This document shows positions 1 through 64,000 of a stretch of 64,000 bases of DNA, in pieces; the stretch's first letter is position 1, and each line of letters begins with the position of its first letter. Origin of the DNA: Ascidia mentula (lineage: Eukaryota; Chordata; Ascidiacea; Phlebobranchia; Ascidiidae). Below the pieces are notes generated by a model. That model was not told the origin of the DNA and searched no databases. It worked only from the letters and a program-made list of their open reading frames with translations. The translations under genes were made by a program, and so were the position numbers. The stretch lies in assembly GCA_947561715.1 (NCBI GenBank), contig OX387203.1:14446001-14510000 (forward strand), in the 5' to 3' direction.

Positions 1-220
1 CTCTTTGTCCTGGCATATAAAACAGTCAGAAAAGTCATTGACCTCTTTGATGTTTTGATAAATCTGGTCCTGCCTGGTTTAAAGTATGAAGTGAAAGTCA
101 CAATGTGTTTTCCATATAACCAGGTTGTTACTTGCTTCTACTGTTTTGCATATAGGGGTTCATAAATCACTTAGAGTGAGTGTATAGATCTTGTGGCAGA
201 CTCTCTGGCAATGCTTAATG

Positions 221-370
221 AAGGGGTCGGCAACCCCTGGCACCTGAGGTTAATATTCATGGCATGCCAAGTGATTTAGAAGTTCATATTTCAGTACTTT
301 TCCATGCGTTCGGGATTGGCTTGCGTTGCAAAGATACATCAAAAAGATAAAGGTTAAGGATTTGTACAAA
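221..370. mobile_element. hAT-type MITE fragment
   Basis: AAGGGGTCGGCAACCCCTGGC followed by GCATGCC resembles the terminal repeat of many hAT non-autonomous elements (CAGGGGTCGGCAAC...). The far end was not found, so limits are approximate. Bases 1-220 outside it show no gene. Homology with units B and C begins at about 430. Confidence 0.35.
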
Positions 371-1197
371 TTTTCACAATAAAATTTATATAATGATATA
401 AGTAATGAGCTTGATTGTCTTTGGAGGTTTGCAACCAGATTTTGTGAAAATCTTCGACTGGTTGTTTGGCGAGCAAGATTGTCAAAAGCCAACATCAAGC
501 TGCACTGATGAGACCTAACAGATCATAACATTGGCCCAGTCGTCCAGTCTGCAACTCACTTAATATGATTTCTGTTGATGAAAGTTACGAATTAATTTAG
601 TTTGAGGTCAGCATGATGACCAGGACTTCTTCCAGCAACAATTCATTGCGTGGATTAGTGATGTTTTTGGACCCGATAAGATTGTTCTAATCAAGTGTGT
701 TTTATTCAGATTTTGGATAAAATTTATTCTAGGATTTTTTTTTATTTGGATTGACTCGAGGATTCATTTAAAATAAACCCAGCAACTAACTTTTAAACAG
801 CACACAACTAAACCGCAAATAAGTATTTGTGTACAACAGACCAACACGAGACATACACTTACTTCATTAACCAACATATTCTCTTGTAACTTGATTCATG
901 GGCGTTGTCAGTTTGTGGGAATTTCATTCTTCATTGGCAATGAGATTTCTTGCATTTAAAACCAATACATTTGAAAATAAGATATTTTGAGACAGTTGAA
1001 GTTTTAATTTTATTCCAAGACCAAGTAGATCCGTCTGTTACGTTCCTACATGACAACATTCTTTTCCACAAACAACCCCTGGTATTCTTTCTTCCGAAAA
1101 CTGGAATAAAAATGTCGGAAAACTTTCGTCTCACTTTCTGCTCCGGACATATTTCACTTTATATATTTCGCAGCAATTTTATTTACAGTAAAAAACA

Positions 1198-1203
1198 TTT
1201 ATT
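1198..1203 (-). promoter_or_regulatory. Poly(A) signal of NLR-A
   Basis: AATAAA on the minus strand about 100 bp past the NLR-A stop codon, with a second AATAAA about 20 bp further on. The same hexamer occurs at the matching place in unit B (21,578-21,583) and unit C (50,346-50,351). Confidence 0.55.
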
Positions 1204-1303
1204 TTGAACAAATCACAAAAAAAAACACAAATAATTCTGGAAGCCTCGTGTTTTGTTTCAATCCGGACCACTGGAGTCTGCATCGGATGAGAGGAAGGAA
1301 TAT

Positions 1304-4300
1304 TTACTGACGATTCAAACCCCGAACTTTCGGCTGAAAAAAAATCACAAAACTTTTAATTTCATCAAAATTAACAAAACCATGTTTTAATGCAAATATA
1401 AATTAAACAAATTCTTACCGGGTTTTTCAGTTTTTTAATCTCTTTTCTCAAGACTCGAATAGATTCGGAATCGATTCCGCATCCACGCAGCCACAACTCA
1501 TCCACTTTAGGGAGAATCCGACAAATATTTCCAACATCTTTTCGTTCAAACTTGTTCCAACTCAGGTCGAGAAATCCCAACTATTTAAAATATAAAGATT
1601 GGTCGGAAATCTTTGTTTCAAACTTTTTTAAAACATATTTTTTTTTCTTAAAACCGGATTAAAATTAACTCCATGTTTTCACTTTTGATCAAAAAAGTAA
1701 GTTTTATAAAAATATCATGGATTTAAACAAATATTTATTCTCAAAGTAATGAAAACCAACCTTGGGTCCCATCTTCATAATCGCTTCACAGAACATGTTT
1801 AAAGTTTCGGAATTAAGTTCGCATCCCCTCAACTCCAGCCCCAAACCGGGTTTTCGAATCCGTGGGAGGAAATCCGCGAGAGCGAAAACATCCGAAATCT
1901 TCAGTGGGGTGAAGTTTAAACTCAAATCCCGAGGACAAGAGAGGGCGATTTCATCTCTAAATATTCCGTCAACTTCCTGTAAATCTACGAGGAAATCTGA
2001 AACAGGGACAAGTTTATTAAAACAAACATGGCGGAAGTTTTATTAAATCACTAAAACTTTTTATTGCAAACTTCAAACAAGATTTCTTCACTTTTAATCG
2101 GATTTAAACAAGACAAGATCCAACAAATTAATCAAATATAAAAACATTAACTTTCTGGAAGGAAAACATAAACTTTATCCGACAAAAAATATGCGACCTT
2201 CCTTTAAAACTTTCAACCTGAACATTTTTATTCCATTCTCTTCTATAAGAACAATGGAATTGCGACGTCACAATGCTTACTGTGACGTAACAGTTACGTT
2301 TACAAACACGCATCACACAGACTGGAAATAAATACTAACCTCGTAACTCGTATCCACTTAAATACAATCCATCAGAACTTTTTTCCCGCAGGTATTTCGA
2401 AAGTTTCTTCAAAAACTTTTTCTCACGTTTGTCTGAAAATAACAAGATCAACATTTACGGCAAAAATAGAAGCCATGTATTTGGATGGGAGAATTATTTA
2501 AACTCCCAATGTGCGTTTTCCACAAATATAACCTGCGTATATTAGATGCGTAATGAGACGTGAGACTTTCGAAACCACGATGCCCGTTTACCCAATATAA
2601 TGGTAACTTGTAGTGGAAAGTATGTGAAAGTTAAACAGCAAGCTTTTCGCGTAAAGCAACGTTGTGTAACAAATTGAATTGTAAACATGGTTTTGCAAAT
2701 CGTTCAGGGCCGGTCAATGCAGACAATGCCTTCTATTACTTTGCTGGTAAAAATTATTACAGCAGAATGATTTTCTTATGATAAGATGAGAAAAAAAGGG
2801 TCACAGTTATTACACTTGCAGTTGATCTTAAATTTGCATCATTTTTCCAGAGCAATTTAGGCGACCCCTCCCTAGGACATTTCATAACCTGCATGTTTTG
2901 GTTGTTTGTGAAAAAGATCTAAAAACAGCTTCATTAATCCTCTGGGTTTTTCTGTGGTGGAATTAGTAGCAACTGAAAAGTAAAAATATGTTGTTTAAAA
3001 TGTTTGTGTTCGTCATCAGTGCAAGACTGACTAATTGTAAGAAAGGCAGGCAGGGTCAGTCAATGGAGACAAGTGCAACAAAACAAATATGTTACATAAC
3101 AGCAGCATCTTAACTTTGGCATCAATTAGATGGTCCCAGATTTCTACACCTAAATGCCTTGTATTACTTTACTGGTTACAGATGTTACAGCAAAGTTTTT
3201 TTTAACTGACTACCATGTTTTTGATCCTCATTGTTAAGTGTGGAGGATGCTGGATCACTGGAAGCAGTCTTCACTGAGGTTGATGGCAAGGTTTTTGGAC
3301 TGGAACCACTTCCATCACCTGTAAAAAACAATCAAGGTGATTACTGCAATTTAATGGCACTTATGTACACCATAAGGGTTAACCCAATGCGAAGGCCTTA
3401 CTTGATAATTTTGACAATAAATCTGCTCTGTCTGTGGGAGTTCGCCAGTCGGACTTTACAGCAGGGATGCACAACACGAATGGCATATTTGGTTTGCCAG
3501 TGGTTTCAAAGTGGCATTCACACCGGTTTTCATTCATAGAATGTGGAAATATGTATGTTGTTTTGAATACATCAATGTTCAGTCAAGCTCTTTGCAAACA
3601 GGTTTTAACTTTATAAAAATACATTTCTCTTTGAGTTGTGCATCCTGCTTTACTGGGAAAAGGGGATTTAATTCAGCTATGCTGTATTCATAGGCTAACC
3701 ACTGCTTTAAACCACAACGGGAGTCCATTTCAAAAGCAAATCAAAAAAGAGGCATTTTTGGAGCCATTGAGATCAAAAATTTTCTTACTGACTGCTTCAG
3801 GTACAGCAACGGCAAAATGTTTAAAAAAAAAACATAATAATTCAGAGCTGCAGACAGGGTGTACACGCACTGTTTCAACCTATGAGATCTCATCAGTGCA
3901 GCTGTTGACTGTGGCACGGTGCTAGCTTTTTCCAAACCATCGGTGGTTTGTCTCTGTTGTTTGGTACTCTGTATAAGGTACCCAACGGATCGACATTGAC
4001 CGAAAGGTACCACAAAGTGGAAATCAGTGTGCCCGCTAGTGTAAAAGCTAGCACAGTGCCACAGTCAACAGCTGCACTGCTGAGACATCATAGGTCGAAA
4101 CAGTGCATGTACACACTGTCTGCCCCTGTTAAAATGTTTACATATGTGAAATAATGTTAAATTCATACCATTGGACAATTAATTTAAGTGCCCAAAACCA
4201 CAGGTTTATGCAAAACAATGGATATAATAAATACCAAAGAATTTTTGTGTTACAAAAATGGTATACTTCAGTACTTGCACTAAAAATCAATTGAGCAGCG

Positions 4301-7300
4301 TGTGTATATGGGGCAGAACATACTTTTTACATGTCTTAGCTCACCACCATCTACTTGATGTATTCTGGTTGCCTCAAGCTCAGCTGCAGCAGTGGAGGTT
4401 TCACCAGCTGCAGAAACATGTGTTAAAAAGCAGAAGCAATATGGACTATTTAGCTTTTTTGTTAATTTGGTAAGATGTAACAATATAAGCAATATGTTAC
4501 ATCTTACCAAATTAACAAAAAAGCTAAATTAATAAAAAAAAATACAGCAAACCAATAAAATGTAAGGTTTTCAAAAATTTGGTAAGACATTTCTGTTAAT
4601 AAAGAGTGAAATGTTGCATTAACAATACATGATTGTTTAGATTAACACAACAAATGGATTGAGCTACTGTGGCATGCTTACAGCACCAAAACGTTGCACA
4701 CCAAGTAACAGCGGCATCACAACCAAGCCTGGTAAAGCTTCCTTTCCTGAAAGCTCAAGATATAAAGAGGCACTGGAGTTTGAACTCATAACCCTGGTCA
4801 TTAGGAACCATAGTTCTACCAACTAAGCTATGAGAGTTCCAAAAAATGGAAACACCCAGTTTGGCCGTGATGTCTCTGCCGAGAAGCAGGGTAATAAAAC
4901 TCAATAATTCGAAAATTTAACCTTTTCCTGCATGTTTTGGATGTTTCTTCGAACGTCTTGAAAAAAGTCTCGCAAAAAAACCTGTTTGTTTTTTTGTGGC
5001 AGAATTGGAAGAAACTAAACAAAAGTACTGAGTTTATCAAGTCAAGCATAATAATGCTGTAACACATAATACACTGTCAAATCTTATGCAGCGCAGTTCA
5101 AAAACGGAAGCATTGTTGTTGGTTATGTTTCACTCAAACAGTTATCTGCTTCGAAAACATTTCCCACCATTTTCCAGTGACTGTTTTGAATGTTGGGCCT
5201 TGGAAGTTGTTGCGCCATCTAATGTTTTGGATGAAGACGATTCGATATTTGTTGAAGTCAAACCATCCCTGCAAGCTTTAAAACAGTGTGTCGAAATATA
5301 TAGTATAGCATATATCGTATATCATTCTTTTTGTATTTCTTTGTAGACTTTAGTAAAGTGCTGTAAAATTCACAACATGTAACAATAAATTTATATACCT
5401 TAAACCACAGGTTTATGTAAAACAACGATTATAACAAATACCAACGCAAAGAATATATGAATGCAAAGCATGGATGCAACATTACTCTTCAGTTTGTGTT
5501 AAAAAAATGGTATACTTCAGTACTTGCACTAAAAATCAGGTAAACACTGTGTGTATATAGGGCAGAACTTACATTTTACATGTCCCAGCTTACCACCATC
5601 TATTTGATGTATTCTGGTTGCCTCAATTTCAGCTGCCGCAGTGGAGGTTTCACCAGCTGTAGAAACATATGTATTATAAAGCAGAAACAAGATATACTGG
5701 GCAACCATCTGCTTACGTGCCTTGATGAAACAGAGTACAAACATTTGCTAAAATTCTAGTAAAATTTTAAATATTTGTTCCAGTGGTTCTCAACCTGCAA
5801 GGGCTTTTTAAGTGGTGTGCATAAAAAATTGCAACATGGACAAATTCCATCCAAAAATGTCAATCGTTGTGAAATTGCATGCTGCGACATGTGTCTTGAA
5901 CTTTCAGTGGGCATTAAATCCTGTTTCTGGTTGTGATTTGGCATTTTGATATTCAGTTCAAAGTACAACACAACCATGCTTTAACACATAATACACTGTC
6001 AAATCTTGTGCAGCACAGTTTAAAAATGTAGGCATTGTTGTTGGTTGTGTTTCACTCAAATAGTTTTCTGCTTCAAAAACATTTACCACCATTTTCCGGC
6101 GAAAGTTGGGCCTTGGAATTTGTTGCGCCATCTAATGTTTTGGATGAAGTAGATTTTACATTTGTTGAAGCCGAACCTTCTCTGCAAGCTGTAAAACAAT
6201 GAGTCACAATATATAGTATAGCATATAATATATCTTTCTTTTTCTATCAATTACATTTAAGTTCATTGCTAAGTACTCAGCAAAGTTTTGTCAGCAAAAA
6301 AGATAACAGAAACACATTTTTGATACACAAATACCAAATAAATATAGTACTGACGGATTTTATGCATCTTGGAAATTGTCGTACCGCTGACAGCACTATT
6401 GACAGGATCAGATTCTGAGCTGGTTTCACTACGTCCACTTCCAGATGCTTTGATTGAAAATTATAAAATAAAATACTGGTCATTAAAGCACAAACTTTCC
6501 AATGCACTGCACATACCTGGTTTGTGTCCGAGCAAAAGGCCACACACAAAACGACGAACCATTGCCCAATGGGGTTCATTAATCAAATCGTCAACGATTT
6601 GATCAAATTCTTCATCTGACATGAACACAGAAATGTAGTATGCACCAAACATTTCCTGCAGAACTTGATGAAGGTAGTAGAAGAGAACATCTCTCCCATC
6701 AAAGACTCTACGACTGGGAAACCAGGAGAACTTTGCCATTTTGAACACTACATCCTGTACTTTTACATCTTCTAAACCTACTTTTTGAAGGTCATCATGT
6801 GTGAACACAACGGTTTTGCGAACCATTCCTTCATATGCCATTTGGCTAAGTGGCAACTTAAGGTTTTCTAATTTCTCTCCTTTTGCATGCTGAGAGTGAC
6901 CAAGTTGTTGCAAAACGACATCAAATACATTAGTTATAGTGGAAACACTGTGCACCTCACCAAATAACCCAGCATAAACAATAAATTGTAAAAGCATTGG
7001 ATTGCGGCATAAGTCAAGCAATTGTGGAGATTTAGTTTCAAGTTTGTTCCACAGTTCATTTGCTTTATCACCTGAGTAACTATCAAACAGTGTCTTTGCA
7101 TCCTCAGGAGAAAGATCACTGACATAAATTGTTGGCTTAGGTCGGAGTCCTAATGGTATTAATAGCAATGAGTGGGGCCGAGAAGTAAAAATCAATGTAG
7201 ATTTTGGAAAAAATTGCCTGTTGCAAAGGTTAGCAACAAGCTGTTGTACAGACAGGGGAGTGTGATACTTCTCATTTACAGGTGCCACGTTTTCTAGTGT

Positions 7301-10300
7301 CCAGGTTGCCTGATCTAATCCATCAAAAATAAAAGCACACTTTTCTGGGTTCTTTATCATCCATTGGAAAACCAAACTGAGTGTTTCCTGTGAAGCACGG
7401 TTGAACTGGTTATCGAGCAGAAGCTCCTGCAAAGTAAGCTTTCTATCGCCGTAGTTTAAATACATAAACCGAAGATGAAGCACTAAGTGATCTTCTGTTT
7501 CTAGTTGCCTGCATAATCTCTTTGAAAGAGTGGTTTTGCCGCATCCAGCCGGTCCAAGGAAAGCTAGAAATAAGCCTTGCTTTTTGTGTTCTTTAAAGCT
7601 TGAAACTAGTTGGGGAAATTTGATGTGTTCACCAACAAATCGATCATTGTCCCCCTTGCTTGTCGATGGCTGAAACTCATTTTCCTTTTGAGGATCAATT
7701 CCTTTGTAAATATCAGTATCTATCAGTGTTGGTTGAACCTCTGGTATTTCAACCTTTTGCAACACTTCACTGTAAGGGACAACATCGGGATCAAGATTTT
7801 CAAGCTGATACTTTTTGATTTCATCAACTGCCTGTTGCAACTTTTCTTCTGCAAATTTTAAACAGGTTTTTCAGATAATAAATCCATGTTACTGTGGTTT
7901 TTAGACAAAACAGTGGGCTCTAGCATCTATGTTTGGCTGGTTTAATTTTAGTGCAGCATGCTGCATAACCACAACGCAAATTGAGGATTAGTGTTTATCT
8001 GTCAAATTATATTGTAATGGTAACGTCTAATGCCACTGAAAAATGATAAAATCCCAAGTACAAAAACCGGGAAAAAATTGTCTGCTGTTTAGTTTTTTAG
8101 CCAACCGTATAATGTATCATCATATTTGCATTTCAATGGAACTACTTTGCTTCATAGGAGTAGGAACAAACATAATTTCAGATGACATCGACAAACATCA
8201 CAGAGTATATTTAGTTGCAACCGGCAATTTTCGAGTTGTAACTCTCTCATTGGTTGTGTTTTTACCCACAATGCAGTATACTTTATGGTGGATAAAACAA
8301 AATCTGCTAAAGGACGCATATTGGAATTTCTATTAAAATAAATTTGGCGGCGGGAAATTTCCACCTTGTATTTGATCCTCTGTTACCATAGAAGGAGGAC
8401 GTCACAAAGCAATCAGTGAAGCATTGGGGTCAATTTTGCGGTTGAGTGAGCACGTATGTAAGTGTTGTTGCTTGGGGGAATTTGAGCCAGTTTTTGGCAG
8501 TTTTAAGTAGAGTTTTGGGCGTGTTAAGTCAGGTAGCTACGTGGTAACGTTTGCTGTATAAAATTGAGCCAAAAAGGCGGTTTAAACTTCAGGCTATATC
8601 TGCAGAATAATTGAAGACTTATGTCTGCGTCGAACGGCAAAAAAAATCTGGTTTTCTACTAGTTATGTTCCCAGTTCTAAACCCTCCGGCCTGGCGAAAC
8701 CTGGTGTGAAGAAAATAATCACTCAGCAAAACATGGGAAACAAGCCAGGATTTTTTACAAAGTTGTATATTTTCTGTTTTTTCAGAGAAAGAACTTTTAG
8801 CGATTGTACGAGAGTGTTTCCGTTCACAGTCATCAAAAAAAAGCTTCATCGTAGACAAACGTAGGTGTTTCAGCTACAGTGTTTGTTTTACATGTTGGCC
8901 AAACAAGCGTGAAAAATAATCCGTACTATCTAAGCCCATGTGATCGGCGTGAAGATGCCTTGGTTACTTACTGGCACCGTAGCTTCATTTGACAGTTTGG
9001 CTCAACACTAGATACGGTAAACTGGAATCTTCTGTCCACCGTAATCCATATTGGAAATAGCTGTTCCTGTACTATCGTATCTACCAACTGATTTAAACGT
9101 TTTCACAAATACTTTTACTTCCCGTATGTTTGCTCAGTTTGCTTGTCACAGCTACCAAAATATTCAAACACTTGTCCTCAAATGGTTTGTAAAATGGTTA
9201 CGTAGGTTATTTGTGATGTCACGAGGTTATAAGTTGTGAGCAAACTATTGAAACAATTCATGGTTTGATGCCACATAACCAAAATGTTTGCAGTGGCAAC
9301 ATATAAGCGCATGTGTAGAATGGTTTCATATCTCCGTCGAAACTCTTTCATCAATTTTTCGCGGCACACACAGTTTGCGAAAACCTGTTAAATGCAGTAT
9401 TCTGACAAGGTGTAAAGTGCTCTGTTCGTTCAAGTAAACAAAAATGATCGCATGCTCATCATGATTCTACAAAGGAAGTGAAAGCTCCCGAGCATCTGGA
9501 TCCAAACACAAATTACTAAACACACAAAAGTGTCTGAAATCTTAAAACCTTTCACGCAAAAAGGTCACGGACAGAATGCTTTCGTCTTAAATGCTGAAGT
9601 CAGACACATTCTTATTTCAATCGGAATATGACTTTTCTAAAAGGCAGAGGTCGGTGTTGTGACGACCAAGACATGCACGCCCACAGCTCCCAACAACTTC
9701 CGTAACTGGAATTCAGACAGTCTCTATCTCAGTGTTTTGCTCTTGCTCAGTCGCTCTCTTTCGTTTACCCAGTTTCAAATTCCATTGATATGACGCGTGT
9801 ATTATAATTCGTAGACGCATTCTGTTCACGGAGTCAAATTAGTTATAGTGCAAAACACGCCCCAGAAGATCAGGACTTAATTAAGACAGCAAAATTCACA
9901 GCGCTGCGTCTCACCCATGCTGCGCAATGGAGTTTTAGGTGCTTGATGATTTCGGAAATTACATAAACCCATTACATAAAAGCCAACGATTTACATGAAC
10001 TTGCGTAAACAAATGCTAAATCAGTTGGGTTCTACTTGAATACAAGCATTTGTATTCCAAACCTCCCTAGTAAAACTTCCCTACCTCGTTTATCTTCTGA
10101 TTCTGTAATGGTTGATTCGTGATAATGGGCGTGATGGTGATGTTCTTCTACAGTCTGATGCAGATGTTCATGGTGATGTACGTCACCAGTATGTAGGTGC
10201 AGGTTCTGGAATAAAACCAGCAAAAGTAACCAAACACACAAATATTAATCGTCCAAAAAGACAGCATGGTTGTTGAAATTTTCTGAAATCCAATACTGTT

Positions 10301-10469
10301 TCTAAACTACCCACATGCGTTTTGTTACGTGTAAATAAAATCTGTCACTCAGAAATGACTTTCTCCAACGCCTACCACCAGTACAGCATATCCTAATATT
10401 CAAGAACAACAAGCTTACCTCGGCAACAATGTTTTGTGGGTTTCCTCCTTCTGTTTGTCGTTCGGCCAT
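1304..10469 (-). CDS. NLR-A: NACHT-LRR immune receptor, 13 exons, open throughout
   Basis: Exons in coding order: 10419-10469, 10085-10205, 6517-7848, 6385-6447, 6090-6188, 5594-5656, 5168-5275, 4345-4407, 3214-3318, 2340-2432, 1761-1996, 1419-1580, 1304-1333. All junctions are AG/GT and phases agree, giving 2,526 nt and 841 aa. Exon 1 starts MAERQTEGG; exon 2 is His-rich (VHHHEHLHQ, HHHHAHYH). Exon 3 is a NACHT domain: Walker A GPAGCGKT near residue 155, Walker B FIFDGLD near 228, sensor FTSRPHS, and DLCRNPMLLQF. Exons 4-9 are a Ser/Thr-rich linker, all phase 1-1. Exons 10-12 carry LRRs (LDLSWNKFE, LELRGCELNSETL, LWLRGCGIDSESI). NLRs of this class are cytosolic sensors that oligomerise through NACHT; the ligand cannot be inferred. 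No CARD, PYD or death domain is visible, so the signalling partner is unknown. The start is the first ATG with a good donor, 51 nt downstream. Confidence 0.85.
3846..4135. mobile_element. Palindromic hAT-like MITE in an NLR-A intron
   Basis: Inverted arms of about 90 bp (about 3846-3932 and 4033-4130) flank a ~100-bp centre. Ends read CAGAGCTGCAGACAGGG and CTGTCTGCCCCTG, of CAG...CTG type as in hAT elements. A sequence like AAAATGTTTA lies on both sides and may be the target duplication. It sits in the intron between NLR-A exons 8 and 9. Unit B lacks it together with exon 8. The arms read open on opposite strands only because they are the same sequence inverted; they are not genes. Confidence 0.55.
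4345..6447 (-). other. Modular Ser/Thr-rich linker exons of NLR-A
   Basis: Between NACHT and LRR lie small exons that all begin and end in phase 1 (63, 99, 63, 108, 63 nt; a sixth, 105 nt, follows at 3214-3318). Two kinds alternate: a 63-nt exon reading AGETSTAAA(E/L)EATRIHQ, and a 99-108-nt exon reading STN(V/I)..SSKTLDGAT.SKAQ. The pair at 4345/5168 and the pair at 5594/6090 are copies of each other, so the linker grew by tandem duplication of a ~1-kb two-exon block. Because all phases match, any of these exons can be lost, gained or skipped without changing frame. Confidence 0.75.
7861..10084 (-). other. Intron 2 of NLR-A (2.2 kb), with one small conserved ORF
   Basis: The span between the His-rich exon and the NACHT exon. 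Most of it aligns with 26,620-29,168 in unit B but with indels that destroy every longer frame, so I see no coding exon except possibly the 39-codon ORF listed separately. The stretch at 8,600-8,880 looks open on the minus strand in unit A but is broken in unit B. Confidence 0.5.
9008..9127 (-). CDS. Possible small ORF or exon, unit A copy
   Basis: A 39-codon frame ending KSVGRYDSTGT and then NMDYGGQKIPVYRI-stop. Against the unit B copy (27,851-27,970) four substitutions were noted; three are synonymous third-position changes (GTA/GTG, GAT/GAC, GGA/GGG) and one is Ala/Asp, which hints at coding constraint. Unit B begins with ATG; unit A has ATA there, so here it would need an upstream exon or is dead. 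I do not recognise the product. A second frame across the same bases is also open, which weakens the case. Confidence 0.3.
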   Translation of the reverse strand: MREVKVFVKTFKSVGRYDSTGTAISNMDYGGQKIPVYRI

Positions 10470-11050
10470 TCTTGGATTAGCAGGTGTAGCTTTGTATTGC
10501 AAGTACAGTATAGAAATATACTACACATATATAGCCTACGGTGTGTAAAGATTTGTATATTATGCAATTTAAAAACACACATACTCATGAACATAAAAGT
10601 AAACTAATGTATTGTAGATGCCAGAAAAAAACTGAAGTACACATATTTAGTCACTACAGTAAGCACTGCCAGGCAAAGTATGCAAAACTATGGTTAATTT
10701 GTTCAAGCCAGTATTGAAGATTGCAGGCAAGGAAAAACTTTTGTTTCCGCCGTTTGGCATCTTGCGTTGAAATGGCGGAACTGACTGCTTGTAACTTGCT
10801 ATAGTTTTACAAATTATTCTACAAGCAACACCAGGATTTAATGTAAGTAGTTGTAACTATGGGAATTCAACTTGTGTCAGTTCTCAAAGTAGGCAACGCA
10901 TGTAAGAATGGTAGATGCTCTATAACCACCATACAGACGGGCGATAGGGATTTTCCTATTTCATGCGTGGCTACTTTAAGAATGGTCCTCGTCCTTTCAG
11001 GTAATTGAGACGGGAAATGAGTCATGCGATTGGCAGCATTCAGTCAAAAG

Positions 11051-11230
11051 CAGTGGTGGGATTAAATTTTGTTGTCAGCCGGTTCTATCACAAAAGTTAT
11101 ATTTTTTAGCGGGTTATGTTACAAAAAGTCATATTGACAGCAACCAGTGATGCTAACCGGTTCGCTGATCTCATAAAATTTCGTGAGACGGTTCTATGAA
11201 CAGGTGCGAACCGGCTGAATCCCACCACTG
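11051..11230. mobile_element. hAT MITE, 180 bp, unit A copy
   Basis: Terminal inverted repeats CAGTGGTGGGATT at the left and AATCCCACCACTG at the right, with further inverted matches (CAGCCGGTTC). The flanking 8-mers GTCAAAAG (11,043-11,050) and GTCACAAA (11,231-11,238) agree at 6 of 8 positions, as for an old hAT target duplication. No coding capacity. Confidence 0.75.
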
Positions 11231-12139
11231 GTCACAAAACACAAGTAAATACATGTGGAGTTATCAGCTGTGTTGGTTGGGTAATCCCCTGCTCGACCCA
11301 CGTATACAATGTCGAATGAATATTCGCAACCTGAATATTTATCACAAAATCTATTCACCAAGGCGACAACTCTATGTATCAAAACATTAACAAACTTCTG
11401 TCTACGGCACAACACATGCTTACCGACCCTAAGACACCATTCGTTAACATCACAAATTCGCCCCATTCCCTAATGACGCAACAAACAAAAAACTACAGCA
11501 CGCCATACGAAAACACAGCGGTGGTGACGTCACAAAGCGCTACGTTTCGCTTTCAGTTTGTCGTGATTCGAATTCCATTATGAAACTGAATCTGACGACG
11601 AAAAGGAACGAATAAATTTGATATCTTTATGCGTGGACTTAAGTATAATTTATACCAAGTGCTGATGGTACTTTAGCATTAGAAATGTTTGTGCGCAATC
11701 TGTCAGGATGTTGTTGAGCTTGCATATCATAGCTGAATAGCTGAATAATTTTATACTGGTCTACCATCTGCACGGACAGTGTGAAGTTCTTAACAGTGCA
11801 CTTCAAAAACAACATAAATAACAAACTTACTTGTCAGCACAAAAAAATATCAAAAGGAATTTTAGCACAGGGTAATCATATTTGCACAAGCGCAATTTCG
11901 GACACAGTTATTTAAGTTACGTTGACAAATTTTGGCTTCAAAAACCATTTAAGACCTTTCAGACTCTTGAGCTTCGTAACTAAAGAATGATACTTAGTTC
12001 AGATGTTATTATAAGAGGTTGAGAGGTGCCATCTTCAAAATTCCGGTCATTTTCACGTACACAGGAATTAAACCGCCAATTTTCGTAAATGTCCGGACGA
12101 CTGGGAACTCTAAACATACAGGCTACACAATTGCTATTC

Positions 12140-13300
12140 ATGGTTTCGATTATGCGTCATCAATGGTTCAAACATCACAATGCTACAGGTAAAGATTGGC
12201 TGAAAATGCATTGGTTTAGATAAGAGCTATTTACTAAAACGTGTGTAGCGCAGCCCTAAATCCTTTTGTGGAAAAACCTTTTACGTTTAGGTAAAGCAAA
12301 ATTTGTCGAAGAATGTAAGTACCAAGCATCAAAAACAAAAACAAAAATTTTCGTATAGGCGAAGAAAACATCTTCAATTCACGGCAACCAGCATGCGTGG
12401 CACCAACTTTTGCTGTTGTGTGCGTTTTTACTGCGGTGAATAAATCTTGATCGTATTGAAACTGAAACCAGACTGACACTAAAGCTTATCTGCTATGTTT
12501 TTTTTTGTTGGTGCGTACAACTAAGTTAGGAAAATTTCGAAAATTATATAATCTTTTGCAAAACGTGGGCAGGGATTCCCAAACCGGGGTCCGCAACGAC
12601 TGCACTGGGGTCCGTAATGATAACCCCGCAAAAAAACAATTTTATGCAGTGCGTAAGCAGTAATCACTGCAGTGATCATAACTGAATTGGTTTCGTAAGC
12701 TTTACAATACGTACATTTTACATTTACTCTACTTTTGAATGGTTCTTACACTATCCTTGTATCTTACGATTTCAAACTTGTTTAAAAGTTTTTCCTTCTT
12801 TTATTACGCGTCTATGACGTAAGAATTCACCCTAATCGCCATTGTTGATATTGTTTGTGGAATTCTCAACGCTGATTACGTTGCAAAATGGTATGACGTA
12901 AGACAGGGGGTCCGAGAAAACAGGTTCACAAAATGAGGTCCACAGCCAAAAAAGTTTGGGAATCCCTGACCCATCGAGAATTAGGAGAACACGTTGATCA
13001 TTTGATTTGGGGCCTTTTGTTTCATATGCTGCGATTTTGCCAACTAACGAGACACTGAACGCGCACATTAATGGAATGCAGTTGCTAGAAGCGCAATTTT
13101 TTCTTTGACTAGACGGAAATTTGTGTTATTGTTGCCTGGTACTTACATTCTTCGACAATTTCTGCTTTGCCTAAACGTGACAGTTTTCCCACAGAAGTTT
13201 TAGTAAATAACTCCTATCTAAACCAATGCATTTTTTTCAGCTAATCTTTACATGTAACATTTTGACGTCAGACCCATTGTGACGCGTTGTCGGAACCATG
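12140..13300. repeat. Long palindrome with a hAT-like MITE at its centre, unit A copy
   Basis: The left arm (about 12,140-12,490) returns in reverse complement at about 13,080-13,300, including the block TAAACCAATGCATTTT. The right arm here is short: it lacks the part matching about 12,310-12,480. The centre is a separate ~400-bp element (listed next). Unit B has the opposite loss. Confidence 0.65.
12570..12968. mobile_element. hAT-like MITE, about 400 bp, unit A copy
   Basis: Ends CAGGGATTCCCAAACCGGGG and AGTTTGGGAATCCCTG are inverted repeats of hAT type. Internal text (GGGGTCCG repeats) has no gene. No convincing 8-bp target duplication was seen, so the ends may have been altered by later rearrangement of the palindrome. 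Confidence 0.6.
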
Positions 13301-13980
13301 AATACTTCGAAAATATCTGAAAACAGCATTGTTATGTAAACAAACACATATTGTCCGAGATATCTTTGGTCCAGGTAACACAATTATGTCGCAATTCCAA
13401 CCGCAAAACTGCTAGTTATCAACGAATCAGTAAAACCACCACGAGCAGCAAATCTACTACTTCCAAAACAAGTTTCTTATAAAAAAAGTGCTTCTGTAGT
13501 TGCGAGATTACAGCGAAGGAAACTGTTTCATCGCCTACACCTGGAACCGCCAAGCGCCTGTGATTTTATTATTTGTAACCCAGAATAGAGCTGGTCGGTG
13601 TTGCCAATACGCACCCCGTCACTTATCAGGGAAACGAATCGGCCGCATTTAGCTGCGGTATAGCTTCCGCCATAACTAGCAAACTGTTTTACTTGTGGGA
13701 CAAAAATTCACGTACGAATTTCCTGGTTGATACAGGGGCTGGAATTAGCGTTTGACAATAGACTACAATTTTGTTTTGAGGATAAATAATACCTTTAGCA
13801 CTGGCGTTTAATTCAAATACAATTGCACAGCAGCCTGATATTTAAAAATATACGTTAACCCGATATACTGTAGTGTGGCGACTGAACTTGGTCAGAAATT
13901 AATAATCACTTATTCGAAGGACTGTTTTTTTGCTTCGCTTTGATTTATCCCATAGATATCATAACTATTGAACAATATCA

Positions 13981-14235
13981 CGTATACCGCCACTGAACCG
14001 CAACTCACAGCTAGGTTTGAGGCAAGGAAAATGTTTTAACCCCTCCGGACTCGTGCAAGCAAAAAAAACAATAAACGTTTTGAAGTGCGTCATTTTCGAA
14101 TCCATTCATACGTCGCATTGTTTCAAAAATTTCCTGGTGATATCAATGCTAGTGAACTTTCGGCACAGGAAATGCGTGCAGAGCATAATGGATTAGCGAT
14201 CCATCGTCTTAACCACTCAGCCACCTCGTCGTCCA
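13981..14235 (-). repeat. tRNA-Ser-derived SINE, copy 1 (long form)
   Basis: On the minus strand the head reads GACGAGGTGGCTGAGTGG then GTTAAGACGATGG, a D-arm and A-box of tRNA-Ser type, with anticodon-loop text CGCTAAT (Ser-GCT-like, but C instead of T at position 33). No matching T-arm or 3' acceptor follows; instead a fixed tail (CTTGCACGAGTCCGGAGG...) repeats in all six copies in this window. So it is a SINE or tRNA relic, not a working tRNA gene. This copy and copy 3 carry about 90 bp extra between head and tail. Confidence 0.55.
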
Positions 14236-14411
14236 AAACCTGTTGTTAAAAGAAACATTTATGTGAGAATTGTTTGGAAAAAATACTGTCTTGTGAAAAC
14301 TATTTTAGTTTGGTTTAATATTGTCGGATACGATAAATTGCGCCTACATAAACTTGTTAGATGGTTTCCCACATCCTTCGATAGTTCAGTTGGTGCGGCG
14401 GAAGAGTTTAT

Positions 14412-14790
14412 TTGCTTGTCCATATGTTTACTCGACTGTGGTTCGTCTCCATTAGTTCCTACCTAGTTTGGTCCCTAACGAATCGACGTCAAATGCAAAG
14501 AACCACAAAGTGGAAGATTTCCTGGTTAGTTAACCGGCAAGATCACATCGCAAGCTGCACTTCGGAATGGGACGATCACGCCTTGTCATGCAAGAGCATA
14601 AAGCGTTGTCTGATTATGGTTGTAGAGATCCCCTACGTATATGTGAAGGTCGTCTTGCAAGTCGTGCGCAAGCGCGTCAGTGCATCCTGACAACATTACG
14701 CGCGTCGGTTTCAACAAAAACTCCCCACATATATTCAGAGAATAGCTGCCGGAAAAGGAACATTACAACGAAACGGCGATAGATAGAGCA
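14412..14790 (+). pseudogene. Tc1/mariner-like transposase relic, copy 1
   Basis: Two overlapping + frames look like pieces of one Tc1-type DNA-binding region. The second contains GRSRLVMQEHKAL, CRDP and RASVSTKTPHIYSENS, resembling the Tc1 motifs GRPR...RRDP...VSVSTxTVxxxLRE. No DDE catalytic core or terminal repeats were found. The same relic recurs upstream of P2 and P3. This is recognition by eye and could be wrong. Confidence 0.35.
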
Positions 14791-15077
14791 CACCGGTTTA
14801 GTTGTGTCAATGTAGATCCTGTTGATCCAATCTTCAACCACAAAGCTTGACCATTTTGTTAAAAAGTTCTGAACTTATGAATAAACAGTGGATCCTTTGC
14901 AAATAACTTTGATGTTGATGTCTTTTTCACAGAAATATAAAAAATTCTGATCTCATTTCATCACGGTTGTGGCTTAAACGTGTATAACACGAAATGCAAA
15001 GAAAACAGGACTTAAGAGTTCGGTTTTATTCGGTAAATATGACGTCGTTGTAGCTTTCAAGAATAATATGTTGTAAT

Positions 15078-15203
15078 TAATCTGTTCTTCTGGCACAATT
15101 AAACGTACACTTTTATTTACCGATGTTTTATCTGCTATCCAGCAAGGTTTCCTCAGGGTCAATAAAAGTTACGTTTTATTGTGCCACGAAGAACAGATTA
15201 CTA
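15078..15203. repeat. Short inverted repeat, about 125 bp
   Basis: AATCTGTTCTTCTGGCACAA at the left and TTGTGCCACGAAGAACAGAT at the right form a ~30-bp imperfect stem around a ~70-bp loop. It lies just downstream of the P1 stop codon. Unit B has the same at about 34,285-34,415. Probably a small MITE; it could also fold in a 3'UTR. Confidence 0.5.
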
Positions 15204-15281
15204 AAAAAGTAGTTTTTAAAACACAATTAAAAATCTTTGGATGAAAGTCAAATACACGAGTACAAACGCACACAGACACAA

Positions 15282-17716
15282 TCAGTAATGTTGGCAATAT
15301 TTGTCAAGCACTCGGAAAGATCGAACGTCGCTCATAAACTGTTCATCAGTTGGTCTCAGTCGCATTTTGAGGTAAAGCCAACGAACATAGCTCGATACCC
15401 TCGTGTAAATCCCAGGTTTGTTTACGTTTCCACAACCGATTCCCCAACTTGTGATACCCCAGATAGTGTGACGTGCCGTGTTGGGGTCTAAACATGCCAA
15501 AGGACCCCCACTGTCACCCCGACACGTGTCAGTGCCATCTTTCTGGAATACAAAAGTGCCAATAGTTTATAAAAAAAATGCGATTTCTAAGTTAGAAATT
15601 TTTTTACAGTTGTCTAAAGTGTTTAGATTACACGTGCAAGCTATGATAACCGAAAATGTATGTTTGGTTCAATTGCTGAACAAACAAAACGAAAAATACA
15701 CAAGTGTTTCAGGCAAAAAAACTACCTGTAAATGAAAAAGTTAAAACAGACATCGAACAATCGCAACAACAAACAAATTACAAAACGTTGCATTCTAAAC
15801 TAAACAGGAACGCAAGATGTGTTTGGTAAATTAACTTCAAAAGGCAGCATGGGTATTGAAAATTGTTGTTCTCACCGCAGCGCACATCATGGAGTGCTTA
15901 AGGTAGTCAACACCGAGCAGTCGGCTGCAATTCTCATTGGGAAATATGCTCACTGGCGCCTGCTGGAGGCAGGGTGGATAATCCATGGGGTTAACTGCCG
16001 AACAACAAGCATGTTGTGATGTGATTCTTAAAGGTTGTGGTTGGCAAGACTTTTGCAAGTTTCGTCAACACCGCATCACATTGTTGGTTGTTGTAACTGA
16101 CAAATGTTATATATGCCGACCGTAGATTGAATGCGCTGTACTATGAAATTGTACCGACAGAATACAGAGGTTAATTCACAACGCGCAGGTGTTAGAAATA
16201 CTTTCATATCGGTTTGTGGAAAGATTTGGGAAAAGGAATTGAAGATTTCAAAAACCTTTGTCTATGTGCAAAATACTAAAGTAAATAACCTTGAATTAGA
16301 AGCCAAAACCTACATTGTTAAACAGACATTTGAAACACAACATGTTTTTTTTATCATCAGTGCTTCTACATGATTATAAGCTGCATCGAATACATCGCCT
16401 ACATTGAGTTTGAAAAAAAGTCCAGCATTCCAGTTTTTACCGTTTTATTGAAAAACCCTTATCTAATGACGTAACTGTCGATAAACATCTGATAAAGCGA
16501 CTCATGCACAGAAAAACATAAAATACTTACAGTGTCTGGGACCATGCGCCCCCCACCCAAATATTCCACATCGAGATTGTGACGAAAACTGGTTTTGTCC
16601 GAGAGGCAAACATGCTGGTCGCACAAATCGACTGCAACCATAGAAATAAGTTTAAAATGAAACACTGATATCTCCACGTGATATTTAATAACTCCTTGCT
16701 TCGGGCGTATTACGTTTACTTTGTCTAAAAACCAAGGCAATGCATTCTAATTTGGAATGTACCAGGTCCCTTGTGAATTTATCTTACTTGAATGAAACGC
16801 ATTGTCTCAATTTAATCAACGCCAAGTCGTTGGTTGGACTCGAATGATACGAGTAGTAAGGATGTCTGTAAACCTCTTCAATATCTAGGTCACGTGAATC
16901 CTCTACGCCCTCTGATTGGCTGAATTGGAGTCCGTCACGGTTGTAGTAATTGCCCACCCGAACGATCGTCTCATTGGTGAACCTGTAACCATGGAAATGG
17001 TTTCCATGGCAAATTAAAAGAACTTTGGAAATTACTCACGATTTCGAACTGGATTCGACACAATGAGCGGCTGTGAGGACGTAACATCTGTTGATGAGAG
17101 TTCCTCCGCAAGAGTGAGGGGTGCGGCCTCTTAATGGATACTTCTTACGTATGGAAACCTGTTAGAATGACAAAAATACCTCGTACGCTTGATGTAAACT
17201 TGAAGATATTAAGCTTATAGTGGTTCTTAACCGGTGAAAAATTTACTAGTAGGGGGAATTATGGGTTTGTGGGTGATTAGTCGGCACCGAAATATACAAA
17301 AGTAGTTACAAGAGAAATATTATCATCTGTATTCACTGTGTGTCGTGTAGTTATTGGCAATTGGTCATGCCATGCGGCGGAAAAAGTAAAAAAAGGACAA
17401 CAGATATAGAGAAAAAGCAATCATTAAATACCAGCACTGTTACAGACACACGTGCACATGGAAGCAAGCTTTTATGAAAGCCGGCATCTGACTGACAGCG
17501 AATATAAGACATGTTTAAATTGAGCTCTCCTATAATTGTACGTTTCAACATAACTTTGCAAATCTCCCATAAAATCATTTACCTGCCACGGCTGACTCAC
17601 GGGGTTAGCGTTGACCCCTTCCACTATTATCAATCCGTCTTTGACCTCAGGACAGAAAGCGGGAACAGGAATTTCGGTGGTGGCTTCACCGCAAGATTCT
17701 TCTTGCAGTTTGCTAC
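15282..17716 (-). CDS. Protease P1: trypsin-like serine protease (S1A), 6 exons found
   Basis: Exons in coding order: 17583-17716, 17040-17158, 16788-16982, 16531-16631, 15876-15994, 15282-15542. Phases fit at every junction. His is in LTAAHC, Asp in TNDLALIKL, Ser in [10 protein letters not shown]; the residue six before Ser195 is Asp, predicting cleavage after Lys/Arg, and FGWG and KPGIYTRV are present. The first exon found is a Cys-bearing propeptide ([16 protein letters not shown]) leading to the activation site. There P1 reads GLIIVEGV where P2 has GLRIVEGV, so the Arg normally cut to activate the zymogen is Ile. The first exon found enters in phase 1, so a signal-peptide exon must lie upstream of 17,716; I could not identify it. 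Likely secreted; substrate unknown. Confidence 0.8.
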
Positions 17717-19319
17717 CTGGGAATATACGAACACAAAGCACTGGCTTTAAACAACACGATCAGCCTGGATGTCGATGAGACGTTTTTTGCATCATGTTAT
17801 TGCTGTGTTTACTTTCAGGGAACTGATGATGCCCACAGGGCGAAACATATATTCCTAACAACTGTGAATTGTGTGCATATTGCCTTACGGTTTTTTAGTA
17901 TTTGTAGTCATATGGGGATATACGACATACACTCTACATAAATAAAAATGTTTCATGGCATAGTGATACAAGCGTTCAAATCCCTCTCGTAATTTTTAGG
18001 TTGTAATATTGTCCAAAAAATACTTTTTATGAGTTTTGATCATAAAGTTTACAACACAAATGACACGCTTGACCAAGTTGTGCATCTCCGTAATAAATTG
18101 TGGAAAACTTCGTACAGCTAACCTAAATCTTGGTCAGTTAAAAGCCGAAAATGTCCGTCCTTTGCGAGTTGTAAACAGCAATGTGGTTGGTTTCTCCAAT
18201 GGAAGGCAATCTTCTCGTAATTCTAAATGCAAGAGAGCAACTACATGAAAATCTTTTAAAATCTCAAACTTTTTCCGAAAAGAGTTAACATTGTTGAATA
18301 TTCATCAATTAGTATTAGAAGTATTGAATATAAATTGTCTTTACACATCACAAAGCCAGTTATCTTTTGGTAGAAAGCATTATCCATTCTTTTCTAGTTA
18401 CAAATGCATTACCTTTTCGACCCAACATTTAGGCATAGGCAATACATATATATTTTCCACTATATTGTATACAATAACACACTAATGTAAGCTTACGGTA
18501 AGACGTAGGTAAGAGCTCCGTTGTAATATATCATGATCGATATGGTGTGAATACGAATAAGGATTTAAAACTTCGTCCCTCTGCTTAATTTTGCCCTGCC
18601 CAGACGACAAAAGGGCCTTGCACTCCATTCATTTTCAGTTGGTCCGTTTTGATGATTAGCTGTGTGTTACACACAAAGCGAAACCATTACAACCAGCAAG
18701 TTTATTCAATTCAATGTTTTACAGTATGATAGTTTGTATTATCATAATGTCCTGATAACAATATACCCAACAGATCATATTCTACTTGAATAAGCTATAC
18801 TTATGATGTTTAGAAGCATAGGCGATACATATATATATATATGAATATATCAATTGAAAAGCTTGTGAAATACCGACTCCGGATTTATTACAGAACTTGC
18901 TACAGTAAGTTGAAAGTTCGTTCAATTTATTGTAACCTTTCCCACCGACCAATGGCATATTTAAATTAGAATGGCTTAACAGCGCCGTCTAGCGGATGAA
19001 CCAAAAGAAGGCACTAAAACATATGAACTCTTAATTCTTGTTGATTCTTTTTGAAAATGGTTTGTTCATGCCAAAATAATGTTTTTGTGAAGTACATTGT
19101 TAGTAGTTATCTGACTTAATCTTGCATGCCTCGTGTTATTACACTAGTGACCTGTAGTAACCCAGACGGACTGTACTGTTAGGGAAGTGGTTTGAGTTTC
19201 CTCCTACTAAAATATATGTTTGGGTGATAGTTTGCTTATCAAGCTATTAACGGTCGTTACATCGCTGCTTTTCTATACCGTGTAAATATGTTTTCTATGT
19301 CACGATATTTTATGAACAA

Positions 19320-19484
19320 TAGTGTATATCGCCACTGAACTGCAACTCACAGCTAGGGTTGAGGCAAGGAAAATGTTTAAACCCCTCCGGACTCGTGCAA
19401 GCAAAGAAAACTTTCGGAAATGCGTGCAGAGCATAATGGATCAGCGATCCATCGTCTTAACCACTCGGCCACCTCGTCGTCCAA
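19320..19484 (-). repeat. tRNA-Ser-derived SINE, copy 2 (short form)
   Basis: Same head and tail as copy 1 without the ~90-bp spacer. The anticodon loop is CGCTGAT, so it has drifted further from a tRNA. Confidence 0.55.
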
Positions 19485-20428
19485 AACCTGTTGTTAAATG
19501 AAATATTTACGTGAGATTTGTTTGAAAAAAATATTGTCTTGGAAAAATTACTTTAGTTTGGTTTAATATTGTCGGATACGATAAATTGCACTTACATAAA
19601 CTTGTTAGATGGTTTCCCACATCCTTCGATAGTTCAGTAAGTGCGGCGGTAGAGCACACAAATACATCTGAAGTACACAGCATTTTAGGTAAAAGTAGTT
19701 TTGTAAAAGAATGCATTAAACTAACTGGTTTTACAGGATTTCTTTCTTCCTGAGTATTACAAATGCCTTCACTATATTTAGTAAATGGAAAGCATGAAAG
19801 CGTCGCAGTACTTTAGACAACTTGGCCATCCTGTCTATGCACTGTACTTTGTTATATTATTTAGAAATGTTTAGAAGTAGTTTTTAGGGCGCAATTACAA
19901 ACCTTATAAACGATGATTTGTTTAAAATTATTTCATCCTGGTCAATTAAACTTAAAAGTGTTTCTTCGGTTTGACGTTGTAACACTTGAATCATTTTAAC
20001 CTGTTGTCATTTTTGACAAAGAAGTTGCAGATTTTTACAACTTTTTGTTAGTTTTGAAACTGGGTTAAAATATAATCAATCATATTATTCATCAATACTT
20101 CATTATTTTGTGACAATTAAATAATAATGAATTATAAATGGTGGGGAAGGTTAACTATAAAAACATAACCTTGTCTCAGACAATTTATAAAATCTTATTT
20201 ATGCAAAACTTATTGTGTTAATTAAAAGCAATATTGCTTACCGTATGTTTGTCATCTTTCATTGTCATTATCTGTTATGAGTAAGATTGCATTCTATCGG
20301 AGTGTGTTTAACTTCTAATATTACATTTGGATGTTTTTTACCCAGGATATCCTTGCAGAGAAGTATTGGTGTTTACAACAACTCCATTATTTCCAGTCGT
20401 TATTTTCCAATTCTTAGGTTGGCATCGC

Positions 20429-20490
20429 TATGACTCTGCAAAAACATCACAGGTATTTAATGACTCTGCAAAAACATCACAGGTATTTAT
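20429..20490. repeat. Minisatellite, 30-bp unit, 2 copies
   Basis: Unit ATGACTCTGCAAAAACATCA plus 10 bp, twice in tandem. The matching locus in unit B (41,396-41,488) has three units, and the unit length is a multiple of three. Confidence 0.8.
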
Positions 20491-23400
20491 AGGTTTCCAA
20501 TCAAAAACGCTTATGTTTGTAAAAGAGTTTCAGATAGACGTTTTTCTTGATGGTTCTTTTGCTTTTGTCAAAAAATTCGACAAACAACAACTACAGTCAG
20601 ACCTTTTTAATCTAAACTGCTTCGTTTCATCAAATATGTTTTAGTCTGCATAAAGAGCCATCCAGCACATACTTTTATTAAATTCCACTTAACAAATGTA
20701 GAGGTCAACATAAAATCAACTACAAGGATTCAATGCAGGGCAGGCATGTTGTTGGTGACCTTGTGAAAATTAGAGGTCATGACATTTTTTTTGTGTGTTT
20801 GTTTTGACCACACAGGGATTTGAATATTCTTGATGTTGCCTTGGTGATGTTTTATTCTTCAGTGCAACCTGGTGGATAAATGAAAAATGAAAGGTTTTGG
20901 AACCACTGTCGACCCGCAACTAGAGTACCACTGAAACTTGGCAAATCTCAAACAAATGCATAATTATGACTGCCAAACATAACATGGTTTTAATGTAATA
21001 AAACAAAAAAAATAGTTGTCTAAGACTTCTTCCAGCAACAATTCATTGTGTGGATTAGTGATAGTTTTTCGAGCCGATAAGTTTGTTCTCATTATTTTTT
21101 TTTGGTCGGATTCGGGGTAAAATTTATTCAAGGATTTTTTTCTAATTAGGATTGACTCAAGGATTTATTTTAAAATAAACCCAGCAACTAACTTTTAAAT
21201 AAGTATTTGTGTACAACAGACCAATACAAGACATACACTTACTTCATTAACCAACATATTCTCTTGTAACTTGATTCATGGACGTTGTCAGTTTGTGGGA
21301 ATTTCACTCTTCATTTGCAATGAGTTTTCTTGCATTTAAAACCAATACATTTGAAAATAATATATTTTGAGACAGTTGAAGTGTTAATTTTATTCCAGGA
21401 CCAAGTAGATCCGTATGTTACGTTCCTACATGACAACATTCTATTCCACAAACAACCCCTGGTATTCTTTCTTCTGAAAACTGGAATAAAAATGTCGGAA
21501 AGCTTTCGTCTCACTTTCTGCTCCAGACATATTTCACTTTATATATTTCGCAGCAATTTTATTTACAGTAAAAAACATTTATTTTGAACAAATCACAAAA
21601 AAAACACAAATAATTATGAAAGTCGCGGGTTTTGTTTCAATCTGGACCACTGGAGTCTGCATCGGATGAGAGGAAGGAATATTTACTGATCATCCAAACC
21701 CGAAACTTTCGGCTGAAAAAATATCACAAAACTTTTAATTTCATCAAAATTAACGAAACCATGTTTTGCAAATATAAATTAAACAAATTCTTACCGGGTT
21801 TTTCAGTTTTTTAATCTCTTCTCTGAAGACTCGAATAGATTCGGAATCGAATCCGCATCCACTCAGCCCCAACACATCATCCACTTTAGGGAGAATCCGA
21901 CAAATATTTACAACATCTTTTTGTTCAAACTTGTTGTGACTCAGGTTGAGAATTCCCAACTATTTAAAATATAAAGATTGGTCGGAAATCTTTGTTTCAA
22001 ACTTTTTTTAAACAAATTTTTTTTCTTAAAACCGGATTAAAATTAACTCCATGTTTTCACTTTTGATTAAAAAAAGTAAGTTTTATAAAAATATCATGGA
22101 TTTAAACAAATATTTATTCTCAAAATAATGAAAACCAACCTTGGGTCCCATCTTCATAATCGCTTCACAGATCATGTTTAAAGTTTCGGAATTAAGTTCG
22201 CATCTCTGCAACCACAGACACAAACCGGGTTCTCGAATCCGTGGGAGGAAATCCGCGAGAGCGAAAACATCCGAAATCTTCAGTGGGATTCCCTCTAAAT
22301 TCAACACCCGAGGACAAGAGAGGGCGATTTCATCTCTAAATATTCCATCAACTTCCTGTAAATCTACGAGGAAATCTGAAACAGGGACAAGTTTATTAAA
22401 ACAAACATGGCGGAAGTTTTATTAAATCACTAAAACTTTTTATTGCAAACTTCAAACAAGATTTCTTCACTTTTAATCGGATTTAAACAAGACAAGATCC
22501 AACAAATTAATCAAATACAAAAACATTAACTTACTGGAAGGAAAACATAAACTTTATCCGACAAAAAATATGCGACCTTCCTTTAAAACTTTCAACCTGA
22601 ACATTTTTATTCCATTCCCTTCTATAAGAACAATGGAATTGCGACGTCACAATACTTATAGTGACAAAACAGTTACGTTTACAAACACGCATTACACAGA
22701 TTGGGAATAAATACTAACCTCGTAACTCGTATTTACGTAACTCGTATCCATTGGGCCTTTTTTCTCGCAGGTATTTCGAAAGTTTCTTCAACAATATTTT
22801 CGCACGTTTGTCTGAAAATAACAAAGATCAACATTTACCGTAAAAATAGAAGCCATGTATTTGGATGGGAGAATTATTTAAACTCCCAATGTGCGTTTTC
22901 CACAAATATAACCTGCGTATATTAGATGCGTAATGAGATGTGAGACTTTCGAAACCACAATGCCCGTTTACCCAATATAATGGTAACTTGCAGTGGAAAG
23001 TTTAACAGCAAGCTTTTCGCGTAAAGTAACGTTGTGTAACAAATTGTAAACATGGTTTTGCAAATCGTTCCGGTCAATGCAGACAAGTGCAACAAAACAA
23101 ATATGTTACTTAACAGCAGCATCTTAACTTTGCCAATAGTTTCTTTGTCCAAGCTTTTTACACCTAAATGCCTTGTATTACTTTACAGGTAACAATTATT
23201 ACAGCAGATTGATTTTCTTATGTTTAGATGAGAAAAAGAAAAGATTGTTTTTAATGTAACTGACTACCATGCATTTGTTCCTCATTGTTAAGTGTGGAGG
23301 ATGCTGAATCACTGGAGTCAGTCTTGACTGAGGTTGATGGCAAGGTTTTTAGACTGGAATCACTTCCATCACCTGTAAAAAACAATCAAGGTAATAACTG

Positions 23401-26400
23401 CAATTTAATGGCATTTATGTACACCTGGGCATTCCAGGCCACTGTTCTGTCTGTGGGAGATCGCCAGTTGGACTTTACAGCAGGGATGCACAACACGAAT
23501 GTCATATTTGGTTTTCCAGTGGTTTTTGATATGACTTTGCAAACAGGTTTCAACATTAAAAAAATGCATTAATCCTTGAATTGTGCATCCTGCTTTACTG
23601 GGAAAATGGGATTAATTCAGCTATGCTGTATTCATAGGGCAACCACTGCTTTAAACCACACCAGGAGTCCATTTCAAGAGCAAATCAAAAATAAGGCATT
23701 TTTAGAGCCATTGAGATCTATGGATATTCTTACTGACTGTTTCAAGTACAGCAACAGCAAAATTGAAAAAAAAGGCATCACAGCCAAGACTGGTAAAGCT
23801 TCTTTTCCTGACAGCTCAAGAAATAAAAAAGCATTGAAGTTTGAACTCATAACCCTGGTCATTAGGAACCATAGTTCTACCAGCCAAGGTATGAGAGTTC
23901 AACAAAATAAAAACACCCAAATTGGCTGCGATGTCACTGACGAATTGGAAGAAACTAACCAAAAATACTGAGTTTATCAAGTCAAGCATAATAATGCTGT
24001 AACACATAATACACTGTCAAATCTTTTGGAGCCCAGTTTAAAAACAGAAGCATTGTTGTTGGTTATGTTTCACTCTAACAGTTATCTGCTTCGAAAACAT
24101 TTCCCACCATTTTCCGGCGACTGTTTTGAATGTTGGGCCTTGGAATTTGTTGCGCCACCTAATGTTTTGGATAAAGACGATTCAGTATTTTTTGAAGCCA
24201 AACCATCCCTGCAAACTTTAAAACAGCGTGTTGAAATATATAGCATAGCATATATCATTCTTTTTGTATTTCTTTGTAGCCTTTAGTAAAGTGCTGTAAA
24301 ATTCACAACATGCATGGATGCAACATTACTCTTCAGTTTGTGTTAAAAAAATGTTATACTTTGGTAGTTGCACTAAAAATCAGGTAAACACCGTGTGTAT
24401 ATAGGGCAGAACTTACATGTTTCATGTCCCAGCTCACCACCATCTATTTGATGTATTCTGGTTGCCTCAATTTTAGTTGCAGCAGTGGAGGTTTCACCAG
24501 CTGTAGAAACATGTGTATTACAAAGCAGAAACAAAATATACTGGGCAACCATCTGCTTACGTGCCTTGATGAAACAGAGAACAAACATTTGCTGAAATTC
24601 TAGTAAAATTTTAAATAATTGTTCCAGTGGTTCTCAACCTGCAAGGGCTTTTTAAGTGGTGTGCACAAAAAATTGCAACATAGACAAATTCCATCCAAAA
24701 ATGCCAATTATACCTGTGGTTTGTTAGCATTGATGTGAAATTGCATGCTACGGCATATGACTTAAACAGTTTCAAAAAGGAAGAATTATTGATATGTTAT
24801 GTTTCACTCAAACAGTTTTCTGCTTTGAAAACATTTACCACCATTTTCCGGCGACTGTTTTGAATGTTGGGCCTTGGAAGTTGTTGCGCCATCTAATGTT
24901 TTGGATGAAGAAGATTTTACATTTGTTGAAGCCAAACCTCCTCTGCAAGCTGTAAAACAATGAGTCACAATATATAGTATAGCATATAATATATCTTTCT
25001 TTTTCTTTCAAATACATTTAAGTTTGTTGCTAAGTAAACAGCAAAATTTTGTCAGCAAAAAAGATAACAGAAACACATTTTTAATACACAAATACCAAAT
25101 TAATGTAGTACTGACGGATTTTATGCATCTTGGAAATTGTCATACCGCTGACAGCACTATTGACAGGATCAGATTCCGAACTGGTTTCACTACGTCAACT
25201 TCCAGAGGCTTTGATTGAAAATTATGAAATAAAAATAATGGTCAATAAAGCACAAACTTTCCAATGCGCTGCACATACCTGGTTTGTGTCCGAGCAAAAG
25301 GCCACACACAAAACGGCGAACCATTGCCCAATGGGGTTTGTAAATCAAATCGTCAACGATTTGATCAAATTCTTCATCTGACATGAACATAGAAATGTGG
25401 TATGCACCAAACATTTCCTGCAGAACTTGATGAAGGTAGTAGAAGAGAACATTCACCCCATCAAAGACTCTACGACTGGGAAGCCAGGAGAACTTTGCCA
25501 TTTTGAACACTACATCCTGTACTTTTACATCTTCTAAACCTACTTTTTGAAGGTCATCATGCATGAACACAACGGTTTTACGAACCATGCCTTCATATGC
25601 CATTTTGCTAAGTGGCAACTTGAGGTCTTCTAATTTCTCTCCTTTTGCATGCTGAGAGTGGCCAAGTTGTTGCAAAACGGCATCAAATACATTAGTTATG
25701 GTGGAAATACTGTGTACCTCACCGAATAACCCAGCATAAACAATAAATTGTAAAAGCATGGGATTGCGGCATAAATCAAGCAATTGTGGAGATTTAGTTT
25801 CAAGTTTGTTCCACAGTTCATTTGCTTTATCACCCGAGTAACTATCAAACAGTGTCTTTGCATCCTCAGGAGAAAGATCACTGACATAAATTGTTGCCTT
25901 AGGTCGGAGTCCTGTTGGTATTGATAGCAATGAGTGGGGTCGAGAAGTAAAAATCAATTTAGATTTTGGAAAAAATTGCCTGCTGCAAAGGTTAGTGACA
26001 AGTTGTTGTACTGGCAAGGGAGTGCCATACTTTACATTTACAGGTGCCATGTTTTTTAGTGTCCAGGTTGCCTGATCTAATCCATCAAAAATAAAAGCAC
26101 ACTTTTCTGGGTTCTTTATCATCCACTGGAAAACCAAACTGAGTGTTTTCTGTGGAGCATGGTTGAACTGGTTATCCAGCAGAAGCTCCTGCAAAGTAAG
26201 CTTTTCATCGCCATAGTTTAGATACATGAACCGAAGATGAAGCACTAAGTGATCTTCTGTTCCTAGTTGCCTGCACAATCTCTTTGAAAGAGTAGATTTG
26301 CCACATCCAGGCGGTCCAAGAAAAGCTAGAAATATACCTTGCTGGTTGTCTTCTTTGAGGCTTGAAACTAGTTGCTGAAATTTGATGTGTTCACCAACAA

Positions 26401-26619
26401 ATCGATCATTGCCTTGCTTGCTTGTTGATGGCTGAAACTCATTTTCCTTTTGAGGATGAAATCCTTTGTAAATATCAGTATCTATCAGTGTTGGTTGAAC
26501 CTCTGGTATTTCAACCTTTTGCAACACTTCACTGTAAGGGACAACATCTGGATCAAGATTTTCAAGCTGATACTTTTTGATTTCATCAACTGCCTGTTGC
26601 AAATTTTTTTCTGCAAATT

Positions 26620-29168
26620 TTAAACAAGTTTTTCAGATAATAAATCTATGTTACTGTGGTTTCTTGAGAAACAGTGAGCTCTAGCAACTATGTTTGGCTG
26701 GTTTATTTTTAGTGCAGCATGCTGCATAACCACAACGTAAATTGAGGATAAGCATTTATCAGTAAAATTATATCGTGATGGTAACGTCTAACGCCACAGA
26801 AAAATGATAAAATCCTTAAGTACAAAAACGGGAAAAATTTTGTCTGCTGTTTAGTTTTTTAGCCATCCGTATTATGTATCATCATATTTTCTTTTCAAAT
26901 GCTTGTTTACAAAGTTTTAGTTGATGGAACTTCTTTTCTTCGGAGTAGGAACAAACATAATTTCAGATGACATCAATAAACATCACAGAATATATTAAGT
27001 TGTAATCGGCAAATTTCGAGTTGTAACTCTCTGATTGGTTGGATTTTTACCCACAATGCAGTATAGTTTACGGAGGATAAAAAAAATCTGCCAAAAAATA
27101 CGCATATTGGAATTTCTATCAAAATAAATTTGGCGGCGGAAAATTTCCACCTTGTATTTAATCCTCTGTTACAAAAGAAGGAGGACGTCACAAAGCAATC
27201 AGTGAAGCAATGGGGTCAATTTTACGGTTGAGTGAGCACGTATGCATGTGCTATTGCTTGGGCGAATTTGAGCCAGTTTCGTGCAGTTTTAAGTAGAGTT
27301 TTGGGCGTGTTAATTCAGGTAGCTACGTGGTAACGTGTGTTGTATAAAATTGAGTTAAAAAGGCGGTTTAATTTTGAGGTTATATCTGCGTAATAATTAA
27401 AGACTTATGTCTGCGTTAAACGGCGAAAAAATTCTGGTTTTCTGCAAGTTATGTTCCCAGTTCTAAACTATCCGGCCTGGCGAAACCTAGTGTGAAGAAA
27501 GTGTGCAGAAAAAGTGGACGCGAACATATGAGCGGGAAGTACATCAATCGAAATCATAATCACTCAGCAAAACAAGGAAAACAAGCCAAGTTTTTTAACA
27601 AAGTTGTATATTTTCTATTTTTTCACAGAAAGAACTTTTAGCGATTGTATGAGAGTGTTTCCGTTCCACAGTCCGCAAAAAAAGCTTCATCGTAGACAAA
27701 CGTAGATGTTTCAGCTGCAGTGTTTGTTTTACATGTTGGCCAAACAAGCGTGAAGACAATTCCTTACTTTCTATAAGCCCATGTGATCGGCGTGAAGATG
27801 CCTTGGTAACTTACTGGCACCGTAGCTTCATTTGACAGTTTGGCTTAACACTAGATACGGTAAACTGGAATCTTCTGTCCACCGTAATCCATATTGGAAA
27901 TATCTGTCCCTGTACTGTCGTATCTACCAACTGATTTAAACGTTTTCACAAACACTTTTACTTCCCGCATGTTTGCACAGTTTTGCTTGTCACAGCTACC
28001 AAAATATTCAAACACTTGTCCTCAAGTGGTTTGTAAAACGGTTACGTAGGTTATTTGTGATATCACAAGGTTATAATTTGTGATCTTTCATCAACTTTTC
28101 GCGGCACACACAGTTTGCGAAACCTGTTAAATGCATTATTCTGACAAGCTCTAAATGGCACTATTCGTTCAAGTAGACAAAAAAGATCGCATGCTCATCA
28201 TGATTCTACAAGGAAAATGAGAGCTCCCGATCATCTGGATCCAAACACAAATTACTAAACACATAAAAGTGTCTGAAAACTTTACAGCTTTCACGCGAAA
28301 AGGTCACGGACAGTATGGTTTCGTCTTAAATGCTGGAGTCAGACACATTCTTATTTCAATCGGAATATGGCCTTCTCTGAAAGCAGAGATGTTGTGACAA
28401 CCAAGACATACACGCCCACAACCTTCTAGTATCATGCGACAGAACCTTTCTCGCACTTGCATTCCGCCCCCAACAACTACTGTACTTAGACAGTCTCTAT
28501 CTCAATGGTATATATGTTAATTGCTCTTGCTCAGTCGCTCTCTCTTAAGGACTCGGTTACCCAGTTTTAAATTCCATTGATATGACTCTTGTGCTATAAT
28601 TCGTAAACGCATTCTGTTCACGGAGTCAAATTAGTTATAGTGCAGAACACGCCCCAGAAGATGAGAACTATAGTCACAACAGCCAAGTTCACAGCGCTGC
28701 GTCTAACCCATGCTCCGCAATAGAGTTTTAGGTGCTTGACAATTTCTGAAATTACATAAACTCATTACATAAAAGCTAAACATGTACAAGAACTTGCATT
28801 CCCAGACATAGCACCAGATTTCCATAGCAATGCATCATGCATAGCAACCTAACTGATCATTGGTAGCTAGATTGCTGACAACCATAAACAAAAATGTAGA
28901 ATGGATTCAGTGAAAAATAATCTGCAGTGACAATTTAATTTGATGATGTCCACGTCATTTCATCAGAGTCTAACTGTCTAAGTCACATAATATGTTGAAT
29001 TGGATTCTATGTTGTCGTTGGGGCTAGACACAGATATTGTTAAATGAGTCGCAATTAAGCTAACAATTTTGTCATCTCCAAATGGTCGAATATAAATGCT
29101 AAATCAGTTTGGTTTCAACTTGAATACAAGCATTTGTATTCCAACCTTCCCTAGTAAAACTCCCATAC
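26620..29168 (-). other. Intron 2 of NLR-B
   Basis: Matches intron 2 of NLR-A but carries about 295 bp (28,799-29,093) absent from unit A and lacks about 100 bp present there near 9,250. Contains the unit B copy of the small ORF (listed). Nothing else looks coding. Confidence 0.5.
27851..27970 (-). CDS. Possible 39-aa small ORF, unit B copy
   Basis: ATG-initiated frame MREVKVFVKTFKSVGRYDS, then NMDYGGQKIPVYRI and a TAG stop. See the unit A copy for the substitution pattern. It lies inside intron 2 of NLR-B on the same strand and ends about 1.2 kb upstream of the NACHT exon. Not recognised; a fragment of an unrelated gene's last exon is as likely as a real small protein. Confidence 0.3.
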   Translation of the reverse strand: MREVKVFVKTFKSVGRYDSTGTDISNMDYGGQKIPVYRI

Positions 29169-29663
29169 CTCGTTTTTCTTCTGATTCTGAACTGTTTGTT
29201 TTCGGATGATGATGATGATGTACGTCACCAGTATGTAGGTGCAGGTTCTGGAATGGAACCAGGAAACGTTGGCAAACACACAAATATTAATCGTCCAAAA
29301 AGACAGCATGGTCATTGAAATATTTAAAAATCCATTACTGTTTCTAAACTGTCAACGTGCGTGCTTGATTTTCTCCAACCTCTACCACCAGTACAGCAAG
29401 TCTTAATATTGAAGAACAACAAGCTTACCTCGGCAACAATGTTTAGTGAATTTTCTCCTTCTGTTTGTTTTTCGGCCATTCTTGGATTAGCAGGTGTAGG
29501 TTTGTATTGCAAGTACAGTATAGAAATATATCACACATATATATACAAGCTGTGTAAAAATTTGGTATGCAGTTATGATGCAACAATGATGTAAATTGTT
29601 TCTAATCCAATGTTTTCATTCTGAAATACAAATATTTTATCTCAAACTAATCACGAAATTCGC

Positions 29664-29804
29664 CTAAGTCAGAATTTCGTAAAATTTTTGGGCTGCAGGC
29701 CTTTTGTATTCATATTGTTTTTCTCGGCCCGCAATCTTATGTTCCATGAATTTTTCCGCTTTCTCGGGGTGGAAGGCAAAAGAAAGCAAAAATTGTTCGG
29801 CCAT
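29664..29804 (-). CDS. Small ORF created by duplication of the NLR-B start region
   Basis: The 5' part of NLR-B (start codon context and upstream DNA, about 29,470-29,600) is repeated at about 29,800-29,930. The second copy keeps ATG GCC GAA but then runs into about 200 bp absent from unit A, giving a 46-aa frame beginning MAEQFLLSFAFHPEKAEKF. No donor site corresponding to exon 1 is present. Function unknown; it may be an upstream ORF on NLR-B transcripts or an inactive by-product. Confidence 0.35.
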   Translation of the reverse strand: MAEQFLLSFAFHPEKAEKFMEHKIAGREKQYEYKRPAAQKFYEILT

Positions 29805-30485
29805 TCTTGGATTAGCAGTTAGCTTCGTATCGCAAGTACAGTATAGATATATATTACACATATATACAAGCTATGTGAAAATGTGTATACAGTTAAGATG
29901 CAACAAGGATGTAAATTGTTTCTGCTCCAGTTTTTGTCACACAGTTGGAAATACTCATACACTTTGGTAAATAAACACACATATACTTATGCATGTATTT
30001 AAAACACACATACTCATGTCATGAACATAAAAGTAAACTAATGTATTGCAGATAACAGAAAAAAAACTAAAGTACACATATTTGGTCACTACAGTAAGCA
30101 CTGCCAGGCAAAATAAGCAACAATATGGTTGATTTATTCAAGCCAGTATTGAAGATTGCAGGCAAGAAAAAACGTTTGTTTCCGCCGTTTGGCATCTTGC
30201 GTTGAAATGATGGAACTGACTGCTTGTAACTTGCCATAGTTTTACAAATTATTCTACAAGCAACACCAGGATTTAATGTAAGTAGTTGTAACTATGGGAA
30301 TTCAACTTGTGTCAGTTCTCAAAGCAGGCACCGCATGTAAGAATGGTAGATACTCTATAACCACCTCACATACAGGCGATAGGGATTTTCCTGTTTCATG
30401 CGTGGCTACTTTAAGAATGGTCCTCGTCCTTTCAAGTAAACGAGACGGGAAATAAGTCATGCGATTGGCAGCATTCAGTAAAAAG

Positions 30486-30666
30486 CAGTGGTGGGATTCA
30501 ATTTTTTTGTCAGCCGGTTCTATCACAAAAGTTGTATTTTTCAGCGAGTTTTGTTACAAAAAGTCATATTGACAGCAACCAGTAATGCTAACCGGTTCGC
30601 TGATCTCATAAAATTTCGTTAGACAGTTCTATAGAACCGGTGCGAACCGGCTGAATCCCACCACTG
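30486..30666. mobile_element. hAT MITE, 181 bp, unit B copy
   Basis: Same terminal repeats as 11,051-11,230 (CAGTGGTGGGATTCA / TGAATCCCACCACTG), at the same place in the duplicated unit, so the insertion predates the duplication. Confidence 0.75.
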
Positions 30667-31579
30667 GTCACAAACCACAAGTAAATACATGTGGAGTTAT
30701 CAGCTGTGTTGGCTGGGTAATCCCCCGCTCGAACCACATATACAATGTCGAATAAATATTCGCAACCTGAATATTTATCACAAAATCTAATCACCAAGGC
30801 GACAACTCTATGTATTAAAACATTAACAAACTTCTGTCTACGGCACAACACATGCTTACCGACCCTAAGACACCATTCGTTAACATCACAAATTCGTCCC
30901 ATTCCCTAATGACGCAACAAACAAAAAACTACAGCACGCCATACGAAAACACAGCAGTGTTGACGTCACAAAGCGATACGTTTCGCTTTCAGTTTGTCGT
31001 GATTCGAATTCCATTATGAAACTAAATCTGACGACGAAAAGGAACGAATAAATTTGATATCTTTATGCATGGACTTAAGTATAATTTATACCAAGTACTG
31101 ATGGTAGTTTAGCATTAGAAATGTTTGTGCGCAATCTGTCAGGATGTTGTTGAGCTTGCATATTATAGCTGAATACTGAATTTTGTACTGCAGTATAACG
31201 ACCATGGTCTACCATCTGCACGGACAGTGTGAAGTTCTTAACAGTGCACTTCACAAACAACATAAATAACAAACTTACTTGTCAGCACAAAAAAATGTCA
31301 AAAGGAATGTTAGCACAGGGTAATCATATTTGCATAAGCGCAATTTCGGACACAGTTATTTCAGTTACGTTGGCAAATTTTGGCTTCAAAAACCATTTAA
31401 GACCTTTCAGACTCTTGAGCTTCGCAACTAAAGAATGATACTTAGTTCAGATGTTATTATAAGAGGTTGAGAGGTACCGTCTTCAAAATTCCGGTCATTT
31501 CCACTGACACAGGAATTAAACCGCCAATTTTCGTAAATGTCCGGACGACTTGGAACTCTAAACATACAGGCTACACAAT

Positions 31580-32665
31580 TCCTATTCATGGTTTCGATTA
31601 CGCGTCATCAATGGTTCAAACATCACAATGCTGCAGGTAAAGATTGGCTGAAAATGCATTGGTTTAGATAAGAGCTATTTACTAAAACGTGTGTAGCGCA
31701 GGCATAGATCCTTTTGCGGGAAAACTGTTACGTTTAGCCAAAGCAGAAAGCAGACTGACACTAAAGCTTATCTGTTATGTTTTTTTGTTGTTAGGAAAAT
31801 TTAGTTAGGAAAATTTCGTAAATTTTATAATCTTTTGCAAAACGTTCTCAAGTGACCTCCCAAACCGGGGATTCCCAAACCGGGGTCCGCAACGACTGCA
31901 CTGGGGTCCGTAACGATACCTCAAAAAACAATTGCTACATTTTATACAGTGCGTAAGCAGTAATCATAACTGGAGTGGTTTCGTAAGCTTTACAATACGT
32001 ACATTTTATATTTACTCTACTTTTGAATGGTTCTTACACTATCCTTGTGTCTTACAATTTCAAACTTGTTTACAAGTTTTTCTTTCTTTCGTTTCTTTTA
32101 CTACGCGTTTATGACGTAAGAATTCACTCTAATCGCCATTGTTAGTATTGTTTGTGGAATTCTCAACGCTGATTACGTTGCAAAATGGTATGACGTAAGA
32201 CAGGGGGTCCGAGAAAAACAGGTTCACAAAATGGGGTCCGCGGCCGAAAAAGTTTGGGAAACCCCGACCTAAGCACTAAACGCACACATCAATGCAATGC
32301 AGCTGCTAGATGCGCAAGCTTTTCTTCGACTAAACGGAAATTTTTGTTTTTGTTGCAATACGATCAAGATTTATTCAGCGCAGCAAAAACGCACACAACA
32401 GCGAAAGTTGGGGCCACGCGCGCTGGTTGCCGTTAATTGAAGATGTTTTCTTCGCCTATACGACAATTTTTGTTTTTGATGCTTGGTACTTACATTCTTC
32501 GACAAATTCTGCTTTACCTAAACGTAACAGTTTTCCACAAAAGGATTTAGGGCTGCGCTACACGCGTTTTAGTAAATAGCTCCTATCTAAACCAATGCAT
32601 TTTCAGACAATCTTTACATGTAACATTGTGACGTCAGACCCATTGTGACGCGAAGTCGGAACCAT
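31580..32665. repeat. Long palindrome, unit B copy, with the left arm shortened
   Basis: The right arm (about 32,280-32,665) is nearly complete while the left arm (about 31,580-31,770) has lost its inner part. The centre is a hAT-like MITE (about 31,867-32,268) with the GGGATTCCC / GGGAAACCCC end pair; GACCT flanks both sides. Confidence 0.6.
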
Positions 32666-33235
32666 GAATACTTCGAAAATATCTGAAAACAGCGTTGTTA
32701 AAGTAAACAAACACATATTGTCCGAGATATCTTTGGTCCAGGTAACACAATTATGTCGCAATTCCAACCGCAAAACTGCTAGTAATCAACGAATCAGTAA
32801 AACCACCACAAGCAGCAAATCTACTACTTCCAAAACAAGTTTCTTATAAAAAAGGGCTTCTGTAGTTGCGAGATTACAGCGAAAGAAACTGTTTCATCGC
32901 CTACACATCGAACTGCCAAGCGCCTGTGATTTTATTATTTGTAACCCAGAATATAACTGATCGGTGTTGCCTATGCACCCTGTCACTTATCAGGGAAACG
33001 AATCGACCGCATTTAGCTGCTGTAGCTTTTGGCATAAGTAGCAACCTGTTTTAATTGTGGTTGATACAGTGGCTGGAATTAGCGTTTGACAATAGACTAC
33101 AATTTTGTTTTGACGATAAATAATACCTTTAGCACTGGCGTTTGATTCAAAAATTAATAGTCACTTATTCGAAGGACTGTTTTTTTGCTTCGCTTTGATT
33201 TATCCTATAGATATAATAACTATTGAACAATATAA

Positions 33236-33490
33236 CGTATACCGCCACTGAACCGCAACTCACAGCTAGGTTTGAGGCAAGAAAATGTTTAAACCCCTCC
33301 GGACTCGTGCAAGCAAAATAACAACAATAAACGTTTTGAAGTGCGTCATTTTCGAAACCATTCATACGTCGCATTGTTTCAAAAATTTCCTGGTGATATC
33401 AATGCTTGTGAACTTTCGGCACAGGAAATGCGTGCAGAGCATAATGGATTAGCGATTCATCGCCTTAACCACTCGGCCACCTCGTCGTCC
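33236..33490 (-). repeat. tRNA-Ser-derived SINE, copy 3 (long form)
   Basis: Counterpart of copy 1, with the same ~90-bp spacer. The head reads GACGAGGTGGCCGAGTGG then GTTAAGGCGATG, closer to a tRNA A-box than copy 1. Confidence 0.55.
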
Positions 33491-33659
33491 AAAACCTGTA
33501 GTTAAACAAAATATTTATGTGAGAATTGTTTGGAAAAAATATTGTCTTGTAAAAACTACTTTAGTTCGGTTAAATATTGTCAATTGCACTTACATAAACT
33601 TAATATTTAACTGGTTTGCCACATCTTTCGATAGTTCAGTTGGTGCGGCGGAAGAGTTT

Positions 33660-34024
33660 ATTTGCTTGGCCATAATGTTTACTCTACTGTGGTTCGTCTC
33701 CATTAGTTCCTACCTAGTTTGGTCCCTAACGAATCGACGTCAAATGCAAGGAACCACAAAGTGGAAGATTTCCTGGTTAGTTAACCGACAAGACCATATC
33801 GCAAGCTGCACTTCGGAATGGGACGATCACGCCTTGCCATACAAGAGCATAAAGCGTTGTCTGATTGCCCTATACGTATATGTGAAGGTCGTCTTGCAAG
33901 TTGCGCGCTAGCTCACCGGTGTATCCTGACAACATCACGCGCGTCGGTTTCAACAAAAACTCTCCACATTTATTCAGAAAACAGCTGCCGGAAAGGAACA
34001 TTACAACGAAACGACGCTAGTTAG
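33660..34024 (+). pseudogene. Tc1/mariner-like transposase relic, copy 2
   Basis: Same relic as 14,412-14,790, with the SVSTKTLHIYSENS block in one frame and TTKWKISWLVNRQDHI in another. No core domain. Confidence 0.35.
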
Positions 34025-34388
34025 TGCATACCGGTTTAGTTGTGTCAATGCAGACAAGAAGATCCTGTTGATCCAATCTTCAACCACAAAGCTTGACCAT
34101 TTTGTCAATAAGTTCTGAACTTGTGAATAAACAGTGGATCCTTTGCTAATGACTTTGATCTCACTTAATCACGGTTATGGCTTAAACATGTATAACACAA
34201 AATGCAAAAAACAACAGGCTTTAGAGTTCGGTTTTATTCGGTAAATATTATGTCGTTGTAGCTGCCAAGAATAATATGTTTTAATTAATCTGTTCTTCTG
34301 GCACAATTAAACGTACACTTTTTTTCACTGACGCTTCATCTGCTATCCAGCAAGGCTTCCTCAAGGTCAATAAAAGTTAGGCCTACGT

Positions 34389-37267
34389 TTAATTGTGCCA
34401 CGAAGAACAGATTACTAAAAAAGTAGTTTGTAAAGCACAATTAAAAATCTTTGGATGAAAGTCAAATACACGAGTACAAACGTACACAGACACAAAGTAA
34501 TGTTGGCAATATTTGTCAAGCACTCGGAAAGATCGAACGTCGCTCATAAACTGTTCAACAGTTGGTCTCAGTCGCATTTTGAGGTAAAGCCAACGAACAT
34601 AGCTTGACACCCTCGTGTAAATCCCAGGTTTGTTTACGTTTCCACAACCGATGCCCCAACTTGTGATACCCCAGATAGTGTGACGTGCCGTTTTGGGGTC
34701 TAAACATGCCAAAGGACCCCCACTGTCACCCCGACACGTGTCAGTACCATCTTTCTGGAATACAAAAGTGGCAACAGTTAAAAAAAATGCGATTTCGAAG
34801 TTAAAAATTTTTTCCTGTACAGTTGCCCAAAGTGTTTACGGTATTTTACACGTGCAAGCCATAATAACCGAAAATGTATGTTTGGTTTAATTGCTGAGCA
34901 AACAAAACGAAAAATACAGAAGTGCTTCAGGCAAAAAAACTACCTGCAAATGCAACAGTTAAAACAGACATCGAACAATCGCAACAACAACAAAAATTAC
35001 AAAACGCTGCATTTTAAACTAAACAGGAAAGCAAGCGGTGTTTGATAGATTAACTTTAAAAGGCAGCATGGGTATTAAAAATTGTTGTTCTCACCGCAGC
35101 GCACATCATGGAGTGCTTCAGGTAGTCAACACCGAGCAGTCGGCTGCAATTCTCGTTGGGAAATGTGCTCACTGGCGCCTGCTGGAGGCAGGGTGGATAA
35201 TCCATGGGGTTAACTGCCGAACAATAAGGGTGCTTTGATGTGATTCTTAAAGGTTGTGGTTGGCAAGACTTTTGTAAGTTTCGTCAACACCGCATCACAG
35301 TGCCGACCGTAGATTGAATGCGCTGTACTATGAAATTGTACCGACAGAATACAGAGGTTAATTCATAACGCGCAGGTGTTAGAGATGCTTCCATATCGGT
35401 TTGTGAAAGGATTTGGGAAAAGGAACTTAAAGTTTTCAAAAACCCTTGTTTAGGTGCAAAATACTGAAGTGAATAACCTTGAATCAGAAGCCAAAACCTA
35501 AATTGTTAAACAGACATTTCAAACAAGACATGTGTTTATCATCAGTGCTGTATTACATGATTATAAGCTGCATCGAATGCATCGTCTATACATTCACAGG
35601 CTGGCAGGCGGATGGAAAGGCATCTTTGAAATGTGTTTGAAAAAAAGTCCAGCATTCCAGTTTTTACCGTTTTATTCAAAAACCCTTATCTAATGACGTA
35701 ACTGTCGATAAACATCTGATAAAGCGACTCATGCACAGAAAAACATAAAAAACTTACAGTGTCTGGGACCATGCGTCCCCCACCCAGATATTCCACATCG
35801 AGATTGTGACGAAAACTGGTTTTGTCCGAGAGGCAAACATGCTGGTCGCACAAATCGACTGCAACCATAGAAATAAGTTTAAAATGAAACACTGATATCT
35901 CCACATGATATTTAATAACTCCTTGCTTCGGGCGTATTACGTTTACGTTGTGTAAAAACCAAGGCAATACATTCTAATTTGGATCAGGTCCCTTGTGAAT
36001 TTATCTTACTTGAATGAAACGCATTGTCTCAATTTAATCAACGCCAAGTCGTTGGTTGGACTCGAATGATACGAGTAGTAAGGATGTCTGTAAACCTCTT
36101 CAATATCTAGGTCACGTGAATCCTCTACGCCCTCTGATTGGCTGAATTGGAGTCCGTCACGGTTGTAGTAATCGCCCACCCGAACGATCGTCTCATTGGT
36201 GAACCTGTAACCATGGAAATGGCTCCCATGGTAAATTGTTTTAACTCTATGGCACTCCATACCAACAATGAAATTTTTTAAGACCTTATTTCGTGATATC
36301 CTTATGTACAAAATGAACTTGATAGCTGAGAGCATTATTGTTCATAGGAGGTCTGTGAAAAACCTTGTCGTAGGAAATCAAACTTAAAATCGACACCAAA
36401 TTCTCACAACGTGCACCGAAATGCAAACTTTTTACGAGCCTGAATCTGTCTGGAACTTTGTGCTAATTTATTCCATCACGAAAGAACTTCGGAAATTACT
36501 CACGATTTCGAACTGGATTCGACACAATGTGTGGCTGTGAGGACGTAACATCTGTTGATGAGAGTTCCTCCGCAAAAGTGAGGGGTGCGCCCTCTTAATG
36601 GATACTTCTTACGTATGGAAACCTGTTAAAATGGTAAAAATACCTCGTACACTTGATGTAAACACGACGATATTAAGCTTATAGTGGTTCTTAACCGATG
36701 AAAAATTTACTAGTAGGGGGAATTATGGGTTTGTGGGTTATTAGTCGGCACCGAAATATACAAAAGTAGTTACAAGAGAAATATTATGATCTGTATTCAC
36801 TGTGTGTCGTGTGGTTTTTGGCAATTTGTCATGCCATGCGGCCGAAAAAGCAAAAAAGGGACAACAGATATAGCGAAAAATCAATCATTAAATTCTACAT
36901 TCAAAAATTTGAATACTGGTGGGAAGTAGGGATTCCGATTAAATTTAAGATAGGAAATGAGATGAAAAATGGTTAAGAACCAGCACTGTTACAGACACAC
37001 GTGCACATGGAAGTAAGCTTTTATGAAAGCCGGCATCTGACTGACAGCGAATATAAGACATGGGTTTAAATTGAGCTCTCCTATAATTGTACGTTTCAAC
37101 ATAACTTTGCAAATCTCCCATAAAATCATTTACCTGCCACGGCTGACTCCCGGGGTTGGCGTTGACCCCTTCCACTATTCTTAATCCGTCTTTGACCTCA
37201 GGACAGAAAGCCGGAACAGGAATGTCGGTGGTGGCTTCACCGCAAGATTCTTCTTGCAGTTTGCTAC
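34389..37267 (-). CDS. Protease P2: trypsin-like serine protease with an extended C-terminus
   Basis: Exons in coding order: 37134-37267, 36504-36622, 36010-36204, 35758-35858, 35095-35213, 34389-34754. The activation site is intact ([14 protein letters not shown]), as are Asp (TNDLALIKL), SGWG, and Ser with Asp189 ([10 protein letters not shown]). The His loop reads LTATHC in place of LTAAHC; His is kept. The stop codon used by P1 and P3 after YCQHY is replaced by a sense codon, so the frame runs 35 residues further, to SSWHN. Of the three copies this one has the best-preserved catalytic and activation residues. The upstream secretory exon was not found. About 250 bp in the intron between exons 2 and 3 is shared with P3 and missing from P1. 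Confidence 0.78.
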
Positions 37268-39580
37268 CTGGGAATATACGAACACAAAGCACTGGCTTTA
37301 AACAACACGATCAGCCTGGATATTGATGAGACGTTTTTTACATCATGTTATTGCTGTGTTTACTTTCAGGGAACTGATGACGCCCACAGGGCGAAACATA
37401 TATTCCTAACAACTGTGTATTGTGTGCATATTGCCTTACGGTTTTTGATACAAGCGTTCAAAACCCTCTCGTAATTTTTAGGTTGTAATATTGTCCAAAA
37501 AAATACTTTTCATGAGTTTTAATCAAAAAGTTGACAACACAAATGACACGTTTGACCGAGTTGTGCATCCCCGTAATAAATTGTGGAAAACTTCGTACAG
37601 CTAACCTAAATCTTGGTCAGTTAATAGCCGAAAATGTTCCGTCCCTTGCGAGTTGTAAACAGCAATGTGGTTGGTTTCTCCAATGGAAGGCAATCTTCTC
37701 GTAATTCTAAACACAGAGAGAAACAACACAATTACATGAAAATCTGTTTGAAATCTCAAACTTTTACCGAACAAGTTAACATTGTTGAATCTTCAGCAAT
37801 TAGTATTAGAAGTATTGAATATAAATTGTCTTTACACATCACAAAGCCAGTTATCTTTTCGTAGGAAGCATTATCCATTCTTTTCTAGTTACAAATGCAT
37901 TACCTTTTCGACTAAAAACAACATTTAAGCATAGTCAATACATATTTATTCTGCACTATATTGTATACAATAACAAACTAACGTAAGCTTACGGTAAGAC
38001 GTAGGTAAGAGCTCCGTTGTAATATATCATGATCGATATGGTGTGAATACGAATAATGATTTGAAACTTAGTCCCTCTGCTTAATCTTGCCCTGCCAAGA
38101 CGACAAAAAACTGCCTTGCACTCCATTCATTTCCAGTTGGTCCATTCTTGATGATTAGCTGTGTGTTACATACAAAGCGAAACCATTACAACCAGCAAGT
38201 TTATTCAATGTTTTACAGCATGATAGTTTGTATTATCATAATCTCCTGATAGCAATATACCCAACAGAAACCCATTCTACTTTAATAAGCTATACTGATG
38301 ATGTTCAGAAGCATAGGCGATACATATACATATGAATATATCAATTGAAAAGCTTGTGAAATAACGACTCCGGATTTATTACAGAACTTGCTACAGTAAG
38401 TTGAAAGTTTGTTCAATTTATTGTAACCTTTTCCACCGACCAATGGCATATTTAAATTAGAATGGCTTGACAGCGCCGTCTAGCGGATGAACCAAAAGAA
38501 GGCACTAAAACATACGAACTTTTAATTCTTGCTGATTCTTTTTGAAAATGGTTTGTTCATACCAAAATATTGTTTTTGTGAAGTACATTGTTAGTTATCT
38601 AACTTAATCTTGCATGCCTCGTGTTGTGACACTGGTGACCTGTAGTAACCCAGATCGACAGTACTATTATGGAGGTGGTTTGAGTTTCTTCTCACTAAAA
38701 GATATGTTTGGGTGATAGTTTGCTTATCAAGCTATGAACGGTCGTTACATCGCTGCTTTTCTATGCCGTGTAAATATGTTTTTTATGTCGTGTTATTTTA
38801 TGAACAATAGTGTATATCGCCACTGAATTGCAACTCACAGCTGGGGTTGAGGCAAGGAAAATGTTTAAACCCCTCCGGACTCGTGCAAGCATAGAAAACT
38901 GTCGGAAATGCGTGCAGAGCATAATGGATTAGCGATCCATCGTCTTAACCACTCAACCACCTCGTCGTCCAAAACCTGCTGTTAAACGAAATATTTATGT
39001 GAGATTTTTTTTGAAAAAAATATTGTCTTGTAAAAACTACTTTTGGTTTAATATTGTCGGATACGATAAATTGCACTTACATAAACTTGATAGATGGTTT
39101 GCCACATCCTTCGATAGTTCAGTTGGTGCGGCGGTAGAGTTTATCACAAATACATCTGAAGTACACAGCATTTTAGGTAAAAGCACTTTGAAAAAGAATG
39201 CATTAAACTAACTGGTTTTACAGGATTTCTTTCTTCCTGAGTATTACAAATGCCTTCACTATCTTTAGTAAATGGAAAGCATGAAAGCTTTTCCATTCAA
39301 GGTTAGCAATTGTTACAGGTGTAAACAAATTTATTGTGCTGTTTTGGTCAACTTTGCCCATCTTAAAAAAAGTACAGTACATAATAAACGCGCTGTGTTC
39401 AGGTCGCAGTACTTTAGACAACTTGGCCATCCTGTCTATGCACTGTACTTTGTTATATTATTTAGAAACGTTCAGAAGTAGTTTTTAGGGCGCAATTACA
39501 AACCTTGTAAACGATGATTTGTTTAAAATTATTTCATCCTGGTCAATTAAATGCCTTGTTGGTTTTGAAACTATAAAACT
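37268..39580. other. Spacer downstream of P2 in cassette order
   Basis: Matches 17.75-19.95 kb and 45.56-47.95 kb. A short + frame around 37,634 is conserved as DNA but its frame breaks between copies. SINE copy 4 lies within. No gene is supported. Confidence 0.5.
38813..38970 (-). repeat. tRNA-Ser-derived SINE, copy 4 (short form)
   Basis: Head and tail as in copy 2, at the matching place in the cassette. Confidence 0.55.
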
Positions 39581-39589
39581 GTCAAAATC

Positions 39590-40830
39590 ACAACAAAAAA
39601 TTCAAAAAAACAACACACAAACCGGCGCAGTCTCAATCAATAATGTTGGTAATATTTACCAAGAATCCGATAAGATCGAACAAAGCTTGACACCCTCATG
39701 TAAATCCCAGGTTTGTTTACGTTTCCACAACCTATGCCCCAACTTGTAATATCCCAGATTGTGTGATGGTTTATGTTAAGTGCCGTCGTTCTGAAAAACA
39801 AGATTGGAAATTGTTTGTGGAAATATTTTCAGATAAACAAGAACGACTCGATTTTACCATACAGTAGCTAACAGTGGAAAAAGAAAATTTCCACTCTTAC
39901 TGCAGTAAACATTGTCAGATTCAAACAGCCAAGTAGGCGACTGCAATTCTCATGGACGAATATGCTCACTGGCGCCACTGGTGGCCATTTGTTGGAAAAT
40001 AGTGATTAGTTCATTTTTGTAAAAATTAAATGCGATTTTCGCTTTCATTACTGTTGTCATGGATGTCACTTGTATCTTGTGCAGTGTTAATACATAAAGA
40101 TAAAAGAAATAGGGTAAGTTTGTACAGCGCCGAAAAGTTTTCAAGTAACATGTGCTTTGTACAATTTCACCTTTTAGCATTACCCCAATGAACCATTATA
40201 TCCAGAAACATAGAAAACTACCTGCATCCCACATTCCCCAACCAGATATTCCATACTCATATTGTGACGAAAACTGGTTTTGTCCAAGAGGCAAACATGC
40301 TGACTGCATAAATCGACTGCAAACATAGAAATAGGTTAGTAATGGGACAGAAAAGTACATGGATTACATTTGAATAAAATTGTGATTGTTCACAAAAATC
40401 CAAGTTGACATACTGCTTACATGGGAGAATTCGGAAAAAGTGAGATCTTGTGTAGAACGACATTGTCCCCGTGGACTTTCCACTTGAATGATTTGCAATA
40501 GTATATAGTTGGGAATGATCACATAGTGAGGTCTTCCTCTTCAATAATTATGTCATGTGAATCCTTTGATTTGTAGTAACCTGTAACCACCCACCCCAGG
40601 CCCCGATCGCTGTCACCATGGAAACAGCTCAATAATACTATTTGTTGTTTCAAAAGATAATCAAAAAAACATCAGCGAATCAATGCTCTTTATGAAACAG
40701 ATTGCACACAAGAAACACTTACATTTGAGCTGAATTTAACACAATGTGAAGCTGTAAGAAGGTAATGTCAAGTGTGGGGTTTACAGCATCTTAATGGATG
40801 TCTCCAATGTATGGAAACCTGTTGAATTGA
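39590..40830 (-). pseudogene. Older diverged protease relic PF1
   Basis: Scattered matches in exon order to the trypsin-like gene: [20 protein letters not shown] (about 39,660-39,770), [16 protein letters not shown] (about 39,915-39,980), [17 protein letters not shown] then ISGWGM (about 40,230-40,320), and weak remains of exons 3 and 2 (about 40,520-40,820). The GDSGGP block and a usable His exon were not found, and a Cys of the GWG region is Tyr. It is clearly more diverged than P1-P3 are from one another, so it is an earlier duplicate that died. Confidence 0.65.
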
Positions 40831-41395
40831 AATCATAAAAGTAAATTAGTTATCTTGATGATATGTGAATATCACATGTCTTGCACACTTGCACAGAATG
40901 TCACCATTAGTTAACTTAAAAGTGTTTCTTCGGTTTGACGTTGTAACACTTAAATCATTTTAACCTGTTGTCATTTTTGACAAACAAGTTGCAGATTTTA
41001 ACAACTTTTTGTTGGTTTTTAAACTGGGTTAAAATATAATCAATCATATTATTCATCAATACTTCATTATTTTGTAACAATTAAATAATAATGACTTATA
41101 TCAATGGTGGGGAAGGTCAACTATAAAAACATAACCTTGTCTCAGACAATTTATAAAATTTTATTTATGCAAAACTTATTGTGTTAATTAAAAGCAATAC
41201 TGCTTACCGTATGTTTGTCATCTTTCATTGTAATTTTCTGTTATGAGTAAGATTGCATTCTATCGGAGTGTGTTTAACTTCTAATATTACAATTAGTGTG
41301 TTTTTTACCCAGGATGTCCTTGCAGAGAAGTATTGGTGTTTACAACAACTCAATTATTTCCAGTCGTTATTTTCCAATTCCCAGGTTGACATCGC

Positions 41396-41488
41396 TATGA
41401 CTCTGCAAAAGCATCACAGATATTTAATGACTCTGCAAAAACATCACAGATATTTAATGACTCTGCAAAAACATCACAGGTATTTATA
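41396..41488. repeat. Minisatellite, 30-bp unit, 3 copies
   Basis: Three tandem copies of the unit seen twice at 20,429-20,490. On the + strand each reads MTLQKHHRYL, but that frame has no other support. Confidence 0.8.
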
Positions 41489-42021
41489 GGTTTCCAATCA
41501 AAAACGTTTATGTTTGTAAAAGAGTTTTAGATAAAGACATTTTTCTTGATGGTTCTTTTGTCAATAAATTCGAGAAACAACAACTACAGTCAGACCTTTT
41601 TAATCTAAACTGCTTCGTTTCATCTAATATGTTCTAGTCTGCATAAAGAGCCATCCAGCACATACTTTTATTAAATTCCACTTAACATTCTACTTGAATA
41701 AGATATACTTATGATGTTTAGAAGCATAGGCGATATATATATTTTTGAAATATATCAATTGAAAAGCTTGTGAAATAACGACTCCGGATTTATTACAGAA
41801 CTTGCTACAGTAAGTTGAAAGTTCGTTCAATTTATTGTAACCTTTCCCATCGATCAATGGCGTATTTAAATTAGAATGGCTTTGCGGCGCCGTCTAGCGG
41901 ATGAACCAAAAGAAGGCACTAAAACAAGCGAACTCTTAATTCTTGCTGTTTCTTTTTGAAAATGGTTTGTTGTATAGTCAGATAACTAACGTGATTAATT
42001 TACAAAACTATTGAACAATAG

Positions 42022-42181
42022 CGTATACCGCCACTGAACCGCAACTCACAGCTAGGTTTGAGGCAAGGAAAATGTTTAAACCCCTCCGGACTCGTGCAAG
42101 CAAAGAAAACTTTCGGAAATGCGTGCAGAGCATAATGGATTAGCGATCCATCGTCTTAACCACTCGGCCACCTCGTCGTCC
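42022..42181 (-). repeat. tRNA-Ser-derived SINE, copy 5 (short form)
   Basis: Head GACGAGGTGGCCGAGTGG with loop CGCTAAT, then the common tail. Lies between the truncated spacer at 41.7-42.0 kb and the Tc1-like relic before P3. Confidence 0.55.
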
Positions 42182-42352
42182 AAAACCTGTTGTTAAATGA
42201 AAGATTTATGTGGGATTTGTTTGGAAAAAATATTGTCTTGTAAAAACTACTTAAGTTCGGTTTAATATTGTCAATTGCACTTACATAAACTTGATATTTA
42301 ACTGGTTTGCCACATCTTTCGATAGTTCAGTTGGTGCGGCGGTAGAGTTTAT

Positions 42353-42816
42353 TTGCTTGGCCATATGTTCACTCTACTGTGGTTCGTCTCCATTATTTCC
42401 TACCTATTTTGGTCCCTAACGAATCGACGTCAAATGCAAAGAACCACAAAGTGGAAGATTTCCTGGTTAGTTAACCGACAAGACCATATCGCAAGCTGCA
42501 CTTCGGAATGGGACGATCACGCCTTGTCACACAAGAGCATAAAGCGTTGTCTGTTTACGGTTATATACATCCCCTACGTATATGTGAAGGTCATCTTGCA
42601 AGTCGTGCGCTAGCTCACCAGTTTGACAACATTACGCGCGTCGGTTTCAACAAAAACTCTCCACATTTATTCAGAAAACAGCTGCCGGACAAGGAACATT
42701 ATAACGAAACGACGCTAGTTAGTGCACACCGGTTTAGTTGTGTCAATGCAGACAAGAAGATCCTGTTGATCCAATCTTCAACCACAAAGCTTAACCATTT
42801 TGTTAATAAGTTCTGA
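42353..42816 (+). pseudogene. Tc1/mariner-like transposase relic, copy 3
   Basis: Same relic as 14,412-14,790; frames contain TTKWKISWLVNRQDHI and RVGFNKNSPHLFRKQL. Frame positions differ from the other copies, as expected for decay. Confidence 0.35.
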
Positions 42817-42857
42817 ACTTTAATTAAATTCACGATTTCAAACGCACACAGACACAA

Positions 42858-45560
42858 TCAGTAATGTTGGCAACATTTGTCAAGCACTCGGAAAGATCGA
42901 ACGTCGCTCATAAACTGTTCATCAGTTGGTCTCAGTCGCATTTTGAGGTAAAGCCAACGAACATAGTTTGACACCCTCGTGTAAATCCCAGGTTTGTTTA
43001 CGTTTCCACAACCGATGCCCCAACTTGTGACACCCCAGATAGTGTGCCGTGCCGTGTTGGGGTCTAAACATGCCAAAGCACCCCCACTGTCACCCCGACA
43101 CGTGTCAGTGCCATCTTTCTGGAATACAAAAGTGCCAACAGTTAAAAAAAATGCTATTTCTAAGTTAGAAATTTTTTTCTGTACAGTTGCGTAAAGTGTT
43201 TATATTACACGTGCGCGAGCCACAATAACCTAAAATGTACGTTTGGTTCAATTGCTGAACAAACAAAACAAAAAATACACAAGTGCCTCTGGCAAAAAAA
43301 CTACCTGCAAATGCAAAGGTTAAAACAGACATCGAACAATCGCAACAACAAACAAATTACAAAACGTTGCATTCTAAACTAAACAGGAAAGCAAGAGGTG
43401 TTTGATAGCTTAACTTTAAAAGGCAGCATGGGTATTGAAAATTGTTGTTCTCACCGCAGCGCACATCATGGAGTGCTTAAGGTAGTCAACACCGAGCAGT
43501 CGGCTGCAATTCTCGTTGGGAAATATGCTCACTGGCGCCTGCTGGAGGCAGGGTGGATAATCCATGGGGTTAACTGCCGAACAACAAGCATGTTGTGATG
43601 TGATTCTTAAAGGTTGTGGTTGGCAAGAGCTTTTGCAAGTTTCGTCAACACTGCATCACAGTGTTCGTTGTTGTAACTGACAAATGTTATATATGCCGAC
43701 CGTAGATTGAATGCGCTGTACTATGAAATTGTACCGACAGAATACAGAGGTTAATTCATAACGCGCAGGTGTTAGAGATGCTTCCATATCGGTTTGTGGA
43801 AAGATTTGGGAAAAGAAACTTGAAGTTTTCAAAAACCCTTGTCTATGTGCAAAATACTGAAGTGAATAACCTTGAATTAGAAGCCAAAACCTAAATTGTT
43901 AAACAGACATTTCAAACACGACATGTGTTTATCATCAGTGCTGTATTACATGATAATAAGCTGCATCGAATGCATCGCCTATACATTCACAGGCTGGCAG
44001 GCGGATGGAAAGGCAATTTTGAAACGTGTTTGAAAATAGTCCGGCATTCCAGTTTTTACTATTTTATTCAAAAACCCTTATCTAATAACGTAACTGTCGA
44101 CAAGCATCTGTTAAAGCGACTCATGCACAGAAAAGCATAAAAAACTTACAGTGTCTGGGACCATGCGCCCCCCACTCCGATATTCCACATCGAGATTGTG
44201 ACGAAAACTGGTTTTGCCCGAGAGGCAAACATGCTGGTCGCACAAATCGACTGCAACCATAGAAATAAGTTTAAAATGAAACAATGATATCTTCGCATGA
44301 TATTTAATAACTCCTTGCTTCGGGCGTATTACGTTTACGTTGTGTAAAAACCAAGGCAATGCATTCTAATTTGGAATGTACCAGGGCCCTTGTGAATTTA
44401 TCTTACTTGAATGAAACGCATTGTCTCAATTTAATCAACGCCAAGTCGTTGGTTGGACTCGAATGATACGAGTAGTAAGGATGTCTGTAAACCTCTTCAA
44501 TATCTAGGTCACGTGAATCCTCTACGCCCTCTGATTGGCTGAATTGGAGTCCGTCACGGTTGTAGTATTCGCCCAACCGAACGATCGTCTCATTGGTGAA
44601 CCTGTAACCATGGAAATGGTTTCCATGGTAATTTGTTTTAACTCTATGGCACTCCATACCAACAACGAAATTTTTTAAGACCTTATTTGGAAGCATTATT
44701 GTTTATAGGAGGTCTGTGGAACCCAAGTGGAAAACCTTGTCGTAGGAAATCAAACTTAAAATCGACACCAAATTCTCACAACGCGCACCGAAATGCAAAC
44801 TTTTTACGAGCCTGAATCTGTCTGGAACTTTGTGCTAATTTATTCCATCACGAAAGAACTTCGGAAATTACTCACGATTTCGAACTGGATTCGACACAAT
44901 GTGCGGCTGTGAGGACGTAACATCTGTTGATGAGAGTTCCTCCGCAAGAGTGGGGGGTGCGGCCTCTTAATGGATACTTCTTACGTATGGAAACCTGTTA
45001 GAATGATAAAAATACCTCGTACGCTTGATGTAAACATGAAGATATTAAGCATATAGTGGTTCTTAACCGGTGAAAAATTTACTAGTAGGGAGGATTTACG
45101 GGTTTGTATGTGGGTGATTAGTCGGCACCGAAATATACAAAAGTAGTTACAAGAGAAATATTATCATTTGTATTCACTGTGTGTCGTGTGGTTTTTGGCA
45201 ATTTGTCATTCCATGCGGCCGAAAAAGTAAAAAAAGGATAACAGATATAGAGAAAAAGCAATCATTAAATACCAGCACTGTTACAGACACACGTGCACAT
45301 GGAAGTAAGCTTTTATGAAAGCCGGCATCTGACTGACAGCGAATATGAGACATGGGTTTTGAAATGAGCTCTCCTATAATTGTACGTTTTAACATAACTT
45401 TGCAAATCTCCCAAAAAATCATTTACCTGCCACGGCTGACTCCCGGGGTTAGCGTTGACCCCTTCCACTATTCTCTACCCGTCTTTGACCTCAGGACAGA
45501 AAGCCGGAACAGGAATGTCGGTGGTGGCTTCACCGCAAGATTCTTCTTGCAGTTTGCTAC
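42858..45560 (-). pseudogene. Protease P3: trypsin-like pseudogene
   Basis: Exons in coding order: 45427-45560, 44876-44994, 44407-44601, 44150-44250, 43455-43573, 42858-43118. His (LTAAHC) and Asp (TNDLALIKL) are intact. The Leu before the activation Arg is a TAG codon (45,475-45,477), the conserved GWG is EWG (GISEWGAHG), and the Ser motif is GDSGGA in place of GDSGGP. The stop codon is at the same place as in P1. With a stop two codons before the protease domain, no active enzyme is expected unless translation re-initiates. Confidence 0.75.
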
Positions 45561-47980
45561 CTGGGAATATACGAACACAAAGCACTGGCTTTAAACAACA
45601 CGATCAGCCTGGATGTTGATGAGACGTTTTTTACATCATATTATTGCTGTGTTTACTTTGAAGGACCTGATGACGCCCACAGGTCGAAACATATATTCCT
45701 AACAACTGTGTATTGTGCGGATATTGCCTTACGGTTTTTTAGCATTTGAAATCATATGGGGATATACGACGTACACTCTACATAAATAAAAATGTTTCAT
45801 GGCATAGTGATACAAGCGTTCAAATCCCTCTCGTAATTTTTTGGTTGTAATATTGTCCAAAAAATACTTTTTATCAGTTTTGATCATAAAGTTGACAACA
45901 CAAATGACACGCTTGACCGACTTGTGCATCCCCGTAATAAATTGTGAAAAACTTCGTACAACTAACCTAAATCTTGGTCAGTTAAAAGCCAAAAATGTTC
46001 CGTCCTTTGCGAATTGTAAACAGCAATGTGGTTGGTTTCTCCAATGGAAGGCAATCTTCTCGTAATTCTAAACAGCAGAGAGCAACTACATGAAAATCTT
46101 TTAAAATCTCAAACTTTTTCCGAAAAGAGTTAACATTGTTGAATATTCAGCAATTATAGTATTAGAAGTATTGAAAATAAATTGTCTTTACATATCACAA
46201 AGCCAGTTATCTTTTGGTAGAAAGCATTATCCATTCTTTTCTAGTTATAAAATGCATTACTTTTTCGACCCAACATTTAAGCATAAGCAATACATATATA
46301 TTTTGCACTATATTGTATACAATAACAAACTAACGTAAGCTTACGGTAAGACGTAGGTAAGAGCTCCGCTGTAATATATCGTGATCGATATGGTGTGAAT
46401 ACGAATAATGATTTGAAACTTAGTCCCTCTGCTTAATCTTGCCCTGCCCAGACGACAAAAGGGCCTTGCACTCCATTCATTTCCAGTTGGTCCGTTCTTG
46501 ATGATTAGCTGTGTGTTACATACAAAGCAAAACCATTACAACCAGCAAGTTTATTCAATTCAATGTTTTACAGTATGATAGTTTGTATAATTAAAATCTC
46601 CTGATAGCAATATACCCAACAGAAACACATTCTACTTGAATAAGCTATACTTATGATGTTTAGAAGCATAGGCGATACATATACATATGAATATATCAAT
46701 TAAAAAGCTTGTGAAATACCGACTCCGGATTTATTACAGAACTTGCTACAGTAAGTTGAAAGTTCGTTCAATTTATTGTAACCTTTTCCACCGACCAATG
46801 GCATATTTAAATTAGAATGGCTTGGCGGCGCCGTCTAGCGGATGAACCAAAAGAAGGCACTAAAACATACGAACTTTTAATTCTTGCTGATTCTTTTTGA
46901 AAAAGGTTTGTTCATGCCAAAATAATGTTTTTGTGAAGTACATTGTTAGTTATCTAATTTAATCTTACATGCCTCGTGTTCTTACACTAGTGACCTGTAG
47001 TAACCCAGACGGACTGTACTGTTATGGAGGTGGTTTCAGTTTCTTCCTACTAAAAGATATGTTTGGGTGATAGTTTGCTTATCCAGCTATTAACGGTCGT
47101 TATATCGCTGCTTTTCTATGCCGTGTAAATATGTTTTCTATGTCGCTTGATTAATTTACTAGTGTAATAACACGAGGCATGCAAGATTAAGTCAACTAAC
47201 TAACGTGATTAATTTACAAAACTATTGAACAATAGCGTATACCGCCAGTGAACCGCAACTCACAGCTAGGTTTGAGGCAAGGAAAATGTTTAAACCCCTC
47301 CGGACTCGTGCAATCAAAGAAAACTTTCGGAAATGCGTGCAGAGCATAATGGATTAGCGATCCATCGCCTTAACCACTCGGCCACCTCATCGTCCAAAAC
47401 CTGTTGTTAAAGGAAATATTTACGTGAGATTTGTTTGAAAAAAATATTGTCTTGTAAAAACTACTTTAGTTTGGTTTAATATTGTCAGATACGATAAATT
47501 GCACTTACATAAACTTGTCAGATGGTTTGCCACATCCTTCGATAGTTCAGTTGGTGCGGTGGTAGAGTTTATCACAAATACATCTGAAGAACATAGCATT
47601 TTAGGTAAGAGTACATTTGAAAAAGAATGCATTAAACTAACTGGTTTTACAGGATTTCTCTCTTCCTGAGTATTACAAATGCCTTCACTATATTTAGTAA
47701 ATGGAAAGCATGAAAGCTTTTCCATTCAAGGTTAGCAACTGTTACAGGCGTGAACAAATTTATTGTGCTGTTTTGGTAAACTTTCCCCATCTTAAAAAAA
47801 GTACAGTACATAATAAACGCGCTGTGTTCAGGTCGCAGTACTTTAGACAACTCGGCCATCCTGTCTAAGCACTGTACTTTGTTATATTATTTAGAAATGT
47901 TCAGAAGTAGTTTTTAAGGTGCAATTACAAACCTTGTAAACGATGATTTGTTAAAAATTATTTCATCCTGGTCAATTAAA
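45561..47980. other. Spacer downstream of P3 in cassette order
   Basis: Third copy of the 17.75-19.95 kb spacer. Contains SINE copy 6 (47,238-47,396, short form, same head and tail). At about 47,155-47,190 a short stretch is the reverse complement of text near 46,965-46,985, a small local inversion. No gene is supported. Confidence 0.5.
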
Positions 47981-47989
47981 TGCCTTAGA

Positions 47990-49090
47990 CAGGATGGCCG
48001 AGTTGTCTAAAGTACTGCGACCTGAACGCAAACTGTCAAAATCACAACAAAAATTTAAAAAAAAAAACACACAAACCGGCGCAGTCTCAATCAATAATGT
48101 TGGTAATATTTACCAAGAATCCGATAAGATCGAACAAAGCTTGACACCTTCGTGTAAATCCCAGGTTTGTTTACGTTTCTACAACCGATGCCCCAACTTG
48201 TGATATCCCAGATTGTGTGATGGTTTCTGTTAAAGTCAACGCATGACAAGAACTCCCACTGTTAGTGCCGTCGTTCTGAAAAACAAGATTGGAAATTGTT
48301 TGTGGAAATATTTTTAGATAAACAAGAATGACTCGATTTAACCATACAGTAGCGAAAGTGGAAAAAGAAAAGTTCCACTCTTACTGCAGTAAACATTGTC
48401 AGGTTCAAACAGCCAAGTAGGCGACTGCAATTCTCATGGCCGAATATGCTCACTGGCGCCACTGTTGGCTATTTTTTTGGAAAATAGTGATTAGTTTATT
48501 TTTGTTAAAATGAAATACGATTTTAACTTTCATTACTGTTGTCATAGAGGTCACTTGTGTCTTGTGCAGTTTTATACATAAAGATAAAAGAAATAGGATA
48601 AGTTTGTACCACACCGAAAAGTTTTCAATTAACATGCGCTTTGTATTATTGCACCTATTAGCATTACCCCAATAAACAATTATATCCAGAACCATAGAAA
48701 ACTTCCTGCACCCCGCATTCCCCAACCAGATATTTCATACTCATATTGTGAAGAAAACTGGTTTTGTCCAAGAGGCAAACATGCTGACTGCACAAATCGA
48801 CTGCAAACATAGAAATAGGTTAGTAATGGGAAAAGTCCATGGATTACATTTGAATGAAATTGTGATTGTGTACTAAAATCCAAGCTGACATACTGCTTAC
48901 ATGGGAGAATTCGGAAAAAGTGAGATCTTGTGTAGAACGACATTGTTTCCGTAGACTTTCCACTTAAATGATTTGCAACAGTATAGTTGGGAATAATCAC
49001 ATAGTGAGGTTTTCCTCTTCAATAATTAGGTCAGAAGGTAATGTCAAGTGTGGGGTTTACAGCATCTTAATGTATGTCTCCAATGAATGG
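47990..49090 (-). pseudogene. Older diverged protease relic PF2
   Basis: Co-duplicate of PF1: the NKPGIY block (about 48,130-48,200), [16 protein letters not shown] (about 48,400-48,465), the [10 protein letters not shown] block (about 48,740-48,800) and weak remains beyond. It has lost more than PF1 at the exon 3 and exon 2 positions. Confidence 0.65.
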
Positions 49091-49559
49091 AAACCTGTTC
49101 AAATCGAAAAAGTAAATTAGTTTTCTTGATGTTATGTGAATATCACATATTGCACAGAATGTCACCATTAACTAACTTAAAAGTGTTTCTTCGGTTTGAC
49201 GTTGTAACACTTAAATCATTTTAACCTGTTGTCATTTTTGACAAACAAGTTGCAGATTTTGACAACTTTTTGTTAGTTTTTAAACTGTGTTCAAATATAA
49301 TCATATTATTCATCAATTCTTCATTATTTTGTAACAATTAAATAACAATGACTTATATCAATGGAGGGGAAGGTCAAATATAAAAACATAACCTTGTCTC
49401 AGACAATTTATAAAATATCATTTATGGAAAACTATTTGTATTGATTTTAAGCAATACTGCTTACCATATGTTTGTCATCTTTCATTGTCATTTTCTGTTA
49501 TGAGTAAGATTGCATTCTATCAGAGTGTGTTTAACTTGTAATATTACAACATAGGGTTT

Positions 49560-50374
49560 TCACCTTCTTCAGAGGTTTGCACCCAGTTTTTTAAAAAATC
49601 TTCGACTGGTTGTTTAGCGAGAAAGATTGTCAAAAGCCAACATCAAGCTGCACTGATGAGACCAAACAGATCAAATCATTGGCCCAGTCATCTAGTCTGC
49701 AACTCACTTAATATGATTTCTGTTGATAAACGTTACGAATTAATTTAGTTTGAGGTCAGCATGATGACCAGGACTTCTTCCAACAACAATTCATTGCGTG
49801 GATTAGTGATGTTTTTGGAGCCGATAAGATTGTTCTCATCAAGTGTGTTTCATTCAGATTTTGGATAAAATTTATTCTAGGATTTATTTATTTGGATTGA
49901 CTCGAGGATTCATTTAAAATAAACCCAGCAACTAACTTTTAAACAGCACACAACTAAATTGCAAGTAAGTATTTGTGTACAACAGACCAATACGAGACAT
50001 ACACTCACTTTATCATAACCAACATATTCTCTTGTAACTTGATTCATGGACGTTGTCAGTTTGTGGGAATTTCACTCTTCATTTGCAATGAGATTTCTTG
50101 CATTTAAAACCGATACATTGAAAAATAATATATTTTTGGACAGTTAAAGTTTTGATTTTATTCCAGGACTAAGTAGATCCGTCTGTTACGTTCCTACATG
50201 ACAACATTCTATTCTACAAACAACCCCTGGTATTCTTTCTTCTGAAAACTGGAATAAAAATGTCGGCAAACTTTCGTCTCACTTTCTGCTCCAGACATAT
50301 TTCACTTTATATATTTCGCAGCAATTTTGTTTACAGTAAAAAGCATTTATTTTGAAGAAATCACAAAAAAACAG
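49560..50374 (-). other. 3' flank of NLR-C, cut off from its gene by the MULE
   Basis: Aligns with about 430-1,255 and 21,025-21,605, the 3' flanks of NLR-A and NLR-B. Contains the AATAAA (50,346-50,351) that would serve NLR-C. The minus frame that is open here in A and B is closed in C, so it is 3'UTR or flank and not an exon. Confidence 0.6.
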
Positions 50375-50383
50375 GTATAATTC
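50375..50383. repeat. Left 9-bp target duplication of the MULE
   Basis: GTATAATTC, identical to 57,125-57,133. Units A and B have AAATAATTC and AAATAATTA at the empty site. Confidence 0.85.
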
Positions 50384-50530
50384 GGAAAAAATACTTACGT
50401 AGACAAGTCAGGTAAGACTCGCCTTTTTCTCACCTCTCTCTCGGTCGCCTCTCTCGGTTGCCTCTCTCGCTCTCTCACGTAGACAAGTCGAGTAAGATTC
50501 TTTCTCACTTGTTTGGCGGGAACTTACAGA
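50384..50530. repeat. Left terminal inverted repeat of the MULE
   Basis: Contains two CGTAGACAAGTC motifs (near the end and near 50,480) and short GGTCGCCTCTCTC repeats. The 13-bp unit is repeated fewer times than in the right end. Confidence 0.85.
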
Positions 50531-50640
50531 TGGCTGTTAGCGTACAACTTTTGCAATTTTAGATTATGCACGGTGGTTTAAGTAGGTTAATTACCCGCTA
50601 TTACTATTAAAGTGTATTTGATTTGAACTTGTTTTTTGAA

Positions 50641-53600
50641 ATGGATGTAAAGCGTTGTGAAACAAAAGACTGTGAAACACAGGTAAGAACTAATAAACTG
50701 TTACAAGTTTTTTAAGTAAATTTTTGTTTTTAGTGGGTTACTTCAATGGAAAGTTGTCGAAATGCAATCAAAGAATTTGAAATTTCCACCATGACCAAAT
50801 TCATTCAACAGAGAAAGATTTCATATGGTAGAACTTACGGGAAAAAACTAAAGTGCATAATTTTTATAAAGATTTGTGATTTACAGACATTTCCAAAAGT
50901 TTTGTACGGTGGGGTGAGTCATTAGTTCCATATGTCATATTAAAAACTATTTGGTTGGAATGCCAACATGGAACTGATCGAAACAAAAAGTACAATGAAA
51001 AGAGAAAAATGAAAACTCCTGAATCGGTGAATATTCAAATAGTGTTTTATAGGTTGAAAAAAATTTATTTCTTTTACATTAGTTACAAGATCATCCTAAT
51101 CCTTGTAAACGAAACTTGTGTGTCCAAGGCACCAAGAAAAAAGATTGCAAAGCAAAAGAATGCATTCAAGAAGTCCTTAAATTTCCACAATTTAAAGTAA
51201 TGATGGAGTTAAAAGTTTAGTAACAAAGAAACAAGATTATTCTATTACTCTGTAGTTGTTCAAAGATGAAAAATACAGCAAAACAAAATCAAGTGCAACC
51301 ATCAAATGCCTGTTGGCTGCAAATGATAAAGGCATTGAACAAATTATGGAGTACAAAATTTGCTTTCCAAATCAAAGCGAGCATTCTGGCCATGTTTTGG
51401 GACAAGTACATTATTTTCTAAAATATTGTTTGTTGAAAACATATAGATGTGTTTAAAAACTGCATATTGATATATCTTATTTCAGGAAGCTGGATTCTTG
51501 CAACCAGTTGATAAACAATTGATTGAGAAAATTGATGAGTTAGTATCTGAAGGTGTCCGTTCTGTTGACGAAATCATGCGGCATCTCAAATATTATGTCA
51601 TTCATGAACTCTTTAAAAATAGCAGTAAACCAGCACCAACTAACAGGCGATTCTTCCCAACCAAAAAAGACATTCAATCGCATTATCATAAAGCCGTAAC
51701 TAGGCAAAGACTCTCCAAAATCGATCAAACAAATGTCCAATGCCTAGTTGATGAATGGTCAAAAAATGCAGAGAAGGGTGCCAATATTTTGTTTCGACCA
51801 TATAAAGCCGGTGTTGGTTGGAGTGATAATCCCAATGCTGAAAAATGTCAAGATAATCCACATGAACAAACGATGCTGTTTGTCCATCAATTTGCTTGGC
51901 AGCGCAGACTTCTACTGCGTTATGGTCAAGACATTTGCCTTATGGATGCCACGTATAAAACATCTAAATATGCATTGCCATTGTTTTTTGTTTGTGTGAA
52001 GACAAACGTTGGGTATCAAGTTGTTGCAACTTTCATCACTCAAAATGAACGGCAATTTGACATAGAAGAAGCACTCTCAGTTCTTAAACAATGGACACCA
52101 AATTGGAAACCAGCATTTTTCATGACAGACAAATGTGATGCTGAAATTCATGCACTTGAAAGTGTTTTTAAAGGTAAGAGATTTTGTTTATATATGTTAT
52201 GAGTGTTTCGTTACCTTGCATTTTAAGAGAGGTTAAATAGACATTAATTCTAGATGATATTATCATTTATCACTTCAGATTGTCGAGTGCTTATATGTGA
52301 CTTCCACCGAGAGCAGGCATGGGAGCGCTGGGTGAAAAAATCTGAAAATAATGTTGGGGATGATAGAGAAAGTGTGTTAGCCCTTATGAGAGCTATTGCA
52401 AATGCTGAAAGCGAGGAAAGTTTTCAAAAATCTTTAAACAAGTTTCAGTCTAGCTCTTACTGGAAAGACAACAAAAGGCTTCAAAAATATTTCACTAATG
52501 TTTGGTTGGCAGAAAAAGAAGTAAGAAATGAGGTTTAACACAGTATTAATACAGCATACATCTACTACTGTTTGCTGTGTTTTAGAGATGGTTGTGGGTT
52601 TACCGAGCAGATCGCCTAAAGGTTCTTATACGAACCAACAATGGCGTAGAAAGACAAAATCGAATTTTAAAAGAATGTCACATTCGTTTTAGAACAGACA
52701 GATCTCTTTCTGGCCTGATTACAGTTTTACATAAAGAGTTTCTGCCAGAAGGGTTGGTTAAGTAAGTTTAAATTACACTGTGTGTATGTGTAAATGTATA
52801 AAATCATTAGCAAATAGGTTACACTTGTCATTTTAGGTATCAACAAGAAAATATGAGATCCTCAAGTCACTATCGAAGCTACAGTGACTTTGTTCCCCTC
52901 TTCCTTCAAAACCGACCTCGAAAAATAGTGAAGCATTGCATGCAGCGAATTGGGGAATCATCGAATGTCACAGCAAGTACAATTGAAAGGAATGGGAATG
53001 TTTTTTCGATAAAAAGTTGCTCAAAGGATTTAAATTTCGGAGGAACTGCTGCTTTTCCCAAATGCACATGTGCAGATTTTACAAGGTATTTTTTGCCTTG
53101 CAAGCACATGTTTGCTGTTTTTGAAAAGTACAATGATGTAGACTGGTATAGTCTACCTCCATGGTACCACAGTTCAGTACATATGATACTGGATCCAGAA
53201 GTTGTTGGTCAACTATCGGTTCAACAAGCATCAAAGAAAATGGATGAACCTGCAACCAAGCTATTTGATAAACCAACACATTCAAATGATTATGAAGAAA
53301 ACAGCGTTCCTTCCAATAAAAGTTCAAAATTGCAGAAAAGCCACCATAAGTTTGTTGAAGTGACAAAGGCCTTGCTGGATATGTCCTATGATGTTACTTC
53401 ATCAGATGTTTTGGATGATGCGGCTGCAAATATTGAAACATGGTTATCAAATTTTACGAAGGCATGTTCTTTTGATGGTGGTTTTAGAATAAGTCAAACC
53501 CCCAAACTGAAGACCCTTAAAAGAAAAAGACCATCATATCCACTATCGAAAAATGATGAGCTGCCCAGAAAACAACTAAAACCAAATCCATATACTTCAA

Positions 53601-54601
53601 GAGTTGGTGCTATAGCAAACCTCATGAGACCTTTACACCAAGTCAAAACCTTGTTTCCTGCAACAGGGTTGAAACCGAAATCAAACAAGACATTTATTGT
53701 AGAACACACGGATGATGACTTTGTCACACCAGCCTATATTGCAAACAAATCACATAAAAAGGTGCAAGCCACAAACATGATAACCCCAAAGATTGTAAAC
53801 AAACGAACCAAGATTGATCAGCAGATTTTAAAAAATGGGCCACATTCTCTCTGTATGTTGGATCTAAAAACAGTTGAACCTGTTTTACCGGACAATGAAA
53901 AAGCGATGTTAAAATCTAAAGATGAAGAGTTCATTCCTGGCTGGTTAACTGATGAAGTGATTAACAGTTACTTGTGGAGATTAACCACTGCCAACAGCCA
54001 TACACTGTATGTATGTTCCATGGTGGTCCGTACATTATTACAAAAAGGCTCTATTAAACGACTGTGGAGTGGCATCTCTCTTGACAAAAAACAAATAATT
54101 TTTTTGCCTTGGATAACTAAAAGACATTGGATTCTTCTTGCTGTCAACATTGGAAAAAGGAAATTGTTGTATGTCGACCCATTACAAAATTCCTGTGTTG
54201 ACTATGTGAAAGGTCTTTCTATGGCAAAATCAATGGTCAACCATTTGCTGTCAGAAAAATTTAAATTTCAGCTTGAATCGGTGGAATCCCCAAAACGAGT
54301 ACACCAACCTGATTCTGACAGTTGTGGAGTTTTTGTTTGCATGTATGCCAAGTGGCTTACTATGGCAACAAGCCTTGAACAAAGAGGTTCTGTATACTCA
54401 TACCGCAAAGAAATATTTGATACAATTGCAGGGAAGTGCCTAAATGGTAAACCCAAAAGAGACATGTGCAAGTTTTGCAATGATAATTCCAAGACTCTTT
54501 GGGTTGAATGTACAAGATGCAAACAATGGTTCCACACAGAGTGTGTAGGCAAAACTGTTGATGATGCATCAAATGATATATCTTTTGTTTGTCCAATTTA
54601 A
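50641..54601 (+). CDS. MULE transposase with CaRF-like, SWIM, Ulp1-type protease and PHD domains
   Basis: Nine exons: 50641-50682, 50734-50827, 50887-51026, 51083-51196, 51256-51405, 51486-52173, 52279-52520, 52586-52761, 52837-54601. Phases agree; total 3,411 nt, 1,136 aa, no internal stop. Exons 2-6 resemble the CaRF (ALS2CR8) DNA-binding region: WLECQHGTDRN, CVQGTKKKDCKAKECI, EHSGHVLGQEAGFLQP. The MULE core has Asp in CLMDATYKT (~331), Asp in FFMTDKCD (~392) and Glu in NNGVERQNR (~508). A SWIM finger follows (CTCADF, LPCKHMF, ~630-650). Then comes a Ulp1/C48-type domain with His in TKRHWILL, Asp in YVDPLQNS and Cys in DSDSCGVFVC (~950-1,030), and a C-terminal PHD finger (CKFCNDN, CTRCKQWFHTEC). 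Exon 2's donor is the least certain. Expected to act in the nucleus on the element's ends; the protease-like domain may act on SUMO-type conjugates. Confidence 0.85.
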
Positions 54602-54626
54602 TCACAAAAATGTTATCATTTTTTAC

Positions 54627-54761
54627 AAACCCTATCCAGTGCAAACGCTTGGTTATCGAGTGAGGTGTATATGCCACTATGCTGTGCGAAGGTTGCAAAA
54701 CCCTAGCCAGTGCAAACGCTTGGTTATCGAGTGAGGTGTATATGCCACTATGCTGTGCGAA
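54627..54761. repeat. 71-bp tandem duplication in the 3' region of the MULE transposase gene
   Basis: Two copies, starting AAACCCTATCCAG and AAACCCTAGCCAG, begin just after the transposase stop codon. An AATAAA for the transposase transcript follows at 54,768-54,773. Confidence 0.75.
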
Positions 54762-54834
54762 CATCTGAATAAAAACAGCAATGTGAATGACACACATCAT
54801 GCATTTTGTGAATGTACTTACAGTGTCTGCTTTT

Positions 54835-56791
54835 CTATGTCTGTAAAAACAAAATTAGATCAGGTTTATAAGTTAATGAAGATAGACACTACGGGTGTTA
54901 CAATTAAGTTCTTACCTCTGGTACTTTGGCTTTATCAATCTGCACAAAAACAAAATTAGATCAGGTTTATAAGTTAATGAAGATAGGCACTACGGGTGTT
55001 ACAATTTAGTTCTTACCTTTGGCGCTTTGTCTTCGATAATCTGCACAAAAACAAAGTTGAAATGTGGTTTGTGAGTTAATGAAGATAGGCACTACAGGTG
55101 TTACAATTAAGTTCTTACCTCTGGTACTTTGGCTTATCAATCTGCACAAAAACAAAATTAGATCAGGTTTATAAGTTGATCAAGATAGGCACTATGGGTG
55201 TTACAATTTAGTTCTTACCTCTGGTACTTTGGCTTTATCAATCTGCACAAAAACAAAATTAGATCAGGTTTATAAGTTGATGAAGATAGGCACTATGGGT
55301 GTTACAATTTAGTTCTTACCTTTGGCGCTTTGTCTTCGATAATCTGCACAAAAACAAAGTTGAAATGTGGTTTGTGAGTTAATGAAGATAGGCACTACGG
55401 GTGTTACAAGTAAGTTCTTACCTCTGGTACTTTGGCTTTATCAATCTGCACAAAAAGAAAATTGGATCAGGTTAATAAGTTAATGAAGATAGACACTACG
55501 GGTGTTACAATTAAGTTCTTACCTCTGGTACTTTGGCTTTATCAATCTGCACAAAAACAAAATTAGATCAGGTTTATAAGTTAATGAAGAGAGGCACTAC
55601 GGGTGTTACAATTTAGTTCTTACCTTTGGCGCTTTGTCTTCATTAATCTGCACAAAAACAAAATTAAATTGTGGTTTGTAAGTTAATGAAAAAAAGATTT
55701 TAACTTATAATAAACATTGCAATGTAGTCACTTACAACAAACTGATTCACTTCATTATTCTGCAAAAATGTAATGGTTTAAATGTTGTCAGAGAATAAAT
55801 GTTTTCAAAACTTACCAGAAACTGTTTGGCTCCGTTTGTCTACACAAAAAAACACAATGTCATATGTTAGTAAACAAATTAGAATTTATTTTGTACAAAA
55901 GTTACTCACAAGGCACTGCCTGGCTTTGTCAGTCTGCACATAATTAATAATATTACAAATAAGTTGATGTATAACAATCATGTAGTATGAGTGTCAATAA
56001 GCAGATTGAATATGTTAGCAGTGAACTGTGCAACCAGCATTACACAACACTTACCACCGCAGTTGCTTTTCTCTTTTTAAACTGAAAATAGTGATGTACA
56101 TCACAAAAAAAACAATGATTTAATACTTTTTGAACCAAAAACAGTAATGTACAACTTGGGAAATAAATATATAAATGTGATTTATAAAAAGAGATGATAA
56201 AAACATTAAAAATTATTCCACTGGTGTTTTCATGACTTACTTAAAATACAACTTACATTTTCCTGAAAATATTGGGGTGGTGCCCATCTGAACAGCAAAC
56301 AAATGATATTAATTACTACCAGTGCATGTTCATGATAAGTGTTTAGCAATTAGGCTACTTACTTTGCCGTCTTTGGCATTTTGTTCATACTAAAAAAGTA
56401 AAACAAGTGGGTTATTTTTTTTAAGTTGATTATATGTGTAAATGCACATTTACTTACTCTTGTAGTTTTCTGAACTCGCTTTGCGTCAGGTATCTGCGTA
56501 AAATTACACAAAGTTACTTAAGCATGTCCAAAGCAAAGCAAAAGTGTATAACAATATATATACTCCACCACATTACCCTTTGGGCATATTTTTTCTTTTC
56601 TGCGAAACAAAATATATTTCAACTTAGACCTCAACATTTAAATTTCCAACTCTTACTTGTGCTTGTTTCTCCTGATTTGTACTGATTTGGTTTGCACCTG
56701 GGGCACCATTTTGGGGCAGTGAAGGCAGGGGTGCCCCAGGTGCTGTGCAAAACAATTTATCAATATTGATAGTGCAATTGCTAAAACTCAT
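54835..56791 (-). CDS. Candidate micro-exon gene convergent to the MULE transposase
   Basis: Exons in coding order: 56657-56791 (135 nt, MSFSNCTINIDKLF... to EKQAQ), 56458-56493 (36, IPDAKRVQKTTR), 56363-56389 (27, YEQNAKDGK), 56055-56081 (27, FKKRKATAV), then 24-nt exons 55910-55933 (TDKARQCL), 55816-55839 (TNGAKQFL), 55736-55759 (NNEVNQFV), 55624-55647 (INEDKAPK), 55523-55546, 55422-55445, 55320-55343, 55219-55242, 55017-55040, 54916-54939 (IDKAKVPE or IIEDKAPK), ending in an exon reading Thr-stop at 54,835-54,840. Each has a pyrimidine-rich AG before it and GTAAG or GTGAG after, and all listed exons are phase 0. A possible exon near 56,256-56,286 has an uncertain phase, and one array member (55119-55141) is 23 nt and would break frame. 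Predicted product about 156 aa: Pro-rich head, Lys-rich tail. No known domain. Splicing is inferred from sequence only. Confidence 0.55.
54900..55660. repeat. Tandem array, about 100-106-bp unit, about 8 copies
   Basis: Each unit holds one 24-nt micro-exon (minus strand) with its splice sites and about 78 bp of intron. Two subtypes alternate irregularly: one coding IDKAKVPE, one coding I(I/N)EDKAPK. Confidence 0.85.
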
Positions 56792-56974
56792 TTTCTTTAC
56801 AACATAAGTAAACCAACACAAACAAATGTTTAGTGTTTCCACGTCATAGAAAGAGGTTTATTTTTGCAACAAGACACTTTTTGGTGTCCTATGCCAAATA
56901 CGTTCCCGCCAAACTATACCCGACTTGTCTACGTAAGTCTTCTTTTCTTGCTTTAGGACGCCGCAAGCTGTAAG

Positions 56975-57124
56975 TTCCCGCCAAACATGTGTGAGAGAGC
57001 GAGAGAGGCAACCGAGAGAGGCGACCGAGAGAGGCGACCGAGAGAGGCGACCGAGAGAGGCGACCGAGAGAGAGGTGAGAAAAAGGCGAGTCTTACCTGA
57101 CTTGTCTACGTAAGTATTTTTTCC
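56975..57124. repeat. Right terminal inverted repeat of the MULE, with a 13-bp minisatellite
   Basis: Inverted match to 50,384-50,530. Inside it GAGAGGCGACCGA occurs about four times in tandem, against about once in the left end, so the two ends differ in length here. A further CGTAGACAAGTC motif (inverted) lies inside near 56,930. Confidence 0.85.
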
Positions 57125-57133
57125 GTATAATTC
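57125..57133. repeat. Right 9-bp target duplication of the MULE
   Basis: GTATAATTC, identical to 50,375-50,383, followed by TGAAAGTC as at the homologous sites in units A and B. Confidence 0.85.
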
Positions 57134-57199
57134 TGAAAGTCTCGTGTTTTGTTTCAATCCGGACCACTGGAGTCTTCATCGGATGAGAGGAAGGAATAT

Positions 57200-59401
57200 T
57201 TACTGATAATCCAAACCCGAAACTTTCGGCTGAAAAAAAATCACAAAACTTTTAATTTCATCAAAAACCATGTTTTTATGCAAATAAAAATTAAGCAAAT
57301 TCTTACCGGGTTTTCCATTTTTTTAATCTCTTCTCCCAAGACTCGAATAGATTCGGAATCGAATCCGCATCTATACAGCTCCAACTTCTCATCCACTTTA
57401 GGGAGAATCCGACAAATATTTCCAACATCTTTTCGTTCAAACTTGTTGGAACTCAGGTTGAGAATTCTCAACTATTTAAAATATAAAAATTGGTCGGAAA
57501 TCTTTGATTCAAACTTTTTTCAAGACAGAATTTTTTCTTAAAACCGGATTAAAATTAACTCCATGTTTTCACTTTTAATTAAAAAAAGTGAGTTTTGAAA
57601 AAAAATCATGGATTTAAACAAATATTTATTCTCAAAATAATGAAAACCAACCTTGGGTCCTATCTTCATAATCGCTTCACAGATCATGTTTAAAGTTTCG
57701 GAATTAAGTCCGCATTTCCCCAACCCCAGCCACAAACCGGGTTCTCGAATCCGTGAGAGGAAATCCGTGAGAGGAAATCCGCGAGAGCGAAAACATCCGA
57801 ATTCTTCAGTGGGATGAAGCTTAAATTCAACTCCCCAGGACAAGAGAGGGCGATTTCATCTCTAAATATTCGGTCAACTTCCTGTAAATCTACGAGGAAA
57901 TCTGAAACAGGGACAAGTTTATTAAAACAAACATGGCGGAAGTTTTATTAAATCAATAAAACTTTTTATTGCAAACTTCAAACAAGATTTCTTCACTTTT
58001 AATCGGATTTAAACAAGACAAGATCCAACAAATTAATCAAATACAAAAACATTAACTTACTGGAAGGAAAATATAAACTTTATCCGACAAAAAATATGCG
58101 ACCTTCCTTTAAACCTTTCAACCTGAACATTTTTGTTCCATTCTCTTCTATAAGAACAATGGAATTGCGACGTCACAATACTTATTGTGACGCAACAGTT
58201 GCGTTTACAAACACGCATCACACAGACTGGGAATAAATACTAACCTCGTAACTCGTATCCACGTAAATACAATCCATCAGGCCTTTTTTCTCGCAGGTAT
58301 TTCGAAAGTTTCTTCAACAATTTTTTCGCACGTTTGTCTGAAAATAACAAAATCAACATTTACGGCAAAAATGGAAGCCATGTATTTGGATGGGAGAATT
58401 ATTTAAACTCCCAATGTGCGTTTTCCACAAATATAACCTGCGTATATTAGATGCGTAATGAGATGCGAGACTTTCGAAACCACGATGCCAGTTTACCCAA
58501 TATAATGGTAACTTGTAGTGGAAAGTATGTGAAAGTTTAACAGCAAGCTTTTCGCGTAAAGCAACGTTGTGTAACAAATTGTAAACATGGTTTTGCAAAT
58601 CGTTCAGGGCCGGTCAATGCAGACAATGCCTTGTATTACTTTGCTGGTTACAATTATTACAGCAGAATGATTTTCTTATGTTTAGATGAGAAAAAAAAGG
58701 GGTCACAGTTATTACACTTGCAGTTGATCCTAAATTTGCATAATTTTTTTCAGAGCAATTTAGGCGACCCCTCCCTAGGACATTTCATAACAATGATAAA
58801 ACGATGCAGTGGCAGAATGTTTTCCTATCGCACTAGCGTTCTTTTGTCTGGAGCAAGTTTATCTTCTCGTCCAGCGCATGGAATTGCCATTAATGCATTA
58901 TAATGAATTTTGGATAGTAGCAAACCTTGTCCTGCATGTTTTGGTTGTTTGTGAAAAAGATCTAAAAACAGCTTCATTAATCCTCTGGGTGTTTCTGTGG
59001 TGGAATTAGAAGCAACTGAAAAGAAGTAAAAATATGTTGTTTCAAATGTTTGTGTTCGTCACCAGTGCAAGACTGACTAATTGTAAGAAAGGCAGGCAGG
59101 GTCAGTCAATGGAGACAAGTGCAACAAAACAAATATGTTAAATGACAACAGCATCTTAACTTTGGCATCAATTAGATGGTCCCAGATTTTTACACCTAAA
59201 TGCCTTGTATTACTTTACTGGTTACAAATGTTACAGCAAAGTTTTTTTTGTCTTTTTAGACAAGAAAAAAAGATTGTTTTTAATGTAACTGACTACCATG
59301 CATTTGTTCCTCATTGTTAAGTGTGGAGAATGCTAGGTCACTGGAAGCAGTCTTGACTGAGGTTGATGGCAAGGTTTTTAGACTGGAACCACTTCCATCA
59401 C
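57200..59401 (-). pseudogene. NLR-C: 3' fragment of a third NLR gene
   Basis: Exons matching the end of NLR-A, in coding order: 59297-59401 (Ser/Thr linker), 58245-58337, 57652-57901, 57307-57471, 57200-57229. The NACHT exon and everything before it are missing; homology ends at about 59.5 kb. The large LRR exon (57,652-57,901) is 250 nt where A and B have 236: a 14-bp tandem duplication (CCGTGAGAGGAAAT at 57,751-57,778) breaks the frame. The final LRR exon and stop are kept (LELYRCGFDSESIRVL). The MULE lies between the stop codon and the poly(A) signal. So NLR-C is a 5'-truncated, frameshifted remnant. Confidence 0.8.
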
Positions 59402-59519
59402 CTGTAAAAAACAATCAAGGTGATAACTGCAAATTAATGGCACTGATGTACACCAATAAGGGTTAACCCAATACGAAGGCCTCGTTTGATAATTTTAACA
59501 ATAAATAAATTAGGTTACA

Positions 59520-60276
59520 GGCCGCTCTGTATTTCTGTGGAAAAGAGTTTTTTGGTTGGGAAATGCAATGGGTCATGCATGGGTGCCAGTGTTTTGGATG
59601 AATGAGCGCAAATGATCAGGCTGTTGTCAGGGCGATTTTCAGCATGTTTGGGGCAGTTTTACTATGGTTTTCAGGGTTATTAGTCAGGCAGTAAATTGGT
59701 AGAGGGTGCTGTTGAACATGTAGCTGAAAAATAATTGAGGTCGATTTCGTGGAAAAATAAATTACAGAAAGTATGCTCAGTTTGTGATTTTCTGTTAGTC
59801 CCGACCCTTGTCTAGAAATTCTGGTCAAAATTATATTCGAGATAACTACTTTAACCACTCCCCCAGGGGCATTTTGTCCCCCTGTTGGCCATTTTTTTGG
59901 CTAAATCAGCAGAAAAAAAGTGTAGGTTTGTTTTGTGAAAAAATGAATCACAGAAAGTAACCTCCATTTGCGATTAAGTAAAGCCTCCAACCATAGGCGT
60001 AGAGTTTTGCACATCAACGGGGGTGCGGCGAAAAAAAATACTAACGTCAGAAGGTCGTTTTGCACGCCATATACAAGTTAAAGCGTCGTCTTAGTAAGCA
60101 CGTTCATCACCAACGTAATTTCGTTTGTTGCGTAAGTGTTGTTCGCGAATACGAGACAAACGAAACAGCGTGTTACGCACTTTGAGTGCTATCAGAAGGA
60201 AATGCGCCTTTATTTTTGCTGCGGAACCGAAAAGACACGATGCGATTGCGTTGTAAATTTAGAAAAGGTCGGGGTA
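59520..60276. other. Unique spacer between NLR-C and the CACTA element
   Basis: No similarity to the other units and no convincing gene. Text near 59,995-60,030 (ATAGGCGTAGAGTTTTGC, GGGGGTGCGGCG) resembles ends of small non-autonomous elements, but no partner end was found. Confidence 0.4.
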
Positions 60277-60516
60277 CACTGTTAAAAAAATTTACTGGAA
60301 AAACTCCTGGCAGCAATTTTACGGACCAGTCCGTAAGTTTTACGGTAAAAGACCGTTTGCGTTACTGCAAAAAGACACGTTACAATTACTGACACCGTCA
60401 CTGTAAATAAATTACTAAAGATCAGTAAATTCTACTGTGTTATAACGTAACGCCTACAGCATTTTTTCAGTATTTAAATTATAACAAAACCACAAAATTT
60501 TCATGTGATACGTTGT

Positions 60517-60522
60517 TTTATT
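60517..60522 (-). promoter_or_regulatory. Poly(A) signal of the SAM-domain gene
   Basis: AATAAA on the minus strand about 25 bp past the stop codon and about 240 bp inside the element's end. Confidence 0.55.
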
Positions 60523-60547
60523 GAACGAAAACTGCTCAGTTTAATTC

Positions 60548-62463
60548 TCAGGCGTTCATCAATTTTGCTAATTTCAGTATTTTGGGATTTACCCCAGCAT
60601 ATCTCATTTTCTTCGAACCTTTTGAACCAGGGTCATTTATTCCTTCAATGAATCTGCAAAAAGGACTCAAAGATTGAATACAATGCAGAAATAAACATGT
60701 TGTGTGTGTTTATTTGCAAATAAACACTGAACAAAGGTAAATAAAACCGCTCAAGTACAAGCATGATAAATGTAGTAGCCAGTATTTATTATGGTACCCA
60801 CCTCTGGATAAATTCCAAAGTGCTTTCAGCTGCTTTTGGATAGCTGATGTTGTAAATGTAGAAATGGCAGAAGAAACTGGCAACTGCCAACAAGAAGTTG
60901 TTTGTGGAGTGGATAACAACCTTATCCACAGCCACCATCACTTTTTCACACATTGCTGGAGAGTCACCTAAAGAGAGAACAAAATTGTAAAGAGAACAAA
61001 ACAAACCACAAAGCAAAATGAAACTACTTTCTGACATTTTCCAAAGTAAAACTTACCAAACACAATCAAAAAAGGTGTAGGTGGTATTTCTTCCAAAATA
61101 TTTTCTAACATGAAATCATCCTGCACACAGAAGTTAACTTTAGTTAAGAAAAAGTTTCCAATTTTCTTTGCAAGCACACCTTGTAGCACATTATGACAGA
61201 TTCCTTTTTTTCCTTAAAGTAGGCTGCCAACAAAGACAGCACCTCCATGGACTGGGCTTCTTTGCTGCCCAGTTGAGAACATTGCAGTTTTATGGACCCA
61301 ATTAATTCACAAATTGATGGAGATTTAACTTTTTTCAAACATCTAAACAGCAAGGGTTAAAAAGCATGTTAACCTTCAAAATGAAAAAAAAATACTATTT
61401 ATACCTGTATATCTGCATTGATCCTTTGAAAAGCTTCATTGGTAAAGTTGCTTGTGTGTTTGGTCTTCCCATCAAAGTATCATAGTGGTCAAATATGACT
61501 AGTGGTTCATGGAGAAATGGCCATTCTTTTAAAACATTTGTGATACTTGTTCCTGTGTTAATGATCTCCCGTTGTTGAGAGAATGTCAATCGCATAACTT
61601 TTAAAGCCTCATCCTTGTCAGGATGTGCCTTTGAAAATTCTTTCATAAGCCATGTTTTTGTTGAGTTGCTATCACAATCGTTCACGACTGGTTCCCAATT
61701 TTTTGTACCATATGGTCGTTTCAGTGTACCTTGAATTGATTTTCCAATTATATTTTGCTTGCGAAGCTGATTTTCCCATCGGTAATACAGTTGGTTGGTT
61801 AATGTGTTATGGCCATTGCCAATGCAAACATCTCCAATGACATCTTTAAATGAAGAGGGGTATTTTTTCACAATTTGAAATGCAATTCTCTCTAAATTTT
61901 TCCTTCCTGGCCTTTGTGTAATCTAAAACATTAGGTGTTTTAAACATGGTTGTTCAAACTACTTTACCATGTTAATGAACATTATTACTGCCCAATTAAT
62001 TTTGCTTACTTTCATAACATCATCGATGCAAGCATGTATAAGTTCTCTAGTTTGGTTATGGTTGGGAATTTCTTTGTTTTCCAAAATACTCATAAGAAGA
62101 GGTGAGCATTTTTTCCAAGGCACTTTAAAGTCATACACCCACTGCCAATCATCACAGCTTCCTTCTGATGAGCATGGTTCGGTAGAAGTTTCTGAACATG
62201 TTTCTGAAAAAAGTTTTAGTAAATTAATTTTCATGTATGTATATATACAGCCAACAACAATCAAACTCACCCAGATTATTTCCAGCTGTAATTAATTTTC
62301 TGGCCTGAACAATATTAAATTGGCCAAGCAAGTCTGCCAGTTCAACATGTTCAAAATCCTGCAATTTTAGCACACCAAGATTTTCCAAAAACGTAGAACA
62401 TTTTTCAAGCAAAGTGGCATCTTTGCCAAGTTCAGGAAGTATCTTCAGTAAAGTTGCATTCAT
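60548..62463 (-). CDS. SAM-domain (SAMD3-like) protein encoded in the CACTA element, 7 exons
   Basis: Exons in coding order: 62271-62463, 62010-62203, 61405-61922, 61180-61342, 61057-61120, 60802-60967, 60548-60653. Phases agree at all junctions; 1,404 nt, 467 aa, no internal stop. The N-terminus resembles a SAM domain (FLENLGVLKLQDFE, LGQFNIVQARKLITA, about residues 25-60). Later blocks (RIAFQIVKKYPSSFKDVIG, ALKVMRLTFSQQREIIN, LKEWPFLHEPL) recall the multi-copy SAMD3-like proteins of fish and invertebrates, as I remember them. The C-terminus is NPKILKLAKLMNA. It starts just past the transposase ORF in another frame, so it is a separate gene or separately spliced. Role unknown; perhaps an accessory protein of transposition. 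AATAAA at 60,517-60,522. Confidence 0.7.
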
Positions 62464-62500
62464 CGTTTTTTTTTTAATTTGCACTTAACTCTTCCAAAAA

Positions 62501-64000
62501 TTAAAGAACAGTTTGCTTTAACACAAAGAGCTTTTGCCCATCAATGTGGTAAACGTAAAAAGGAAACTTGCAAGCAAGGTTTTCAAATGCGACACATTCC
62601 ACACAACAAGGTTTTGCGATTAAATGATGTACACCATACTGGGGATAAAAGTTAGAACAATATTTTCGAACAACATACATCACTTTACTTTCAAAAATAA
62701 ACATAGCAAGTATGCAGCCAACATACAAATTTAAATCATGTTTTGACATAATCACATACATGCCAATTTCAAACAAAATATTTTCAACTTTCACTGATTT
62801 ACCCAATGTGCAATGTAAAATATTATATCCACCCAACTTTATATTATTTACAATTTCAGAGGAAAACGTAACATTTCTATTAATTATCTCAACATTTGAG
62901 TCAAAATAGCCAGTCTCAAGCAGGCATGACTGCAACAATTGGTGACTGTGTGCCAAAGAATAACATACGTTGATGAAATTTTTGGAATGACGGATTACAT
63001 TTTTAAAATAAGAGTGTTTACTTTCGAATCGCAATGTGGATGTATAACAAATTGGGCCAAATTGCAAAATAGTCCAAGGGTAATGTTGTAAGTAATGATG
63101 CTTGGGGCGTAAAGGCACTTTGGGAAAAAAATGTGTTCTGTATTCCAAATATTCAGATATTAAAGAATCTAAATGGCATAGGGCATTTACATCTAAATGA
63201 CAAGACACAATTATCTGAACAATAGAACGCAAGCACATAACAAGTTTCCAAATTGCATTCTCTGTGTCAACAATTTTATCAAAAATCAGTAGGGGAAACA
63301 TTCTTAGCATACACCAGTTTTGTGATGCATTTCCTATCAAACGTTTGCCGACAGAAGATAATTTTACTGGTTTTGAAAGGGCATCCAGGGCGTTGAATTT
63401 AAACGACTGTATTCTGCCATTTAAAAAATCCAAAGTAAACCATTTATGTTTTACAAAATATGCAATGTAAAGCATTAGGTCATACTGTACAACACCTTCA
63501 AAAACATCATGAGCTGTACATGGGGGCAAACCAGGGGAAGCAACATGAAAATACTGCATGTCATTCAAAATGCTTCCCTTCAATCCGTTACTATTTTCCA
63601 TGTGCAAATTGTCATATATTGATTTAGTGTAAAGTGTTTTTGTACATGCATGGTCTGTGGAAAACTCTGTACGAGTTATGGTACAATATCTACAAAAATA
63701 GGTGGAGGAACTAAAGTTTGTTGTAAAACCACCAAGCCAGTGACTTCCTAGATTGTCACCACATACACATAACAGGCTGCCACGCACATTAAACCCAACA
63801 CCAACATCAATACCAGTGGTCTCCAAAGTTTTTAAGTCATCAAGCAATGGTTTAAATAACATGCTTTTGTTTTCCTCATTAACATTGGCCTCTTTGCACA
63901 ATAAAACCAATTGAAAACAATCTATTTTTGATCGGTTACATGGATACAAATTCTGCAGGGTATAATACACAGCCAAAATCTTGTGCTTTCGTTTGGCGGA
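62501..64000 (-). CDS. Transposase-like protein of the CACTA element, partial (N-terminus off window)
   Basis: One long uninterrupted frame runs from the window edge to a stop at 62,501, about 500 codons. Conserved-looking blocks: CGDNLGSHWLGGFT, a Cys pair in YFCRYC, PGLPPCTAHDVFEGVVQYD, RPKHHYLQHYP and RFESKHSYFK. These match the large, widely repeated transposase-like proteins found with EnSpm/CACTA-type elements in animals, as I recall them; the acidic residues in AHDVFEG and the His-rich HHYLQHYP block are candidate active-site parts. Assignment rests on these motifs plus the CACTG terminus of the same element. The start lies beyond 64,000. No defect is visible in the part present. Confidence 0.65.
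   Translation of the reverse strand, partial: SAKRKHKILAVYYTLQNLYPCNRSKIDCFQLVLLCKEANVNEENKSMLFKPLLDDLKTLETTGIDVGVGFNVRGSLLCVCGDNLGSHWLGGFTTNFSSSTYFCRYCTITRTEFSTDHACTKTLYTKSIYDNLHMENSNGLKGSILNDMQYFHVASPGLPPCTAHDVFEGVVQYDLMLYIAYFVKHKWFTLDFLNGRIQSFKFNALDALSKPVKLSSVGKRLIGNASQNWCMLRMFPLLIFDKIVDTENAIWKLVMCLRSIVQIIVSCHLDVNALCHLDSLISEYLEYRTHFFPKVPLRPKHHYLQHYPWTILQFGPICYTSTLRFESKHSYFKNVIRHSKNFINVCYSLAHSHQLLQSCLLETGYFDSNVEIINRNVTFSSEIVNNIKLGGYNILHCTLGKSVKVENILFEIGMYVIMSKHDLNLYVGCILAMFIFESKVMYVVRKYCSNFYPQYGVHHLIAKPCCVECVAFENLACKFPFYVYHIDGQKLFVLKQTVL

Follow-up and report, generated by a model that had tools for sequence, protein, structure and literature searches.

Within the window, i.e. the whole 64,000-nucleotide stretch of Ascidia mentula DNA that was analyzed, an intact Mutator-like element occupies positions 50384-57124 and encloses a predicted micro-exon gene. 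An inverted-repeat search placed the arms of its terminal inverted repeats (TIRs) at 50377-50472 and 57036-57131 (96 nt each, 96% match), and the flanking sequence holds a 9-bp target duplication (GTATAATTC) at 50375-50383 and 57125-57133, within the 8-11 bp that, together with TIRs, is expected of a Mutator-like element (MULE). The transposase is of the MULE type, with Pfam matches to PF10551 (E 1.6e-10) and SWIM (E 8.3e-06), and also contains a PHD finger (E 8.9e-07). Chaining of exons on the minus strand, from the transposase to the right TIR, gave a second gene of 18 predicted exons, which starts near that TIR and is antisense and convergent to the transposase. The proposal of an earlier note on this DNA that a micro-exon gene lies within a MULE is supported. 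The features are as follows, with the method in brackets.

50384..57124, no strand: Mutator-like element (TIRs and 9-bp target duplication)
51471..52202, plus strand: transposase part 1, with ALS2CR8, ZSWIM1-3 RNaseH-like and MULE domains (Pfam)
52811..54601, plus strand: transposase part 2, with SWIM, Ulp1 C48 peptidase and PHD finger (Pfam)
56657..56791, minus strand: predicted exon 1, 135 nt, with ATG, ending in phase 0 (exon chaining)
56577..56599, minus strand: predicted exon 2, 23 nt, phase 0 to 2 (exon chaining and comparison with relatives)
56458..56493, minus strand: predicted exon 3, 36 nt, phase 2-2, YLTQSEFRKLQ (chaining and frame comparison)
56363..56389, minus strand: predicted exon 4, 27 nt, phase 2-2, MNKMPKTA (chaining and frame comparison)
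56257..56287, minus strand: predicted exon 5, 31 nt, phase 2 to 0, WAPPQYFQEN (chaining and frame comparison)
56055..56081, minus strand: predicted exon 6, 27 nt, phase 0, FKKRKATAV (exon chaining)
55910..55933, minus strand: predicted exon 7, 24 nt, TDKARQCL (exon chaining)
55816..55839, minus strand: predicted exon 8, 24 nt, TNGAKQFL (exon chaining)
55736..55759, minus strand: predicted exon 9, 24 nt, NNEVNQFV (exon chaining)
54845..55690, minus strand: predicted exons 10-17 in a 101-bp tandem array, all of 24 nt but for that at 55119-55141 (23 nt) (tandem-repeat search and chaining)
54822..54840, minus strand: predicted exon 18, 19 nt, ACA TAG, with the stop at 54835-54837 if the frame is kept (exon chaining)

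Two copies of a 71-bp repeat (54627-54761) separate the 3' ends of the two genes, and the same repeat occurs in many copies in L018, L021, L025 and other related copies of the element. Outside the element, an inverted repeat with 47-nt arms, 98% complementary and spaced by 114 nt, lies at 47823-48030. Exons resembling those of a host gene adjoin the insertion on the minus strand (57200-59500); one open stretch among them had no match in Pfam.

The exon lengths of the second gene are, in order, 135, 23, 36, 27, 31 and 27 nt, followed by eleven micro-exons, ten with 24 nt and one with 23 nt, and by the stop exon. Its introns are short (56-175 nt). The earlier note had listed ten 24-nt candidate exons and 27-, 27- and 36-nt ones on the minus strand of 54835-56791, flanked by a pyrimidine-rich AG and GTAAG/GTGAG, as well as a 135-nt first exon with an ATG (56791-56657), all of which were recovered. 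Its description of the exons as all in phase 0 was wrong for exons 2-5, whose phases run 0-2-2-2-0, exons 3-5 being entered in phase 2. The 23-nt (56599-56577) and 31-nt (56287-56257) exons belong to the gene, and their addition yields one open frame and one continuous protein. Phase 0 for every exon was ruled out, since the relatives then give stops and no conserved protein.

A strict scan of 54835-56791 (exons of 12-40 nt, donor GTRAG) returned 14 candidates on the gene strand, nine of them of 24 nt, and none on the opposite strand; on 500 first-order Markov sequences the same scan gave a mean of 0.5 and a maximum of 4 candidates, and in the remainder of the window, both strands together, it gave 14, none of 24 nt. 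Equal length among the last eight micro-exons does not count as independent evidence, because all of them belong to one 101-bp tandem repeat. The array exon at 55141-55119, with 23 nt, is an aberrant copy that shifts the frame if included, in which case the claimed Thr-stop final exon, whose ACA-TAG is indeed present, is no longer read. Neither AATAAA nor ATTAAA occurs in the 240 nt examined at the 3' end. The window's own copy is probably damaged and partly decayed. The micro-exon gene itself is, judging from the sequence, very probably real.

The mitochondrial COX1 of this genome shows TGA as its sole in-frame stop under table 11 and, judged by its motifs, is best translated with AGA/AGG as glycine (NCBI table 13), which makes an ascidian the most likely host. 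By searching the genome (196 Mb in 79 contigs), we obtained lists of 26 DNA matches and 83 transposase matches. Roughly 3.2 kb past the PHD finger was surveyed in 23 of the transposase matches, hand-chosen and including mutual close relatives. Exons of the gene were found in 12 of the 23 (L026, L027, L029, L031, L033, L034, L035, L036, L042, L044, L045 and L048) and a remnant of its 3' end in two (L025 and L028), while the scan detected no such gene in nine (L030, L032, L037, L038, L039, L040, L046, L047 and L049). In L030, L038 and L039 the place of the micro-exon gene is taken by a long tandem repeat with a unit of some 57-58 bp, as estimated by eye, in which exon-like units were not detected. 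When 17 stretches were scanned together, 24-nt candidates numbered 35 on the gene strand versus 4 on the opposite strand, and tandem arrays account for most of the 35. Further exons were found in L050, which adjoins a transposase match with 44% identity, and L051, both among the matches listed by a genome-wide splice-pattern search; since this search gave 70 forward and 73 reverse hits versus 36 and 60 for the reversed-pattern control, the genome-wide excess of the pattern is small.

The core of the gene provides evidence from outside the array. Exons 3-5 of seven subfamilies were compared by BLOSUM62. In the proposed frame, residue pairs scored 1.885 on average, with no stops, versus 0.257 with 7 stops and 0.194 with 9 in the two remaining frames of the sense strand; the reverse-strand frames, for exons 3-4 only, scored 0.769, -0.213 and 0.038. 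L, F and W are invariant in the alignment of the seven core members, and all three differences between the window and L009 in exon 3 are synonymous in the proposed frame. The window, L033, L029 and L031/L043 share the 36-nt and 27-nt exons (both phase 2-2) and an exon of 31 or 34 nt (phase 2-0). The exon before these leads from phase 0 to 2 and has 23, 20, 38 and 20 nt, respectively. The transposases of L033, L029 and L031/L043 are 49-50% identical to that of the window. Because the second gene is found at the same place and in the same orientation in elements whose transposases are about 43-50% identical, we consider it old in the lineage.

Modelled genes are open from ATG to stop in L033 (150 aa, 16 exons), L035 (110 aa, 11 exons), L029 (164 aa, 17 exons) and L031/L043 (226 aa, 30 exons). 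The L031 model leaves out one further 18-nt array exon with a differing acceptor stretch, and the L029 model has an extra 27-nt exon, requires two AAG acceptors and weak donors, and includes a 38-nt exon (AAG acceptor) picked to fit the frame. Three copies were misfits by eye, i.e. L042 (phase 1 at the end of exon 1), L034 (24 or 27 nt in exon 2) and L022 (exon 1 off by one base), and may be damaged or mis-modelled. AATAAA is present near the 3' end of the gene in L033, L031, L029, L026, L025, L027, L034 and L042, and absent from the examined part of L022.

After the core, each subfamily has its own, unrelated array, with exons of 18/21, 24 or 27 nt in exon-intron units of 82-112 bp:

window: 101-bp unit, IDKAKVPE-type 24-nt exons
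L026: 112-bp unit, TNVTKDTE
L029: 82-bp unit, DDSAPKKG
L033, L035 and L044: 104-105-bp unit, SQTEKGAS
L036, L042, L045 and L048: 99-bp unit, RQVQKEDN
L031: 97-bp unit, 18- and 21-nt exons, RSPSVR/SRSPSVR
L051: 98-bp unit, 27-nt exons, PEQGQNVNN

Of 103 array units from five families in which a donor was recognised, 102 have an exon whose length is divisible by three, and the exception is 55141-55119 in the window; two units without a GTRAG donor were excluded from this count, which also misses units with altered acceptors. Two such gaps were inspected, an 18-nt unit in L031 and a GCGAGT-donor unit in L048. All three exons of the L026 array have 24 nt, with a GTAACT donor, and the L051 array has two exons of 27 nt and one of 23 nt, i.e. 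two of three are multiples of three. Intron lengths vary while exon lengths stay multiples of three, and unit spacing varies inside arrays; the window family, for instance, has steps of 88-89 and of 101-102 bp. As for conservation in other copies, which the earlier note had made its check, relatives retain the splice sites and multiple-of-three lengths. Close relatives differ in copy number, with 3 array units in L035, 8 in L033 and 21 in L044.

In L029 (gene-sense 1465-2121), AATAAA recurs every 82 bp beside the donor of each array intron (GTAAGTATTGAATAAA), and failure of splicing could therefore cause early polyadenylation and shorter tails there. The idea that array exons evolve faster than introns was dropped: segregating sites, counted without the L031 exon row (length offset), were 22 of 120 in exons versus 127 of 471 in introns (p 0.06), the opposite direction. 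The substitution count that had first hinted at faster exons used a reference unit ill-suited to the window family, and indel counts for that family are unreliable.

Among close copies of the window element, purifying selection is hardly apparent. Relative to the window, synonymous and non-synonymous codon changes numbered 5 and 11 in L009 (where part of exon 1 is replaced), 5 and 5 in L010, 3 and 8 in L011, and 14 and 25 in L012, and exons were below introns in identity in all four comparisons (exon/intron 0.950/0.984, 0.970/0.981, 0.956/0.975 and 0.846/0.903, respectively). L009 is broken at exon 1 and at the exon 2 donor, L010 has GTTAGT as its exon 5 donor, L011 retains little of exon 3 and nothing of exons 4-5, L012 lacks the start codon and the array, L027 lacks two splice sites, and few exons are left in L013, L018 and L021. 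Single copies would seem to decay while the gene is conserved at depth.

Domain searches gave few leads. The window protein had only weak matches in PDB (enkurin, E 0.41; Mos1, E 1.3), and with the whole window protein Cornifin alone came below the Pfam cut-off. The seven core members hit four different Pfam families, each matched by one member (best E 0.018). A profile of the seven cores ranked two Mos1 mariner sequences on top (E 0.017 and 0.018, next match E 1); this match, a weak one to the Mos1 linker, would agree with an involvement in transposition and is taken as a lead, not as proof. A search with PF01359 found nothing in this genome and is uninformative, because control genomes also gave nothing.

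Taken together, the conserved core, the exon-like arrays and the open frames in relatives suggest an array of coding exons as the best reading of the 'minisatellite' that adjoins the right TIR. We consider it likely that this Mutator-like lineage has a conserved antisense micro-exon second gene, with a putative accessory or anti-silencing role. As predicted from the sequence, its core layout is a first exon, a short 0-to-2 exon, exons of 36 nt (2-2), 27 nt (2-2) and 31 or 34 nt (2-0), and then phase-0 micro-exons, one of them amplified as a whole unit together with its intron and with a sequence differing by subfamily. Transcription would run from the right end, followed by splicing of the short introns and translation, with each array step lengthening the protein tail by 6-9 residues in frame. 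Array length may change by unequal exchange, and exon skipping would be possible. By analogy, the product is most likely an accessory protein of the transposon, which may help the transposase (cf. maize mudrB) or counter silencing (cf. VANC).

Other readings were weighed against this one. The array is a tandem repeat, and since tandem repeats that lack exon-like structure occur elsewhere in the lineage (L030, L038 and L039), it could be taken for a non-coding minisatellite with splice-like motifs in its unit by chance, there being no gene at all. We regard this as highly improbable, given that the core exons, which lie outside the array, show protein conservation in a single frame and that several unrelated arrays keep exon-like units at multiples of three. 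A role at the RNA level, i.e. a spliced unit acting in antisense transcript processing or termination opposite the transposase with the peptide tail as incidental, would agree with the AATAAA next to the donor in nine L029 array introns, with tail peptides that are unrelated between subfamilies, and with codon variants in the L033 and window arrays, most of which alter the amino acid. Array exons that stay multiples of three and a core conserved as protein speak against it, however, making it very unlikely in our estimate. MULEs acquire host fragments, according to the available text of PMC6446971, and the gene might thus be captured host cargo of the Pack-MULE kind with no role for the element; this is unlikely in view of its age in the lineage, an argument that leaves a host gene as its original source unaffected.

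Collagen and titin-PEVK encode protein repeats with one exon per repeat in a single phase. The exons described here are shorter, the array sequence differs per subfamily and the carrier is a mobile element. The likeness to the micro-exon genes (MEGs) of schistosomes, drawn in the earlier note, holds as an analogy of architecture, i.e. of mostly very short, frame-keeping exons. According to the available sections of one review (PMC8293314), Schistosoma MEGs are made up mostly of symmetric exons of at most 36 bp, which can be left out without loss of the frame so that many variants are possible, and these genes seem to be confined to schistosomes; a tapeworm genome paper, in its accessible part, also mentions micro-exon genes (PMC7653826). 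Of the 17 exons that follow exon 1 in the window copy (stop exon outside the count), 14 have a length that is a multiple of three and at most 36 nt. Unlike Schistosoma MEGs, the present gene belongs to a DNA transposon, has asymmetric core exons of 23 and 31 nt (exons 2 and 5) besides the aberrant 23-nt array exon, has one exon type amplified in tandem with its intron, and has introns of 56-175 nt, compared with up to 5 kb in MEGs (available text of PMC10526429). Among the matches listed in the open-licence literature, read by title and start of abstract and with Repbase reports outside the scope, we found no report of a micro-exon gene as part of a transposon.

The position of a second gene beside the transposase inside the same TIRs is as in mudrB, MutB and VANB/VANC. 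The layout of mudrA and mudrB is convergent. Among MULE accessory genes, the accessible portions of two papers describe mudrB as apparently required for integration, MutB as DNA binding and VANC as anti-silencing, with micro-exon structure going unmentioned there for mudrB, MutB and VANB/VANC (PMC6446971; PMC2725143). As described in the available text of PMC6446971, Rehavkus elements combine a PHD finger with a minisatellite located ahead of the 3' TIR; Phantom occurs in tunicates, and in aphids it has a minisatellite after the transposase ORF. The present element likewise has a PHD finger in its transposase and an array (54845-55690) before the TIR, a likeness of described features. The repeats of Rehavkus and Phantom are called minisatellites in that source, in whose available text the word intron is absent and exons are unmentioned. 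A Tribolium satellite study (PMC10218199), in its accessible part, places a 164-bp repeat at the termini of Rehavkus-1_TC and does not use the word exon. An arthropod MULE study takes Rehavkus as outgroup (PMC13359780, part of the text). Splicing may turn a DNA minisatellite into a variable-length tail, new per subfamily, and the minisatellites of Rehavkus and some Phantom elements could be similar unrecognised micro-exon genes, a suggestion that we make tentatively and with some doubt.

If the preferred reading of a coding exon array is correct, micro-exon architecture exists inside a chordate mobile element, tandem duplication of a whole exon plus intron offers a simple route to micro-exon genes, and repeat masking can hide coding exons. 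The relatives with 3, 8 and 21 array exons would make the effect of tail length directly testable.

Lastly, 24-nt exons could be made out by eye in L019 (minus strand, 3130-2690), i.e. TNQAKRVI (with a GC donor), TNEVNKTM and PKKSKETE, close to a window-family fragment on the opposite strand.
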